Shown piece by piece: positions 1 to 64,000 of a DNA stretch of 64,000 nucleotides (the stretch's first letter is position 1; the number at the start of each line of letters is the position of its first letter). A program made the translations under genes and the position numbers. This DNA comes from Mycoemilia scoparia (taxonomy: Eukaryota; Kickxellomycota; Kickxellomycetes; Kickxellales; Kickxellaceae). The stretch spans positions 1-64,000 of the forward strand of contig JANBPU010000085.1 of the NCBI GenBank assembly GCA_027575805.1, written 5' to 3'. The notes beneath the pieces are model-generated. The model was not told the origin of the DNA and ran no database searches. It worked only from the letters and a program-made list of their open reading frames with translations.

Positions 1-241
1 TATATATTTAACCCTTCCAGTAACGAGCCATAAAATTGTTTAATACTCATTCATTAATCATATTATCATATCCGTAAATATCTTCACAAGCACACAGTTC
101 TCACCATTACCTTTACATTTGGATGTTTTTTCTTCAACAAATTTTTATTTTGGCATTTTATCAGCCATGCAAAAAGCCAATACAAACTCCTACATAGTTA
201 TCAAAGAATGAATATGACAAAAAAAACCTATCATCATTATT

Positions 242-805
242 CTATGAGGAAAACCAAGGATTCATCCCATCTTCATTGTCATTTTTCATGCGGATAACTC
301 CACTATCAAATGCTGCCGAAAAATCACTAATCACATCCTCACCAAACTCTATGACCTTGCCACCATTTCTACCATCACTGCAAGAAGAAATAGTATTGCC
401 ACAAGCTGAGGTAGGAGGTGATGGTAAAGGGGTTTCAAGATTCCTGCTCAACCAGGCAAGCTGGTCCTTTTCGTTTTGGTTGAAAATGATATATCGAGTC
501 ACTTTGCCTGGTGTTCCATCTTCCCTTTGATAGGTGCATGAAACCTAGACAGGATTCTTAAGTTCAGCCGAATTTCCATTGAGAGTTTTACACAACGATT
601 TAAACTCATGCTGATGGAAAGTGAGTCTGGTGCAAACCCTAAGAGGTCCAGCAATTCTTGGGAAAATAGAACGTAACATTGTAAGTATGAGATTGATGTG
701 TGGATTACTAGTGGCTACCAAGGAGATGATGTGAGAGATGAGCGAAGGAAATTTGTTGAAGAAAACTTTTTGTGGTGATACTGGGAATGGGCAAGTTGGG
801 ATAGT
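242..805 (-). pseudogene. Coding remnant with an in-frame TAG
   Basis: One minus-strand reading frame runs from the repeat border near 805 down to a TAA/TGA-type end at 242, broken only by a TAG at 545-547. Below the TAG the frame continues in register with protein-like composition (RYIIFNQNEKDQLAWL, then a Pro/Ser-rich and acidic stretch). The upstream part reads FFNKFPSLISHIISLVATSN. No family was recognised and no ATG is evident; the 5' side ends in a MITE copy. It could be the 3' end of a decayed gene, or a live gene in which a short intron removes the TAG (a TAG acceptor followed by GTTTCATGC is possible, but no convincing donor was found). Confidence 0.35.
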
Positions 806-928
806 CATATGGATCATATTTTTTGAAGGGTGACTTTTGGTGGCCAACGATTATAGGGACAACCACAGCCAAATAAGTGATCACAATCTATTAGCAAATG
901 GTCACCCTCCAAAAATAACTACCCATAT
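806..928. mobile_element. MITE-like element, copy 1
   Basis: This is a non-coding element of about 123 bp with imperfect terminal inverted repeats. The left end reads CATATGGATCATATTTTTTG then AAGGGTGAC; the right end is its complement, ending in TAACTACCCATAT. The interior (TTTTGGTGGCCAACGATTATA) is the reverse complement of the copy at 5699-5821. It has no coding capacity, so any movement would need a transposase supplied elsewhere (inference). Confidence 0.7.
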
Positions 929-1584
929 TTATACCTATATTCCTGTTACAAATTTTACAATTTTCTTCTGTAAAAATTCAAAAATGAGAGTGTGTGTGTT
1001 TGTGTGTGGCAGATCATAGTTTTTTAACCATAGAAATGCAACAAAAGTTTGTTTGTGTTTTTTTCGAATCCATCACACCCTTAGACAAAGTATTAGTATA
1101 TTTCAACATAGTAAAAAAACATGGTTAATATACAGTTTTTTTGTAAAAATTTAACATAAAGTTATACTTATACCTGAAATGCATCGGCTAATTAACAACC
1201 ATTTTTGTAAAAAAAACTGATTTTATAAAACAAATGATATTATGAGACTTCAGTTAAGGTCAAATTTATAGGAGTAGACAGAAATGGATTGGTTTTAGAC
1301 TTTGGCCCAATATAATGATCACAAGCCATTTAATATTCAGCTCAACATGGTTGCCTGGAACTCCTCATTGTTGTTTATCTTTTTGTGTAAAACTGTTTTT
1401 TATAAAATCTGATAGATAGCCAAACTCCACCGCAACTATTTTAAACTTCCTATTTAAACCATAAAGTATGCCTATACTTAATTTTTTTAAAATACTATAA
1501 GCAATTGATGTAAGCCTTTTCTTTCAGAAGTAATAGTAGCATAATACCATGAAATTGTTATATACCTGATAATGATATTATAGG
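929..1584. other. AT-rich spacer with one repeat block
   Basis: No gene is supported here. The stretch is AT-rich with poly-A/T runs. Around 1255-1372 lies a block (AGAAATGGATTGG, AGACTTTGGCCC, AAGCCATTTAATAT, CTGGAACTCC) related to blocks at 5579-5693 and 56394-56515, which in those places border MITE copies. Confidence 0.6.
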
Positions 1585-1706
1585 CAAATGGGTGATTATC
1601 TTTGAAGGGTGAAAGTTTACTAGCAAAATTGGACATCTATTTGACTGTGATTTCCCCTATAATCAGTGGTCACCAAAATTCACCCTTCATAAATTATTGC
1701 CCATAT
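1585..1706. mobile_element. MITE-like element, copy 2
   Basis: Left end AAATGGGTGATTATCTTTG followed by AAGGGTGAAAG; right end TTCACCCTTCATAAATTATTG then CCCATAT, forming imperfect terminal inverted repeats. The interior (TTTGACTGTGATTTCCCCTATAAT, GTGGTCACCAAAA) matches the copies at 5699 and 16203 in the same orientation. Length is about 122 bp. No coding capacity. Confidence 0.7.
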
Positions 1707-1871
1707 ATTGGAGCGTTTCAGCAGCCTATATGTCACATCCTGATATCGCAACCCGATCTCTATGGTCGCCTGGCTGTCCATACACGAGGGTCATGAGAAG
1801 CGAATGAAAACTCATCCCTTGGTCTCAAGCACGGCATGTGCTATTCCCCGGGCTTGTGAAATAGCGCTCCA

Positions 1872-2047
1872 TTAAAAACCTTTCAAATGGCAAGGAGTTC
1901 TCTGCCAAAAGGGATCCGTCAGATACCCTCACACATTCCCTGCAGATCAGTTTATAAGCTATACGTTTTAGCTGGAGTCTCAGTGATGATTGGCTAGTGT
2001 CCAGGGGCATGTCCTAGTACCACCACCCTTTTAGATGAGAGACTGCC
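1872..2047. repeat. Second dispersed repeat family, copy A
   Basis: A segment of about 175 bp is repeated in the same orientation at 50230-50399. Shared landmarks in order are TTAAAAAC, GTTCTCTGCCAAAAGGGA, CACATTCCCTGCA, GGCTGGAGTCTCAG/GATGATTGGC, and CCTAGTACCACCACCCTTTT. No terminal inverted repeats or coding capacity are visible. It could be a SINE or a MITE remnant. A tRNA B-box-like string GGTTCGATTCC at 2085-2095 lies just outside the shared part. Confidence 0.65.
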
Positions 2048-3770
2048 AAATGTCCCCCCACAGCACCCACAGGGTCTCTGGGCAGGTTCGATTCCTTTCT
2101 TTTGTGTGCAGGAGTTGTAGATTGTCATTTTGGCTTTAAAAGTTGAAAAGTAGCAAAAAGCATTCCCATTAATTGGCGAACAATGCAAAAAAGAACACCC
2201 AGAATAAGTCTCTCATCAATGTGCTGAAGATGATCTCTATTCGTAAATGCGGGCGAAATTTATATACTTTCCCTGTGCCTTCAATAAGGTCTGCTGTGCT
2301 TATGTGAATACGTCTTGTTTATATGTCGACTTGCTTTATGCAAGCCACCTGTTGACATTAGGACGCTTTCTAAAATGGCTGCTTATTAAAATTAAACAAT
2401 GCCTTATATAACCACTAAACATTCGTGTCAATTATGAACAAATTCATGATTGACCGCTTTTATTTGGAGGAGGAGGAAGAGGAGGAGGAGGATTTGATGG
2501 TGGTGGATGGCATCATTACGGAAAATAAAACCCACTATAATAACAGAAGCGTTTCAGAATATTTCAAGCATAGTTTTGCAGATATTGTGTCCTTATAAAC
2601 AACCGTTAGTTAGTAGCACTTGTTACTGCGGTAGCCATCAAAAGCAAGTACCAAAGATCCCGAAAAAGCACCCTAGCCGTATTATATTGTACTGGCGAGG
2701 GGGGTAAATTTAGCAGTTACAAATGGACTTGTTGAAAATCTTGGGGTATATCGAGGCTGTGTGTTTGCGGTGGTATTCAGAATGTTGGAGACAGCCAGTA
2801 CTGCTAAATTATAAATAAAAACAACGCATGTATATACTTGAGCTGTTATCTTGGCGGTGATGAAAAAGGACCGGCGAATTGTGGCGCAGGCCGTCTCTGA
2901 GAGCACCTCTGCCCCACCCGAACCAGGATAATTTTTGTCGTTTGTGCTCGAGTCTGCGCCATTAAACATGCACCAAGCAGCGAGGTGTAGGCATGCCAGC
3001 GACCCTTTGCGCAGAACAAGCACTGCCATGCAGAGCGACCAAGAGCGGTTTTCGCAGGCCACAGCATTTGATATTTGAGAAGGATGCTGCAGCCGCTTTG
3101 ATATAATTCTCTCGTTGAGCAATTTTTGGTCTTTTTTTAATTGAAAATTCGGATTATGTACTGTGCATTGCAGACTATCATAGCACATTATCGAGCCTGG
3201 CTGGTAGAGTACGGTGCAAATATACAATATGCACATTTTCCGTATATGGTTGAGAATATTTATGGCTGTCTTGGGCCTGTCAAAACACAGATAATTGCCT
3301 CATGAGGCACTTTTTTCTCCTGTCAATAGTCGTTCCCAGATGACAATGGAATCATGTGTATGTGGTTTCAGTGAGTCTTTATAGATCAAGCATGGAATAA
3401 GATGCAAGCCCAAATCCTTTAATGGAATCAGAATCTCCTGCCCCGCTGGGATTCTACTCGCCGCAAACACGCTTTCTATTGAATGAGGCGTTTTGGAATT
3501 TTTGGAGGGAGATTATATTTCTAATAAAGAGAAAAGTGGATTACTAGTGGTTTCTTCGATTATGCACTCTGGGGTAACACATCCATGCTCAAAACATTCC
3601 CAAATGTCATGGAGTATATGTCTGTTTTTCTGTCTTCGCTCCAATATTCGGCACACAACACTGCTCCTGCTCCTGCCCCTGCTGTTGCTGTTGCTCCCAT
3701 TGACACTCTCTTTTGCATGTTGAAGCAGAAGCCGCTCATTTCCTCTTGTGGTCTCCAGTTTGGTTAAAAG
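2048..3770. other. Gene-free spacer upstream of tyrosinase 1
   Basis: No gene is supported. Open frames here, including a minus frame at 2682-3236, lack family signatures and convincing splice structure. A purine-rich GGA/GGT tract lies at 2466-2510, and a CTGCTCCTG/CTGTTG microsatellite lies at about 3661-3698 just upstream of the tyrosinase TATA box. Confidence 0.5.
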
Positions 3771-3772
3771 GG

Positions 3773-3779
3773 TATAAAA
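3773..3779 (+). promoter_or_regulatory. TATA box of tyrosinase 1
   Basis: TATAAAA followed by ACCCAGG lies 119 bp before the ATG at 3898. The same arrangement (TATAAA and a leader of about 100 nt) precedes the second tyrosinase and the small secreted protein gene at 47410. Confidence 0.6.
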
Positions 3780-3897
3780 ACCCAGGCTCGCCTCCTGCTC
3801 AAGGGACTGCAGAAAATATTCTCCTATTAATATAATATATCTACTACACCCTCTATAATATTTCAGTGTCTCGCATTGATAATCACACATAGTAACA

Positions 3898-5427
3898 ATG
3901 AAGATTAGTCTAGTAGCCCTTGCCATCGCAGCCATGGGTGCTGTCGCCACTGCTCAGCAGGGAGGATGCCCATCACCACGTGTCCGTAAGGAAATCCGTC
4001 AGCTCACTCCAAAGGAACGCGATAACTACCGCCGTGCCATCTACATTGCCCACAGATCGAACAAGTTCGACATCTTTGCTGAGCTCCACGTCAACAACAC
4101 AGAGCCTGCCCACGGTGTCCCCATGTTCTTCCCCTGGCATCGTCGCCTCTTGTGGGAGTACGAAAAGATTCTTTCCGACGCTGTTGAGGGCGTAACCCTT
4201 CCATTCTGGGATTGGTCTATGGATGCCATCAAGCCAGAAAACTCTCCAGTATTCAGAAACGACTATCTTGGTGGCAATGGCCGTCAATCTGACAATGTTG
4301 TTGCTACCGGGCCCTTCCGCTTCTGGAAGCTTACCTACCCCCACGACCAGCCACCCCACTTCCTCAAGCGTATCTTCACCCCTGGGCCTAATAACATCAC
4401 CCCCTTCTGGTCCACCGAGGCCCTCATCAGCTTCATCAAGGCAAAGGACAACTACGCCGACCTGCACGACACCATCGAAGATGGTCCCCACGCTACTGTC
4501 CACATTGGTATTGGTGGTGATATGGTTGAGATGTACTCGCCCAATGATCCTTTCTTCTTCCTTCACCACGCTATGGTTGACAGAATCTGGGCTCTCTGGC
4601 AGAATGACAGATCTAGCAACTTCTACCAATACAACGGTGTCGACAAGTTCAACAACAACCGCAAGGTCCAAGCATCAGACATCCTCCCAACTCTTCCCAG
4701 CAAGGCCCAGCTCCCCGTCAGCGACTTCTTTGACACCAAGAGCGCCGGCCTTTGCTACGTGTACGAAGATAACCCAACCTGGACCCAGGCAGTCAAGGCC
4801 TTGGACCAAAGAAATAAGAGTAAAAATAACCTCAGCCGTCGTGCTCCCGCTGGTAACTTTGTTTCAAGCGTCATCGATTTCCTCTTCGGTTCTCGTGGTG
4901 ATGACAAGAAGCAGCCTCCTGCCGATCCCGTCAAGTTTGAAGAATCTCGCAAGGCTGCTGCTCAGCAGGCTGCCAAGGATCTTGGCTACGAGGGTCTTGA
5001 TATTAGCAAGATTCCCAAGGAAGAGACTAAGCTTAAAGAGCCCATGAAGAACCCTGACTCCTGGAACAAGATGAACAACCTTGACCCCAAGAAGGTCGAA
5101 GAGATTCATGCTGCTGGTAACAAGATCATCGAAGATTTGAACAACGATCCTAACTATATTCCCGTCGCTGCCCTGTATAATGCTGCCGTTTCTCAGGGTG
5201 TTGTTGATAAGCCTGGTCCCGCTCCAACTGAGGTCCCACCCACTCCCGAAACAAAGCCCACTGAAAACCCTCAGCCATCTATTCCACCTAGCCAGAGCCC
5301 AAGCCCCGCTGCTACTCCTGCACCAAAGCCTACCCCAGCCAAAACTGGCGGAAACGTTGCTACCTTCACAAACACTGTAACTAAGGACGGCGTTCCATCA
5401 CCAGTCGTTGTTGTTGTCCACTACTAA
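3898..5427 (+). CDS. Secreted tyrosinase 1 (intronless)
   Basis: This is a 509-residue type-3 copper oxidase of the fungal tyrosinase family, which o-hydroxylates monophenols and oxidises catechols to quinones (melanin and cross-linking chemistry). A signal peptide (about residues 1-19) implies secretion. The CuA site is H64, H72 and H81 in HGVPMFFPWHR. The CuB site is H198 and H202 (HATVH), then H224 in DPFFFLHHAMVD. The catalytic domain ends near residue 300. A linker follows, then a Pro/Ser/Thr-rich tail (about 440-480) and a short Val-rich terminus ending VVVVVHY. No caddie-like or extra domain was recognised. The ATG has a TATA box about 120 bp upstream. The protein is clearly paralogous to the one at 10708, but the tails differ. 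Confidence 0.93.
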   Translation: MKISLVALAIAAMGAVATAQQGGCPSPRVRKEIRQLTPKERDNYRRAIYIAHRSNKFDIFAELHVNNTEPAHGVPMFFPWHRRLLWEYEKILSDAVEGVTLPFWDWSMDAIKPENSPVFRNDYLGGNGRQSDNVVATGPFRFWKLTYPHDQPPHFLKRIFTPGPNNITPFWSTEALISFIKAKDNYADLHDTIEDGPHATVHIGIGGDMVEMYSPNDPFFFLHHAMVDRIWALWQNDRSSNFYQYNGVDKFNNNRKVQASDILPTLPSKAQLPVSDFFDTKSAGLCYVYEDNPTWTQAVKALDQRNKSKNNLSRRAPAGNFVSSVIDFLFGSRGDDKKQPPADPVKFEESRKAAAQQAAKDLGYEGLDISKIPKEETKLKEPMKNPDSWNKMNNLDPKKVEEIHAAGNKIIEDLNNDPNYIPVAALYNAAVSQGVVDKPGPAPTEVPPTPETKPTENPQPSIPPSQSPSPAATPAPKPTPAKTGGNVATFTNTVTKDGVPSPVVVVVHY

Positions 5428-5578
5428 TTTTGAAATTTCGTTTTATCTGCTTCTTTAATTTTGTTTACAGTTTTCTTCAAGTAATATTTCTTTACTTTAA
5501 TTGATAACATAAGTGCGTTTTAACAATCATATATAATCCAATCCCATTTCGTTAAATTTACAAAATGCAAATTTTTCA

Positions 5579-5693
5579 CTAGTGATCAAATCAATGTTGG
5601 ACAGAGATGGATCCTCTCAGACTTTGGCGCAAACATCATCAGCCATTTGATATGCAACTCCTGGGAACCCATTTTGACTGAAGCCTTGTGGAA
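5579..5693. repeat. Repeat block bordering a MITE
   Basis: Contains AGTGATCAAATC, GAGATGGATCC, AGACTTTGGCGC, AGCCATTTGATATGCAACTCC and CTTGTGG in order. Related strings recur at 56394-56515 (again next to a MITE) and about 1255-1372. This suggests a larger composite element or a preferred insertion context. The rest of 5428-6119 holds no gene. Confidence 0.5.
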
Positions 5694-5698
5694 TATAT

Positions 5699-5821
5699 AT
5701 ATGAGTTATTATTTTTGAAGGGTGACCATTTACTAACAGATGGTGATCACCAATTTGGCTGTGGTTGCCCGTATAATCGGTGGCCACCAAAAGTCACCCT
5801 TCAAAAATTATGATCCATATG
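5699..5821. mobile_element. MITE-like element, copy 3 (best preserved)
   Basis: The terminal inverted repeats share a perfect 16-nt core, ATTTTTGAAGGGTGAC at the left and its complement at the right, within a longer imperfect repeat reaching CCATAT. The interior includes TTTACTAACAGATGGTGATCACC, TTTGGCTGTGGTTGCCC and GTATAATCGGTGGCCACC. Length is about 123 bp, non-coding. No clear target-site duplication could be assigned by eye. Confidence 0.75.
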
Positions 5822-6119
5822 ACCAAATGAATCAAAGTAGATGTATTTTCAAATTGTGTTCCACAAAGTATACTGATAATAAAACCAATTTAATTTATTT
5901 ACTATCAAAAAGTGGTTTGAAAATCGGCAACTCCAAATTCCAAAATATCTATGCCATTCCACGCATACAAAAAGAATCTACCCTTGATTAAAAGGGTGTG
6001 ATTAGTCCTAATCAATTTTCATGAATAAAGAAAATTGCAGCTGGTTGTAAAGGAAAAAATACATTCCTTTTCTTTAATTTGCTACTATTGTCGTTATTGT
6101 TGCCGCAAAAATTCAGAAA

Positions 6120-8799
6120 ATGTCCGACGATTACAACGCTGTACCACCCCCAGATTCTATGAAATCTAATTCGGCAGTCAATTTCAACGATGCCCTGTCA
6201 AAAGCAAGAGCAATTGCCGCAAAATTAGGCGCCCAAACAGGAGGAGTCACAGTCCCACCAAAAACTGAACGTAAGTACTAAATCAACACATGAATGACTA
6301 CAAACATACACCGGGCAAGATTTAAAACATGGTAGATTTGACATACATAATAGCCACCACAGACACGACGGGCAGACAGGGTGTAAAGCGCAGTTTGGAG
6401 GAAAACGCGCATGAAGAAAAGAAAAGATTTGATAGCCAAGATTCATATGGAGGTGATGGCTACCAGCGCGATTCAAAAAGGCATACCGGAGACAGCGGTC
6501 GTTATAGACACGGTGTCGGCCACGATAGCCGCCCATATGGATCGCCCTCTCATGGATATGGAGACCAAAATCAGGATAAGGTTGAAATGCGCATCCCAGC
6601 GTCCCTTGTTGGTCTATTCATAGGAAGATCTGGTGAGCACCTAAAGCAGCTACAGAGGACATATTCGGTTCGTATACAGGTCATTCAAGACGTTCCTCCT
6701 TCAGAACCAGATCGCCCTGTCACGATCGAGGGCAACGCGGGTGATGTAGAAAGTGCTAAGCAGGCAGTTCTTGAATTTGTTTCATCAAACATGTCTAATC
6801 AGCGCGAACCAAGTCGTGGTAGTAGTAGCGGTGGTGGTGGTGGTGGTGGCATGGGCGGCGGTTCCGGATACCAGAGCCACCATGGATCCACTACAGCGCT
6901 TTCATCTGCGGGTGAAGCCTACGAGAAATTGTCCATGCAGATTCCCAATTCCAAGGTTGGGTTGATCATTGGAAGACGAGGTGATAACATCAGAATTCTT
7001 CAGACAATGAGCGGGGCTAAAATCAACATAACCCCAGACCATTCATACGACCCCAACTCGCCAAATAGACCGGTTGACATTGTTGGTACGCGTGAGACAG
7101 TCCAGAAGGCTGAAGCCCTCATTAAAGAGGTCATCGACACTGAGACATTCCCTCCTAAAAGTACAGAACAATACCAGGCAAATACAGGCTACGGTGGGCC
7201 AAGGCCTCCACAACAATATGGTGGACAACAGAGATCTGGAGGCCAAACCGAAACCATGGAAATTCCTCAAACTGCAGTCGGATTTATTATTGGCAGAGGT
7301 AAGAGGTCTATTCTATATTTTCACTTATATATACGCATGCACGCTACCAAACCATACCGATCAATTTGTAATGGCCTCTAGGAGGAGAAACGATTAGGCA
7401 GATCAAGGCTGAGTCCAGGTGCTCAATTCATATCAACCAGGATTTGCCGCCTGGCGAACCCCGTGTCGTCAACATCACAGGCGCTCCCGAAGGAATAGCC
7501 CATGCAAAGGGCATGATTGAAGCCAAGCTTTCCGAAGCAAGTGTAACTATAAAATTCATATTATCATCATATGCAATATGCTATGGCCTCTGTATGCCCT
7601 TTCCTTTGTCCACACCAAATGAACCATTACACATGGCCATTCCTTTCTGCTGCTGGGATCATGTGGCCAGAGCTTTAAGCGCCCAAAATGACCGGTCAAG
7701 GTATTTTCGGAGCCATGCCCACAAGGCAGATGGTCGTGTACTGAGCCCTCCACTTACTTAAACGTGCTATACTTATCATACATGCTTTCTTGAATTTATT
7801 CATATATATGCTATTCTATGCTATGCCAATGCTGTGTTATTACCCCGAATTCCGTACTATGATGATGTTTGCTCTATATGCCTGATCAATATTGCTGTAT
7901 ATTAATGCGATGCTTAACTTGAAATGCTGTGGAAACCATGCTTGCTTGTGTTTGTCACTAAATAGCACAATTCAAATAGTGTTGGTGGTGGTGGCGGCGG
8001 CGGCGGCAGAGGTGGCTATGGCGGGTCGCGCGGATACAACCAGGGAAGCGGCTATGGCACTCCTCGATCCGGCGCTGGCCCTACATCACCAATGGGCTCG
8101 GCTCAAGGCGGATACACTGGTACTCCTGGCGGGTCCTACGATCCATACCAGGCCGCATATGGTGCGTATGCCCAACAGAGCTATGGTATGTGTAGATCTG
8201 CACTTTTCCACATGAACATCAGCAATGTTATTTTTTTACTTCGACTAAATCTGTTCTTTTAATCATGTCAAATAGGCTACCCATATCCTGGCCAGGGCCA
8301 AAATCCCACTGATCCAAACTCTGCTGCTTCTACAGAGCAGGCTTGGGCTGCCTACTATGCACAGATGGGCTATCCAGGCTACTCGGCTGCAACAACAACA
8401 GCAGCAGCAGGACAAGCACCAGCTGCAACTGGAACTCAGGAAGCGGGGCAGGGGGCAAAAGTTGACAAGAATGATGCTGATCCCAAGCCAGCAGATATCA
8501 GCGACAAGAACCAAGACTCGACAAACGGCGGCGGCGCGGCAACCACTGGTGCCCAGCAACAATCTTCAGGACAGTGGACCAACAAGCAGGCCGCCGAGTA
8601 TTATGCTTACTATGCAACTACAAACCCGGAGTATGCCCAATATGCCCAGTACTACCAGCAGCTTGCCGCCACTGATCCCGATGGTGTTGTGAGCACCGGT
8701 GGTGGACAGGAGGCATCATCTTCGTCTTCTACTGGTGCTGATGCTCAACAGGCAAGCACCGAATCTGCCGACAAGCCAGCCAAAAAAGAAGAGAACTGA
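6120..8799 (+). CDS. Three-KH FUBP/KSRP-like RNA-binding protein
   Basis: Five exons (6120-6270, 6363-7298, 7382-7542, 7966-8185, 8276-8799) give 663 residues. The protein is likely nuclear and binds single-stranded RNA or DNA in transcription, splicing or decay control. Three KH domains carry the GxxG loop: GLFIGRSGEHLKQLQ, GLIIGRRGDNIRILQ, and GFIIGRGGETIRQIK (the last created by splicing across intron 2). Gly-rich linkers follow KH1 and KH3. The C-terminus holds AWAAYYAQMGYPGY and repeated YAQYAQYYQQ tyrosine motifs, the hallmark of the FUBP/KSRP C-terminal region. Introns 1, 2 and 4 have clean GTAAG/GTATG donors. Intron 3 (423 nt) uses a weaker donor, either GTAACT or the overlapping GTGTAA, and was placed by reading frame. 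The gene lies between the two tyrosinases with no evident functional link. Confidence 0.88.
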
Positions 8800-9245
8800 T
8801 GCATAAGAATGTCTTCTCGTTGTCGACTTCCATGTGGTACTCTCTGTGTCTGAGAGCTCTCTGACCTTTAGTGTAGGTACAGCACAATACAGTATATATT
8901 TTTTACTTACTTATGTATTACAATCACACATCCATCTTGATTGTCTAGAGCTGTGTACATTAACAGTTTTCGACTGGCATAGTTCTATGTTTTTAATTAT
9001 TATTGTTTACTTTGGGTTGTTGTTTATTATACACTCATATTATACTCAGAACTGGTAATTGACTGAAGGAATGAATTTTGTTGAGTTGGTGAACGGGCTA
9101 AGCAATGGTAGCAATTTTTTCCACCATACACCCAAAACCAGATTTCTTGTATGTTCTAGCGAGTACTGGCCCATGGCCTGTCTGCCAGGGATTTCAGCAA
9201 AAATTTTCATCCTGTGTGCTGCTATCTGCTGCAGTTTTCTAGAGC

Positions 9246-9253
9246 TATAAAAG
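9246..9253 (+). promoter_or_regulatory. TATA-like box without a downstream ORF
   Basis: CTATAAAAGACCCAGC resembles the TATA context of tyrosinase 1 (GTATAAAAACCCAGG). No substantial reading frame follows, but splice-like signals do (see the next entry). Confidence 0.4.
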
Positions 9254-9274
9254 ACCCAGCTTCCTTGGTCTCAG

Positions 9275-9950
9275 ATGTGTTAAACTACATCTTGAAAATT
9301 CTCTCCTTTTTATTTTTCTAAGCTCTCGTCGATGTCTCTCTAAATTGGTAAGTCTTCTACTCTACCAATCTGCCTCCCTCCGCATTCAAAAAGTTCCTTG
9401 GTTGTGTGTGTATGATGTTACATATTTTTCTTCTATCCCCGTCATATCGACCATGGTGATACCGTTTCATTTCATCCATTCGCTGTGGATGTTTATATAC
9501 TTGCCAGTATTATTTTGACTGACCCTCTTCTACTCCCAAGAAACTACCGTGTCTTGGCATTCTGTTTACCATTGATGTGTGTGCCTTCTGATTTACTAAC
9601 GTTTTCATATTTTGAATATGCAGCATGAGCATGTATTGCTTGTCACAAGACACTCGGTGATCGAAAAATTGGTGGTTTTTTGAACCCAAAAACGCCCATT
9701 TTTACTCCTACTCACTCAAGCAGCGTACAAGGTATGTATTTTGGGGACATCATTTTCTACCTCCAAGTAGGTCCCTGCCTCCTTCTCACAAAAATGATGA
9801 ATTTTATTCTTTAATTCGCAGTTTCCACTATAGAATGCATTGTCATTCAGTGATGGCCAAACAAGTTTCCTTCCTTAGAAGTCTGATCTTTTCCAGTACA
9901 CGCAGAGTCATCTGTTACCAAATTGCATAGAGTTTGCATTTAACACCCCC
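9275..9950 (+). ncRNA. Candidate spliced non-coding transcript
   Basis: Downstream of a TATA-like box, splice-grade signals occur in a plausible order. The donor G/GTAAGTCTTC is at 9351, with an acceptor TATGCAG at about 9623. A second donor, AAG/GTATGT, is at about 9731, with an acceptor TTCGCAG at about 9822. The resulting exons (about 9275-9350, 9624-9730, 9823 onwards) contain stops in all frames; the only ATG in exon 1 opens a three-codon frame. End points are estimates. It could be a long non-coding RNA, an snoRNA host, a decayed gene or chance. The spacer up to 10600 holds nothing else recognisable. Confidence 0.3.
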
Positions 9951-10601
9951 AATATGTTATACTGCTATTTAGGTGCTCTCTCACTCACTACGCTCCGTGA
10001 CATCTCTAATATCCTATATTTAAGCACTTTTGTTGAACCCTTTGACTTTGAGTTTCAATTCACAATGAGACCAACGCATCGTTCGGATACACACATTGGA
10101 CAGCATATCCTCTCCCATTCTATCAATTCATACAATTACTTTGCATTTTTGAAAATTCTGCACTAAATCATTTCTGTATTTTTATCACATAAAATACATT
10201 CTCAACAAAAATATACAATGTCGAAACCAGTTATTTCTTTGGCATCAAAAGCCATATATTTTTATTCCCGATTTAAAGTGCCATATATACTTTATCAATT
10301 TCAGTGTAAAATAGTGAATTATTCTGCTTTTTTAAAATTAGTTCTGTGTGAGCAATTTATACGCAAAAATAAATAACTCGTTTTTAATGCCATGGCAATT
10401 ACACACTAGGATATGCAACTCCATGTCAAATATTGATAAATTGTAACTAATCAGGTGACATTGTGCCTGAGGTTGTGTGTTCCTGGCATTCATACATCTA
10501 ACTATTGACCAGATTTCTGTTATCTGTGTTGTTGGCAACGCAATTTCTGACTATAGCTACTTTTTGTTGCAATCTGAGGACAGGTGCCAGGATTTGAAAT
10601 G

Positions 10602-10609
10602 TATAAATA
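10602..10609 (+). promoter_or_regulatory. TATA box of tyrosinase 2
   Basis: TATAAATA lies about 105 bp before the ATG at 10708. Confidence 0.55.
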
Positions 10610-10707
10610 CAGAAAAAGATTCGGTGCTACATCAATAAGTTTAAGCACCTTTCTCTATAGCAATTCAACTCGTACCACTCGACCGCATACGGACTACTAG
10701 CTTGAGC

Positions 10708-12132
10708 ATGATGAAGTTTCATTTGACAAACGTGTTTCTCCTTCTCTCCCTGATCATCGCCCCTGTCTTAGGAAAGTGCAAACACCCCGATGTTCGACGC
10801 GAGTTCCGTAATCTGAGCTCAAAGGAGCGTCACCGTTATGCCAAGGCTGTTAATGAGGTCTACCGTCGTGGCTGGGTTGACAATCTCACACAAAACCACT
10901 TCACCTCTGGCAGACACGTCCATGGTGTTCCTGCATTCTTCCCGTGGCATAGACAATTCATACGCGATTATGAAAGTCTCCTCCAGAAGATTGACCCTGG
11001 CCTTACCTTGCCATATTGGGACTGGACTCTGGACAGCTGCGACCCCAGTTACTCCAAGATATTCAACGACGATTATATGGGTGGTAACGGCGATCCCAAT
11101 TCCAACTACTGTTTGCAGGACGGTCCTTACAAAGGTTGGCAGATGGGCATTGTTGATCCCCACTGCTTGCAGCGCCAATTCAACATGACGCAGTACTGGG
11201 GCCCCGAAGTTCTTTTGGAGGTCCAAAACAACTCCACTGTTTATAGCGAGCTCCATAACCGCATCGAGGATACTGTTCACGCTGCTGTGCACACCAGTAT
11301 CGGTGGAGATATGGCCCAAATGATATCTCCAAACGACCCCATCTTCTTTCTCCACCACGCCATGGTCGACAAGTTGTGGTATGATTGGCAGCTGATGGGC
11401 AAGGGAAGATCCCGCTTCCGTGAATATAATGGCGTGGATTCGACCCGCAACAATGTGACTGTTAAGCCCAGCGATCCTCTTCCAGAATACCAGTTCTTGA
11501 GAATAGAGGATGTCCTCGATCCTCGTGGCGGTCATTTGTGCTACGACTACGAAGAAAACGCGGCTCGCCGCAGTGCTATCAAGCTCTTGAACCTTTATGA
11601 AAACAACACTCCGCCCAGATCTCTGGATGAGACAGCCCACATCATCTCAAATGATCTAGGATATCCTGATGTTGACATCAATGTCTTGAGTCCCGAAGAG
11701 CGCGAAATGAAGGTTGGTTCTGGCAATCCCGACTGGTGGAATAGGATGAACAACCTCGACTCTGACCGCGTCCACCGCCACTATCTGGAAGCAAGTGATA
11801 TCGTTGGAAGGCTTAGCAAGCTACCCAACTTCTTGTCTCCCGCTGTTGTGCAGCTAGCCTACGCAAAAAGCCACGGATTCGAGCGCCAGAGTGGATCAGC
11901 TGGTAGTGGCGGCGTTCCACCTCCCTTCCAGAGAGCTACACCAGTAGTCGATTCTGCATTCATTCCCGTCACAACCCCCGTTCCGGGCCAAACTAGCGGC
12001 AGCAGTGCCACCAGAGCCAGAGCAGCTGCAGGAGGATCAGGTGTAGCCACACCAGCCAACGGAAACAGAAGCGATTCCTGGTCAGATGATTTTTTCAATG
12101 ATGACAATGACGATTTTGAAGACATATTCTAA
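10708..12132 (+). CDS. Secreted tyrosinase 2 (intronless)
   Basis: This is a 474-residue tyrosinase starting at tandem ATGs (10708 and 10711). A signal peptide covers about residues 1-22 and ends LGKCKHP. CuA ligands are H64, H72 and H81 (HGVPAFFPWHR). CuB ligands are H191, H195 (HAAVH) and H217 (DPIFFLHHAMVD). Spacing matches tyrosinase 1 exactly at the CuA site. It has several more Cys than tyrosinase 1 (for example C111, C135 and C153), which suggests disulfides. The tail differs: instead of a Pro-rich repeat it has a Gly/Ala/Ser linker and a strongly acidic end, DDNDDFEDIF. The two genes are co-oriented paralogues 5.3 kb apart, probably an old duplication. The different tails suggest different localisation or activation. 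Confidence 0.93.
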   Translation: MMKFHLTNVFLLLSLIIAPVLGKCKHPDVRREFRNLSSKERHRYAKAVNEVYRRGWVDNLTQNHFTSGRHVHGVPAFFPWHRQFIRDYESLLQKIDPGLTLPYWDWTLDSCDPSYSKIFNDDYMGGNGDPNSNYCLQDGPYKGWQMGIVDPHCLQRQFNMTQYWGPEVLLEVQNNSTVYSELHNRIEDTVHAAVHTSIGGDMAQMISPNDPIFFLHHAMVDKLWYDWQLMGKGRSRFREYNGVDSTRNNVTVKPSDPLPEYQFLRIEDVLDPRGGHLCYDYEENAARRSAIKLLNLYENNTPPRSLDETAHIISNDLGYPDVDINVLSPEEREMKVGSGNPDWWNRMNNLDSDRVHRHYLEASDIVGRLSKLPNFLSPAVVQLAYAKSHGFERQSGSAGSGGVPPPFQRATPVVDSAFIPVTTPVPGQTSGSSATRARAAAGGSGVATPANGNRSDSWSDDFFNDDNDDFEDIF

Positions 12133-12520
12133 ATCCGGCCATTAGTTTTGTGCCAGATATATCATCCAGAGGACCAACCACCCTCTGCATACCAAAGAAG
12201 TAATTCCGATTCTATTCGGAGTACCCATATTTATCTCGATAGGTCAATAATTCTATTTTATTTACCATATGATTTTCTGCATATTTAAGAAACAACCCAA
12301 GAGAGGCTGGTCAAATATATTTATTTCTAAAAAGCTGGTCTTCAAGCATACCATTTAAGTGTAATATTAGGAACCAGAACCAAAATAATTTATCTAAATT
12401 ATGGAGGTCAAGGAATCTAAAAAAGGTAGGTGTAGTATTCACAAACCCACTTCAGTATCAATAAGACAGACAAGGATCCTTGCTTAGTTATTATAGTAGA
12501 AACTCACATACTAGCCGGTT

Positions 12521-13665
12521 ATGTATATAGGAAATAAATTAGGGTCAGTTGACACTCTCCGCAATGCTTTAGAATTGCAAAGTATACTCGCAAAGCGGTC
12601 AAAGCGAGCATCCAAAAGTGTTCCAGATAATGGTGATGACGATGATTTGACAAAAGACAGCGATGTTCCCAAACCCCATCTATGTATAGGTGACACTAGG
12701 TACTTTGGGTCCGACCCAAATGACTTTGGATGGGGATGCGGATATCGGAACTGCCAAATGATTCTTTCGTCGCTTCAAGCTATCGGTCATCCTCTGTTTT
12801 CTAAACACGGCTCCATATTTGATAATGATAGTGGAAAGAGCTTAGAAAATGTACCATCAATTAATGGTCTACAGCAAATCCTGGAAAAAGCATGGAAAGA
12901 GGGTAAGCAAGCACAGCTAAGAATATCAACAGTCCTAAAAAGAAATATCTTGAAATAATACGCTGATGCTAGCTTCAATTTGTTAGGATTTGATGCTCCC
13001 GGAGCAATTCATTTTGGACACAGAATAGTAGGATCAAAGGAGTGGATTGGTACGACGGAAATATATTGTATCTTATCCTATCTTGGTTTAAAGTAAGCAG
13101 TTTATTGTTATATCCATAGGGTTCGACTTTGTATACTTTATGCACAAAGCTGTCTTTCGAAGTATAATGCATGCTCATATGTGTGTATATTCTCTGGAAA
13201 ATTAGGTGCCATATAGTTGACTTTTGGAAACCCACAGGTCCAAATGGTGAACACCCAGGCATATTCGAATGGATAAAATCATATTTTTGTTCAAATCAAG
13301 GCCACAAAAGCAATTCTGGTATGCCTGAAACCCAGATAATCCCTCTATATTTACAACATCAGGGTCATAGTAGAACGATAGTTGGAATAAGCCAAGAGGA
13401 AAACCTGCTCGTGTTTGACCCCAACCTTTCTCTTCCCTTGGATGAAATTGGGATAATCAAAGAAAAATATGGCACAGAAAAGACCAATATAAGACAGAAG
13501 CAGATAGAAAGAGATCTAGTGCGGTTAGAGAGACTAGTGAGAGCCAGGAACATGCTCAGTCCGCGAGATATCAGCAGCCACCAACAGTACCAAATTCTGT
13601 GGGTATACACAGATGGCGTTGTTTCTGAAGAAGACAAAAACATAGTCTCATCTCGAGTTCCTTAG
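12521..13665 (+). CDS. ZUP1/ZUFSP-type deubiquitinase (peptidase C78)
   Basis: Three exons (12521-12902, 12987-13092, 13206-13665) give 315 residues. The family cleaves K63-linked ubiquitin chains and is linked to DNA-damage responses. The catalytic Cys lies in FGWGCGYRNCQMILSSL. AWKEG joins FDAPGA across intron 1. CHIVDFWKPTGPNGEHPGIF, then PLYLQHQGHSRTIVGI with the catalytic His and LLVFDP with the Asp, match the ZUP1 catalytic core closely. The zinc fingers that precede this core in animal ZUP1 are absent; residues 1-55 are basic and acidic linker. The ATG at 12521 is directly preceded in frame by TAG. An upstream ATG at 12401 with a GTAGGT donor could not be joined in phase, so an extra 5' exon is not excluded. 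Confidence 0.9.
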
Positions 13666-13748
13666 TTTTAGTGTAGCCAATGCTGTCACTAGCAAAGTAA
13701 TTTGAGTTTATTGGTTAAGCAAATTGAATAAACAAGGTAGATTCCTCT

Positions 13749-13979
13749 CTAGAAGTCTTTTTTTGAAAAAGCAGCGTCAAAAACACCTATACTCTTCAAT
13801 AAAGTGTAGTCAAGCCTTTCTTGTGATCTATCATAAAATTTCAGAATGTAGGTTTCTACTAAAAAGGACACAGCCACACATATAATGTTCTGATATTCTA
13901 TTGGTGTCATATCTATATAAGTCCTGTTGCTATTAATGACTCCAATATGGCTACACAATCTATCAATAGCACCGCTCAA
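13749..13979 (-). CDS. Hypothetical small protein or terminal exon
   Basis: An open minus frame of about 76 codons or more ends 84 bp from the convergent stop of the ZUP1 gene. Composition is protein-like (DMTPIEYQNIICVAVSFLVE, then LKFYDRSQERLDYTLLKSIG). It has no usable ATG at its 5' end, so it would need an upstream exon or would start at the internal Met (DMTP). No family was recognised. It may be chance. Confidence 0.25.
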   Translation of the reverse strand: MSGAIDRLCSHIGVINSNRTYIDMTPIEYQNIICVAVSFLVETYILKFYDRSQERLDYTLLKSIGVFDAAFSKKDF

Positions 13980-14667
13980 ACTTAGTGGATATTCATCATT
14001 AAATACATGGAATCAAATCCTTGTTTTTTTCAAAGCAATTAATGACGTCCACGCAAATTTACTATAGATCATAGCAAGGATGGATTTATACAAAATAACC
14101 ATGTGCTCATCAGCCTATGATTATAAAACAAACAATGCAACGCTCTATGTTTTCGTGTTTAGATGATATACTTTATTAAAAGACCATCAAGGTGTTGTTA
14201 ATTCCAATGCACTTTAAGCTTAACAAGATGCGTATTAGCAAGTTTAGCCCTGCTGATAACAATGATTACTTTATTTTAAAAGTAGTATATTTTGATTGGT
14301 GGTTACGTTATTATCAATTGATATATGCAAAGAAGTAGTTATTATCACATAAATTCTGACTCCCTCCACTGTGAGTTGACTATAATTTATATTGTGGTGT
14401 AAGGAAAAGGCACCAATTTCATCATTTCTACAGTTCTAGTGAGAATTCATCTATTTGACTCGCTTTTTATACATTTCAAAGCAATAAAAAATTTCTGGGA
14501 TTTGAATATTGGGTTGATAGATATATGAAAAGTATGATATAAATATCTTCACACTCTCCAAAAATCTTTGATTCATTACTTTCAACCTTTTCAGCTTTTA
14601 TTTCGTTCGAGCTATAATTCCATTTAAGTATATTCGGTAATCTATTCGAAAACGAACATCTTTCATA
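13980..14667. other. AT-rich spacer
   Basis: Nothing recognisable apart from the 5' flank of the small gene at 14668. Confidence 0.5.
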
Positions 14668-14952
14668 ATGGGGAGAAGATTTAAAAACGGAACAGAGTAA
14701 GTTTAACCTCATAGACAATATCAAAGTTATTACAACTGATCGGGTGATTTATACTTAAATATATACTTAATAAAAAACAGTAAACTATACATAAAAAGAA
14801 GTCGTGAAGAAATAGAGGCAGTTTATGGATATTCAGTTGGTTCATCGGGTGGATACTTTAGATACGTTTCGAGAGTCGATGATAAGAGCCTCTTTGTAAA
14901 ATATAGCGGGAAAATAGTAGTGGACGCATATTGGGATTATACTTATCAATAA
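14668..14952 (+). CDS. 66-residue spliced orphan protein
   Basis: Two exons, 14668-14696 and 14781-14952, are separated by an 84-nt intron with a GTAAGT donor and an AAACAG acceptor. Splicing gives a single clean frame of 66 residues from the first ATG after an in-frame TAA. The product starts MGRRFKNGT, is basic, then Tyr/Ser/Gly-rich (YGYSVGSSGGYFRYV), and ends VVDAYWDYTYQ. There is no signal peptide, membrane segment or known domain. Splice signals and phase are the main support, and intergenic chance is possible. It lies between the ZUP1 gene and tRNA-Trp. Confidence 0.5.
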
Positions 14953-15316
14953 ACAAGTTACTGTATCAGGTTAGCGTACCTGTTATTGATTTTAAAATTG
15001 AGCATTGAAGGTAGCATTATAGAAAAGCTGTAAATTTTTGTTTCATTACTTAATACATTTCAGTATATAAACATGCGTTACAAATGACCAAGATACTTCA
15101 ATATTTGTAATAATTAATCTGGGTAGTGCAGAATGCTGTTTATAGAAGTTTTTATAGGGATTAGGAATGAGGTTTAATGTAAGTTCAATATAAAAATGCA
15201 TTTTCTATAAATAAATTACTATAAAATAAGAATATCCAATAGAAAACTTTTAATATAATTAATCACCAAAAAAGTGTTAATTTTATATAATTGCCAAAGA
15301 AAAATTTTGCAGTTGC

Positions 15317-15389
15317 GGGGGGTTGGCGCAATTGGTAGCGCAGTAGCCTCCAAAGCTAAAGGTTGAGAGTTCAAGTCTCTCACTCCCCA
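15317..15389 (+). tRNA. tRNA-Trp (CCA), intronless
   Basis: The 73-nt cloverleaf folds by hand. The acceptor stem GGGGGGT pairs with ACTCCCC (one G-U). The D stem is GCGC/GCGC with loop AATTGGTA. The anticodon stem GTAGC/GCTAA has one terminal mismatch and loop CTCCAAA, giving anticodon CCA at 15350-15352. The variable loop is AGGTT. The T stem is GAGAG/CTCTC with loop TTCAAGT. The discriminator is A. A T7 run follows 2 nt downstream as a Pol III terminator. Confidence 0.95.
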
Positions 15390-15391
15390 CA

Positions 15392-15398
15392 TTTTTTT
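15392..15398 (+). terminator. Pol III T-run terminator
   Basis: Seven T residues begin directly after the tRNA-Trp 3' end and CA, as expected for RNA polymerase III termination. Confidence 0.75.
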
Positions 15399-15599
15399 CC
15401 CGATCCTTTGTTGGCTAACAAAATCTATTTTTACATTAAGCATTTCAACCATAAAATAAAAATGGCCTGAAATTTGTTTTTTCTATACAGACAGCTACCT
15501 TGCACCAAGGTTCTTTTAAAATGTATATGCAATAAAATAGTTTATTCAGTCCATTTAATAAAAACATACACTATAAATTAAAATGAAATCCTCATCTCA

Positions 15600-17374
15600 T
15601 CACATTTCGACTATTACTGGGGCGTCCTCGCCTTCTTCAATATACAGACTACGCTTTGCCTCGCTATAACTAATAAGCTTCCATCCAAAACGTGCCTTTA
15701 AAAATCTTCTCATTTTATCAATAGCAAGCAAAATTTTTTTGACAGATTCAGAGTTTTGATACTCTGCTAAACTTAATACTAGACGCTATATATAGAGAGG
15801 CACAATAAACGAAATGATGAGTTAAATAACTCTGTTTTCAGGTAAATCATATAAAAATAATATACAACTTGCGCAAGCTTACCTCCATGGATACTGCTAT
15901 AAAGTTGTTTTGAGATAAAATGTTGGTAAAAAAGTCTTGCGGGCACTCAGAAAGCTGAGAGTAGACTATAGCAAGGAATGGCACAAAAAGCTTGTCCTGT
16001 AATGTCTCATCACCCAAGGCTTCAACACAAAATGTTAACAGATGTACAATACGTTTCCAGTGTTCAAAGGCTGAAAAGTTTTGTCCAATCAATAGCACAA
16101 CAAATGAAAGTTGGAATTCAGCAAGTAATTCCTTGGGATCTACAAATAGTAAATTGGATAGGGCTTTAGCAACTACGCATTTCTAAACTGTCACAAGTTA
16201 CCGTATGAGAGATTATTTTTGAAGGGCGAAAGTTTACTAGTAAAGCTGGACATCCATCTGGCTGTGATTGCCCCTATAATCACTCACCCTTCAAAAAATA
16301 TTACTCATATATAGTAACTGGCAATTTTTATATATCCTACCTTTGGAATATTGTCGATTGATGATGTTTTTTAATAGCCAGCTTTTGTCCTGGCTATAGC
16401 GTGTTATTTCTGATGCGGATGCTCCTGAAGCAAAAGATCTCTTTAGGTTTATTAGTAGAAATTTGAATGCGTCCTCGCCAAGATCAGAGATATCAAGCCG
16501 GGATATATTTTTGCTTATTTCTTTTAAATTTGATTCAGCATCTTTTCCCTCATCGCTAGCAAGCGATTTTTCTTTTTGTTCCTTTAGTTTTGCCTTTTCA
16601 AGCTCCTCAATATCATATACCGATTCTGTAGCAGAGCTTATTGAGAGCCCAGAAGGTAGTACTCGATTTAAAGTATTTTTTGTAACGTGGCTTATCAAGC
16701 TACTCCATCGACTTTGTGTTGAGTCAGCTGAAGAGTCTAACTGGTAAGCGCCGAGGTTTGGATCAAAATGCCTGATATCTACAAATTATTAAAATGTTAA
16801 ATTGTTTGTAAATAGCAGTATGGGTTACGAAGCTTTTAAATGTTGGAAAATGAGATGCGTACTTTTCCTTATCTCTTCTTCTTGATACTCGTTTAAACCC
16901 GATCCAGGACAAAGCTGTTCCTGCTCTCTATTCCACTTTTTAATTATAATCTATTGTCATTGGAAATCAATATGTCCGTTTAGTAGTATAGCAAATAAAG
17001 ATTGCCTTAACAAATAATATATGTTACTGCAACTACCTCTCCCTCTTTAAAATCGTGGAAAAATCCAAGCCTCATTCCAGAGTTTCCCTCCTGGTTGGTT
17101 GTGCTATGAATAGAATAAAGTAGTGAATATTAAAATGTTAGACTAGCAATTATATATATATATATATTGAATATGATAGTATATTTATGCTATACCTGTA
17201 ATGGATAAAGTGGATTCCTGGAGATATAAGCTTTACGCCTTTAAACAATGGCCCGATCTCCCAAGTATTCATATCAATTCCAAACTCCATCTTTTGGGGG
17301 GCATCTAGAAATACTAGTATACCAGTCTTGGTAAATAGTGAGTTGGCAGTATCCTGATCAACTTTGGTCGACAT
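15600..17374 (-). CDS. AAR2: Aar2, U5 snRNP assembly factor
   Basis: Six exons on the minus strand (17196-17374, 17037-17103, 16863-16950, 16341-16778, 15883-16172, 15600-15785) give 415 residues. Aar2 holds Prp8 in U5 snRNP during nuclear import until Brr2 replaces it. The N-terminus LVFLDAPQKMEFGIDMNTWEI and KGVKLISPGIHFIHY match the family. So do GMRLGFFHDF, FVVLLIGQNFSAFEHWKRIVHLL, PQDFFTNILSQNNFIAVSME and the Trp-containing C-terminus ARFGWKLISYSEAKRS. Exon 4 carries a charged, poorly conserved insert. Intron 4 (16173-16340) is mostly a MITE copy. The gene is divergent from RRP6, with 270 bp between start codons. Confidence 0.93.
16203..16312. mobile_element. MITE-like element inside AAR2 intron 4
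   Basis: The left end, TATGAGAGATTATTTTTGAA followed by GGGCGAAAG, and the right end, CTCACCCTTCAAAAAATATT then ACTCATA, are imperfect terminal inverted repeats. The interior TTTACTAGTAAAGCTGGACATC and TCTGGCTGTGATTGCCCCTATAAT matches copy 2 closely. It fills about 110 of the 168 nt of the intron. Donor and acceptor lie outside it. Confidence 0.75.
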
Positions 17375-17644
17375 CTTGAATTATTTTCTTGTCAGACTCC
17401 TAGTCAATAAATTTAAAGTTAGTATAAATGAAATTTGCTTGTGCTGTCTCAATTATTGGTTTCCGTCACATGGTGAGCTATGATTGGCTGAAATTATTTG
17501 CAGAGTTTGTTCAATTTAGCTTCTGTGTCACTTTTTTTTCAACAAAACTATTTCTTTTTCTCATATTACAATATTCGCCATTAGCTACTATTCCTTCCAA
17601 TACTTGACACTAATACTACTAAAGTAAAGGTGTATTCGAATGCA

Positions 17645-20401
17645 ATGGTTGAAAACAATTTTGAAATCGCTGGAAATGTCGAGGAATATCTCAAAAAGGC
17701 CTATGTGGCAATGGTAACAGCTACAAAGGCTGCGAATCAGCTTCCTAACGATTTGGAATTTTATAAAACTTTGCAGCCAGAGCTTGGAGACCAAATAGAC
17801 AACATATCCAAAAGCGTGCTAGATACTGCTAACAAGCTATGGTCCAGATCAACCCATGATGCTGCTGACCCTATAGTTGAACTTGACGATATCGTTGATA
17901 CTGTTGCCCTAAAGGAGGAAGAAGATGAAAAGCAGGCAAACCCGGAAATTCAGGGCAATGGAAACGCTGGTCCAGGATTTCGTAGAGTTATTGATGCTGT
18001 TGACGGTCTTTTAGAAAGGATAGACATTGGGATTGAGGAGATAAATGGACTCAGAAAACCAAAGGAATCCGAGACTACTGTTAGTCAATCGGAAGCCGTG
18101 GTGACCACAGTTTCTGGTCCTAAAAAAGGCGAGGGAAAGCTTGACTACAAGCTCATACACGCACAAAACATACCCAGACCGCAACTCAGCTTTAAAGACA
18201 AGATCGACAACTCTGCCAATACACCATTTGTATGGAAAATTAGGACCAAACCTAATGCCAGAGTGCCACTAGAATACGGGCTTCCTGGTAGCGAGCTGAG
18301 TGGCTCTCCTATGCAGTCACATCTTGAAAGCATGGGCCTGTCACAACCCGGCTCCCCTACATCATCTGGTGCAGCAACACCTGTGCGCGATGCCAAACTC
18401 CAGAAATCCATTGCAGAGATTCTATCCGAAGACAATCTTACTTCTGTACTTAATCCGCTGAAGTCCCTTCCGCACCCATACCAATACGAAATCACACATT
18501 TAAAGCACCCTAATGTTTTGTTTTCCAAGGCTGAACCTATCTTACCAAAGGAATGGAACCAAACTCCATTTGAATTTGTTAATACAGCTGATGCTCTAGC
18601 TAAAATGCTTGACCATATAAAATCTGCTAGTGAAATAGCTGTTGACTTGGAGCACCACAACTATCGCAGCTTCCAAGGGTTTACGTGTTTGATCCAGATA
18701 AGCACCAGAGAGCGGGACTATGTTGTTGATTCTATCGCACTCCGTTCAGATCTGCATCTTCTCAATACATCCTTCACCAACCCCAAAGTCATTAAAGTCT
18801 TGCATGGCGCTGAAAGTGACATCCAATGGCTCCAAAGAGACTTTGGTGTGTACATTGTCAACTTGTTTGACACATATCATGCCACCAAAGTATTGAACTT
18901 CCAACATCATTCCCTTGCATCGTTGCTTAAGAAATATTGCCAATTCGAGGCTGATAAACGCTATCAGCTTGCAGACTGGAGGATTCGCCCACTACCCCAA
19001 GAAATGATGGACTATGCTCGGTCAGATACACATTTTCTACTCTATATATTTGATCGCCTGCGCAACGAGCTATTAGAGCGCGGCTCAACCATCTCCAAAC
19101 AATCGAACCAGCCAGCTGACCAGCTCATGAATAACACATTGAAGTATTCGTCTAAGACAGCTTTAAGATGTTACGAAAAGGACACCTATGATGCCGAATC
19201 GGGAACTGGATCAATGGGTTGGGCAACTTTGCTCGAAAAATGGAAGCATCCGTTCAGAACTGAACAGATGAATGTCTATCGAGCCCTACATCAATGGCGT
19301 GATCGAATCGCGCGTGATGAAGACGAGTCTCTTCGTTATGTGTTGCCAAACCACATGCTCTTTAAGCTTGCAGACAGAATGCCCACAGACGCACCACAGG
19401 TTTTGGCATCATGCCAGCCTACCCCTCCTTTGGTTAGAATATATGCTGCTGAGTTAGCACTGATGATAGAAAACACAAAGGCAGAGTGTATATTGAGATT
19501 TCAAGAAATGAAAAAGTTGGCACAAGAAGCAGCCGATGAAGAAGAAATGCAACTACGAAAAGAGTCGACACATATGAGATTTGTTGAAAACGAGAGCGAT
19601 GATGATTCCAAAGATGACGAGCAATTTGGCCATGTTCCTACCACAGATGTCTTGGACGACGAGAATTTGGTCAAAGGGTTTAATGACCTGATAGTCCCCG
19701 AATCTAAATTGTTTGGTGGCGCCTTTAATAGTGATGACGATGAACATATGTCAAGCAACAGCAAAGCGCAAAAGATCAGAGAGTCCCTTGAGCTAACAAT
19801 ATGTGTTCCCAAAAAGGTATTGACATCCGAAGAACCTAAGGGCGATTCTAGCGTACTTGACCTTCCAGCAGAACATGAATTTGTTCCAGCTTCTGAGAGA
19901 AACACACAAACAAAGCGCGGAGTAGAGGCTGTTGTAATATCAAAGAAATACGGAAAGTACAAGCCAACTGGTCAATCCTATGCCCATGAAGGTTTGGAAA
20001 CCTCGGATCAGGATAACACTAAATCTGGCGGGTTTGAGCCACTCGATGTATCTGGCATCGATACATTTGACGATGAGTCTATGTTGTCATCAGCCAAACG
20101 TCAAAAGAGCTCTAAGAAAAAGTCGAAAAAGAATAAGAAAAAGAATACTGATGGCGTTAACGCTCTAACTCATGATGATGTCCAGTCATTCGACTATTCC
20201 CAAACCCAGAACCAGGAGCTTATTCCCGAGCGTAATCATCCTAGGGCTAGATCTTCCAGGTCTAAAAGGGGTAGAGGAGGACCAAATGCAAGATTCGACC
20301 CATATGCGCGTCCAGAACTGGCTCCTGGACTTGGAAAGAATGCAAGAAAACCAAACCTTGGTTCCAAGTCTGGGAGTAAGACCATTACCACCAAAAAGTA
20401 A
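17645..20401 (+). CDS. RRP6: Rrp6, nuclear exosome 3'-5' exoribonuclease
   Basis: A single-exon gene of 918 residues; the ATG at 17645 is chosen because the frame upstream opens only with GTG. Rrp6 (EXOSC10) is the DEDD-Y nuclease that trims and degrades RNA in the nuclear exosome. The N-terminal part (about 15-110) fits the PMC2NT domain that binds Rrp47. The exonuclease domain shows D334 and E336 (AVDLEHH), D392 (HGAESDIQWL), and Y457 and D461 (YARSDTHFL), so all catalytic residues are present. An HRDC domain follows at about 530-615 (WKHPFRTEQMNVYRALHQWR). The C-terminal third is acidic then Lys-rich (SSKKKSKKNKKK) and ends in a basic Gly/Arg tail, as in the exosome-binding lasso region. 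It is convergent with SKI2. Confidence 0.95.
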   Translation: MVENNFEIAGNVEEYLKKAYVAMVTATKAANQLPNDLEFYKTLQPELGDQIDNISKSVLDTANKLWSRSTHDAADPIVELDDIVDTVALKEEEDEKQANPEIQGNGNAGPGFRRVIDAVDGLLERIDIGIEEINGLRKPKESETTVSQSEAVVTTVSGPKKGEGKLDYKLIHAQNIPRPQLSFKDKIDNSANTPFVWKIRTKPNARVPLEYGLPGSELSGSPMQSHLESMGLSQPGSPTSSGAATPVRDAKLQKSIAEILSEDNLTSVLNPLKSLPHPYQYEITHLKHPNVLFSKAEPILPKEWNQTPFEFVNTADALAKMLDHIKSASEIAVDLEHHNYRSFQGFTCLIQISTRERDYVVDSIALRSDLHLLNTSFTNPKVIKVLHGAESDIQWLQRDFGVYIVNLFDTYHATKVLNFQHHSLASLLKKYCQFEADKRYQLADWRIRPLPQEMMDYARSDTHFLLYIFDRLRNELLERGSTISKQSNQPADQLMNNTLKYSSKTALRCYEKDTYDAESGTGSMGWATLLEKWKHPFRTEQMNVYRALHQWRDRIARDEDESLRYVLPNHMLFKLADRMPTDAPQVLASCQPTPPLVRIYAAELALMIENTKAECILRFQEMKKLAQEAADEEEMQLRKESTHMRFVENESDDDSKDDEQFGHVPTTDVLDDENLVKGFNDLIVPESKLFGGAFNSDDDEHMSSNSKAQKIRESLELTICVPKKVLTSEEPKGDSSVLDLPAEHEFVPASERNTQTKRGVEAVVISKKYGKYKPTGQSYAHEGLETSDQDNTKSGGFEPLDVSGIDTFDDESMLSSAKRQKSSKKKSKKNKKKNTDGVNALTHDDVQSFDYSQTQNQELIPERNHPRARSSRSKRGRGGPNARFDPYARPELAPGLGKNARKPNLGSKSGSKTITTKK

Positions 20402-20574
20402 AAATTTCTATTAGCTAATAATACACATTATACAAAATATGTTTAAAAGCAATCCTATAGCTGGGTTGGTTTCTCTTTTACATGTGTAATGCTACAAGCT
20501 GTTTCATGAAAGTGTTTGATTTAAATTGTTTATTTTAATGGGAGTTTGGTATTCGCATAAATCACTATCAAAAT

Positions 20575-23500
20575 TTAGAAGTAAAGAGATGCTGCGAATA
20601 TAATGTCGCGTTTAATCAGTGCCATGGCATCATCCATTTTTTCAGCCAAAGCGGCATCGCCAATAAGTTTTGCAGCAGTCCTCACTTCACGGATAACTTC
20701 ATCCAGACGGGTAATGCAACGGACTATCATTCCTTCTTGTGCATCTGTTAGGTCAGTTATGCTTTTGAATGGCATTCCGCGTCCCCACTCATATACTACT
20801 TCCATCAGACCAAACTTCATTATGTCTTTTACATAGTCTTCAGGAACAATGTCAAGCCCACAGGCATGTTGGACCTGAGCAATATGGATAGCCGTTTCGA
20901 TAAACTCCTTCTTTCCTGCAATCAGGCTTTCTGGAAGGGTCTTCTTTTCTTCAGTCTTTTCTGACGCCTTTTCTTGGCATACAAAACAGGATAAAAGAGC
21001 AGCGATTTCTTCAGGCTCATACTTTGCTAATACATTGTTGAGTACAAGTTCTGTGAGAACAAGCGCATCGGCAGAGTTAACTTCACAGGCCACTTGGCCT
21101 TTGAGCTGAACTGTGTTATCATCACCAATATAGCTGAGCTGGCGGAGGACATCAACACGAATCTTGTAGTCAGGAAGTAGTAATAGGTTACTGTCGGAAA
21201 GCGATTCCTGGAGTTGATCCAGCTGGGCTTCAAGAGACTGCGATGTGTGGGTAATACTGTAGTGCACTTTGATTTGCGGGCAAGACATGCACTTGAACGA
21301 ACTGACTGATTCCATCAATGCTTTGCGTTCAGCAATCAATTTTTGGAAATCCAAAAGACGTATTTTTTTCCACGAATACTCTATGATATTTTTCTTGATG
21401 ATATTTAGCAAGACATTTGCGAATTTGGTTTTCAATTCAACAAAGTCTTCTTTTCTTGGGTTTATGCGAATGCTGGAGCCAAAGTTTATATTGATAGAGT
21501 GATTCATCAAGTAGGCCACAGAAGAAAGAGGAATAGACTCTTTGGTTATTTGCGAATTGGTCAAACCTTTTAGTGCCTGGCGGGCAAACTTAACAGGGTC
21601 TGCTAGTGGGAATGGTGGTGGCAAATTGTCAGAGTCATCACCGTCACCACGAATAGCCTTACCGTTTCCACCCTTTCCATGGTTCTTTGACTGGGATGTA
21701 TTACCAAGAACCAGGCATTGCAACCTCTTGCTAGTAGTAGACTGCATGGCTATACTAGAGGCCGAGGCATGGGTTCCAGGAAGATTTAGTATAGCAAGAC
21801 GCGGGCCGTTCTCATAATCGTTGAGAATAACTACACGACCACGGCCAAACAAATGACTAAGGTTCAGTTGTACGTTTGCACTGGCTGCACCTCGAACAAC
21901 AGTGCTTGCTTTATCGTATATCTCGGTGTTAATGTCTTGTATACGCTTGCAGGACTGGTAAAGCTTTAACAAGTCATGGTCACATATTCCACAATGGACT
22001 TTCTCGACACTGTCAAGGGCATGCTTTGCTTTACTCATCAGCGACATCTGTTCAGGAATTTGCTGCTGGTTGGAATGTTCAAGGAAACTCCTCTTGATCA
22101 TTTCTTCAACTCTAAGCTGCTTGACGCGGAGAAGGTTCAGCACCATAGTATAGGTAAGACGGAATTGTGAATCCAACTTGGTGGGTACACCAAGAATAGT
22201 ATTATGCAATGTGGATGTACTTGGGACGCTATCCTTGTCGCAAGCTATGATTACAACACCTGTTGAGTCGATGCCTCTTCTACCAGCTCTTCCGGACATC
22301 TGTGTATACTCTCCAGGCAAGAGCTCTCGGAAGTCACGGCCATCATGCTTGCGCAAAGAGCTGAATACAACACACCGAGCGGGCATGTTTACACCCATTG
22401 CAAATGTTTCTGTAGCGAAAAGGACCTTGATCAACCCACGTCCAAACAAAATTTCCACGATTTCCTTTATAATTGGCAAAAGGCCACTGTGATGAATGCC
22501 TATACCGCGCTTCAACAACTCCTTCATCTTTATAATCTGAGGGAGGGTACGATCTTCTGGCTTAAGGCGCTTTAAAGAGTCCTCGATAAATGTGTGAATA
22601 CTTGCTTTCAGTGACGAATTAAGGAAATCAATATTGCTCAAAGTGGTTGCAAACTCCTCGCACTTCTTACGAGAAAATGAAAATATTACGGCAGGAAGAA
22701 GATCCTGCTTCTTCAGATAGCCTATCGCATGTGTCCAATAATTGACACCGCGTCGAGAAGCATTCTGCCTGGTACTACTGACTTGGGCACCACGTCCTCG
22801 ACCTTGACCACGACCACCTCTTCCTTGCTTTCCACCCCTCTGGTTCTTATCCTTGTCCTTATCTTTGGCAGTGAATTCGTCTCTCTTGTTAGCTGTGTCG
22901 TAAGCCTTCTTCCATGCAATAGTGTCGAGTTTACCAACAGAATCAACTACCTTGAACATTTTTTCTTCACGTGGGTTGGCCTGATTTGGAACATACAAAA
23001 AGTGTTCAAGGGGAACAGGACGTTTGAGGGTGCTAATCACATAAATGTCGCGCTTTTTGGTACGGCCCACCCACTCAGCAAACTCTTTGGTATTAGGTAC
23101 AGTAGCTGAAAGCATTATTATCGAAACATGGGGAGGAAGCATAATGATGACTTCTTCCCATACCATTCCACGCTCAAAATCATTGACATAGTGGACTTCG
23201 TCAAACACTACAAATTCAACATCTCGAAGCAGATCAGCACCACGGTAAAGCATACTACGCAAGATTTCTGTTGTCATAACGAGGCATGGTGCTTCTGTAC
23301 GAATTTGGATATCGCCAGTGAGAATTCCCACCTGGTCGTTACCATAGGTGTTTCGGAAATCTCTGAACTTCTGGTTGGAAAGAGCTTTGATCGGCGATGT
23401 ATATATGGTTTTGGTCATATGTAGCTGTGAGAGCGCAATCGCATATTCTGCAACCACAGTTTTACCAGCAGATGTATGGGCAGCGACAAACACTGAATCG

Positions 23501-25184
23501 CCCCGCTCCAGACGATAAACTGCTTCCTTTTGAAACGTATCAAGCTCGAATTTGTACTTCATGGCCATGTTTGGCACTAACTCGTGGAAGTTAGGGAATC
23601 CTTTAGTGATATCGACCATGTGTGCCCACTCCTTGTTACCATCATCGGGTTTTTCGCTAGATAGAGTCTATAAAGGCAGGGTAGCAGAGCTCTTTTGGTA
23701 TTTCCAACGTAATTTGAGCTATAAAACGTTATTAGATATTTGCAAATACTCACCATTTCAATGGGATCTTGATCGTCAAGTGAAATTCCGTCAGGGTCAG
23801 CAACAGAAATTTCTGGTTCTGGCGTTGTTTCCTCGACGCCATCATTTCTGGCCATTATATCATCAATGTTATCAACAATATTCAAATAGATGTCTTCCTC
23901 TTCATCCTTTGTGGCAAGATGAACTTGGTCTTGTAGCAGTAGAGAATATTTGGTCTGGACTGTGTCACCATTATCATCAAAAATCAGCCCACGCTCAAAC
24001 CCATCTGGAATAGTGAAATAGCTAGACTCTATAAAAAATACAGCAAGAGTTAAAGTTATGTTTATGTACAGGAAGAGGAGACACCCAACTACTGTACTGG
24101 TTTGTAACATACCATCATCAAAATCTATATTTAAGCTTTCCATATCACCATCCTCTGCAATTCCACCAGAACGGTCCGCCATTGAAGATGCGTTTAGACC
24201 ACCAGGAACAAACGGTATGTTCGTCGCTTTTCCACGCACATAACTACTTGGATCACCGACTGAACGATACATTGACATGGAGTTTCTACTAGAAAGTTGG
24301 TTACTTATCTCGATCTAAATTATAAAAACAACAACGTTGGATCATCATAATTGATATTGAAATATACATTTATGTGTAATATTCTTATAATACTTACTTC
24401 CTCATAACCACATATTTCATGGCTAATTGGATCGCGCTTGAAGGCAACACGAGTTTTAGCTCCAGTGGGTTCAGCAAAGAATGCCTCGTTAAGATCGCGG
24501 TTGCGTGTCCATATTCTGGGTTATAACAAACATCAAATCACAACAATTTTATAAATTATTATAGTAGAAAAAACCAGGTTTATTATTTAGAGATACTTAC
24601 GATTGGCATTTGGGAAGCCAGCTTTGTGGAAAGATGGGCTTTGGTTGTAGATAGCGCTCTTCAACATATTTACGAACATCCTGTGCATTTCTCTTAGGTA
24701 GTGACTCGACATCTATCTACTTGTTTCCGGGGGTTGCAAGAAGATTGGTTATATATATATATATTCGAAAAGGCTTACTACAGTCTTCAAAATCATTACC
24801 CTTTACCTTAGGAAGTGTCTCGAAGGAGCTTATGTCAATATTATCAAGGCTGTCTTGAGCCATTGAAATTGTCGAGTTGTCACCTCGACTTTCACTTATA
24901 CGCAGATTTTCAAAGGAATCTAAAGTATATGAATGCACCCTTGCCTTTAATAGGAATTTAACTAATAAGCCTTCTGTGGAATAATTCAATTAATAAACTT
25001 AGCAATTGCTATACGTTACTTTACCCATTGGTTTACTAAACAAAAGTGAAATAGAGTTCTTTTTGTATAAAAAGGCCAACGTCACTTTGCTGTTTAGAAT
25101 AACCAATTTAACACCACAGAGACCTGTAAAAATGACAGTAGTGGTGATCCTGTATTGCCTTTCCAAAATCGCTTTGTATAGCAT
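20575..25184 (-). CDS. SKI2: Ski2, cytoplasmic exosome RNA helicase
   Basis: Seven exons on the minus strand (25025-25184, 24779-24973, 24601-24712, 24398-24515, 24113-24314, 23754-24028, 20575-23667) give about 1384 residues. Ski2 is the helicase of the Ski complex, which feeds mRNA to the cytoplasmic exosome. The N-terminal arm includes SYVRGKATNIPFVPGGL, as in SKIV2L. The helicase core has Walker A AHTSAGKTVVAEYA, DEVH (FVVFDEVHYVNDFERG), SATVPN, and motif VI QMSGRAGRRG. An insertion (arch) domain and a DSHCT-type C-terminus ending IKRDIIFAASLYF follow. A Lys/Arg/Gly-rich stretch lies after motif III (GGKQGRGGRGQGRGRG). The first exon is uncertain: its product is unusually hydrophobic and conserved landmarks start only in exon 2 or 3, so the true start may lie elsewhere. 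Confidence 0.92.
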
Positions 25185-25511
25185 TGAATCACTTGATTTG
25201 TATAGCCCTTAATAATGCCTCTATAACATTTTTGGAGGTGTAGGATCACTTTGTGGCAACCAACCAGCCTCTGTTGAAAGCTTCAACAAGCTTCCAAACT
25301 CCATGAGAAATAGTAATCTAGTCCCAATAAAACCATTAGGAGTTTTATGTGGCACTAGAAGAGTAATCCAGACAGTTATTGATTTGATCACCCTGATTGC
25401 TTAATTCTGCAAACAACTACCTCCCTACTTACTTCATGTATCTTTTAGCAAAGTAGCAAAGCTGTAATGTATTGAATCCTCCTTTTAACCTCAAACGACA
25501 TAGAAGCCAGG

Positions 25512-26286
25512 ATGGTAAGTTTTATACATCCATACGAGATGCGCATCCATTAACATGTGTATCCATCACAGCACGCAACATGTGAACCAGCGATGATTTT
25601 ATGAAGCATCCATGTTTCCTTGGTCCGGCCTGAAATTTAGGCATTGCTAATGTATGCATCAGCAGCATCAGGAGAAAAATAGCCCCAGCAAGACTAATTT
25701 TGAAATTGTGTTTGAATATATTTATTAGTCTCTCGTGGTCCCCGACAAGAACCAATTCCAGCACATTCTGCGTCTCCTCAACACTAATGTTGATGGTAAG
25801 CAGAAGATCGTTTTCGCCTTGACCGCCATCAAGGGTGTTGGTCGTCGCTACTCCAACATTGTCTGCAAGAAGGCCGACATTGACACCAACAAGCGCGCTG
25901 GTGAGCTTACCAACGAAGAGTTGGAGCGCGTTGTTAGCATTATCCAGAACCCTCTTGAGTACAAGATCCCTCTATGGTTCCTCAACAGACAAAAGGACGT
26001 CGTCAATGGCAAATACTCCCAGCTTGTCTCCAACGCTGTTGACAATGCCCTCCGTGAAGATTTGGAGCGTCTCAAGAAGATGCGCGCTCACCGTGGTCTC
26101 CGTCACTACTGGGGTCTCCGTGTCCGTGGCCAGCACTCCAAGACCACCGGCCGTCGCGGTCGCACTGTCGGTGTCTCGAAGAAGAAGGGCGGTAAGTTTA
26201 ATATTGCTTTATCAGCACTTCACACCTTGATCCAAACATGATGACCTTTTATATTTCTTACCTACATTGTCCGACTATCAGTATGA
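25512..26286 (+). CDS. RPS18: 40S ribosomal protein S18 (uS13)
   Basis: Exon 1 carries only the ATG (25512-25514). A 214-nt intron follows, then exon 2 (25729-26191), which begins [20 protein letters not shown] and runs to [13 protein letters not shown] sequence. A third exon supplies the last codon. With the acceptor at 26281 the C-terminus is KKKGV and the stop is 26284-26286. With a later acceptor at 26388 it would be KKKGG and stop at 26393. Both give 156 residues. [15 protein letters not shown] and [31 protein letters not shown] blocks identify uS13 of the small-subunit head, which contacts the A- and P-site tRNAs. Intron placement right after the start codon is common in fungal ribosomal protein genes. 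Confidence 0.93.
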
Positions 26287-26921
26287 GGACATTTTTCACC
26301 CCTGACCTTTTATCTACAGTACAAATTCATGTCTTTATTGTTGTCTTTGATCCGAGAAACTAATTGTGTCGCTACTTAATGTTTTTAGGTTAATAACCGT
26401 GCTAAAAGCCGCACTGTGCTATTCTTTAATTACAACTTTGAACCGTTTTTTACCTTGTACGGATTATCCATCATAAAAGGCTTCTTAGTATGCACATCGT
26501 TGTGGTCTAGCAAATGTAAATTCAAATGCTTCATTTGAAATTAAAATTATTTGAAAATTTATTGGTGAACTATTTCTTGATATAAACATTGTACTGGGGT
26601 TGTGTGTGTATATTTCATGGCTCTGTATATCGGCCCATATATCATTAGCAATGCTTTGGCAAAATATTGCAAATGCGCTCTTTGCAATTTGAAGTGAATC
26701 CCTTGTTCTGATTTCAACCACATGATGCTAGGTTTATGGTCCAGACAAATAACAATAATGAAATATTTGTTCGTTTGTGTCTGTCCCCTAACTCTATTTA
26801 AAATCAAGTACAAATATATTGCCAGACCAGCTCTTTGTTGCTTCGATACTTTTATAAATAGTATTTTCATACAGCAATCTAAATCTAAACCCATTCTATT
26901 AAAGTATATAATTCTCTAAGC
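26287..26921. other. Spacer between RPS18 and methyltransferase gene
   Basis: No gene is supported. The 5' part may be RPS18 3' UTR or third intron, depending on which acceptor is used. Confidence 0.5.
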
Positions 26922-27889
26922 ATGTTTTCCCAGAAGGTCATTGAATGGACCAAGGCTAATGGCCAGGAGGTAACTGATCCCGAAGAAGAGCTTTTTGAGC
27001 TCTACACCAAATTCTACGGTTTTAAATCTACTGATCGAGAAGAGTTTACAGACCCTTCTGCCGAAGAGCTTGATATCTCAATTGATGGGCGTAAGTCTAT
27101 GAGGGTTTTTTGGATATCCTTTTAATAGGCATGGGTATTAGTACAAAATCTAATGTGCCATCGTCGCATTTATTTTTCATGATAGTATCAACGCCTATAA
27201 CTATTCACCAAAACACAAATATCAACAGCATTCTTTCGCAAACTGGCGGGGTTGTATGGGACTGTAGTGTGATTATGTCCAGATTCTTGTGTGGTCTTTC
27301 AAAAACGGGAAGTTGGCCATTCGATGAGGCCCAGGGCATCGAGCTAGGGTGTGGATGTGGTCTTGTTGGCATTGCTCTGCACAAATTGGGCACTAAAAGG
27401 ATTATATTGACCGACCAGCAAAAGCTACTGAGGCTGGCAAAGCTTAATGTTGAAACTAATACAAGGGTTGGGCCTGGCAGTGGTGAGTCTGCAAGGTCAA
27501 GTAAGCGCACCACAAAGAAAAAGTCGCACTCAATGGAGAGCAAGTCTAACCGTGAAGTAGAAACCCCAATTGGGGTTATCGAGTTGGAATGGGGCACGCC
27601 AATTAATGTAGGTAATATATGTAATGGCGAGCCTCTCGATTTTGTAGTTATTAGCGACTGTGTGTATAGCGAAGATGTTGTCACCTTGCTTTTGTCTACC
27701 CTCAGCCAGCTGGCAATGGCGAGGCAAGATGGTGCCAAAACAATCTTTATAATTGGCCAGGAATTGCGTTCTGAAATAGTACACGAAGCATTTGTATCTA
27801 ATTTATTAAAGTCTTTTTGTATGTATCGCCTGTCAATCGATTCCAAGATTGATAGCTATTTTGCACTTTATGTAGCCTGGAAGAGGTAG
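26922..27889 (+). CDS. METTL21-like protein lysine methyltransferase
   Basis: Two exons (26922-27090 and 27186-27889, 95-nt intron) give 290 residues. The class I SAM-dependent fold is shown by GIELGCGCGLVGIALHKLGT (motif I), then ILTDQQKLLRLAKLNVETN (acidic ribose-binding motif), and FVVISDCVYSEDVVTLLLSTL (the family D-x-x-Y-type motif IV). QTGGVVWDCSVIMSRFL precedes motif I, as the TG..VWD motif does in METTL21/VCP-KMT/EEF1A-KMT enzymes, which methylate lysines of chaperones, VCP or eEF1A. Which substrate applies here cannot be told. A Lys/Ser-rich insert (KRTTKKKSHSMESKSNRE) sits between motifs II and IV. Confidence 0.8.
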
Positions 27890-28304
27890 TACACACATTT
27901 ATTCTATTTTGACCAATAAATTCTTTAAATCCTTACTGCTCCTTTGCGTTTGATGTTTGTCCTAGAATGCATAAAATCAACAGCCTCGAAAAGCACCACT
28001 AGTCAGTTATGCTATTACTTTCTGATTCTGTGGAATTATTCCAAAGAGTATATTCCAAAATCTAAATCTTGATACTATATATATATATATTATACTCAAT
28101 ATGGATTTTTTGTATTTCAATATCAATTTAATTCTTTGCAAACTATTTTGTTTCGCTTATAAAGCGTAACTAGTTTCCTGCAAAAAGGAAGATTCATATC
28201 AATTTTCTCTTTTCTTTCTTTGCTCTCCCTTAAAATATCCTGTTATTATAAACTTTATTAATTTAATAAAGTGCTATTGCACAACTTATCCTCTTTTCAT
28301 ACAA
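27890..28304. other. Spacer
   Basis: AT-rich, with a TA run at about 28077-28090. No gene or recognisable repeat is seen. It must contain the promoter of the gene at 28305. Confidence 0.5.
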
Positions 28305-30682
28305 ATGAAGTGGAAATACTTTAATAGTACAGCAACAGAATTCATTATAGTAGATTCGGAAGAAACAAGTACGGCACACATTTTAAAAAGCACCAGTGGT
28401 GACTTAAAACCATCTGAAGCATTTCAGCTACGTTATCGAACAAGCAGAGAACAGCCAATTTGCCTAATACTAACCAACTACTTTAATGAGTTTTCAAAAT
28501 CCAGTAAACCTGGGCACCAACATCCATTAATAGATCATGCTATAGTACAAGAAATATCAGAAAGGTTGAAATCGCCTTTCTGTTCATTTACCATGCTTGT
28601 GAGAGAAACTCAATCGCCCGAGATGTGGGTAGAGGCACTTGACACAAAAATAAGCAGCAAGGCTGGTAGTACATACTTTGGATTCTCTCAGAAAGTGTAT
28701 AGACTTTCATTGTTCAAGCTTATTCAAGAGTTATTTGATAAAATATACCAATTTTCTGGCAAATGGACTAAAACTAACATTGTAAATGGCTTCAGGTGTG
28801 CCATCGATGATATTATAGATCGTGCTGAAGACAACGTGATCTTTATAGAGGACCTTATGCCATTCCTTCAAATCCCTACACTGCGCCCATTCACTCTACC
28901 ATTATTATATAAAGCGGGACATGCCAGAAACATTAGGAAAGATTCAAGCGATGATGTATATTCTTGTGGTATGTCGCAAGCCATAACCGAAAGGATTCTT
29001 GATCAAACAAAAAGGTACGCATTTTTTTTGAAAACCTTTGCATTGCTGTAATTTATTATGGCTGTTATAAAAAATGCTGTAATTCAATAATGACCTATTT
29101 CGGATGTGTTTATCAACATAAATTATAATATAGGTACATTTACCAGCAGCTTGCTGACCACAGATCTAGATTTATCGCACACGCCACTCGTAAAGAGACC
29201 CAAATGGGAATGCTCTTATATGGACCAAGCGGCAGTTTGGGACATCTTTTTGGATCCAAGAATCAGGAAGTGAAGCCGAGTCCTAAATGGAAAATAGTAC
29301 CATGTCATTTTAAGTATGATATTGAGGGTCCAATGCCAACCGACATTATGCTTTCTGTGTTGAAAATGAAAATCCTTGAACTTAAAAGCCATAAAGACCT
29401 AAAACCATTCAAGATAAAAATCAACAAAGATATCATCACTGCTTCGACCAAGCTTATACCATATATGGTTAATGGAAGCACATTTACTGGAATGTTCCCA
29501 AATCTTCGGTCAGGGACGAATCCAGATAATGCCCTTCTCTGGATCCAGCATATTCTCTGCGCTTTAGCCATCTCAGCCAAAACCAATGGAGGGGCTGACC
29601 TGACAGAACTTTGTAATGGAAAAAAGATATATCAGCTTGTACTAAATAAGCCATTGCACCTATATCAGCTTGTTTGCAGGCTGATAGTCCCTAATGAAGT
29701 AGCACAGCAGTCACTAGATTCTTGTGCTGTTCAGACCAAGTATCATCTGCAAAATGTCTTAAAGGGACGGCTGATAATACATGAAGAATCAATTGAGCAG
29801 ATAGCCGAGTTTCATGAGTGGGACCAGACAATCATCCACAAACAATGCTACTTTCTTAACTCTGAAGAGCAGGGCATCTCATCATATGTTTTTGTAGGAC
29901 CATTTCACACTGGTAAGTTGGTTCTGGCAAAGCTTTGGTCTAAATATATTTTAGGCAATGAGTGTGAGTGTATAGAGATAGACATGCAGCTGTATAAATC
30001 TCTTGAGAATTGGGATTCGTTCTGCGACCTTGTTGGTTACCAGTTTGATGTCAAAAGCTGGAGTGCAGACAGGCCTTATAAATCCATAAATAACAAAAAG
30101 CTTGTTGTATTGAAAAATATTACACGGTGCTCGCTTGAAGTGTTAAAGAGAATATACAAGATGCTTAACTATGGGGAGATAGAAACAAGTAGTGGGTACT
30201 GCCGCCCCATAAAGGGTGCGGCATATGCCCTGATTGTGGATCTCTTTAATTTTGAAATATCGGACATTAAGGAAGAATATATGAACGAGAATAGCATGGC
30301 TAACAATGTAGATATAATTTCATCATACTTCTCGGACAGCGCCAACCTCTTTGATATGAGGCTATTAGTTGAGAAATATCTGGCTGAAAAGTATGCACTC
30401 CCAGGTCACCTACAGTCCAGGACTATTATTTTTGATGAGCTTGATGAGTTTGACTTGAAAAAATCAATCAAAATATATATAGGAGAAGCCATGGGTGGAT
30501 GCTCTGATGAAGATATTAATATGGAAAACGACCATATGTTCTCAGAGGCCGCTGAGCTTTATACATCGGGTGCCTTTGGAAGAACACAGCTAATGGACAA
30601 GCTGGAACAGCTTATGCAAAACTACACAACCGGTTGGAATCATCAGGATAGGACGTCACAAGGAAATTTCCTAATTGATTGA
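28305..30682 (+). CDS. Divergent Hsp100/ClpB-like protein lacking ATPase residues
   Basis: Two exons (28305-29014 and 29134-30682) give 752 residues with no premature stop. The order of segments resembles ClpB/Hsp104, but signature residues are lost. AEDNVIFIEDLMPFL (about 175-189) resembles the NBD1 Walker B and sensor segment NVILFIDELHTL with DE swapped to ED (E182, D183). The upstream Walker A is unrecognisable. Residues about 262-380 resemble the end of NBD1 (PTDIMLSVLKMKILELKSH, then IITASTKLIPY). GPFHTGKLVLAKLW (492-505) matches the NBD2 Walker A, but the Thr after the Lys is Leu (L499). LVVLKNITRCSLEVLKRIYKML matches VVLFDEIEKAHPDVF with the Walker B DE replaced by KN (564-565). No ClpB N-domain or long coiled-coil M-domain is evident. 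The family assignment is by eye. Confidence 0.6.
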
Positions 30683-31266
30683 TACTACCTTCTCCACACA
30701 TTTTGAAATGATCAAGATATAAAACAAGCCACTGGCAAATCGCCCAAATAGAATAGCTTAAGTTTATACCCATGTTGCCAATTTGAAGGCAAATGGCAGT
30801 GAATAAAAGCAAGCTTCCAAGACCACTTTTTACAGCTTGGCTCTTTGCATGAATGGCTAAAGAGCCTTTCCAAGTCACAAAGCAAGTATCGTGTTGGCTA
30901 ATACAATGTCACTAAAGCTCAATACGAACTACCATGTTTAAATGTAAACAAAGAAAGTGGTGAATCTAGTGTAGATTTGTTTACTGGTCACTTGTTGAGC
31001 TGAGAAATCGTATATACACTACCCTGCTCTAATACCGACTTTTTGTTTCATGTATTATTTTTTCTCTAGCTTTGTTTTTAGTATTACATAAAATGAATAT
31101 CAGCTCTGCAATTCATAAGCCGATAGGTTACGGCATTAAAAATAGTAAGAAATTGCTCCAAGTTATCTGCTTCCTGACGGGGCTTCTGGGTCACCATTCA
31201 GGTGAATTGGAATATATATTTACTCAAAAGCATACTCCATTCTCATTAACACATATAGCACAACAT
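30683..31266. other. Spacer and promoter region of the alpha-actinin gene
   Basis: No separate gene is supported. A frame open from about 31072 continues into the alpha-actinin first exon, but the sequence before 31267 does not resemble the family. Confidence 0.45.
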
Positions 31267-34097
31267 ATGGATCGTGGCTGGGAAGTTATCCAGGCAAAGA
31301 GTAAGGAATGCAGGCTATATACATTGGTCACGGCGCAATACTGAATATAAGGTACCATACTTATATTTCATATATATCTTTTTTCACTAAACTATAGCAT
31401 TCACAAAATGGTAAGATAACAGCAAAAACGAATAGCCACCAGGTAGAATGAGGTACATTTTATAATTGGCATTAATTGTTCTGGGTAACAATGTGCTATA
31501 TTAGGGTCAATAATCAGCTAGGCGCTCAAAACGTCGCACCTATAAACAGCATTGTCACAGACCTTTCTGACGGAACAGCGCTTATCCAGCTCCTAGTAAG
31601 AATGGAACCTACCTATTGAATAGTACTCCTAGCTCAAGGGTATTTTCTCTGTTTTTACATTTCGGTATTTGTCATTCATATGTAGGAAATCATAGGTGAT
31701 GTTTCTTTGGGAAGGTACAACCGCAACCCAAAGCTTCGGATCCAGAGGGTGGAGAATGTAAATAAGGCCCTTGAATTCATTAGAGAACGCAGAGTCAATC
31801 TGACAAACATTGGTGCTGAAGGTTAGCAACTCGCATACTTTTGTTTATGATATAGGGCTTTAAAGGAACCTTAGTATCATATACTAAGATCTATACTTGT
31901 CTGGTCATACTATAGATATTGTGGATGCTAACCCAAAGCTAATTCTTGGAATGATCTGGACTATCATTCTGAGGTTTACAATCGCAATGATCAGGTACGT
32001 GCTGGTTTAAGGGTGACAATAATAACCGCAACAACTAATGCAATGTAACCATGCTTAAACCGAGAACCATTCCAACACATTTATTTAGCGAAGAGGGTCT
32101 GACAGCAAAGGATGGGCTTCTGTTGTGGTGTCAGAGAAAAACAGCACCTTACCACGATGTCAATGTAGTGGACTTTACTTATAGCTGGCAAGACGGCCTT
32201 GCATTGTAAGTTTGCACAAAGACTCATCTGCACGATATATACTATACCCATCTGATTATAAAATGAGATGCCTAAATGGTGGCTTTATGGCTGGCATTAA
32301 AAATAGTTGTGCATTGATCCATCGGCACCGACCAGACCTTTTGGATTATGACAGGCTTGATAAGGTATGGATCCACAATTCCTAATAGCCATGCAAATAG
32401 GAACACCTGCCAAATGATATATAAGCATGGTATTAAAGCCTGAATTTGTCTATATAGTCCGATCCACATTCGAACACTGCTTTGGCCTTTGAAGTTGCCG
32501 AGCGATATCTGGGAATACCAGTAAGTAATGCACACACAAACAAATTCTGTAGCAACACCTTTTTCTATAGCTGAACAACCAAATCTTCTACCAAATTTAT
32601 TAGAAACTCCTTGATGTCGAAGATGTCTGCGATGTTGGGAAGCCTGATGAGCGCTCTATTATGACATATGTTGCCCAATATTTCCACGCATTTTCATCCC
32701 TAAGTATGTTTTACCCCAGAGCACAACTATAATAGTTTTCTATCAAACTGCCATTTAACTGTTGTTGTTTTTATTTACAGGCAAAGCCGAGACTGCCGGA
32801 AGGCGAGTGGAAAAGTTCAGCGAAATGTTGCAATCGGCCTATGAAATGCAGCATGACTATGGAAGGCGAGTTAGGGCGCTTCTTGGCCAAATTGATCACA
32901 TAAAATCTCAATGGGAAGATGCCAACTTTGATGGTACTTATGCGGATGCTCGCAATAAGTCTAGCACATTCATCAACTACAAAGTAACTGACAAGCGCCG
33001 CTGGGTAGTAGAGAAGCTAGAGCTTGAGACACTTTTGGGTAATATACAGACAAAACTGGCTACATATAACTTGTCGCCATACAAGCCCCCAGCAGGATAT
33101 TCTACAAATGTAAGTTCCACGACATAAGTGTATATGTCCATCAGAAGTTTTCTTGACCGAAAACCAAATGCTTTTTCAAAATAATAGGATCTCGAGGCAG
33201 CTTGGGATAGCCTTGCAAAGGCTGAAGTTGCATGGCGTAAGACAATCAATACCAAGATCAGAGAGTAAGTATTACCAAAAATAAGTATGGTGAGGTGACC
33301 TATACATCTTACTAAATCGAAATATCGTATACATTATTAGAATCAAGACCCAGCTTCAGCGAAAGTATGCTGACCAGGCAAACATCCTTCACACCTCGAT
33401 AATGTCCATTTCCAACCAGCTTGCATCACTAAATGGCGAGCTTGAAATACAATTGCAAATCATCAACCGCCTGTGTGAAAAAGCCAAGGTTTTGGACAAA
33501 TCTCTTAGAGACTTGGAAAAACTGGATCAAGAATGCCAGGACGCAAATATAGATGAAAATGACTATACTGTTTATACCAAGGAGGATCTAAACTTTGATA
33601 TGGAAATGCTAAAGCGGGCACTAAATAAGAAACGCATGTTTATCGAGAACCAAGCAGTCGTAAGAAATATGAGCAACCTCACTCCCGCCCAACTCGAAGA
33701 GTTTGAAGCCACCTTTCGCTTCTTTGATCGAGAAAACACCAATACCCTTACCGACGCTGAATTCCGCGCAGCAATGGAAACACTGGATCAAACATTCAAA
33801 GACGACGAGTTTGCTGATTTGTTCATAAAGGTATCCGAGGGTAGAGACTATGTCACATTTGAACAGTACATTCACTTTTTGGTCAGCATTACTGAGGACC
33901 AAACAACGCCTGAACAGCTTCAGGGCTCTTTCCGGGTTGTTTCTGATGATAAAGATTATGTGACTGTTAATGATTTACAAAGCTGTGGAATATCGCCCTC
34001 AGCCATCAACCATTTGACTACAGTCATGCCTAGGGCTGGGCAAGATCCAAATGCATACGACTACATTTCATACCTGAACTCCGCTTTCAACAACTAA
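31267..34097 (+). CDS. Alpha-actinin, F-actin cross-linker
   Basis: Twelve exons (31267-31300, 31398-31410, 31505-31595, 31686-31821, 31916-31994, 32089-32205, 32307-32364, 32458-32520, 32604-32703, 32781-33109, 33188-33264, 33341-34097) give 617 residues, close to the length of yeast-type alpha-actinins. CH1 starts [15 protein letters not shown] and contains [14 protein letters not shown] and [20 protein letters not shown]2 contains [17 protein letters not shown] and [16 protein letters not shown]. Two spectrin-like repeats (about 235-430) form the rod, and an EF-hand-like C-terminus follows ([20 protein letters not shown]). The first EF loop is poor at Ca2+-binding positions. It is expected at the cytokinetic ring and actin patches. 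The ATG at 31267 is preferred by analogy with the short N-termini of fungal homologues, but upstream in-frame ATGs exist. Confidence 0.92.
31398..31410 (+). other. 13-nt microexon of the alpha-actinin gene
   Basis: CATTCACAAAATG sits between an acceptor (ACTATAG) and a donor (GTAAGA). It joins the preceding A and the following G to restore codons for the invariant CH1 start, K-T-F-T-K-W. Without it the flanking exons are out of frame. Confidence 0.88.
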
Positions 34098-34447
34098 ACT
34101 TTGTTAAAAAAGGAGTCGTGTTTACAATGGACCGAACTTCCATTACCATACACACATATATATATATATCAAATTTAATATGGAGCAACCTGGCATAAAT
34201 TCTTTTAGCATTCAAGATACCACTATGCATCTGTTCTTTCACAAATAACAACTAGAAAAGTATTCCAACTACATAGAATATTTATCAATGATTTTACCAA
34301 GATTTAAAATAGCCAATATGGATTATGTTTTTAAAAACTTTAGAGGTGTAGAGACATTTATTTGGTGATGAAACCATAATAGCACCATTAGTTCTGATCC
34401 AATTATGTACAGCTTTTCATGGCATTTTTTAGGCGATATATAAAAGA

Positions 34448-34986
34448 ATGGTCAACATGGAACCCAGCATGAAAGAGAGTATTAATATAAAGGTCGAGTT
34501 CAAGTGAGTAGTCAAACTTGTACGGATATACAGTCTGAAGTAATGTAATCTCTATTATCAAATATTCATATATATATACTATTTTCCAAATGATAGGGGA
34601 GGCCTTGAAATGCTATTTGACAACAAGCTGAGCCTTGATATCAATTCCAAAGACATTGAAGAATACCTAAAAAAGCAGGAAACCAAGACTGAGAAGCTCC
34701 GCATGCTTGATCTAATAAACTACCTTTCAACTCTCATAAAGCCCAATGAACGTGACTTGTTTGTGGACGACAAAAGGCTGTAAGTTTTATCGCATTCCTA
34801 AATAATACACAATACCACCACACAGCCATTTCTAACACTACATAATGATGTATCTTTAATTTGTCTAGCCGGGCCGGAATCCTTGTTCTTATAAATGATA
34901 CCGATTGGGAGTTAGAAGGGGAAGGAGAGCACGAGCTTGAAGATAAAGAAAGTATCTGCTTTATCTCTACATTACACGGTGGATAG
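34448..34986 (+). CDS. URM1: Urm1, ubiquitin-related modifier
   Basis: Three exons (34448-34503, 34597-34779, 34869-34986) give 118 residues. Urm1 is the sulfur carrier for tRNA wobble-uridine thiolation and can also be conjugated to proteins. [15 protein letters not shown] at the start, then [27 protein letters not shown] and the C-terminal CFISTLHGG with free Gly-Gly, are diagnostic. The di-glycine is the group activated by Uba4. Three in-frame Met codons lie in the first eight positions; the third gives a length nearer the usual about 100 residues. The gene is co-oriented with alpha-actinin, 350 bp downstream. Confidence 0.94.
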
Positions 34987-35322
34987 TTTTCTAATTTACA
35001 TGGATATTTTCAAGCAAATACAAAAGTCACGCTTTAAATACATCTCACCCTGGAGCTGCTTTTGGTTGTTTTGCATGCTATCCGATTATAGAAATGAAAA
35101 ATGAATACAACAATCCGCATGGCAATAAAAGTGAAAGAATTCAAGTATGATAATCAAAGCTATCCTTAATTCAAAGAGAACCATGAATACCAATCTATTA
35201 TATTTATTGTAAAAAAGTACTAAAATAGTGCGTTAAATAGTAAGTCCTGTGTGGCGATAATTTCGTGAAATAGTATAATAATGCGGTAAAATTTTTAGCA
35301 TACTAACAGTTACTAAATTAGA
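34987..35322. other. Spacer between convergent genes
   Basis: AT-rich, and must hold the 3' ends of URM1 and of the minus-strand membrane protein gene. Nothing else is recognised. Confidence 0.5.
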
Positions 35323-37239
35323 CTATGGAATCTGTCTGCATATATCGGATGGTATTGTAGGGAAGTTGGAGGCTTCAGAATCATTTATTACATCACTATC
35401 ATCATCCCTCATGTCACTGAAGAAGGCTTCCCTTGTCAACGAGATGCGGTTGAAAGGTAATGTTGGGTGGCTTGCTGTGGGCGATGAGGACCTTTTAGGT
35501 CGCGGCTTGGGTGCAGAAGGAGGGTTTGCTGTGGACGGCCGCCCAGGGCTGATAGGGGCTTTTAGTGCGTTGTCAGCTAAGGGCTCCCGTGGGCGGAAAA
35601 ATTGAGAACTGACTCTTGCTGATGTTTTGCTTCTCTTCAGATCTAGGACATTGTCTTGCCTGAGATTCTTGGCAAATACCATATCACATTCGCTTTCTGG
35701 AATGGCCCTTATGTCTTGTGAAATGTTGGAAATAGTCCCATTTTTGCTTTCATCAAATGCTGTAGCTGCCGACTCTTCGCCTTTGCCACCTTGAAGATTC
35801 TTGAAGCCAATGTCCACTGGATATACCAGTGTCTTCTGCAGCTGTTGGTTTGCCGACACAGATGTAGAAGGCGACCGCTTTTGTTGAGCATCCAGGTTAG
35901 CCTGTACCATGTTGTAGCTAGGTGGGCCGGTTTTAGAGTGCACATCGCCCTGTGTGCCTATAGCTGTAAGGTCGTCATCTGGGCTTCTGACTACCAGGCT
36001 TGACAGCTCATGGCCTTTTGCAAGCAAGTGGGATACAACCACTGAGCCATGCAAACACCGATGAAGGACATTGAACGAGGCCGAAGCACGTCGCTTTCTA
36101 TACTTAGTAGCAGAGTTGTACTCGAACATGTAGCGAGACACCGAATCAGTGTAAATCCTGCGCTGGATAGCAGATACAAACAGACGAGATATTATCGGCC
36201 AAAACAATGTCCACCATGGCATGAACTTAAAATGCCCAGTTCCAGTGGCTGCCATTGTAGCTGCCCACCACAAAACGCCGAACAAGGCAGTGAGGAGGAC
36301 AAACCCGATACCATTAAAGGCCAGTATTATTTGTAGCCAGGCAGCAGCAAAGTTCTTTGGCTTCCCTGGAATCAGCCTTCGCGACCCGTTTACCATACTA
36401 GCGCCAACAAAGAAGCACATCAAAAGGTCGGGGATACCGATGTATAAGGGCAAGTTGTTTACCCATGGGTTGTCAGACGACCTGTCTCCCAGAGAAAAGT
36501 GGCAAATGCCGGACATACTATGAGATATGAGGCTGGGGTGCCCTAGTGTGAGTCCAGCTAACACAAAGTGGGCAATGCCCCCAACGACAAGAATAATGAA
36601 GATGTTTGTACAGCGGTCGTTGACGATATGGGACTGGATGCCCATTGCGAAAAAGATTATATAGCAACCCACCACATGTGCGGCAAGAGATACCCGCCCA
36701 ACGAGTTCACAGTCTTGCCCAGGATTAGCATGGCTAGCCAGCCTATAGATGTAGACAGCGGCCCCCAAGATAGAATCAACACCTAGAAGCCATATACTCA
36801 AAAACGGCACGATGTTATTATACAGCTTGGTCGGAGGAGGTGCTCCATCACCAACGCTGCATTGGAAAAAACACGCCTTCTTTGTCTTTTCGTAGTCAGC
36901 AATAGCGGCCTCAGGGTTGCCAATGTGCGATAGCTTGGATAGGTAAGAGCCCTCCGCCTCAGAGGTGTTGGTCGTGTTGTCATAGCTTGATGGAAGCTGC
37001 GTTCCTCTACAAGATCCTGTGGAATACAGCTTTTCGCTGGATGCATGCTCATCCTCTATGAAGGCATTTGATGGAGGCGCGACTGGCGGCAGAGCGCCAT
37101 GGTACGAGAAGCTCATCCATACCGAACGATAAAGGACTTGAATGAATAGCACAACGCCTACAGTGTCCCCAATGATATTAAGCAAAAGGTTCTTGTATGC
37201 ATCATTAGGGACAGAAAAGGTATCGCCAGAGGCCGACAT
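35323..37239 (-). CDS. Orphan seven-TM membrane protein with long cytosolic tail
   Basis: A single-exon gene of 638 residues. Seven hydrophobic segments are visible at about 18-42, 144-167, 180-202, 211-233, 262-284, 298-328 and 340-358. An unusually long hydrophilic segment (about 50-140, with N-x-T sites such as NTT and NTS) separates the first from the second. The last helix is followed by a basic stretch (SATKYRKRRAS) and then a disordered Ser/Pro-rich tail of about 270 residues. The count and tail recall a receptor, but no GPCR family motif was recognised, so transport or structural roles are equally open. It is likely confined to this lineage (inference). Confidence 0.7.
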   Translation of the reverse strand: MSASGDTFSVPNDAYKNLLLNIIGDTVGVVLFIQVLYRSVWMSFSYHGALPPVAPPSNAFIEDEHASSEKLYSTGSCRGTQLPSSYDNTTNTSEAEGSYLSKLSHIGNPEAAIADYEKTKKACFFQCSVGDGAPPPTKLYNNIVPFLSIWLLGVDSILGAAVYIYRLASHANPGQDCELVGRVSLAAHVVGCYIIFFAMGIQSHIVNDRCTNIFIILVVGGIAHFVLAGLTLGHPSLISHSMSGICHFSLGDRSSDNPWVNNLPLYIGIPDLLMCFFVGASMVNGSRRLIPGKPKNFAAAWLQIILAFNGIGFVLLTALFGVLWWAATMAATGTGHFKFMPWWTLFWPIISRLFVSAIQRRIYTDSVSRYMFEYNSATKYRKRRASASFNVLHRCLHGSVVVSHLLAKGHELSSLVVRSPDDDLTAIGTQGDVHSKTGPPSYNMVQANLDAQQKRSPSTSVSANQQLQKTLVYPVDIGFKNLQGGKGEESAATAFDESKNGTISNISQDIRAIPESECDMVFAKNLRQDNVLDLKRSKTSARVSSQFFRPREPLADNALKAPISPGRPSTANPPSAPKPRPKRSSSPTASHPTLPFNRISLTREAFFSDMRDDDSDVINDSEASNFPTIPSDICRQIP

Positions 37240-38112
37240 TGCATCACGCTATGTAGACTTTGACTAAGAACCAAGATTATCTCTTGTGTCTTTAGGATTA
37301 GGAGGCTAGCTGGGCTCACAGGGGTATATGACCTGGCTTTTTGACACAAAGATGTGGAGGGCTGATAGGGTTAATGCGACTAAAGAAGGAGACGACCTGT
37401 AAGGAAAAAGGAGTAGAGCTGACAACCGTTTCTCCAGAGGAAAGGGCTCTTCATATAGCCGATGTTTGAGGCCATGGAATCGAAGTGGGCTTGTCTAGTT
37501 CTCTCCTCATTAGAAAGTACACAACTCGACCACACTCTTGGCTATTGTGCAAAATGAGCGGCTTTGTCATACTTCTCCACATCCTGAGGGAAAAGCTAGT
37601 ACTTGGCGTATTGTCAAAATCCAACTTCAAAGTGGAATCCTATAGAGTGCCTACTGTGTAATTGTACCCGCTGGCTCACTTGTTGACAAATTACTCTAAA
37701 CACAAATTGACCAATTTATGCACCTGAGAGTGTTTTCTGATATTGGCGTTTCTCAGTCAAGTGGTTCTCAGTCGTTAAGAAACCTGTTATTTGCCAATTC
37801 AATAGAGTTGATTAATTCCAAATAAATCGCAGTCAGTACACTTTAATGGGCCATTTTCTTATAGTGCAATTGTCCCAATATTACCCACTATGGACGATGC
37901 AAGGGACATTGTCTAACATTTAGCGTCAGTAAATTACAAATAAAAGCCATTAGAAACAAGATCCGAATAAACGGTTATTCTGAAACACGATTTTTTGAAT
38001 TTTAAGGTGCAAAAGGCTATAGTCATCATCAAGTATAGTACAAGCCATTCACAGGTGTTTGGGCGGCTTATCAAAAGCCCAAGTTTATTTTGCAGAAGCT
38101 CCAAGCTACTAT
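37240..38112. other. Spacer
   Basis: No gene is supported. A hydrophobic open frame just beyond the YAE1 stop (in the region rc 38112 to 37995) is out of phase with the spliced YAE1 frame and is not assigned. Confidence 0.45.
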
Positions 38113-38898
38113 CTAGCCTGATATTTCGATATTTTGTTGATAAATCTCGCTGTATAGCTTCTTGGCCTGATTCAAAGGCTCCGTCACCCTTTTTGAAGTG
38201 CTGCTACCGGCATCTACTTATATATATATATGTAAATATCTATAACATTTGAACAATTGATTCTCAGAAAACCCTACTGATATAACAACCTACCTTCTTT
38301 AAACTGGAGATTCCTAAAGTAGTCAGGAGAAAATATTTGTGTATGCTTCATTATCTCAAGCCGTCTACTGAGAGTACCAATGTTGGAGTCAACCGGTTTT
38401 TCAATCAATATAAGCATATCCTTTAGAGCACTGCTCAATAAAAACCTCGTATTGTTAAAACACTGCATGAATTGCTGTCATAAATACCAAAATAGTAACA
38501 ATAAGCACCACAGAACTGAACTCACTTCAAAGCCCCAATGGCTTCACCTATTTGCTTTCCACGCCTCATCCCACGCTCAAAGGCCTCATCAAACCCATGT
38601 TGTAGGTGATCAAGTTTGCTCTCACTAACGCCCTCTTTGTATCCGCTCTATACATTTAATTCAAAAATAGCTTGATGATTTACATTTTTGTTATACAATA
38701 AACTGGTTTGCTCAAGAGCTTGGGTTTACTAACATTGGAAAAGGCCAGTTCAACTTTTTCAAGCCCTTGCTTTGCGATACGCTTTTCAACAGCCAAGTCA
38801 TCATCATCCATATCCCAAACATCGTCGTTTATACCATTTGATGGCGACTGCATACTTTTATCACTATCAGCATCAAAAGACCCATTTCGGCCTTCCAT
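38113..38898 (-). CDS. YAE1: Yae1, adaptor for Fe-S loading of Rli1/ABCE1
   Basis: Four exons on the minus strand (38734-38898, 38526-38647, 38294-38445, 38113-38213) give 179 residues. Yae1 with Lto1 links the CIA machinery to the ribosome-recycling ATPase Rli1. The N-terminus is acidic with DDVWDMDDDDL. The deca-GX3-type helical core is GYKEGVSESKLDHLQHGFDEAFERGMRRGKQIGEAIGAL, with glycines at four-residue steps. Exon 1 ends at a GTTAGT donor. The exon 3 acceptor (GAG at 38446) is not canonical and was set by frame, so the residues just after IGALK are tentative. The last exon gives SSTSKRVTEPLNQAKKLYSE and ends ISG. Confidence 0.78.
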
Positions 38899-39192
38899 TT
38901 TGAGAGTGTCAAACGTGTATTTGTGTGTGTGTGTGTGTTTTTTTTTTGTTTTTTGTTCGAAAACTAAGTTGAATGTATAGTCTCAGGCTCGGAAATCACT
39001 GTTTCTTGAGAATTAGATTGGCAGATCGTAGTTGTATTTCTATTGTTATGGGATTGCGATTGACCAATAGGAAGCCGCAAGCGACCGCGTTGATATTGCG
39101 CTCAGCCCATAACTATCTCTCAGAGCCCCTTTTCTCTGCTTGATATATTTTTCTGACTTTACAAAGCAATCGACTTACCAGGATAAAATAGA
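38899..39192. promoter_or_regulatory. Divergent promoter between YAE1 and AT-hook gene
   Basis: The 294-bp spacer between oppositely directed start codons must serve both genes. It contains a GTGTGTGTGT and T-run tract at 38922-38950. CGATTGACCAATAGG (about 39057-39071) contains CCAAT on the plus strand, a candidate CCAAT box. No TATA box is evident. Confidence 0.5.
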
Positions 39193-40485
39193 ATGGAGAA
39201 TACCGACGATAACAGTTCTAAGGAAGAGACCAAAGCTCAAACTCTTCATCGCCGACGCTCAAACCGGCTCAGAACCCCTGCTAAGAAGCTTCAGGGGCAA
39301 ACACAGATTACTCCCGCTAAAGAAACAGCAAAACGTAATCGAGGAAGAGGCAGGGGTAGAGGCAGAGGAAGACCTAGGGGTCGGGGAAGAGGTGGTAAAG
39401 CACAAGCATCTAACCATGCGGACCAGAACGAAGAGGAAGCTGAGGATGAAAGCAAACAGACAGCGGATGACAACGAGGAAGAGGGAAAACAAGCTGATGA
39501 TGATATTGACGAAGATGAATTTCCCGACGCGGCACAGCTCTCAAGTGAAGGTGAAGACTATATGCCAGAAAAGCCTATAGAAATAAACACACCTACCACG
39601 GGCCGTCGCGGAAGACCACCAGGTTCAAGGAACAAGACGACCATTACAAGAAAACGGATGAGTGCACCGATAGATTCACTAGTTGAGACTCCCGCAAAAA
39701 AATTCAGACAGTCTTCATATAACCGCATTCCTGTTCATGTAAGCAAGCATGACCCATTCAGTTTAGGTAAGTTGACCCTCTATATATATATATATATATA
39801 TATAATTAGTATCAAAACTAAAACTAAAAGATCCTGCTTATTATGTATTGTAAAACATCTAGAAAATTTGGATAAAGTTGTCAATATAATGAAAAGTTCG
39901 CCGATTACTACCTCTGAACACGATGAACGCCTTGAAACTATGAAAATGAGTGAAGCACTAAAAATATGTTCTAACGAGAATATGGGTAATTATGGGGGCC
40001 AATAAATAAAGTATATTGACAGAGCAAACGAAAGCTTAGCTAACACATGCTATATCAACAATATAGAAAACGTCCCAGATGGAGATGCCATATCAGAGGT
40101 TTATATGTTGTTAGCATGGGCAGTGCTTAACACAAAGCCAAACGACTCCCAGAACAATACCAGCAACCCTCCACCAACTCTTTCGGACGCAGCAAAGTCG
40201 ATAGTGCTACAGATATTTTCGGCGATGGGTCATCAAGTACGAGAAGAGACCACTGATATGGCTGGCAGCTGTAGAAGACACGCAGCTCGCAGAATCCTTT
40301 ACAAAATACATCAACAACAAGATGCATCAACCAACAAAGGCGAAGGCGAAGTCAGCCATAATCTGGAGCAATTTGCAGATAGCGTTGAAGATCGAAGAAA
40401 CCCACTTGGTATATCTAACTATGTTACTGATGTCTATCGCCAGTTTCCTACCAGTACAGGACGCACACCAAAACCCAAGCCATAG
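39193..40485 (+). CDS. AT-hook nuclear protein of unknown function
   Basis: Three exons (39193-39766, 39863-39985, 40040-40485) give 380 residues. The N-terminal half is low complexity: a basic RGRGRGRGRGRPRGRGRGGK tract (about 50-70), an acidic Asp/Glu stretch, then GRRGRPPGSRNK (about 139-150), a canonical AT hook for minor-groove binding. The C-terminal half is helical and more conserved-looking (LDKVVNIMKSS, YMLLAWAVLNTKPN, SDAAKSIVLQIFSAMG), with no family recognised. The second intron is short (54 nt), and its acceptor TTAG was chosen because it keeps the frame. Intron 1 contains a TA microsatellite at about 39781-39804. Chromatin role by inference only. Confidence 0.65.
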
Positions 40486-40879
40486 ATCAGTGCTTGAATC
40501 TACCCTAGTATTTTTTGTTGATCCAGGAGAGAAGAAGATATTTGACCTTTTCTCTATTTTTATTTCATTTAATAAGAAAACAGTTAGTGTAAAGTATTCA
40601 TCAACACATGTGAATTCAGCTTGTCCCCAATTTTAAGCCCTTGTGGAGCATACCAATTAGTCTGATTTTGGTTAAAATTTACTTGAGACTAGAACCAGTT
40701 TATAGATTCCAGCAAATTCCAAAGTATTAAAAAATGTTTGATTGAAATCAAAAGTATATAAAACACGTCTTTAAATAAAAATACAGAAAATGTTGCTAGA
40801 TTTCTAAATACAGTAGGTGGTTTAATGTACAATAACTTTACGGTGTGTAGTCATAATAGGTAATATAGCAGTATGGCAC

Positions 40880-43800
40880 TCAGCCAAAGTAACGACTGGT
40901 AGAGATGAATCGGTGAGAAGACGTGCTTGGAGGGTCATATTGTTCACCAACAAAATTGACACTGGCATCTATTGCAGAACCTTTCCATTGTTGCTGTTGT
41001 TGGAAGCCACGAGAAGCATTGCCGCTGGGGTTGAATGGCTCGGATGGTTTGCCATCAACGTAAGAATAGTTGGATATGGAGTCTAGCGATTTGGTAAGAA
41101 CATGATTGCTCTTGGAATGTCCATCAGCTATGCTGTACTGGTTATCATCAATGTCACTAGTACTGCTTCCATGTCGGGCATGATGTTTGACAAAGGCCTC
41201 GGCTAGTTTTGAAGCTGCTTCGTTGGAAGCTTTAAGCTGGTCTGGAGGTACCCAGACTCGATTCATAGTCAAGAATGATGACAGCGGAGTCCATATAAAG
41301 TATATAGGGATGCCCAAAACCGCATAGATGAACATGTACAGCGGCGTTGACCACCGTCGAAGCAAAAGAAATAAGACGACCATAGACCCGACGATGGCTG
41401 CGATTATCTCTGTAACTACAATCGCAGGTGTGTTATGAAAACATGCGATCACGAGCTCTAAATACAACATGACCGATGCAGCTGGCGAAAAGAAGGGGAA
41501 GGCAATATGCAGGACAAGCAGTATCATTCCCCAGCGCCAAATATGGTAAATGGAAAATGATTCAATGGCTATATGCATTTCTGTTTTGAAACGCTGTCTG
41601 GCTCGGGAGTCGAAGTCGTGAAGCTGGCCTATTGGATACATTATTCCAGCCCTTGATGTAGGCTCGAATCCCCAAGCCCTTGGGCCAAACAGCTTCCCGA
41701 TCTTTTGTATAATATACCCGTCCCCGCCCGAGCACTGAATATGTTTGTTATGCAAAGTCCGAGGTAGTAGCGAGTTCAGCTCAGATACAAGCCTTGGATC
41801 GCCAATGTAATTATGCTCTCTGTCCTTAACACGGTACATCGTAAAGGATTGGTGAAGGATAGGGAGAGTTCCGGTGAATGCGCACCAAGCAGGCTGTATA
41901 TAGTGCTCAAGGTAGGTTGTATAGTTTTGGATGAATCGCAGAATAGAGCGCCTGGGATTGAGGGCGAGTAGTGTCCCAGATACGGATATCAGCTTGGGAT
42001 TGCTGGACATTCTGGCGACAAACCTTTGTATTGCCTCCCTCTCTATCTGCATGGTCGGCTCCATGAACAAAAGGAGCTCGATGTCTTTGGGTTTACATTG
42101 TAATTCAATGAGATGTGACTCCAGCTCTTCATCCAAAAATACGTGGCGCTGATGATCCTCAGTCACATACAACCCTTTATCGGAATTTTGAGAGCTACCA
42201 TTGGTTTCCAAGCTTCCGAACACCCTGACAAAGTTGAGGAAAAGCATTATAGAATCTGTTCTACCCTGGAAGGCCTCTTTGGCAATAATTATGTAAGGAA
42301 CTCGATTACAGCTATACTCGTAAAATCCAGAATACACCTTTGCAAAGCTATAACTTGTGGATGTTCCAGCGGGCCCATTTCCACAACACCCATACATTTT
42401 TGCTTCTTCGCAAAGTCCAGGATTGGCAGTTATTTGGAGGAGACTTTGGTGAGTTTGTGGGATTCCGTCTGATATTATGACTATCAAGGTCTTCTGATCC
42501 GGGTATGAAGAGTAGGCAACAGATCGGATTGTGCTGGAAAGATCATCGTGAGCTTCATTGAAACAGGGTATAACAACAGCACATATTGGCTGGCTTTCTG
42601 TGTCTGCTGCTGGCTCAGTAGTAATATCGTCCAGAGGATCCTTTTCAGCATTGTCCAGGGTTGTTTGTGAATGCTCGGTATCTTGCTCTCCTTCCTTCAC
42701 CAGTTTTCGCATCTTCCTCTTCCTGTTCCAGACATAGCACTCGGAAGAAAATATGCAAATGAACACGGAGAGGAAATACAATCCGAACGTAAGCCAAGCA
42801 ACAATGTTGGTGTTTGCGCATGCAAATGCAGTACGAGACTTTTGGGTTGTCCCTCTATAGAATAGCCCTTCTAACACATATTCGCAGCCCATCTTATCAT
42901 TGACCTCCTTGTCGAATTCGTCTGTGATGTCCGTACCCACCCCTCTCATTAGCATAGTAGTCAACCAATACGGCAGAAACATCGTGTCGTTCCTAACCTT
43001 GTAATCCGCCGTCACGGTCCCATTTATAATTATTGGAGTAGTAGCATGCTGGAGGTACTCCGATACATCATAAACAGAGTCATGCAAAATGACCCACCCT
43101 GATGTGATATGGCCGTGCTCTTTCTTTATACTTTCTGAGTTCATTTGCACCCACCCCACTTGGTTGTTCAAGAATGACTTCCAGTGCTGGTCAAGACATA
43201 GGGCCTTCGATCTTTTTGGGTCTTGAGGCAGAGGGCAAAGAACGAGCTCGTCATCCACCGCGGTGTATGACGGATTGTCAACTACCCAAGCCTTGGCCCA
43301 ATCGGAGGCCGCAGTCATGTTCAGATCGCATTTATCTGCCGCCGACTTTAATACTGGGTCCATATTACTGTCCATAAGTCCCTGATATCTTGGAAATAAG
43401 GTCGACACATCGTATCCAAGATACTGGTCCATCTCTCTAGATAGCGTGGAGTGGCTTAAGTGGAAATCCGAAACAATCCCGTTCGCACTTACAAATCTCC
43501 TATTCCATATGTCATCCGGAGTAAATGTGTAGTTTGTAGAGCACAGCGCTTTTGGCACAAGGCTCGCCCAAAGCGTGAATATCACGGTGGCCAGCATAAA
43601 GACAATCATAAAAATGACCTCTGTGGCAAGCCCTGTTGCGGATTTATCCCTGTTTCCAAACCTATTCACTCCCCCAGGGAATACGAAATTCATGACAGCC
43701 ACCCATGTCCGCTTTGGTATGTCTTTCCACCACCTTTTCCTACCTGGTGGTGAGCTGGGTGTTTGCGGAGAGCTGCTGCTTCGGCCTCTTGGTTTATCTC

Positions 43801-44925
43801 TCCATAGCCCTATTGGGGCAAATTTCCGCCACCCATTGCTGCTGTTCTGGAAAACCACGGCTGTCGACTGGGAATCTTGAGTATGCGATTTCTTTGATTC
43901 TGGTGAGAGCAGGTCTTTCATCTCATATGTGTCATTGCTCTGGCCATCAGAGACGTTTGGCAAAGACTGTGACCGCACACGGAATAAGGAGCTGCTAGTA
44001 GCCGTTGCTCTGGTTGAAAATGACGACGACTGCTGGTGCTTCATGGCACTAGTGGAATAATTCTCGAGCCCAGCTGAGTTGCTAATGAAGCTGGTTTGCT
44101 CTGGAGATTTTACAGTCTGGGGAACCCCATGACCGCCTGACTCAGTAATCGTTGCAGCGTGCTTTCTGGGAGAAACAATGTTTGCTATTCTCTTTGAGCT
44201 TGACGAAATGGCACCGCTGTATCTATCAAAAACCTTCCCATGGAGACGGCTATGGGCACCATCCTGTTTAGATGATGAGGCTCCTGGCTCTGGGGTTTGC
44301 ACACCTGAAGTAGGACTGCTGGGCGATGTTGGAGGCTCGATCTGCAATGCGCTACTATCGAATAGATCCCATGAGCCATTATCGCTCATCGGATTGCCTC
44401 TGCTTGCTCCTAACCCATGAGTTGATCGATATGTCCGATGCAACAATGCTTCTTCCAACTGGGTTAGTTTTGGTCGTGAGTTATATGTTCTTGCGGCTTT
44501 GGCCTTGGCTAAAGTGGTATGATTAAATGTAGTTGGGTCTATTCTAGAAACAGCTGATGCTGGTGGATTTTTATATTTCCGCCGTGCATTTGACGTTCCC
44601 AGCGAATGACCAGAAATGTTTGTGTCTATTACATTTCATGTAGAAAAGAGGTTAGAAACTGAATGTTGTAGGGCACAGCGGCTGGAGTGGCGGCATGAAT
44701 ACACCTATCATGCACAGACAGGCATATAAAGAGAACAACACAAATTATGCTCTCTTGAACAAATGTGGAGCTTGTTGCCCAATAATTCTTTTTAAATGGG
44801 CCTTTACCTGTGTCAGTTCCTGAAGAAAAGGACCCAGAAGCCGAATCGGTATGCCTCCTCTGTTGCGGCGGTTTCAGAAATTCTCTGCTCACAGACGAGG
44901 CTCCCCGCGAGCCATCTGTATCCAT
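40880..44925 (-). CDS. Chitin-synthase-like protein with altered catalytic motifs
   Basis: Two exons (44808-44925 and 40880-44625, 182-nt intron) give 1287 residues. Layout follows class IV (Chs3-type) chitin synthases: a disordered Ser-rich N-terminus, TM near 365-390, a cytochrome-b5-like domain (SVYDVSEYL, about 540-610), TM near 640-665, a GT2 domain from about 720 (AVVIPCFNEAHDDLSSTIRSVAYSSYP), then C-terminal TMs (about 1070-1170). The usual catalytic signatures are changed. The DAD(T) position reads MEPT (894-897). EDR(YL) reads G-D-G (1007-1009, keeping the putative base Asp). The QRRRW position reads about RARQRF in SRARQRFKTEMH. It may be an inactive or regulatory paralogue, or have shifted substrate. 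The alignment is by eye. It is convergent with the AT-hook gene. Confidence 0.8.
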
Positions 44926-46168
44926 TTTTTATGTTAAATAGTAGTACAAAAGTATTGAAAAATAGTTTCCAAGAGCAGAAGGTCACGCCAAGCATTAAAG
45001 AAAACAACTTGTATGTGAAATAAAGCCCAGGAGCGAGCAAAAGGTCTAGAACTTGATTATGCTCCAGTCATGACAATCGTTATCTGTGCCTAGTTAGTGT
45101 AAATGTGACCCTCCTTAAGGCAATAGGCAAAAGTGATGTACCTTTTTGTGTGAACCTCAACTCCAATTCGCTACAATCTGCCTGAGTGGTAAACAGATTG
45201 TGGTAGTTTTATACAAAGCAACTAATGGAGAGTTGTGTTGCCTTATACTCCTCATAAGCAGTTCATCTATTTAAGTATGGCTGCACCCACAACAGAAGCC
45301 TCGCAAGGAAAGCCCTCAATGAGTTCACATACCCCAAACCATGAGCCTTGTGCCAAATGGCTTTACCCTTAACAAAACAAACAGCGTCACGTGCCACATG
45401 TGTAAGGAGCAACGAACCTCATTACACTAGAACAAGTCGTATGGGGAGTGCTTGGGCGTAAATGTGAGAAATACTAGAAGTTCTTTTTTAGATATCTTCG
45501 TAGCGCTGAGGTAAGGCTAGCTGAAATCCATGAGATGCTATTAGAAAAAAAGAAGCAGTAAGAAGTTGAAGTGGATGCAAGCATGTTTGAACCTTTGTCA
45601 GTAAATGGGTCAGTAATTACCGAAACAAAGAATATTTTACATCAATGAACCACAATATTCATTTGCATGGAGAAATACAACATTTATTGCTTCAGATATC
45701 AGTTTGGAATACTGATGCTAGGCCTTAGGAACCTATTCCAAATGTATAATCACGCTCCATTCCACTCACACTCACACACAATATGAATATGACCTGTAAA
45801 ACGACATAAAGGATAATCTATTATCAGGCATTATGACCTGATGCCTGCTCAGCTTCAATTTGTATTTAAGCACAAGCAAAGTTGAACGGCATATTAAAAA
45901 CCAGGTGTTATACTAGTAACAGGAGCTAGGACAATATGGCAATCTTTTATTGTTTTTTAGGTAACATGTGAGACTGTTAGAAACATTATGCACCTGCAAG
46001 AGGAGGTGTATGAACATTTGAAAAGAATATTTGTTATTTGCGATTTACACCTTTCAGTGCTACAGGTCTGACAGCAATTCCGCTGTGTTATGTGGAATTC
46101 CTATCTAGTAGCCCTTTTTGTACTAGTGATATAGGAATGGCCAAATTCAGTGTCTATGTTGGGTGAGA
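44926..46168. other. Long spacer upstream of the chitin-synthase-like gene
   Basis: No gene is supported. Frames are short and carry no family signature. Confidence 0.5.
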
Positions 46169-46381
46169 ACATAGGAGATTATTTTGAAGGGTTAGTCACT
46201 CATTTGGCATAGTCTCCTCTGGAAGTGTACTAGAACAATCCCTCCAATGCCCCCCAAAAAGTATGATTTATGGGCCAAACTTTCAGGAATGTATGAGGGC
46301 ACACGGGATTGTTTCCTTTTGATGAAGGACCTGCCATTTGGCTGTAATTGCTCCTATAATTGTTGGTCATCACTATGATAT
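46169..46381. mobile_element. Degenerate MITE-like copy
   Basis: The left part CATAGGAGATTATTTTGAAG then GGTTAGTCACT resembles the element terminus. The far part (CATTTGGCTGTAATTGCTCC, TATAATTGTTGGTCATCAC, TATGATAT) resembles the interior and right end of the copies at 1585 and 5699. About 90 bp of unrelated sequence lies between, so this is a diverged or interrupted copy. Confidence 0.45.
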
Positions 46382-47270
46382 ATTGTGCGAGCTTGTAGTT
46401 TAAGTTCTATACTTGTTATAACACAATGTGTCCAGAGTAAGACAAATCAGACATCTGGCCAGCAAGGAAACCACACAGGTGTAGAACCATGTAACTTGGG
46501 AATCGCAATGTTGACGAAGATACCCGACTATCAGCTGGTCGCTATATTTCGTGTTCCCAAGGGGAAATATTGATATAGCAACCACACAATGGGCACACAT
46601 TATTACAAACATCCTTTCAAGAATACGTGCATATCGACCGGAATTGCTTTTTCCGTGGCCGACAGCTAACACTTGAGGCCCATGCGTGACTCCATGCACG
46701 TTGTGAGTAAAAGGATAAGGCCAAAGCCTAGGCAAGATCAACACTCATTTCCTGACTCCTTTTAAAAGTCGCGCTGACTTTGGTCAATCCATGTTTTGAT
46801 AGAAAACTCAGTCACAGGATTATTGGTCGCTGATTGCAGTCTGTGACGACTTCTCATGTCACACTGTTGAATGCCCTTCAAATATTAGGCTGCTGGATAA
46901 ACCACAGTAGAGACAATGTTCCTAACAATCAAACAAGCCCTGAGCGGCCCCTGAAGCGATTTACCCAACTTTGATTTGTATGCATTGTGCTAGTTTTCAA
47001 GATCTCAGGGTGGATCTGGACCCTGTTCAGCTGCTGAGATTTCATATGATAATCGTGGTCCTGCGTTGCTGACTGTGGTCCAAGCTGCCTGCCCTGGCGG
47101 CGTGCTTGGTGTGACTGGCAGCTTGTGTACAATTTGCACATGTTTTGAAGGGTTGCTTTAGGCAAGCCTGCACATATTGCTGTAAATGTCGTATTTAACA
47201 TGAATGGTTGATTGAAGGCGAGGCATGCGAATATATGGTTTTAGTGATAGACATGGCATTTTGCAATTAG
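46382..47270. other. Spacer
   Basis: No gene is supported. It holds the upstream region of the secreted protein gene at 47410. Confidence 0.5.
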
Positions 47271-47278
47271 TATAAAAG
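47271..47278 (+). promoter_or_regulatory. TATA box of small secreted protein gene
   Basis: TATAAAAG lies about 139 bp before the ATG at 47410. The leader between them is C/T-rich, as in strongly expressed fungal genes. Confidence 0.6.
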
Positions 47279-47409
47279 GAGTCTGGCCAGGATGCCTAGG
47301 GATGCTCATTACAAAGCTAAACAGCCTTTTCTTTCTCTACCAATCTCTTGCTCGCGATCCTGCAAAGCCTATCCTGACAATTACCCGCTCGTATCAGTAA
47401 TTATCGATA

Positions 47410-47841
47410 ATGAAGTTCTTTACCACATCTGCCATCTTTGCTGCTGTTGCTGCCCTTGCTGTCTCAGCCAAGGACATCAACCCCGACGTTCTCAGCGAAG
47501 TCTCCAAGAACTGGGGCGCCGTCTCTGATGTTGTCGCAAAGGACCTTCCCATGCTCAAGGGCGTGATGCCAGATGTCTACAACCAGGCCACCCAGGCCAT
47601 CGGTGGCACTGCTCTCCCTCCAAGCTTTGATGAAGGCCTTGTTAGCCGCGTTGCCAATACCCTTCCCGAGGCCGTTCTTAAGCTTCTTCTCTCCAAGGCT
47701 GGTATCGAAGGCGACCCATTTGGTCAGCCCACTGGGGCTACTGAGACTGCTGAGCCCCAGCCAAGCGGCTCTACCCCCCCTACCCCATCCTCGAGCCCTA
47801 GCACCCCACCCGCTCCTCCTGGCAAGTGCAAGCCTCAATAA
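47410..47841 (+). CDS. Small secreted protein with Pro/Ser/Thr tail
   Basis: A single-exon gene of 143 residues. The signal peptide covers about residues 1-20 (MKFFTTSAIFAAVAALAVSA). A helical domain of about 80 residues follows (INPDVLSEVSKNWGAVSDVV to AVLKLLLSKAGIEG). A likely O-mannosylated Pro/Ser/Thr tail (PSGSTPPTPSSSPSTPPAPP) ends GKCKPQ. The only Cys is in the last five residues. Codon usage is C-ending and biased, unlike the spacers and like the tyrosinases, suggesting high expression. No family was recognised; a cell-wall or effector-like secreted protein is inferred. Confidence 0.8.
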   Translation: MKFFTTSAIFAAVAALAVSAKDINPDVLSEVSKNWGAVSDVVAKDLPMLKGVMPDVYNQATQAIGGTALPPSFDEGLVSRVANTLPEAVLKLLLSKAGIEGDPFGQPTGATETAEPQPSGSTPPTPSSSPSTPPAPPGKCKPQ

Positions 47842-47920
47842 TTTATTGTAATTCCTTTTCTGTGATTTTATACAGCTATGCCATGCTTTCTGGTTAAAGC
47901 AATAAATATCTAATATGGCC

Positions 47921-47947
47921 AATAATAATAATAATAACAATAATAAT
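47921..47947. repeat. AAT/ATA trinucleotide microsatellite
   Basis: Tandem AAT units with one CAA interruption lie shortly after the small secreted protein gene. The rest of the spacer to 48446 is AT-rich and empty. Confidence 0.8.
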
Positions 47948-48446
47948 TGATACAACTATTTTTTGTCATGAAAATTTGGCAACAGAAAAGAACAAATGTA
48001 ATATTTATCATAATGAAAAATGCAATCAGAGGCTGCTTATGGACAAAATAATTAAATATCATTGCTTTTTAAAAATAAAAACATGTTTTAGATGGGCAGT
48101 CTTCACTAAACAATCCTCCATCCAGATCGTAGCACTCAACAAGCTATACTACATTTTTATACCCAGGCGTATATTGTGAAACATTATGAATTCTGATGTT
48201 GGTGGTAAATATTCCACACATAGCTAAACTAAAAGAAAACAAATGTCGTATACACTATAAAATCACTACAAATCACCATTAATTATTGTTTGTAATGAGG
48301 TTTCCAGTCGGATAAAAAATTAGTCAAAGCAAATTTTACTAAATTGATAAACATCGAACATATGAGGTGGTTATAAGGAAAGAAAGATAACGGGACATGA
48401 GTATAACATAAATCAATAGTATACTAATCGAAGCCAAGATGTGACT

Positions 48447-49700
48447 CTAACGGTAAAAAGCAACGTGGACGAGTAGTGGATAGTAGTGATATAATACTCC
48501 AAACGTACATACGGCCAGCGAAAGGTAAAGCAATGAATTCGATGCCGATGGTTTTGTTTTTATAGGATTGGAGATTTCACATTCTTGGTTTTTTTCTGTG
48601 GTTGAGTTAGCGTTGTTGTTTTTGGAAGAAACAGAAGCATCCTCGGATGTCTCTGTATCTGATCTGTTGTCCTCGATCTGCTCTCCACTAATAGCACGCT
48701 TTAGAACCTTCAGGAGCAGCCATAGCCAAAATATGAGGATGCACTGCAAAAGGCATAAAAGAGCCAAGAAGCCATACATCAAAGGGTACGTTGCGTACGA
48801 TTGGGCGTTATTTGGATACCGCTTCTCTTCGGGAATAAGGTCCTCTGCCTCTGTCCAGATGCTCCACATCATAATAAAACAAAGGTAATGCTTGTTGATA
48901 AACCAGCTTCCGGTGAACATTGCGAATACATAATTGCACAGGCTATTGAAGCCCATGTAGCGGAGCACTTTGGCCAGCGTCAAAAATATATCTGGTGCGT
49001 CCATTATGACCATGAATACGTGCCCCCACCGCGTAAAGTGCGATTGGTAGGATGCCGTGACAAGAGCAATGGTGATAAAGTGGTGTGTCAGCATCTCGTA
49101 GTGATCCTTGCGGCGCTCCTCGACATAGATGATGTGCAGGTTTTGGATCCAAAACGCTAACTGGACCAGATAGAACCACTTGAGACCATATGGCATGGTT
49201 ATGTGGTCCTCCGGGTACCCGGCATACAGGTTCTTGGTATTTAGCCAGTATGGGCTATCATACATGACTTTCATGCCGATTGTCCACATAACCGTATAGT
49301 ACAAGCACATCCAACCAACTTCACAGAAGCGCAGACTTTTTCGAGACGACCTGATGTTTCCCCATGATGCAAAGATAGGAAACACATAGTCCAGGAAGAT
49401 ATTACGAAGAAATATTAGCTTGACAATCCAGTACCCTATAAAATACACATCGTCTGTCCCCCGTACATATTTGTTTTCTCCAATCTTGTGCTGCATTTCG
49501 ACAAATGGCGTAGCCCAGCTCGCCCCTAGCCAGTATCCAGCCTCCACCGCGACTAATAGGAAGGGCACTATCCAGCGCTCATGTCTATCTATAAACCGGG
49601 TGTTCTGTGGAGTGTCTGTTTTTGGTGGCCGCTTTTGTATCCTGCTTTTTGTCGGCGTGGTGCTATCATTTGCGCAATTTTGTGCCATCACAAGAGGCAT
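48447..49700 (-). CDS. Ceramide synthase (Lag1/Lac1, TLC domain)
   Basis: A single-exon gene of 417 residues; the frame opens with TTG, but the first ATG is at 49700. It N-acylates sphingoid bases with acyl-CoA in the ER. Multiple TM segments start at about residue 45. The Lag1 motif is complete: RRKDHYEMLTHHFITIALVTASY with the His pair H206/H207, then RWGHVFMVIMDAPDIFLTLAKVLRYM with D234 and D237. The tail has an acidic Ser-rich segment (DNRSDTETSEDASVSS, likely CK2 sites, which regulate yeast Lag1) and a further hydrophobic segment near the C-terminus. Neighbouring genes encode GPI-type secreted proteins, whose anchors use ceramide in fungi; the link is only suggestive. Confidence 0.93.
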   Translation of the reverse strand: MPLVMAQNCANDSTTPTKSRIQKRPPKTDTPQNTRFIDRHERWIVPFLLVAVEAGYWLGASWATPFVEMQHKIGENKYVRGTDDVYFIGYWIVKLIFLRNIFLDYVFPIFASWGNIRSSRKSLRFCEVGWMCLYYTVMWTIGMKVMYDSPYWLNTKNLYAGYPEDHITMPYGLKWFYLVQLAFWIQNLHIIYVEERRKDHYEMLTHHFITIALVTASYQSHFTRWGHVFMVIMDAPDIFLTLAKVLRYMGFNSLCNYVFAMFTGSWFINKHYLCFIMMWSIWTEAEDLIPEEKRYPNNAQSYATYPLMYGFLALLCLLQCILIFWLWLLLKVLKRAISGEQIEDNRSDTETSEDASVSSKNNNANSTTEKNQECEISNPIKTKPSASNSLLYLSLAVCTFGVLYHYYPLLVHVAFYR

Positions 49701-50229
49701 TTTGGGCAAGAAAATATGTTAAATAGAAGTATAATCAATAAGGCAAAACAAACGGAACAGACAAGATGTTGATACTGAACATGCTAGCAACAAAAACAAA
49801 TCCTCCTGCTGCACTTTGTAAAGTCGCTAGTCAAAGTAGCTAATAATTAGTGCAAATCATGGGTAAAGAAAAAACACAACTGTGGATAAGACAGCAACAA
49901 TGGACTTCAGTGTAGACCGGTTTTAATTGCCAACGAAGTGTCTGAAATGCCTGGCTGAGGGCAACCCAAACTTTTGTGGTTTAGCTCACTTGGGACTCTA
50001 AACTAGCCCAGTAACCACAAATGCATGGTCTGCTTGTGGATAATGCACACCAGACCACGGATTGATTCCATTAGTCAAAGCTCAAAGAGATGCTTGGTAA
50101 TTTCTGCCGAAAAGCCATGTTCGCCATCCTTCCAACCATACACCACACAAGCCATCTTTCTGTTTCTACAAAGGAGTAGCGAGCGCATTGCTTTATTGGC
50201 ACTGATTAGACAGCAGATTTCTAATGATC
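49701..50229. other. Spacer
   Basis: Promoter side of the ceramide synthase gene. No other gene is supported. Confidence 0.5.
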
Positions 50230-50399
50230 TTAAAAACACAGCAAGCAGTTCTCCGCCAAAAGGGAACATATGGATACCCCCGCACATTCCCTGCAAATAA
50301 GCTCACAAGCTATGCATTTTGGCTGGAGTCTCAGCGATGATTGGCCAGTACCCAAGGGGATATCCTAGTACCACCACCCTTTTAGAGGAGGCTCTGCCG
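50230..50399. repeat. Second dispersed repeat family, copy B
   Basis: Shares ordered blocks with 1872-2047 in the same orientation: AGTTCTCCGCCAAAAGGGAA, CGCACATTCCCTGCA, AAGCTATGCATTTTGGCTGG, AGTCTCAGCGATGATTGGCC and ATCCTAGTACCACCACCC. Identity by eye is about 80 percent. Copies are 48 kb apart. Sequence from 50400 to 51022 is gene-free. Confidence 0.65.
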
Positions 50400-51022
50400 C
50401 TTGATCGAGCCCGACCATGTATTGGGTTTTACCAGCACCAAATCATTGTAGCCGACGTTTAACCCACACATCATGTTTGCTACTGTTCCAAAGCGCTTTG
50501 TGTTTCAGGATCAGTGGCCAATAAAGCTTACAAGCGGGGCTCATTGATACTCGTGCACTCCCCACAAACAGATAACACACATTCCGTTTATAGTATTTGC
50601 GTGCCACACCATCAAATACTGTGCACATTCCCTGCTCGGATAAAGTTTTTGATGTGTTTGTTTGTGTGCTATGGTTAAAATAATCAAACATCATGGCACG
50701 CTAACTTCCGAAACAGCTCCGTGTCTCCCCTTCTATCTCCGCTTGGGCTTACCATTCCGTCCAAGGAAGGAAACTCGAATACAAAACTATATGATGATTA
50801 AGCATTTTATTACTCCTAGGGAGGTAGCCGTATGCCACACACATCTCGAATACAAAACTATACTCTTGTGGCCATACTTTGCTGCCCCATAAACTTGTAT
50901 AATCATGTTTAGTGCTATGTAAATGTAAAGCACATTTATACTGGGATTTCTTGATTGTTAGAAATAGGGAGAACTATTCTTTCAAGAGCAAGGTCATCGC
51001 TATGAGGGTATCGTGCGTTCGA

Positions 51023-51507
51023 ATGACGTCCAACGCCTTTAAAGCAGCATTCGTAAGTAGATATATAAAAAACACAGCGTCTTTGTAAACAAAGGAACCC
51101 CTTTATACATATCGATAACAACCATGCGTGCTTTTGCACAATAGCCAACACGGCCTACATGGTCAGTCGCATCCCTTTTGCCGTCTCACAAGCAAAGCTC
51201 CACATCATCGACAGGACCCATTTCGGCCAGGGACGCAGAGGCACTGGCCTCATCAGCCCAACTCATATTCGCAAACGAGAATGGCATTGCTGTGAAGCAA
51301 ATCAACAACCTCAACACATTTGTCAGCCACATAAAGGAACTAGATATTGACGAAAACATAGTGCCGCTGTCTAGGTTAACCCCACCACTTCGCTTGAGCT
51401 CTCTGGAACTCAAAGGCACTTCGAGTCTGCCCAAAACCAACGCCAACTACTTGAAAATGGCCGAAAAGACCCATGGCAAATTCTATATCACTGATTCTAC
51501 TTTTTAG
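51023..51507 (+). CDS. 130-residue spliced orphan, possibly mitochondrial
   Basis: Exon 1 (51023-51052, ten codons) joins exon 2 (51145-51507) across a 92-nt intron with a GTAAGT donor and an ACAATAG acceptor in phase 0. The product starts MTSNAFKAAFPTRPTWSVAS and is basic and Ser/Thr-rich without acids over its first 35 residues, as expected for a mitochondrial presequence (inference). The rest (DAEALASSAQLIFANENGIA, NTFVSHIKELDIDENIVPLS, EKTHGKFYITDSTF) has no recognised family. Upstream frames are closed, so the ATG is well supported if the intron is real. Confidence 0.6.
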
Positions 51508-51822
51508 TCCCTGTATGTATGTATAGTAGCAAGCAAACATCACACACATACATTACTGTCCAATAAAAGATTAATAACAACATTATGTGACCTGTTTTCC
51601 AATACTGGTTTCGCTTGCTTAATTATATGTATTCAAAATCTTAAAAGTTGTGGGGGGGGGGCAGGAAGGTAAAAAATGTTTGTGTCGGGAAACACGCCTG
51701 AAAATAACCATTGGGAAATTCTGGAAAAGTTAAACGTTAGAGAGAGTGTGTGTGAGAGGAGGGGGAGCGACAAGAATAATTGTCCATTGTGCAAAAGGCG
51801 GAAGTTACGCTAATCAATCATC

Positions 51823-52251
51823 TTAGAAAAGAGCGACACCAGCAGCAACAGCGACGGCGGCAACAGACATGGCGATCTTGGCTGCAGCACCCTCGCTATC
51901 GGACTCGCTGTCGCTTTTACCAGAAGATCCCTTGGAGCCAGAGGCCTTGTCGGACTTGGAGCCAGACTCAGCGCCGGACTCGGAGCCACTTTCCTTTGCA
52001 GAAGCAGCACCTAGGGGAATGTGTAAGAATATTAAAGATGTTAGGATGGCGGCGCTCATCAACTCTGGATAGAATGCATGGGCAAAAAGCATATACTATG
52101 TGAATGCAGAGGAATCCTTACCAGACTCGGCACCGGAAGCGGTGATTCCAGTGGCCTCGCCAACATCACCGGAGGCGGCGGAGTCAGAGGCAGCGTTGAC
52201 AGCAACGAAAGCGGCGGTGGCAACGAGAGCGGTGGCGGTGTAGAAGTGCAT
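51823..52251 (-). CDS. Small GPI-anchor-type Ser/Gly-rich secreted protein
   Basis: Two exons on the minus strand (52122-52251 and 51823-52010, 111-nt intron) give 105 residues. A signal peptide (about 1-20, ending FVAVNAAS) is followed by low-complexity Ser, Gly, Glu, Lys and Asp sequence (KESGSESGAESGSKSDKASG). A C-terminal hydrophobic segment, AKIAMSVAAVAVAAGVALF, ends the protein without a polar tail, which is the usual GPI-attachment layout. Strong C-ending codon bias in exon 1 suggests high expression. A surface or wall protein is inferred; no family was recognised. Confidence 0.8.
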
Positions 52252-52387
52252 GTTGTGGCAGTGTTTGGCTCTGAAGTAAAGTGGCGGAGAGTTGAAAAGA
52301 CAAGTGGTGGTAGGGAAACTGTGTCGTGAATATAGAGTAGGGGAGATGTTTGAATGAATGCTTTTGATGCCAGCAGGCCCTAGGGCG

Positions 52388-52395
52388 TTTTTATA
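52388..52395 (-). promoter_or_regulatory. TATA box of the GPI-type protein gene
   Basis: On the minus strand TATAAAAA followed by CGCCC lies about 137 bp before the ATG at 52251, matching the promoter layout of the other secreted protein genes. The spacer from 52396 to 53339 contains only unconvincing frames. Confidence 0.5.
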
Positions 52396-53339
52396 GTGAT
52401 CTGGAGGTGGGGCAACGAGTGCTTGCCTTGAATCCCGGATACAGAGCAAATACGGCCCAACAGTGCATAGCCTGCCAATGAAATATGCCTCTGTGGAGTA
52501 CAAGTGTCTCCACAATCTACAAACTTCCAACTGTTGTTATTGCTCAGATACAGACATGAGGCTGTCACTATAACTGGTCAGCACTTTAATGGTCTTCTTG
52601 GCACAAGGTGTGGTGATGCAGGGCCCTGGCATCATCCGCCTTTGTACGTGCTTTGATCTACAGCTCGTACTGCAGGTATTGTCCTCTCCCTCAGTGCCCT
52701 GGTAATCCTGATACTGGAACCGGTGCGGTTTACGCACTATGTGTTGATAATCAATGTACCTATGGCCCTTAAGTCCACAACACCGCATATCCATATAGGC
52801 TGGATACCAAGACCGGTCCTTGCCAGTACTGGCCAAACGGACTTTTCTGCCAAAGTGCCAAGTTGTGCTGGCGAGGAGGAATGTAATTAAGGAGCACAAG
52901 CACCATTTGAGCACCTGTACCAAGAAAGCAGGACATCGTGTTTGCGGCCTACACGCCCCTCCCCCAGAGAGCCCCGCAATCTACAGCAAAAGATGCGTAC
53001 CATCGATTGCCAATGTTGTGGTGATGAGATATTGCAGGGCGGGCACGCCGTATAAAACTATTTCCACCTCCAATAGTGCGAGGCAGCTGCTAATGGAGCC
53101 AATAAATGCTGTAGAACCAAGTGGAAGCAGCGGTCCCAAATGCAATCCCACAGCACAGCAAAGAACAGGATATGTCACCAGATTTTACACAGAAACCAAA
53201 CAGTATCATACCAGCCAGTAGTGCGAAAGCGGGATTTATTAATGTGCTGGGGGTCGCTAATAGAAAACAAATACTAATCTCTCATCAAGAGAGTGGCCGT
53301 GGTGTGGTTTGAAGATTAGTTGGCCTGTACCACAGGGGT

Positions 53340-55082
53340 TTATACCATCAAAACAAAAGCAACTGCAATACACATTGGGATCAGGCTATTGTAGAAGCGA
53401 CTGTTGCCGGATGAGCCATTGTCTCCATCCTCGTCTGAGTCATCGCCACTTGCAATCACCGTGTGGACTCGGTAAGTGGCCACGTATGTCTTGCCATCAA
53501 TCACCGTGAGCGATAGCTTTTCTCCCTTCGTGTTGAAAAATCCGGTTTGGGTCTTTGTGTTTACCTTGCCGTCGGACTCAAACGTGCTTGTCTCAAGCGA
53601 TGTTATAATGGGGTCTGAAGAAACCGGCTCAAGCTCCAATGAAGACGAGATGCTGGTCACAGGCTCTCTAGTGCGAGACTTGGACGTTCTTGGTGGAGAA
53701 GGGCTTGGTGGGCTTGTAGGCATTTCTGAATCTTCATCTGAAGGGCTGTTGCTAGGGTGGGGTGATGGTGATGGTGATGGTGATGGTGATGGTGAGGGAG
53801 AGGGAGAGGGACGCGTAGGGCGGCTAGGAGTCTCCCTGCTCTTTGAAGAAGTCTCGTTTTCCGATGCGCCACCATTGTCATCACTGCTGCTTTTAGTGCT
53901 GCCGCTATCTGGATGCGAATCCGACTCCTTCTCGCTGGTGCTGTGGCTGCTGCTGTGCGAAGGCTTTGGATCTAATGCGAACAAGTATACATACAAAATG
54001 AACTAGTCAGTGTCTATTTGTTTATATATAATAGACATGTAGTCCCTACGGTTGATAATAGGTAGAGGGAGGCTATATAGGGACTGGGTCAGAACAAGCC
54101 CTTTGTATAGACAGGGAGAGAGGGTGATCTGGGCTAAATGCTGTATTTAAGACATGAATTGTATTGCGCAGATACAAAGGGCACTAGCTTCTAAACTCCA
54201 ACGACATGTACCTGACACTGAGGACCCATGGCTGCTTGGGCTAGAGCTGCTCTCATGTTGGTTCTGACTTGAATGGCCAGACGATGGCTGAGATTCATTA
54301 CCTGAACTCATTTCTGTATTAGATCCGCTGCTTTCTTCAATACTGCTATCTTCACTTCCGCTACTATCTATATTTTCGGAATCACTTATTTGTGAGCCAT
54401 TGGTACTGGATTCTTCCTGCTGGCTTATAGAAGGGGTGTCTTCAGTGGGATTTATGTGTGCATCTTTGCCATCTGACTTCGGTATGCCACCTTGGTCATC
54501 CTCAGTGTCTACATCAGAAGGTGATAGCTGTGCGCTTCCTGAGGTTTGGGAAGTAGATTTGCTGATGGCTTTCTGCTGTTCTAAAATGGGGCTTGGCGGT
54601 GTGGAAATGGGCTCTGAATCAATGGGGGATGAGGCTATTTTTGTAGCAGAGTTTGTTAGGAGGATGTGTTGTTTGACCAGAGGGGATTTGCTTCTGTATA
54701 GGAAGGAGGGAAAGGCGCTAACCCAAGGGTAGGTGTCAAGAGTATGGCGCTCTGACCACGTATATTGTCATTGATAGGAGATGACACACAAAGTCGTATT
54801 AACTAACTACCTTGGACTCAATGGCGGAATCCTACTTACCATCATCTTTACTTGCACTACTCCCATGGCCTGTAAAGTAAAACAGACATATTAGCTTAGC
54901 CATTAGCAACCAAAGATCTGATAGTATAGATAAACCTCTGGTTGTCTCTAAAAGACTGCTGCCCTCTGCTTACCAGAACTCTCATCTTTTAGAGCGTCGT
55001 TGTCTTTTTTGTCTTGAGCAACAACTGTTGTGATGAGCGCAAACAGCAAAAATCCTAGGATAAGTGATCTCAGGAGCTTCAT
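53340..55082 (-). CDS. Ser-rich mucin-like secreted protein with SP repeat
   Basis: Four exons on the minus strand (54974-55082, 54840-54869, 54212-54613, 53340-53971) give 390 residues. A signal peptide (MKLLRSLILGFLLFALITTVVAQ) is followed by a long Ser/Thr/Asp/Glu-rich region, then a perfect Ser-Pro dipeptide run (residues near 230-245), then a small ordered-looking segment (SLTVIDGKTYVATYRVHTVI) and a hydrophobic end, FYNSLIPMCIAVAFVLMV. This is the layout of a GPI-anchored, heavily O-glycosylated wall protein. Exon 2 is only 30 nt. The exon 3 acceptor (54614) was set by phase; an alternative upstream acceptor would put a stop in frame. No family was recognised. Confidence 0.65.
53758..53810. 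repeat. Hexanucleotide tract coding the SP run
   Basis: Plus-strand GGTGAT units pass into GGGAGA units. On the minus strand they encode alternating Ser and Pro in the mucin-like protein, so the tract is likely length-variable between strains (inference). Confidence 0.8.
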
Positions 55083-56218
55083 TCCTAACAGGTATACGAC
55101 AGGTTTTGATACTGGTGCTATTACTGTGCGATCGAGTGCTTGAGTTGACGTGGAGCTAAGGCAAGGTCCCTGAAGTTCCAAAACACAACAAGTAGCTCCT
55201 ATAATTTTTGTGTTGTGAGGTTGGTAACAAAAGTGTAAGAAATAACAAAAGGTTTGGAATTATCAAATGTGGACCATACCAAAGGCGCAGGTGCTATAAT
55301 TTATGTGGGAAAAGTTTGGCGTCAAAAAGCATTGGATTGGTTTAAGTAAATGTGGAAATTTTGTATCAAGCAGGAAGCCTACAGCAGTTGTGCTATTCTT
55401 GAAATGGGCTCAAAATGACGTCAATATTCAGATTACACGCCATTCTCAAAAGCAGCAGAACAAAGGCAATGTCCACAAGCGGGTATCAGTACAGGACTTT
55501 CAATAGTGAAGAGCTTAGTTATTTTAATGGGTGCCACAAAGCTTCCAGAAAGCATGGCTTATTTTCTTCAAACAACTATTGGCAGCCTTAGTAGACGTAT
55601 GGGTCAATAAAGGGCTGAGCTCTTGGCTTGGGTGGGCTTTGGCCAGAGACCGCGGCGCCAAGCTTGGGCAATCATGGGCATTTGAGGAAGCTGTGCTTAA
55701 CCATTCATTACGACCGAATCATTATGATTTGACAAGCCTGTGTATGGGGCGCCAGGGTGGTACTACTCATACAGATATGAGTCCGCTATGCCAAATACGG
55801 ATAGGGGGTGGTGAGGAGATGGCATTCCAATGTGCAAGGACGTTTCTGGACAATCCACCGCGGCTATGAACAAGCATTTACATTGAACATTTCAGCCATA
55901 TAAAGCGGCCAAAGTCGCTGAAGATACATGTCTGTCTGCACTGCGGTTTTAGGAAGCAATAAATATATAAGGTACCATAATTGAAGCTTAATCCCTGTCA
56001 AATGCAAAGTGTGCATCTGGTGGCGATTTTGAGCAGCGTTAAAAATAGCCTACAAGCCTTTGGGAACCATACACTATTCTTTAGAATGGTTATCTACATT
56101 AGGCTTTAGAAAGAGTGCATTGTGTTTTAATAGCCCTTTATATTCAAAGGATGTATTGTATCAAGCATGTACAATACTTTGATAAAATATATTTGCACAT
56201 TCATAACTGTCATTAGCA
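55083..56218. other. Spacer
   Basis: No gene is supported. A plus frame at 55531-55869 lacks coding character. Confidence 0.5.
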
Positions 56219-56361
56219 AATGGGTAGTTATTTTTGAAAGGCCAAATGCTGATAGTGCATAATGAGGCATTGGTCAATGAAAATATAGGCCTTGTCTTAT
56301 GCAAGTTGAAACTGGCCTACTAGTAAAACTTAGCCCTTCAAAAATAATCACTCAAATGGGA
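56219..56361. mobile_element. MITE-like element, diverged copy
   Basis: Left end AATGGGTAGTTATTTTTGAA then AGGCCAAATG; right end TTAGCCCTTCAAAAATAATC then ACTCAAATGGG, forming imperfect terminal inverted repeats about 25 nt long. The interior differs from the other copies (GAGGCATTGGTCAATGAAAA), so this may be a subfamily. Length is about 143 bp. Confidence 0.6.
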
Positions 56362-56393
56362 CCCACCTGTTTTTGAATATCTGGGAAGGTTTC

Positions 56394-56515
56394 ATTAGTG
56401 ATCGAATCTTTGGTAGGTGGAAATGAGCCCTCTGATTTTGCCCCTATCATGAGTTAATCCATATGCAACTCCCAAGGGGCCATTTTTCCCAAGACCTTGT
56501 GAACGCTGGCCATCT
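56394..56515. repeat. Repeat block bordering the MITE
   Basis: TTAGTGATCGAATC, GGAAATGAGCC, CCATATGCAACTCCCAAGGG, GCCATTTTTCCCAAGACC and TTGTGAACG follow the order of the block at 5579-5693. Here the block lies downstream of the MITE, there upstream. The remaining spacer to 56892 holds no other feature. Confidence 0.45.
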
Positions 56516-56892
56516 GGTTTCTTAGTCGTCATCAATAAACTTTTCTGTCTGGATAAGATCAATCATGAAGCACACATGCTCTTTTTCGTGGGAATTGGCA
56601 GCATCAAGCTGCTTTCAAAAGTAGTTTAGGGTTTGATATCAGCAGCCATCATATAATTTGATGATAGAAATTTGATAATACTCATAGAAGCTTTTTTATT
56701 GACCATTCTGGAGCTTAAATGCCCAACATAATTTTTGTGGGGCTTTTTACATCCTTTATGCAACTCTATTCTCCCTTTCCATTTAAAGATACATATTTTT
56801 ATAGCATATAAACTTAGGTTGATGAACGGCCGATAAAACGGACGTTCTTTAGGTAAAAGTTTAGCAGTAAAAGATAAACTAATATTCAAATA

Positions 56893-58839
56893 ATGGAAGC
56901 TAACAGACGAGAGGATATGGCTCGCAAGGAAAATGAGCTACGCCAAAAGCTGGCTTCATTCAAAGCAATCAACACTAATGGGGGCCGTTTTAATCGGAGC
57001 AACCCATTTACAAAAACTGATCAAAGTAGAGGCCCTATGCCTAGTGGTAATGCATCCCCCCTAACCCCGAATTCAAGCATTCCTGTAATGAAAGATGGAA
57101 GATCAGGCACCAAGAGTCCTGTACATTCCCTTCCAATTTTAAGAAAGAGTGCTAATGTAGAGAACATGCATAATGCCATTAACACAGGTGTTTACAATGC
57201 AGCTGCTTCAGGCTCCCCTAAACCAAGAAATGGTGCGTCTTCGTCAAGTATGAATATCAATGATGGTCGAAGTCAACATGACGGTGGCGCTTTAGAAAAG
57301 CTATTGCCTTTGTTGACCCAAACCATTACCAACTTGCAGAAATCTTCAAGTAGTGGCAGCCAGGTAGTCGCATTGATATCTGGCATTTTGATCGGTGCTG
57401 GGCTTGGAACAAATAGCATTGACTCGTTGAAGTTGTTAGAGACTTTGGCTCCAGATATGGGAGCTTTGAGGGGAATAACCAACATGGGTCGAGATAATGG
57501 CAAGATAAGCGGTATATCCAGTACTGGCTCTTTGGCGGGCTCACAAGAAGAGGGTGAGATGACTTCGCCAACAAATAGCAGAAGTGCGAGCCCCTTTGGT
57601 TCAAAGGATCCAAATACACCTTCCAGAAGACCAAGGAGTACAGACTTTTTTGAGGATACTGCACTTGCCGAAAAGAGGAGAAGATTCAGCATAGCTGGCA
57701 ATACTAATGGAGATATAGAGAGGACAGAGAAAGAGAAATTCACTAATAATAATAATAATAATAATCATACGGGAAACACTGACTCTCATTCTGGATGGGC
57801 AGTCTCCCCTATTAAGCAGCACAACAAAAGTACCAGTGTCTCCGGCCAATTTATACATCCAGACCGCCAGGGACTCCAACATACAGCCAGAAGCCCCATG
57901 TCTCCAAAGCCCGCTACCAACCTTGGCTCACCTAACATACATAAAGGAAATAGAGGGCCCAGCGATTTTAGATCTCCTTCTAGCGACAACTCTCCTTGCG
58001 GGATTATTGATTCTTTTGGAAATCAGGTTTCTATCAAAGAACTCACCAGCGTATTTACTCAATCTTTTGTCTTTGTTCCCTACCAAGATCTGTCTCTTGC
58101 ATTCAAGTTTATTTATAATGTAGACTTATGGACTAAAGCCCAGGAGAGCACCCTTCTACCTGCAAGGCAATTTGTATCAAGCACCCAGGAGCTGGCAGCT
58201 AGAGAGGCGATGGACAGATATGAGAATACTCGCTACATGTTGTATGTTCCATATGTAATGAATAATGATGTATTCAAGCATCGCAACCCAGGAAAGAGCC
58301 ACTTTGGAATTAAAAAGGCAACGGCCAGCTCTATGCTGTTTATAAATATGGTCAGCTTAATTCTTGCCCCAATTGCGCATCTGGATGGAGACCTGGTGGC
58401 TGACGCATACAAGTTTTGCTACAAAAAGAACCTTTTACCAGTGCTTGTAGAGGATACTCTCAGTGGCACCACTGTTCAGTTTAATGACAATGCTGCTGAT
58501 CGTGATAAGTTGTGGGGCGCAACCGTATGGTGGCTTGAGGAGATTGCCAACCTTTTCTTTGGATGGGCCGAACAGGGTGATAGCCACATGCTCAACAAAG
58601 CCAAAAGCATCATCACAGCTACAGGAAGACAAGAAAACCAACTGTTTTCACGGTTGAAGGGACTCCAATTAGAGAGATTGTTCATATTCCTACCACTATT
58701 GCTAGAAGGAATCAATAAAAATCCAAAAGAGATGTCCAAGCTTAGAAGACTATCTGATCACTTGAAGAGTCAGAGTAAGTTCTGGCCAAACAAGAATAAG
58801 TTTGGGGGAGCTCACTTTAGTCCAAAGAGAGGGGTCTAA
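56893..58839 (+). CDS. Large orphan protein with disordered N-terminal half
   Basis: A single-exon gene of 648 residues. The first about 370 residues are Ser/Asn/Pro-rich and include a poly-Asn run (about 280-287, encoded by AAT repeats) and a basic KRRRFS site, with a coiled start (REDMARKENELRQKLASFKA). The C-terminal about 270 residues look folded and helical (FVFVPYQDLSLAFKFIYNVD, ASSMLFINMVSLILAPIAHL, LWGATVWWLEEIANLFFGWA, LFSRLKGLQLERLFIFLPLL). No signal peptide. No known domain was recognised; the hydrophobic C-terminal stretches are amphipathic rather than clear TM helices. Function unknown. Confidence 0.75.
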   Translation: MEANRREDMARKENELRQKLASFKAINTNGGRFNRSNPFTKTDQSRGPMPSGNASPLTPNSSIPVMKDGRSGTKSPVHSLPILRKSANVENMHNAINTGVYNAAASGSPKPRNGASSSSMNINDGRSQHDGGALEKLLPLLTQTITNLQKSSSSGSQVVALISGILIGAGLGTNSIDSLKLLETLAPDMGALRGITNMGRDNGKISGISSTGSLAGSQEEGEMTSPTNSRSASPFGSKDPNTPSRRPRSTDFFEDTALAEKRRRFSIAGNTNGDIERTEKEKFTNNNNNNNHTGNTDSHSGWAVSPIKQHNKSTSVSGQFIHPDRQGLQHTARSPMSPKPATNLGSPNIHKGNRGPSDFRSPSSDNSPCGIIDSFGNQVSIKELTSVFTQSFVFVPYQDLSLAFKFIYNVDLWTKAQESTLLPARQFVSSTQELAAREAMDRYENTRYMLYVPYVMNNDVFKHRNPGKSHFGIKKATASSMLFINMVSLILAPIAHLDGDLVADAYKFCYKKNLLPVLVEDTLSGTTVQFNDNAADRDKLWGATVWWLEEIANLFFGWAEQGDSHMLNKAKSIITATGRQENQLFSRLKGLQLERLFIFLPLLLEGINKNPKEMSKLRRLSDHLKSQSKFWPNKNKFGGAHFSPKRGV

Positions 58840-59316
58840 ACGGGCCTTAGTGATATTTATTTAAATATAAACATCGCAAACTATAAAGCTTTTACAAATT
58901 CATACCTTTTATAGCTATCATTTAGCAACTACTGAATCTAGATTTTAGTATTAGTTTCCAAGTTTGACTCCAAGTCCACACAATAAATTTAAATATATTC
59001 TGTCATTTTTCGGTGATCTTCACAAGTATCGAACATAGTTAGTTTTATTAAAGTACATAAAGTTGTATTTTTTTGTAAAATGGGTACACAATTTATTAAT
59101 AATAGTGGTACATTGAGAGATCGTCTGGCTCTTTTCTTTTATATTATTGTTTATGAAAAATGGATATCATAAGCTCTAATGTATTACTTGTAATTACATG
59201 TCGCCAATTTTTAAACTTTCGGGGATGGAACTTCAATACAGGTGCACAAATTAGTTATTATAGTAAGATAGGTTGGACCCAAAAGTAACAGCAGGGTCTT
59301 TTTATTCTGTGTTCCT
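58840..59316. other. Spacer between convergent genes
   Basis: AT-rich; contains the 3' ends of the flanking genes. Nothing else is recognised. Confidence 0.5.
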
Positions 59317-61059
59317 TTATGTTTTTTCTTGTGTGGGTTTGCTATCATCATCCCACTCAGATGTCAATGTTTTGTAAGTCATGACCTTTTCTGATTTTAT
59401 GGCAATAATGTCATCTGAAGTTCCATGTGTATGCTGATGGCCTTCTTCATGTCCATATCTTTCTGTGCTGTGGCTATTTTCATTGTCGCGGTCGTCGCCA
59501 TCATCGTCATCGTCATCACCATCATCATTTCTATCTGAGTTCGTGAGGGGAAGTACACGGTTAGGGTCCTTTTCGGCCCAATGCCCAGTATATCGGCCAT
59601 ATGGTGGGTATTCACCCTCCCATCTTGCCATTACGACAGCAGCCAAACAATTCCCCAGCAAATTGACCGAAGTTCTCATCATGTCCGCAAACGCATCAAC
59701 AGCCAGAATCAGATTGAGTGTTTCTAGTGGGATATCGAAATTAGTCAGACAAGACGCGAGAACAACAGAACTGGCTCGAGGAACAGCAGCAACACCTTTG
59801 GATGTTAACATGAGCGTCAGCATCATAACGATTTGCTTGGATAAAGGCAGATCGATTTTTGATGCCTGGGCACAAAATACTGCTGCTAGTGACAGATAAA
59901 GTGAGGTGCCGTCAAGGTTGAAGCTATACCCAAGTGGCAGAACAAAGCCCACGATTTGCTTTGGTATGCCCATCTTTTCGAGATTTTCCATAGCTATTGG
60001 CAATGCGGATTCAGATGAAGCAGTGGTAAAGGCAATGAGGAAGGGCTGGCCGATTGTCTTTAGGAACTTGACCATCGGAATCTTGCATATAAACATAACG
60101 GGAACCAAGATGACAGCAATGAATATCAGCAGTGTTCCTAGCAACGTTCCAATAAGTTTTCCAAGATTAACCAGAACCTTGAGACCATTCTTTCCAACTG
60201 TGGAGGCAAGAGCCGCACAAATGCCGATTGGCGCATAGTTCATTACTAGGGCTGTGACTTTGAACATGATTGCCGAAAGCGATTTGAGGAAATTATTCAT
60301 AACACGACGATGCTGACGTGATGGGGTGCGGATTATCGCAACCGCAAACATAAGAGCACAGAACACGATCTGCAGGACCTCATTGTCAGATGCGGCCTTA
60401 AAAAACGATTGCGGGATAATCTTGTAAAGCTCGCCATACCATGTGATGGGCTTTGACTCCAGATCGGGAGCACCCTCATCGCCCTGGACAGACATTCCGC
60501 GGCCAGGCTTGGCGATGTTTACCATGATCAGGCCAATTATGAGGGCAAATGTTGTGATAATTTCAAAATACACTATGCTCTTTAACGCCAGTCGGCCTAC
60601 ACCAAGGAGATCGTCGCCATGTCCTGTGACACCGATTACTAGTGTCGAGAATATAAGAGGCGTGATAAGGCACTGGATCATATACAGGAAGGCGTTCGAG
60701 AGAGGTTTGATCTCTACAGAAAACTTGGGCGCAGTGACTCCCAGCACGATGCCTAGAATAGCTCCGGCAATAATCCATATGGAGAGGTTGACATTAGAGA
60801 GCCACCGCAGTATCCTCATTGTCCGATTCCATGCCAGGCGTGCCCCATTTTTGAGTGGAGCAAGACGCCGGCCCATCCTGCTTTGTGAAGGAGAAGGATC
60901 TGAGGGGGGAAGATCCTGGCTCTGGGACTCTGGGTCCATGCTGATATCTTGTTTCTCGGCAACGTCTTTTTCGTCCGAGCGAGCATCCTCGCCACCATTT
61001 TTACTAGCTCTAGAAAAAAATGTTCTCGGGCCTTTTAGTTTAAAAAAGGAAGTAGCCAT
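59317..61059 (-). CDS. Dicarboxylate/amino acid:cation symporter (SLC1/DAACS)
   Basis: A single-exon gene of 580 residues. It is an Na+- or H+-coupled carrier for acidic or neutral amino acids or dicarboxylates, in the plasma membrane or an organelle membrane. A cytosolic N-terminus of about 80 residues precedes TM1 (IWIIAGAILGIVLGVTAP). Re-entrant loop HP1 has TTASSESALP. TM7 has FNLDGTSLYLSL (the NMDGT-type cation site). HP2 has TSKGVAAVPRASSVVLAS. TM8 has DAFADMMRTSVNLLGNCLAA with the substrate-binding Asp, Arg and Asn. The C-terminal tail is acidic and His-rich (NDDGDDDDDDGDDRD, then HEEGHQHTHG), which is unusual and could bind metal. Confidence 0.93.
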   Translation of the reverse strand: MATSFFKLKGPRTFFSRASKNGGEDARSDEKDVAEKQDISMDPESQSQDLPPSDPSPSQSRMGRRLAPLKNGARLAWNRTMRILRWLSNVNLSIWIIAGAILGIVLGVTAPKFSVEIKPLSNAFLYMIQCLITPLIFSTLVIGVTGHGDDLLGVGRLALKSIVYFEIITTFALIIGLIMVNIAKPGRGMSVQGDEGAPDLESKPITWYGELYKIIPQSFFKAASDNEVLQIVFCALMFAVAIIRTPSRQHRRVMNNFLKSLSAIMFKVTALVMNYAPIGICAALASTVGKNGLKVLVNLGKLIGTLLGTLLIFIAVILVPVMFICKIPMVKFLKTIGQPFLIAFTTASSESALPIAMENLEKMGIPKQIVGFVLPLGYSFNLDGTSLYLSLAAVFCAQASKIDLPLSKQIVMMLTLMLTSKGVAAVPRASSVVLASCLTNFDIPLETLNLILAVDAFADMMRTSVNLLGNCLAAVVMARWEGEYPPYGRYTGHWAEKDPNRVLPLTNSDRNDDGDDDDDDGDDRDNENSHSTERYGHEEGHQHTHGTSDDIIAIKSEKVMTYKTLTSEWDDDSKPTQEKT

Positions 61060-62043
61060 CGATAAGCGGCAAATAAGCGGAGTCTGGTATTGTCAGAGTG
61101 CAGAGTTTATTGTAGAGATGAAGGAAGAACCCAGTGTCAATACTGCACTAAAATCAATGTGGGCCCAGGCACAATGGTACTAAAGTTCAAGGAGTAGATA
61201 GAGGCAGCAGGGGGGAAGATGAAGAATGTGTTTTTCTTGGTTGGGAAAAGCGCGAGATTTTATAGCCTGGCGACCACGAAAACTGAGGCTTATGTCTCTC
61301 TGGAACGCTTTATCCACCCACCACCACATTTGTGCTATTTTTCAGAAACATTCCAGGATAGACTGCTGCTCATACATTGAGCTTAGACCCTTGATTGAAG
61401 CCACCACTATGCAAGGCAGAAAGCGTAGTTTCTGTGGTGGATGCTTGCACTGTTCACAAGACAAGGACCAAGGACATTGTTCTCTGACAAACAAACCAAG
61501 CACATTGCCAGTAGTACATATATTTCGGGCCTAATAGTGAAAGATCAGACAAGCCCGCCTGTATGTAGGTGAGTGAGTGACAATATGTGGATTTTCAGAA
61601 CACAAATCCATATTATTTTTCCAGTGCATGTGCATCATGTCTATCAATATAGTGGATTAGTGAGAAAGCGAATCTACTTGTCCATATTTTAGAGAGCAAA
61701 GAGCAAATAATTATCTGGTTTTCTGTTACCACGGCTTTTCAATGCCGCAAATCACCTGCGTCGATCGTGATAATACAGGTCACTCCTCCAGACTTTTACA
61801 CCATACGCAAAACCAGACAATCATTCCGTCTCTTGCTGCAACCCCTTGCTTGGAGTAAAGGGTGCACAATCATGCTTGGCTTGTTACTCAATGGATGAGA
61901 TTTTCATTTAATGTATTAAGTCTATAGAGTGTCTTATCAAGTCAAATCGTGAGAAAGAAAAAACCACTTTAATAATTTACGTGAATGTTTAAACGAAATA
62001 GAATCTATGTATGTACAAGCATGGTCTGACTAGATTTCACTGA
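61060..62043. other. Spacer with a TATA box for the symporter
   Basis: A minus-strand CTATAAAAT at 61257-61265 lies about 200 bp before the symporter ATG. No further gene is supported. The segment ends at the MFS gene stop codon. Confidence 0.5.
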
Positions 62044-64000
62044 TCATTCGACTCTCCCTCCGCCCCTGTCTCTGTCCCTTATTTTCGCTACAAACAGCAC
62101 AGAGCCGAGTATAAACAGCGAGCCAGCGACCAATATGCAACCGAGTATGATTACTGTGACGACAAAGCTCGTTTTGTGTAATATTGCCGTTGTTGATGCT
62201 GGCACGCTAGTCGCCGCTATAGAATAGCAGATGTTGTAAATGGCGTAGAGTTTTCCATAGTCTGTTTCACATCCCATCTTCTTAAGGTGGAAAGCCATGG
62301 CCACTGTAATAGGAACCAGGCCCATGGCGGTTGTGACCCCAATGAAGCCGAGCAGTACAAGAACCCCGGCTATATTGTGTGTTACAGCAAGCAGCCCGTA
62401 AAGCAGCCCAGATAGCAAGTTCCCTAAGACAATAAATGCAAAATGTCCGACTGGGCCAAAGCACCTTAAGATTTTAGGGTTGTCTGTCGCCCATCCAATA
62501 ATAGGACTTGCAATTATGCTGGGAATTACGAGGGAAAAGAAACATAGACCAATTTGTAGAGGATTTAATTTATATTTGTGCTGAAGCTGAATGGGTATGA
62601 CGGTTTCCAGCGACCCATTGCATCCATAGTTTACGAAAATCCCTAGTGCACAGAGAAGGATTGGCCACTGTTTAAGGAGCTCCCAGAATGTGACTTGCTG
62701 GGCCTTGATGCTGGAAAGCGTAGGCGGCTTTTCTCTGTAACTGTCTGGCTGGGTGGAGGAATGGTATTTTATCGTTAAGGATGTATGTGAAGGCTGTGAG
62801 TTTCTGGTGTCAGGAACAGACTGTGGTCTGCATTTGTCCTCTTCTTCGCTATTATATTTGCTATAAACTGATGTCCCAGTAGAGGAGGATGCTGCTGGTG
62901 AGGATTCTCTAGAAGGCGTAGTTGAATGCCTTTCGATTATACTGTCCTGCCCATCTAAAACCACTACCCTCTCTGGAATAGCCACTACATCCGGCTTATC
63001 CTTTGGTGATGGTGATGCAGTGTCGCAAACTATAATGTCCGACCCTGCCTCTAGCTTGAGGGTTTTCAGATTGCCTACATTGTTTGCTTTTATGCTCCCC
63101 TTATCGTCAATGATAAGGCTCTGTTTAGAACATACAGTGTTTGGAATCCAAAGTCGGAACAGAAGATCGACAGCAGCAAGACCAGCAATAAATATGGCAA
63201 TAGCTCTTGTGCCTCCAGCTTCATACAAGAGGCCACCGAATAGCGGACCAGACAAATTCCCTGTTTGAAAAAAGAAAAACAGAATGTGAGTGTGGTATAG
63301 CATAGAAAAATCCTGAATTTCAGTGAAGAAAGATGCCCATTGTTTTGGCCTTCATCAAGCACTTTTTGGCGATCTATAAATAGATTGAGTAGAGTAGCTG
63401 CTTATGCAAGGCGTCCAATTTAAACAAGCAAACAAAACAAATTGTACTGTGTGTGTGTACGATACACACATGTCACGGGCGGAGTTTGCTTCCTCAATAA
63501 GAAATAAAGATTGAGGGAGAGAAAAGGCTAATGTATGTGTATAGGCTAAAGCTCATCCTTACCGAGTGTGAGGCCTATTGATGCAGTGCCCATTGCAGTA
63601 CCAAGCCTGTCTTCAGGCACAACATCGGCTACCATGGCTAGTCCAATTGTCCATGTGATTCCTGAAGCCGCGCCCTGGGCTATCCGAGCAAGCACAAGCT
63701 TCCAAAAGCTGTTTGAAAAGGCAAAGAGCATTGCTGTAACCGCAAGCCCAAAAAGTCCAACCACCATTGGAGCGCGGCGCGAAAGGTAACGATCAGAAAT
63801 GATACCTGCCGTCACAGCACCAAATATAACACCGATACCTACCAATTATCATCATTATATTGTGAAATACGTAGTTAGTGTTGTACATATGCTATTTTTT
63901 GCTAGAATGAAAATGTATTTTGAGGAAACAAGTCCTACCAAAACAGCCATATAGAATTCCGTTGGTATAGTCATCCATCTTAAGCTTCGATTGAAGCAAG
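62044..64000 (-). CDS. MFS transporter, VMAT/DHA1-like (5' end cut)
   Basis: Three exons on the minus strand are visible (63939 to the window edge, 63563-63838, 62044-63260). The N-terminus lies outside the window. Motif A appears as AGIISDRYLSRRAPMVVGLF after TM2. LARIAQGAASGITWTIGLAMVADVVP matches the TM4-TM5 region of drug:H+ antiporters and vesicular amine transporters. A long Ser-rich cytosolic loop (about 130 residues) separates TM6 and TM7. The second half has six more TMs, with GWATDNPKILRCFG as the second motif-A-like loop. The C-terminus is short and basic (RDRDRGGGRVE). Substrate cannot be predicted. It is likely vacuolar, vesicular or plasma membrane. Confidence 0.85.

Follow-up and report, generated by a model that had tools for sequence, protein, structure and literature searches.

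Can a fungus keep a derivative of an Hsp100 disaggregase as a protein after the residues of its ATPase have been replaced? The question is raised by a gene of Mycoemilia scoparia, a member of the Kickxellaceae (Kickxellales), in the window, by which we mean the whole stretch of 64,000 nucleotides analysed here (positions 1 to 64,000 of JANBPU010000085.1). NCBI names the gene product hypothetical protein H4219_003476, Mycoemilia scoparia, an entry that the protein matches as itself in a protein search. The initial annotation read the locus as an intact two-exon gene of 752 codons, and the gene is real. It lies on the forward strand between an ATG at 28305 and a stop codon at 30680-30682, with no internal stops. 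Exon 1 (28305..29014, +) encodes residues 1-236 and ends two bases into codon 237; its start is uncertain. The intron (29015..29133, +) is 119 bp long, with GT..AG borders and a GC content of 0.26, and exon 2 (29134..30682, +) carries the remainder of codon 237 through to residue 752 and the stop. Within the scanned stretch this is the only open splice solution. Read in its remaining two forward frames, the spliced gene meets 55 and 73 stops, and the chance of 752 open codons is about 1.5e-17 at the local noncoding stop rate. The NCBI model is shorter, with 656 aa and a start at Met97 (28593).

The comparison set for the descent of this protein comprised 191 Hsp100 rows (76 ClpB, 112 ClpA/C, HSP104, HSP78, and C53, a degenerate Hsp100 of the same genome that is described below); length or letters excluded 4 ClpB loci out of 80 and 7 ClpA/C proteins out of 119. 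The best BLASTP E value against this set is 7e-7, the best alignment lies in the C-terminal half in all 165 subjects matched, and 51 of these are at E <= 1e-3. The best-supported segment is residues 441-526 (29744..30001, +), which includes the D2 entry, the P-loop, and an LDMSEY-like block; hhalign aligns residues 441-524 to a ClpB profile with a probability of 71, and none of 400 shuffles is as good as residues 436-530 against a ClpB profile. Taken end to end, residues 436-752 (29729..30679, +) are equalled by 0 of 500 shuffles and 0 of 23 decoys. Residues 526-752 alone are marginal (85/1000, 68/500, and 13/500 shuffles as good against profiles, and 1/200 against HSP104 itself). However, residues 1-435 also beat shuffles against the profile of the second part of NBD2 (3/500 as good), so that marginal values of such size arise without meaning. 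On these comparisons, the descent of NBD2 from Hsp100 is judged secure for residues 436-530 and likely for the rest of 436-752.

Database profiles are fainter. Pfam finds no domain of any kind in the protein, including AAA/Clp, Clp_N, and ankyrin, and residues 1-90 are not above shuffles for Clp_N. The NCBIfam matches lie far under the cut-off (ClpK 0.0044, ClpB 0.0059, ClpG 0.03), and the PDB search gives ClpC at E 0.0045 for the whole protein and 0.0024 for residues 436-752, together with unrelated weak matches, phycobilisome linkers among them, from E 0.024 upwards. In a search of its own genome, the sole further matches are HSP104 and HSP78. These matches are individually weak, yet they converge on the same region, and the best sequence matches overall are ClpB, ClpC, and ClpK. 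The AAA/Clp match is thus present despite the Pfam blank, and the Hsp100 descent proposed in the initial annotation holds up, as shown for the C-terminal half. An origin from torsin, Lon, or the AAA clade was rejected, as the top matches are all Clp. AlphaFold2 on the single sequence is uninformative (pLDDT 34), and since Hsp100 rows went into the model behind the Foldseek and VIA matches, these are not independent; the full-length structure matches have an rmsd of ~8 Å. The model is consistent with an NBD2 that keeps the AAA+ fold, as we infer.

The NBD2 has the same order as that of Hsp104/ClpB, namely an entry helix block, the P-loop, an LDM.EY-like block, the Walker B strand, a beta hairpin, and the small domain. 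In contrast to Hsp104/ClpB, the catalytic positions are replaced. The Walker A motif reads GPFHTGKL (residues 492-499; 29897..29920, +), in which Thr is changed to Leu and Lys498 is kept; all of the 164 best BLASTP alignments that extend over it place a canonical GxxGxGKT P-loop opposite. In the position of the Walker B DE, the protein has KN (residues 564-565; 30113..30118, +) in all 43 covering alignments, a register that is repeated in the PDB match and in the MAFFT alignment. Both substitutions are as first described. Of the 27 alignments that reach IVD (residues 604-606; 30233..30241, +), at least 20 set the sensor 1 TSN opposite it and at least 4 are gapped, and GRT (residues 719-721; 30578..30586, +) takes the position of the sensor 2 GAR in 6 of 6. 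The pore-loop Tyr of GYVG is covered by 43 alignments; 15 of the 18 listed among them place it opposite Leu536 and delete the preceding residues. The sensor-1 Asn, the sensor-2 Arg, and the pore-loop Tyr therefore look replaced too, on fewer alignments. For the arginine finger, the register near residues 660-668 is ambiguous in the BLASTP and MAFFT alignments.

An active class I ATPase combines GxxGxGK[TS] with DE in NBD2, and here GPFHTGKL and KN occupy these positions. By what is established for AAA+ proteins, a domain with such substitutions is not expected to hydrolyse ATP. The NBD2 ATPase of H4219_003476 can soundly be taken to be dead, and we infer from the motifs that hydrolysis is absent from the protein. 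The Clp N domain of Hsp104/ClpB is undetectable, a full M domain lacks room in the MAFFT alignment, and NBD1 is unrecognisable. Since hydrolysis, the pore Tyr, a detectable N domain, and room for an M domain are all missing, the protein would be unable to thread substrates. The reading that we consider probable is that H4219_003476 is an Hsp100-derived, non-hydrolysing protein that serves as a ring partner and tuner or as a scaffold. Its NBD2 would keep the fold but has lost the hydrolysis residues and probably, with the pore loop, the capacity for threading.

The double-AAA segment order stated in the initial annotation stands for NBD2, whereas NBD1 does not rise above chance with ordinary profiles: by local PSSM, 936 of 1000 shuffles are as good as residues 85-435, and 237 of 500 shuffles and 10 of 19 decoys are as good as residues 1-435 in semi-global alignment. 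Pairwise tests of NBD1 against HSP104, HSP78, and C53, and against the D1 of C112 (a second degenerate Hsp100 of this genome), HSP104, and C53, are not above shuffles either. MAFFT and by-eye alignment both place residues 56-430 on NBD1. The string VIFIED (residues 178-183; 28836..28853, +), taken initially as an NBD1 Walker B swapped to ED, has this register in the MAFFT and degenerate-D1 alignments; however, it is covered by none of the 165 best BLASTP alignments, and when residues 1-435 are shuffled, 7.5% of the shuffles contain a string of the type hhhh[DE][DE]. The claims about NBD1, including the loss of its Walker A, thus lack support from shuffle and decoy statistics for the underlying similarity.

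A weak signal comes from a profile of 16 degenerate bacterial D1s, chosen by the authors, with C53, C112, HSP104, and HSP78 added: shuffles are as good in 15 of 500 and in 21 of 1000 cases, and decoys in 20 of 272. The best alignment is in the expected order and register and pairs residues 56-184 (28470..28856, +), a possible NBD1 remnant, with HSP104 160-278, so that LTNYFNEF..HPLIDH lies opposite LSKYAVDL..DPVIGR and VIFIED opposite ILFIDE. A single-AAA derivative, in which only NBD2 is Hsp100 and residues 1-435 are another, unrecognised fused domain, is a distinct though doubtful possibility. The failure of the ordinary profiles and pairwise tests favours it, as does a pLDDT of 28-60 for residues 1-200 of P0001 even when AlphaFold2 is given Hsp100 rows. 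Skd3/CLPB has such an arrangement, with a single Hsp100 NBD2 behind another N-terminal domain, but in H4219_003476 Pfam detects neither ankyrins nor another domain ahead of NBD2, nor do ordinary profiles show an NBD1 there. The ordered degenerate-D1 alignment argues against a single-AAA protein, and the length ahead of NBD2 fits a D1 without an M domain. Our guess, leaning slightly to the affirmative, is that a degenerate NBD1 is present.

The 21.2-Mb assembly of 466 contigs, in which the window lies on contig C451, was searched for further family members. A search for canonical HSP104 and HSP78, proposed at the outset as a check, finds both, on C262 and C214, respectively, and both are intact by motifs. 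A gene on C245 reads as a Skd3-like gene with ankyrin repeats. Two further genes are degenerate. C53 (H4219_004329; G000:C53:31606-35358, L037) encodes 1251 aa and matches the ClpB profile at 1.2e-41; the P-loops are kept in both domains, and the Walker B DE is changed to DP in D1 and QD in D2. It falls below the ClpB_D2-small and Clp_N thresholds in the genome scans. Of 7994 proteins scored in a search with its region 225-960, 134 reach E <= 0.01; among the 120 matches listed, only C53 itself exceeds 109 bits, and those that carry a name are bacterial Clps. C112 (G000:C112:265700-268135, L130) has an 812-aa frame that matches the ClpA profile at 9.3e-30. Its D1 keeps GPQGTGKS and has ED in place of the Walker B DE (WIED), with a sub-threshold Clp_N match; no D2 was found on it. 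Against HSP104, none of 100 shuffles is as good for either protein.

C53 and C112 resemble H4219_003476 in being degenerate Hsp100s with altered Walker B motifs, and differ from it in that their P-loops are kept and their Hsp100 nature is clear by profile. They are clearer degenerate Hsp100s than H4219_003476 and better cases for the pseudo-ATPase idea of the initial annotation, which their presence in the same genome makes more plausible. A specific kinship of H4219_003476 to either is not shown by pairwise tests or by the saturated trees. The D2 and D1 trees, in which the terminal branches run to 8-10 changes per column, group H4219_003476 with C53, and C53 with C112; these groupings were rejected as kinship and read as long-branch effects of saturation. 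On C182 (L129, L131), a 281-aa frame has a sub-threshold Clp_N match of 16.8 bits (cut-off 20.7) and is possibly an N domain without ATPase. Among bacterial Clps, P0053, P0054, P0065, P0089, P0104, and P0112 show a degenerate D1 Walker B beside a canonical D2 in alignment A2.

The retained P-loops bring in a further alternative, that H4219_003476 binds ATP without hydrolysing it and acts as a nucleotide-dependent switch that sets the assembly state. Gly497 and Lys498 are kept, so the Walker A motif is still GxxxxGK, and both C53 (two P-loops) and C112 (one) keep this element next to altered Walker B motifs. However, the change of Thr to Leu takes away the Mg-coordinating hydroxyl, and the sensor residues are replaced as well; we consider such a switch unlikely.

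For the favoured non-hydrolysing partner or scaffold, the protein would be translated and kept under selection. Selection is read from the open frame alone, as no relative was found. The NBD2 surface may dock into or against the rings of active HSP104 or HSP78 in the same cell and tune them; alternatively, it may be a scaffold that holds other proteins, as in SMXLs. The regulatory role and the partner are guesses by analogy, and so is the choice between a ring tuner, as in LULL1, and a scaffold. Passages on LAP1 and LULL1 (PMC4999309) describe AAA+-like luminal domains that lack Walker A and B and act as partners to an active Clp-type ATPase, and LULL1 tunes TorsinA. They differ from H4219_003476 in being single-domain, in belonging to membrane proteins, and in their sequence family; in addition, their arginine finger is shown (PMC4999309), in contrast to the ambiguous register here.

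The plant SMXL/D53 proteins, cited as a precedent in the initial annotation, share with H4219_003476 an Hsp100 origin and a regulatory role, which in the fungal protein is presumed. As a precedent for Hsp100-derived regulators they hold; the parallel is looser for a pseudo-ATPase, as a passage of a review states that SMXL D1 and D2 still have Walker A and B motifs (PMC9133912). By the same source, SMXLs have an EAR motif and a long M domain besides a double Clp-N, and their D1 and D2 can be recognised (PMC9133912). In H4219_003476, by contrast, no Clp-N is found, LxLxL and DLNxxP are absent, and an M domain has no room.

A more far-reaching proposal, which we make tentatively and regard as rather unlikely, is that Mycoemilia has at least three Hsp100 pseudo-ATPases (H4219_003476, C53, and C112). 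Each would lack a different part of the machine, and they would co-assemble with or regulate HSP104 and HSP78, or act as signalling scaffolds, as a separate fungal counterpart of SMXLs and torsin activators. Hsp100-derived regulators as such are already known in plants, and the novelty is the fungal case. A fungus that retains such derivatives with a dead ATPase beside its HSP104 and HSP78 would show the machine turned non-motor outside plants, and would offer a natural set of dead partners for testing how the disaggregase ring is regulated. Fungal Hsp100s are described, in a passage of PMC12283024, as two lineages, HSP104 and mitochondrial HSP78. No fungal Hsp100 pseudo-ATPase was found in print among the matches listed, which agrees with the claim that no fungal equivalent is known; that claim has to be qualified by C53 and C112, encoded in the same genome.

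Protein searches return only H4219_003476 itself, at E <= 10 for the whole protein (1 of 5459 candidates) and for residues 440-640 (1 of 285 candidates), in a search that requires shared exact 5-residue words and that orthologues below ~40% identity could escape. The codon score of the whole gene, 0.085, is the top of its six frames and below all nine comparison genes (0.098-0.38), and the first 96 codons are not coding-like in usage. These points would fit a decaying copy or a mispredicted gene with no protein function, but 752 codons stay open at an identity of ~20% to any Hsp100 and the single intron is clean, which makes decay very improbable.

The neighbours of H4219_003476 are ordinary fungal genes. 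By Pfam they include ribosomal protein S13/S18, a Methyltransf_16 methyltransferase, an EF-hand protein, and a chitin synthase, and others that we take from their Pfam matches to be an Rrp6-like exonuclease and an Mtr4/Ski2-like helicase. Horizontal transfer from bacteria was rejected, given the intron, the fungal neighbours, and the failure to find a bacterial relative. Elsewhere in the window, two genes with tyrosinase domains lie close together on the forward strand (3883-5424 and 10645-12129), and the C/D box snoRNA snR107 (9404-9528, +) is located between them.
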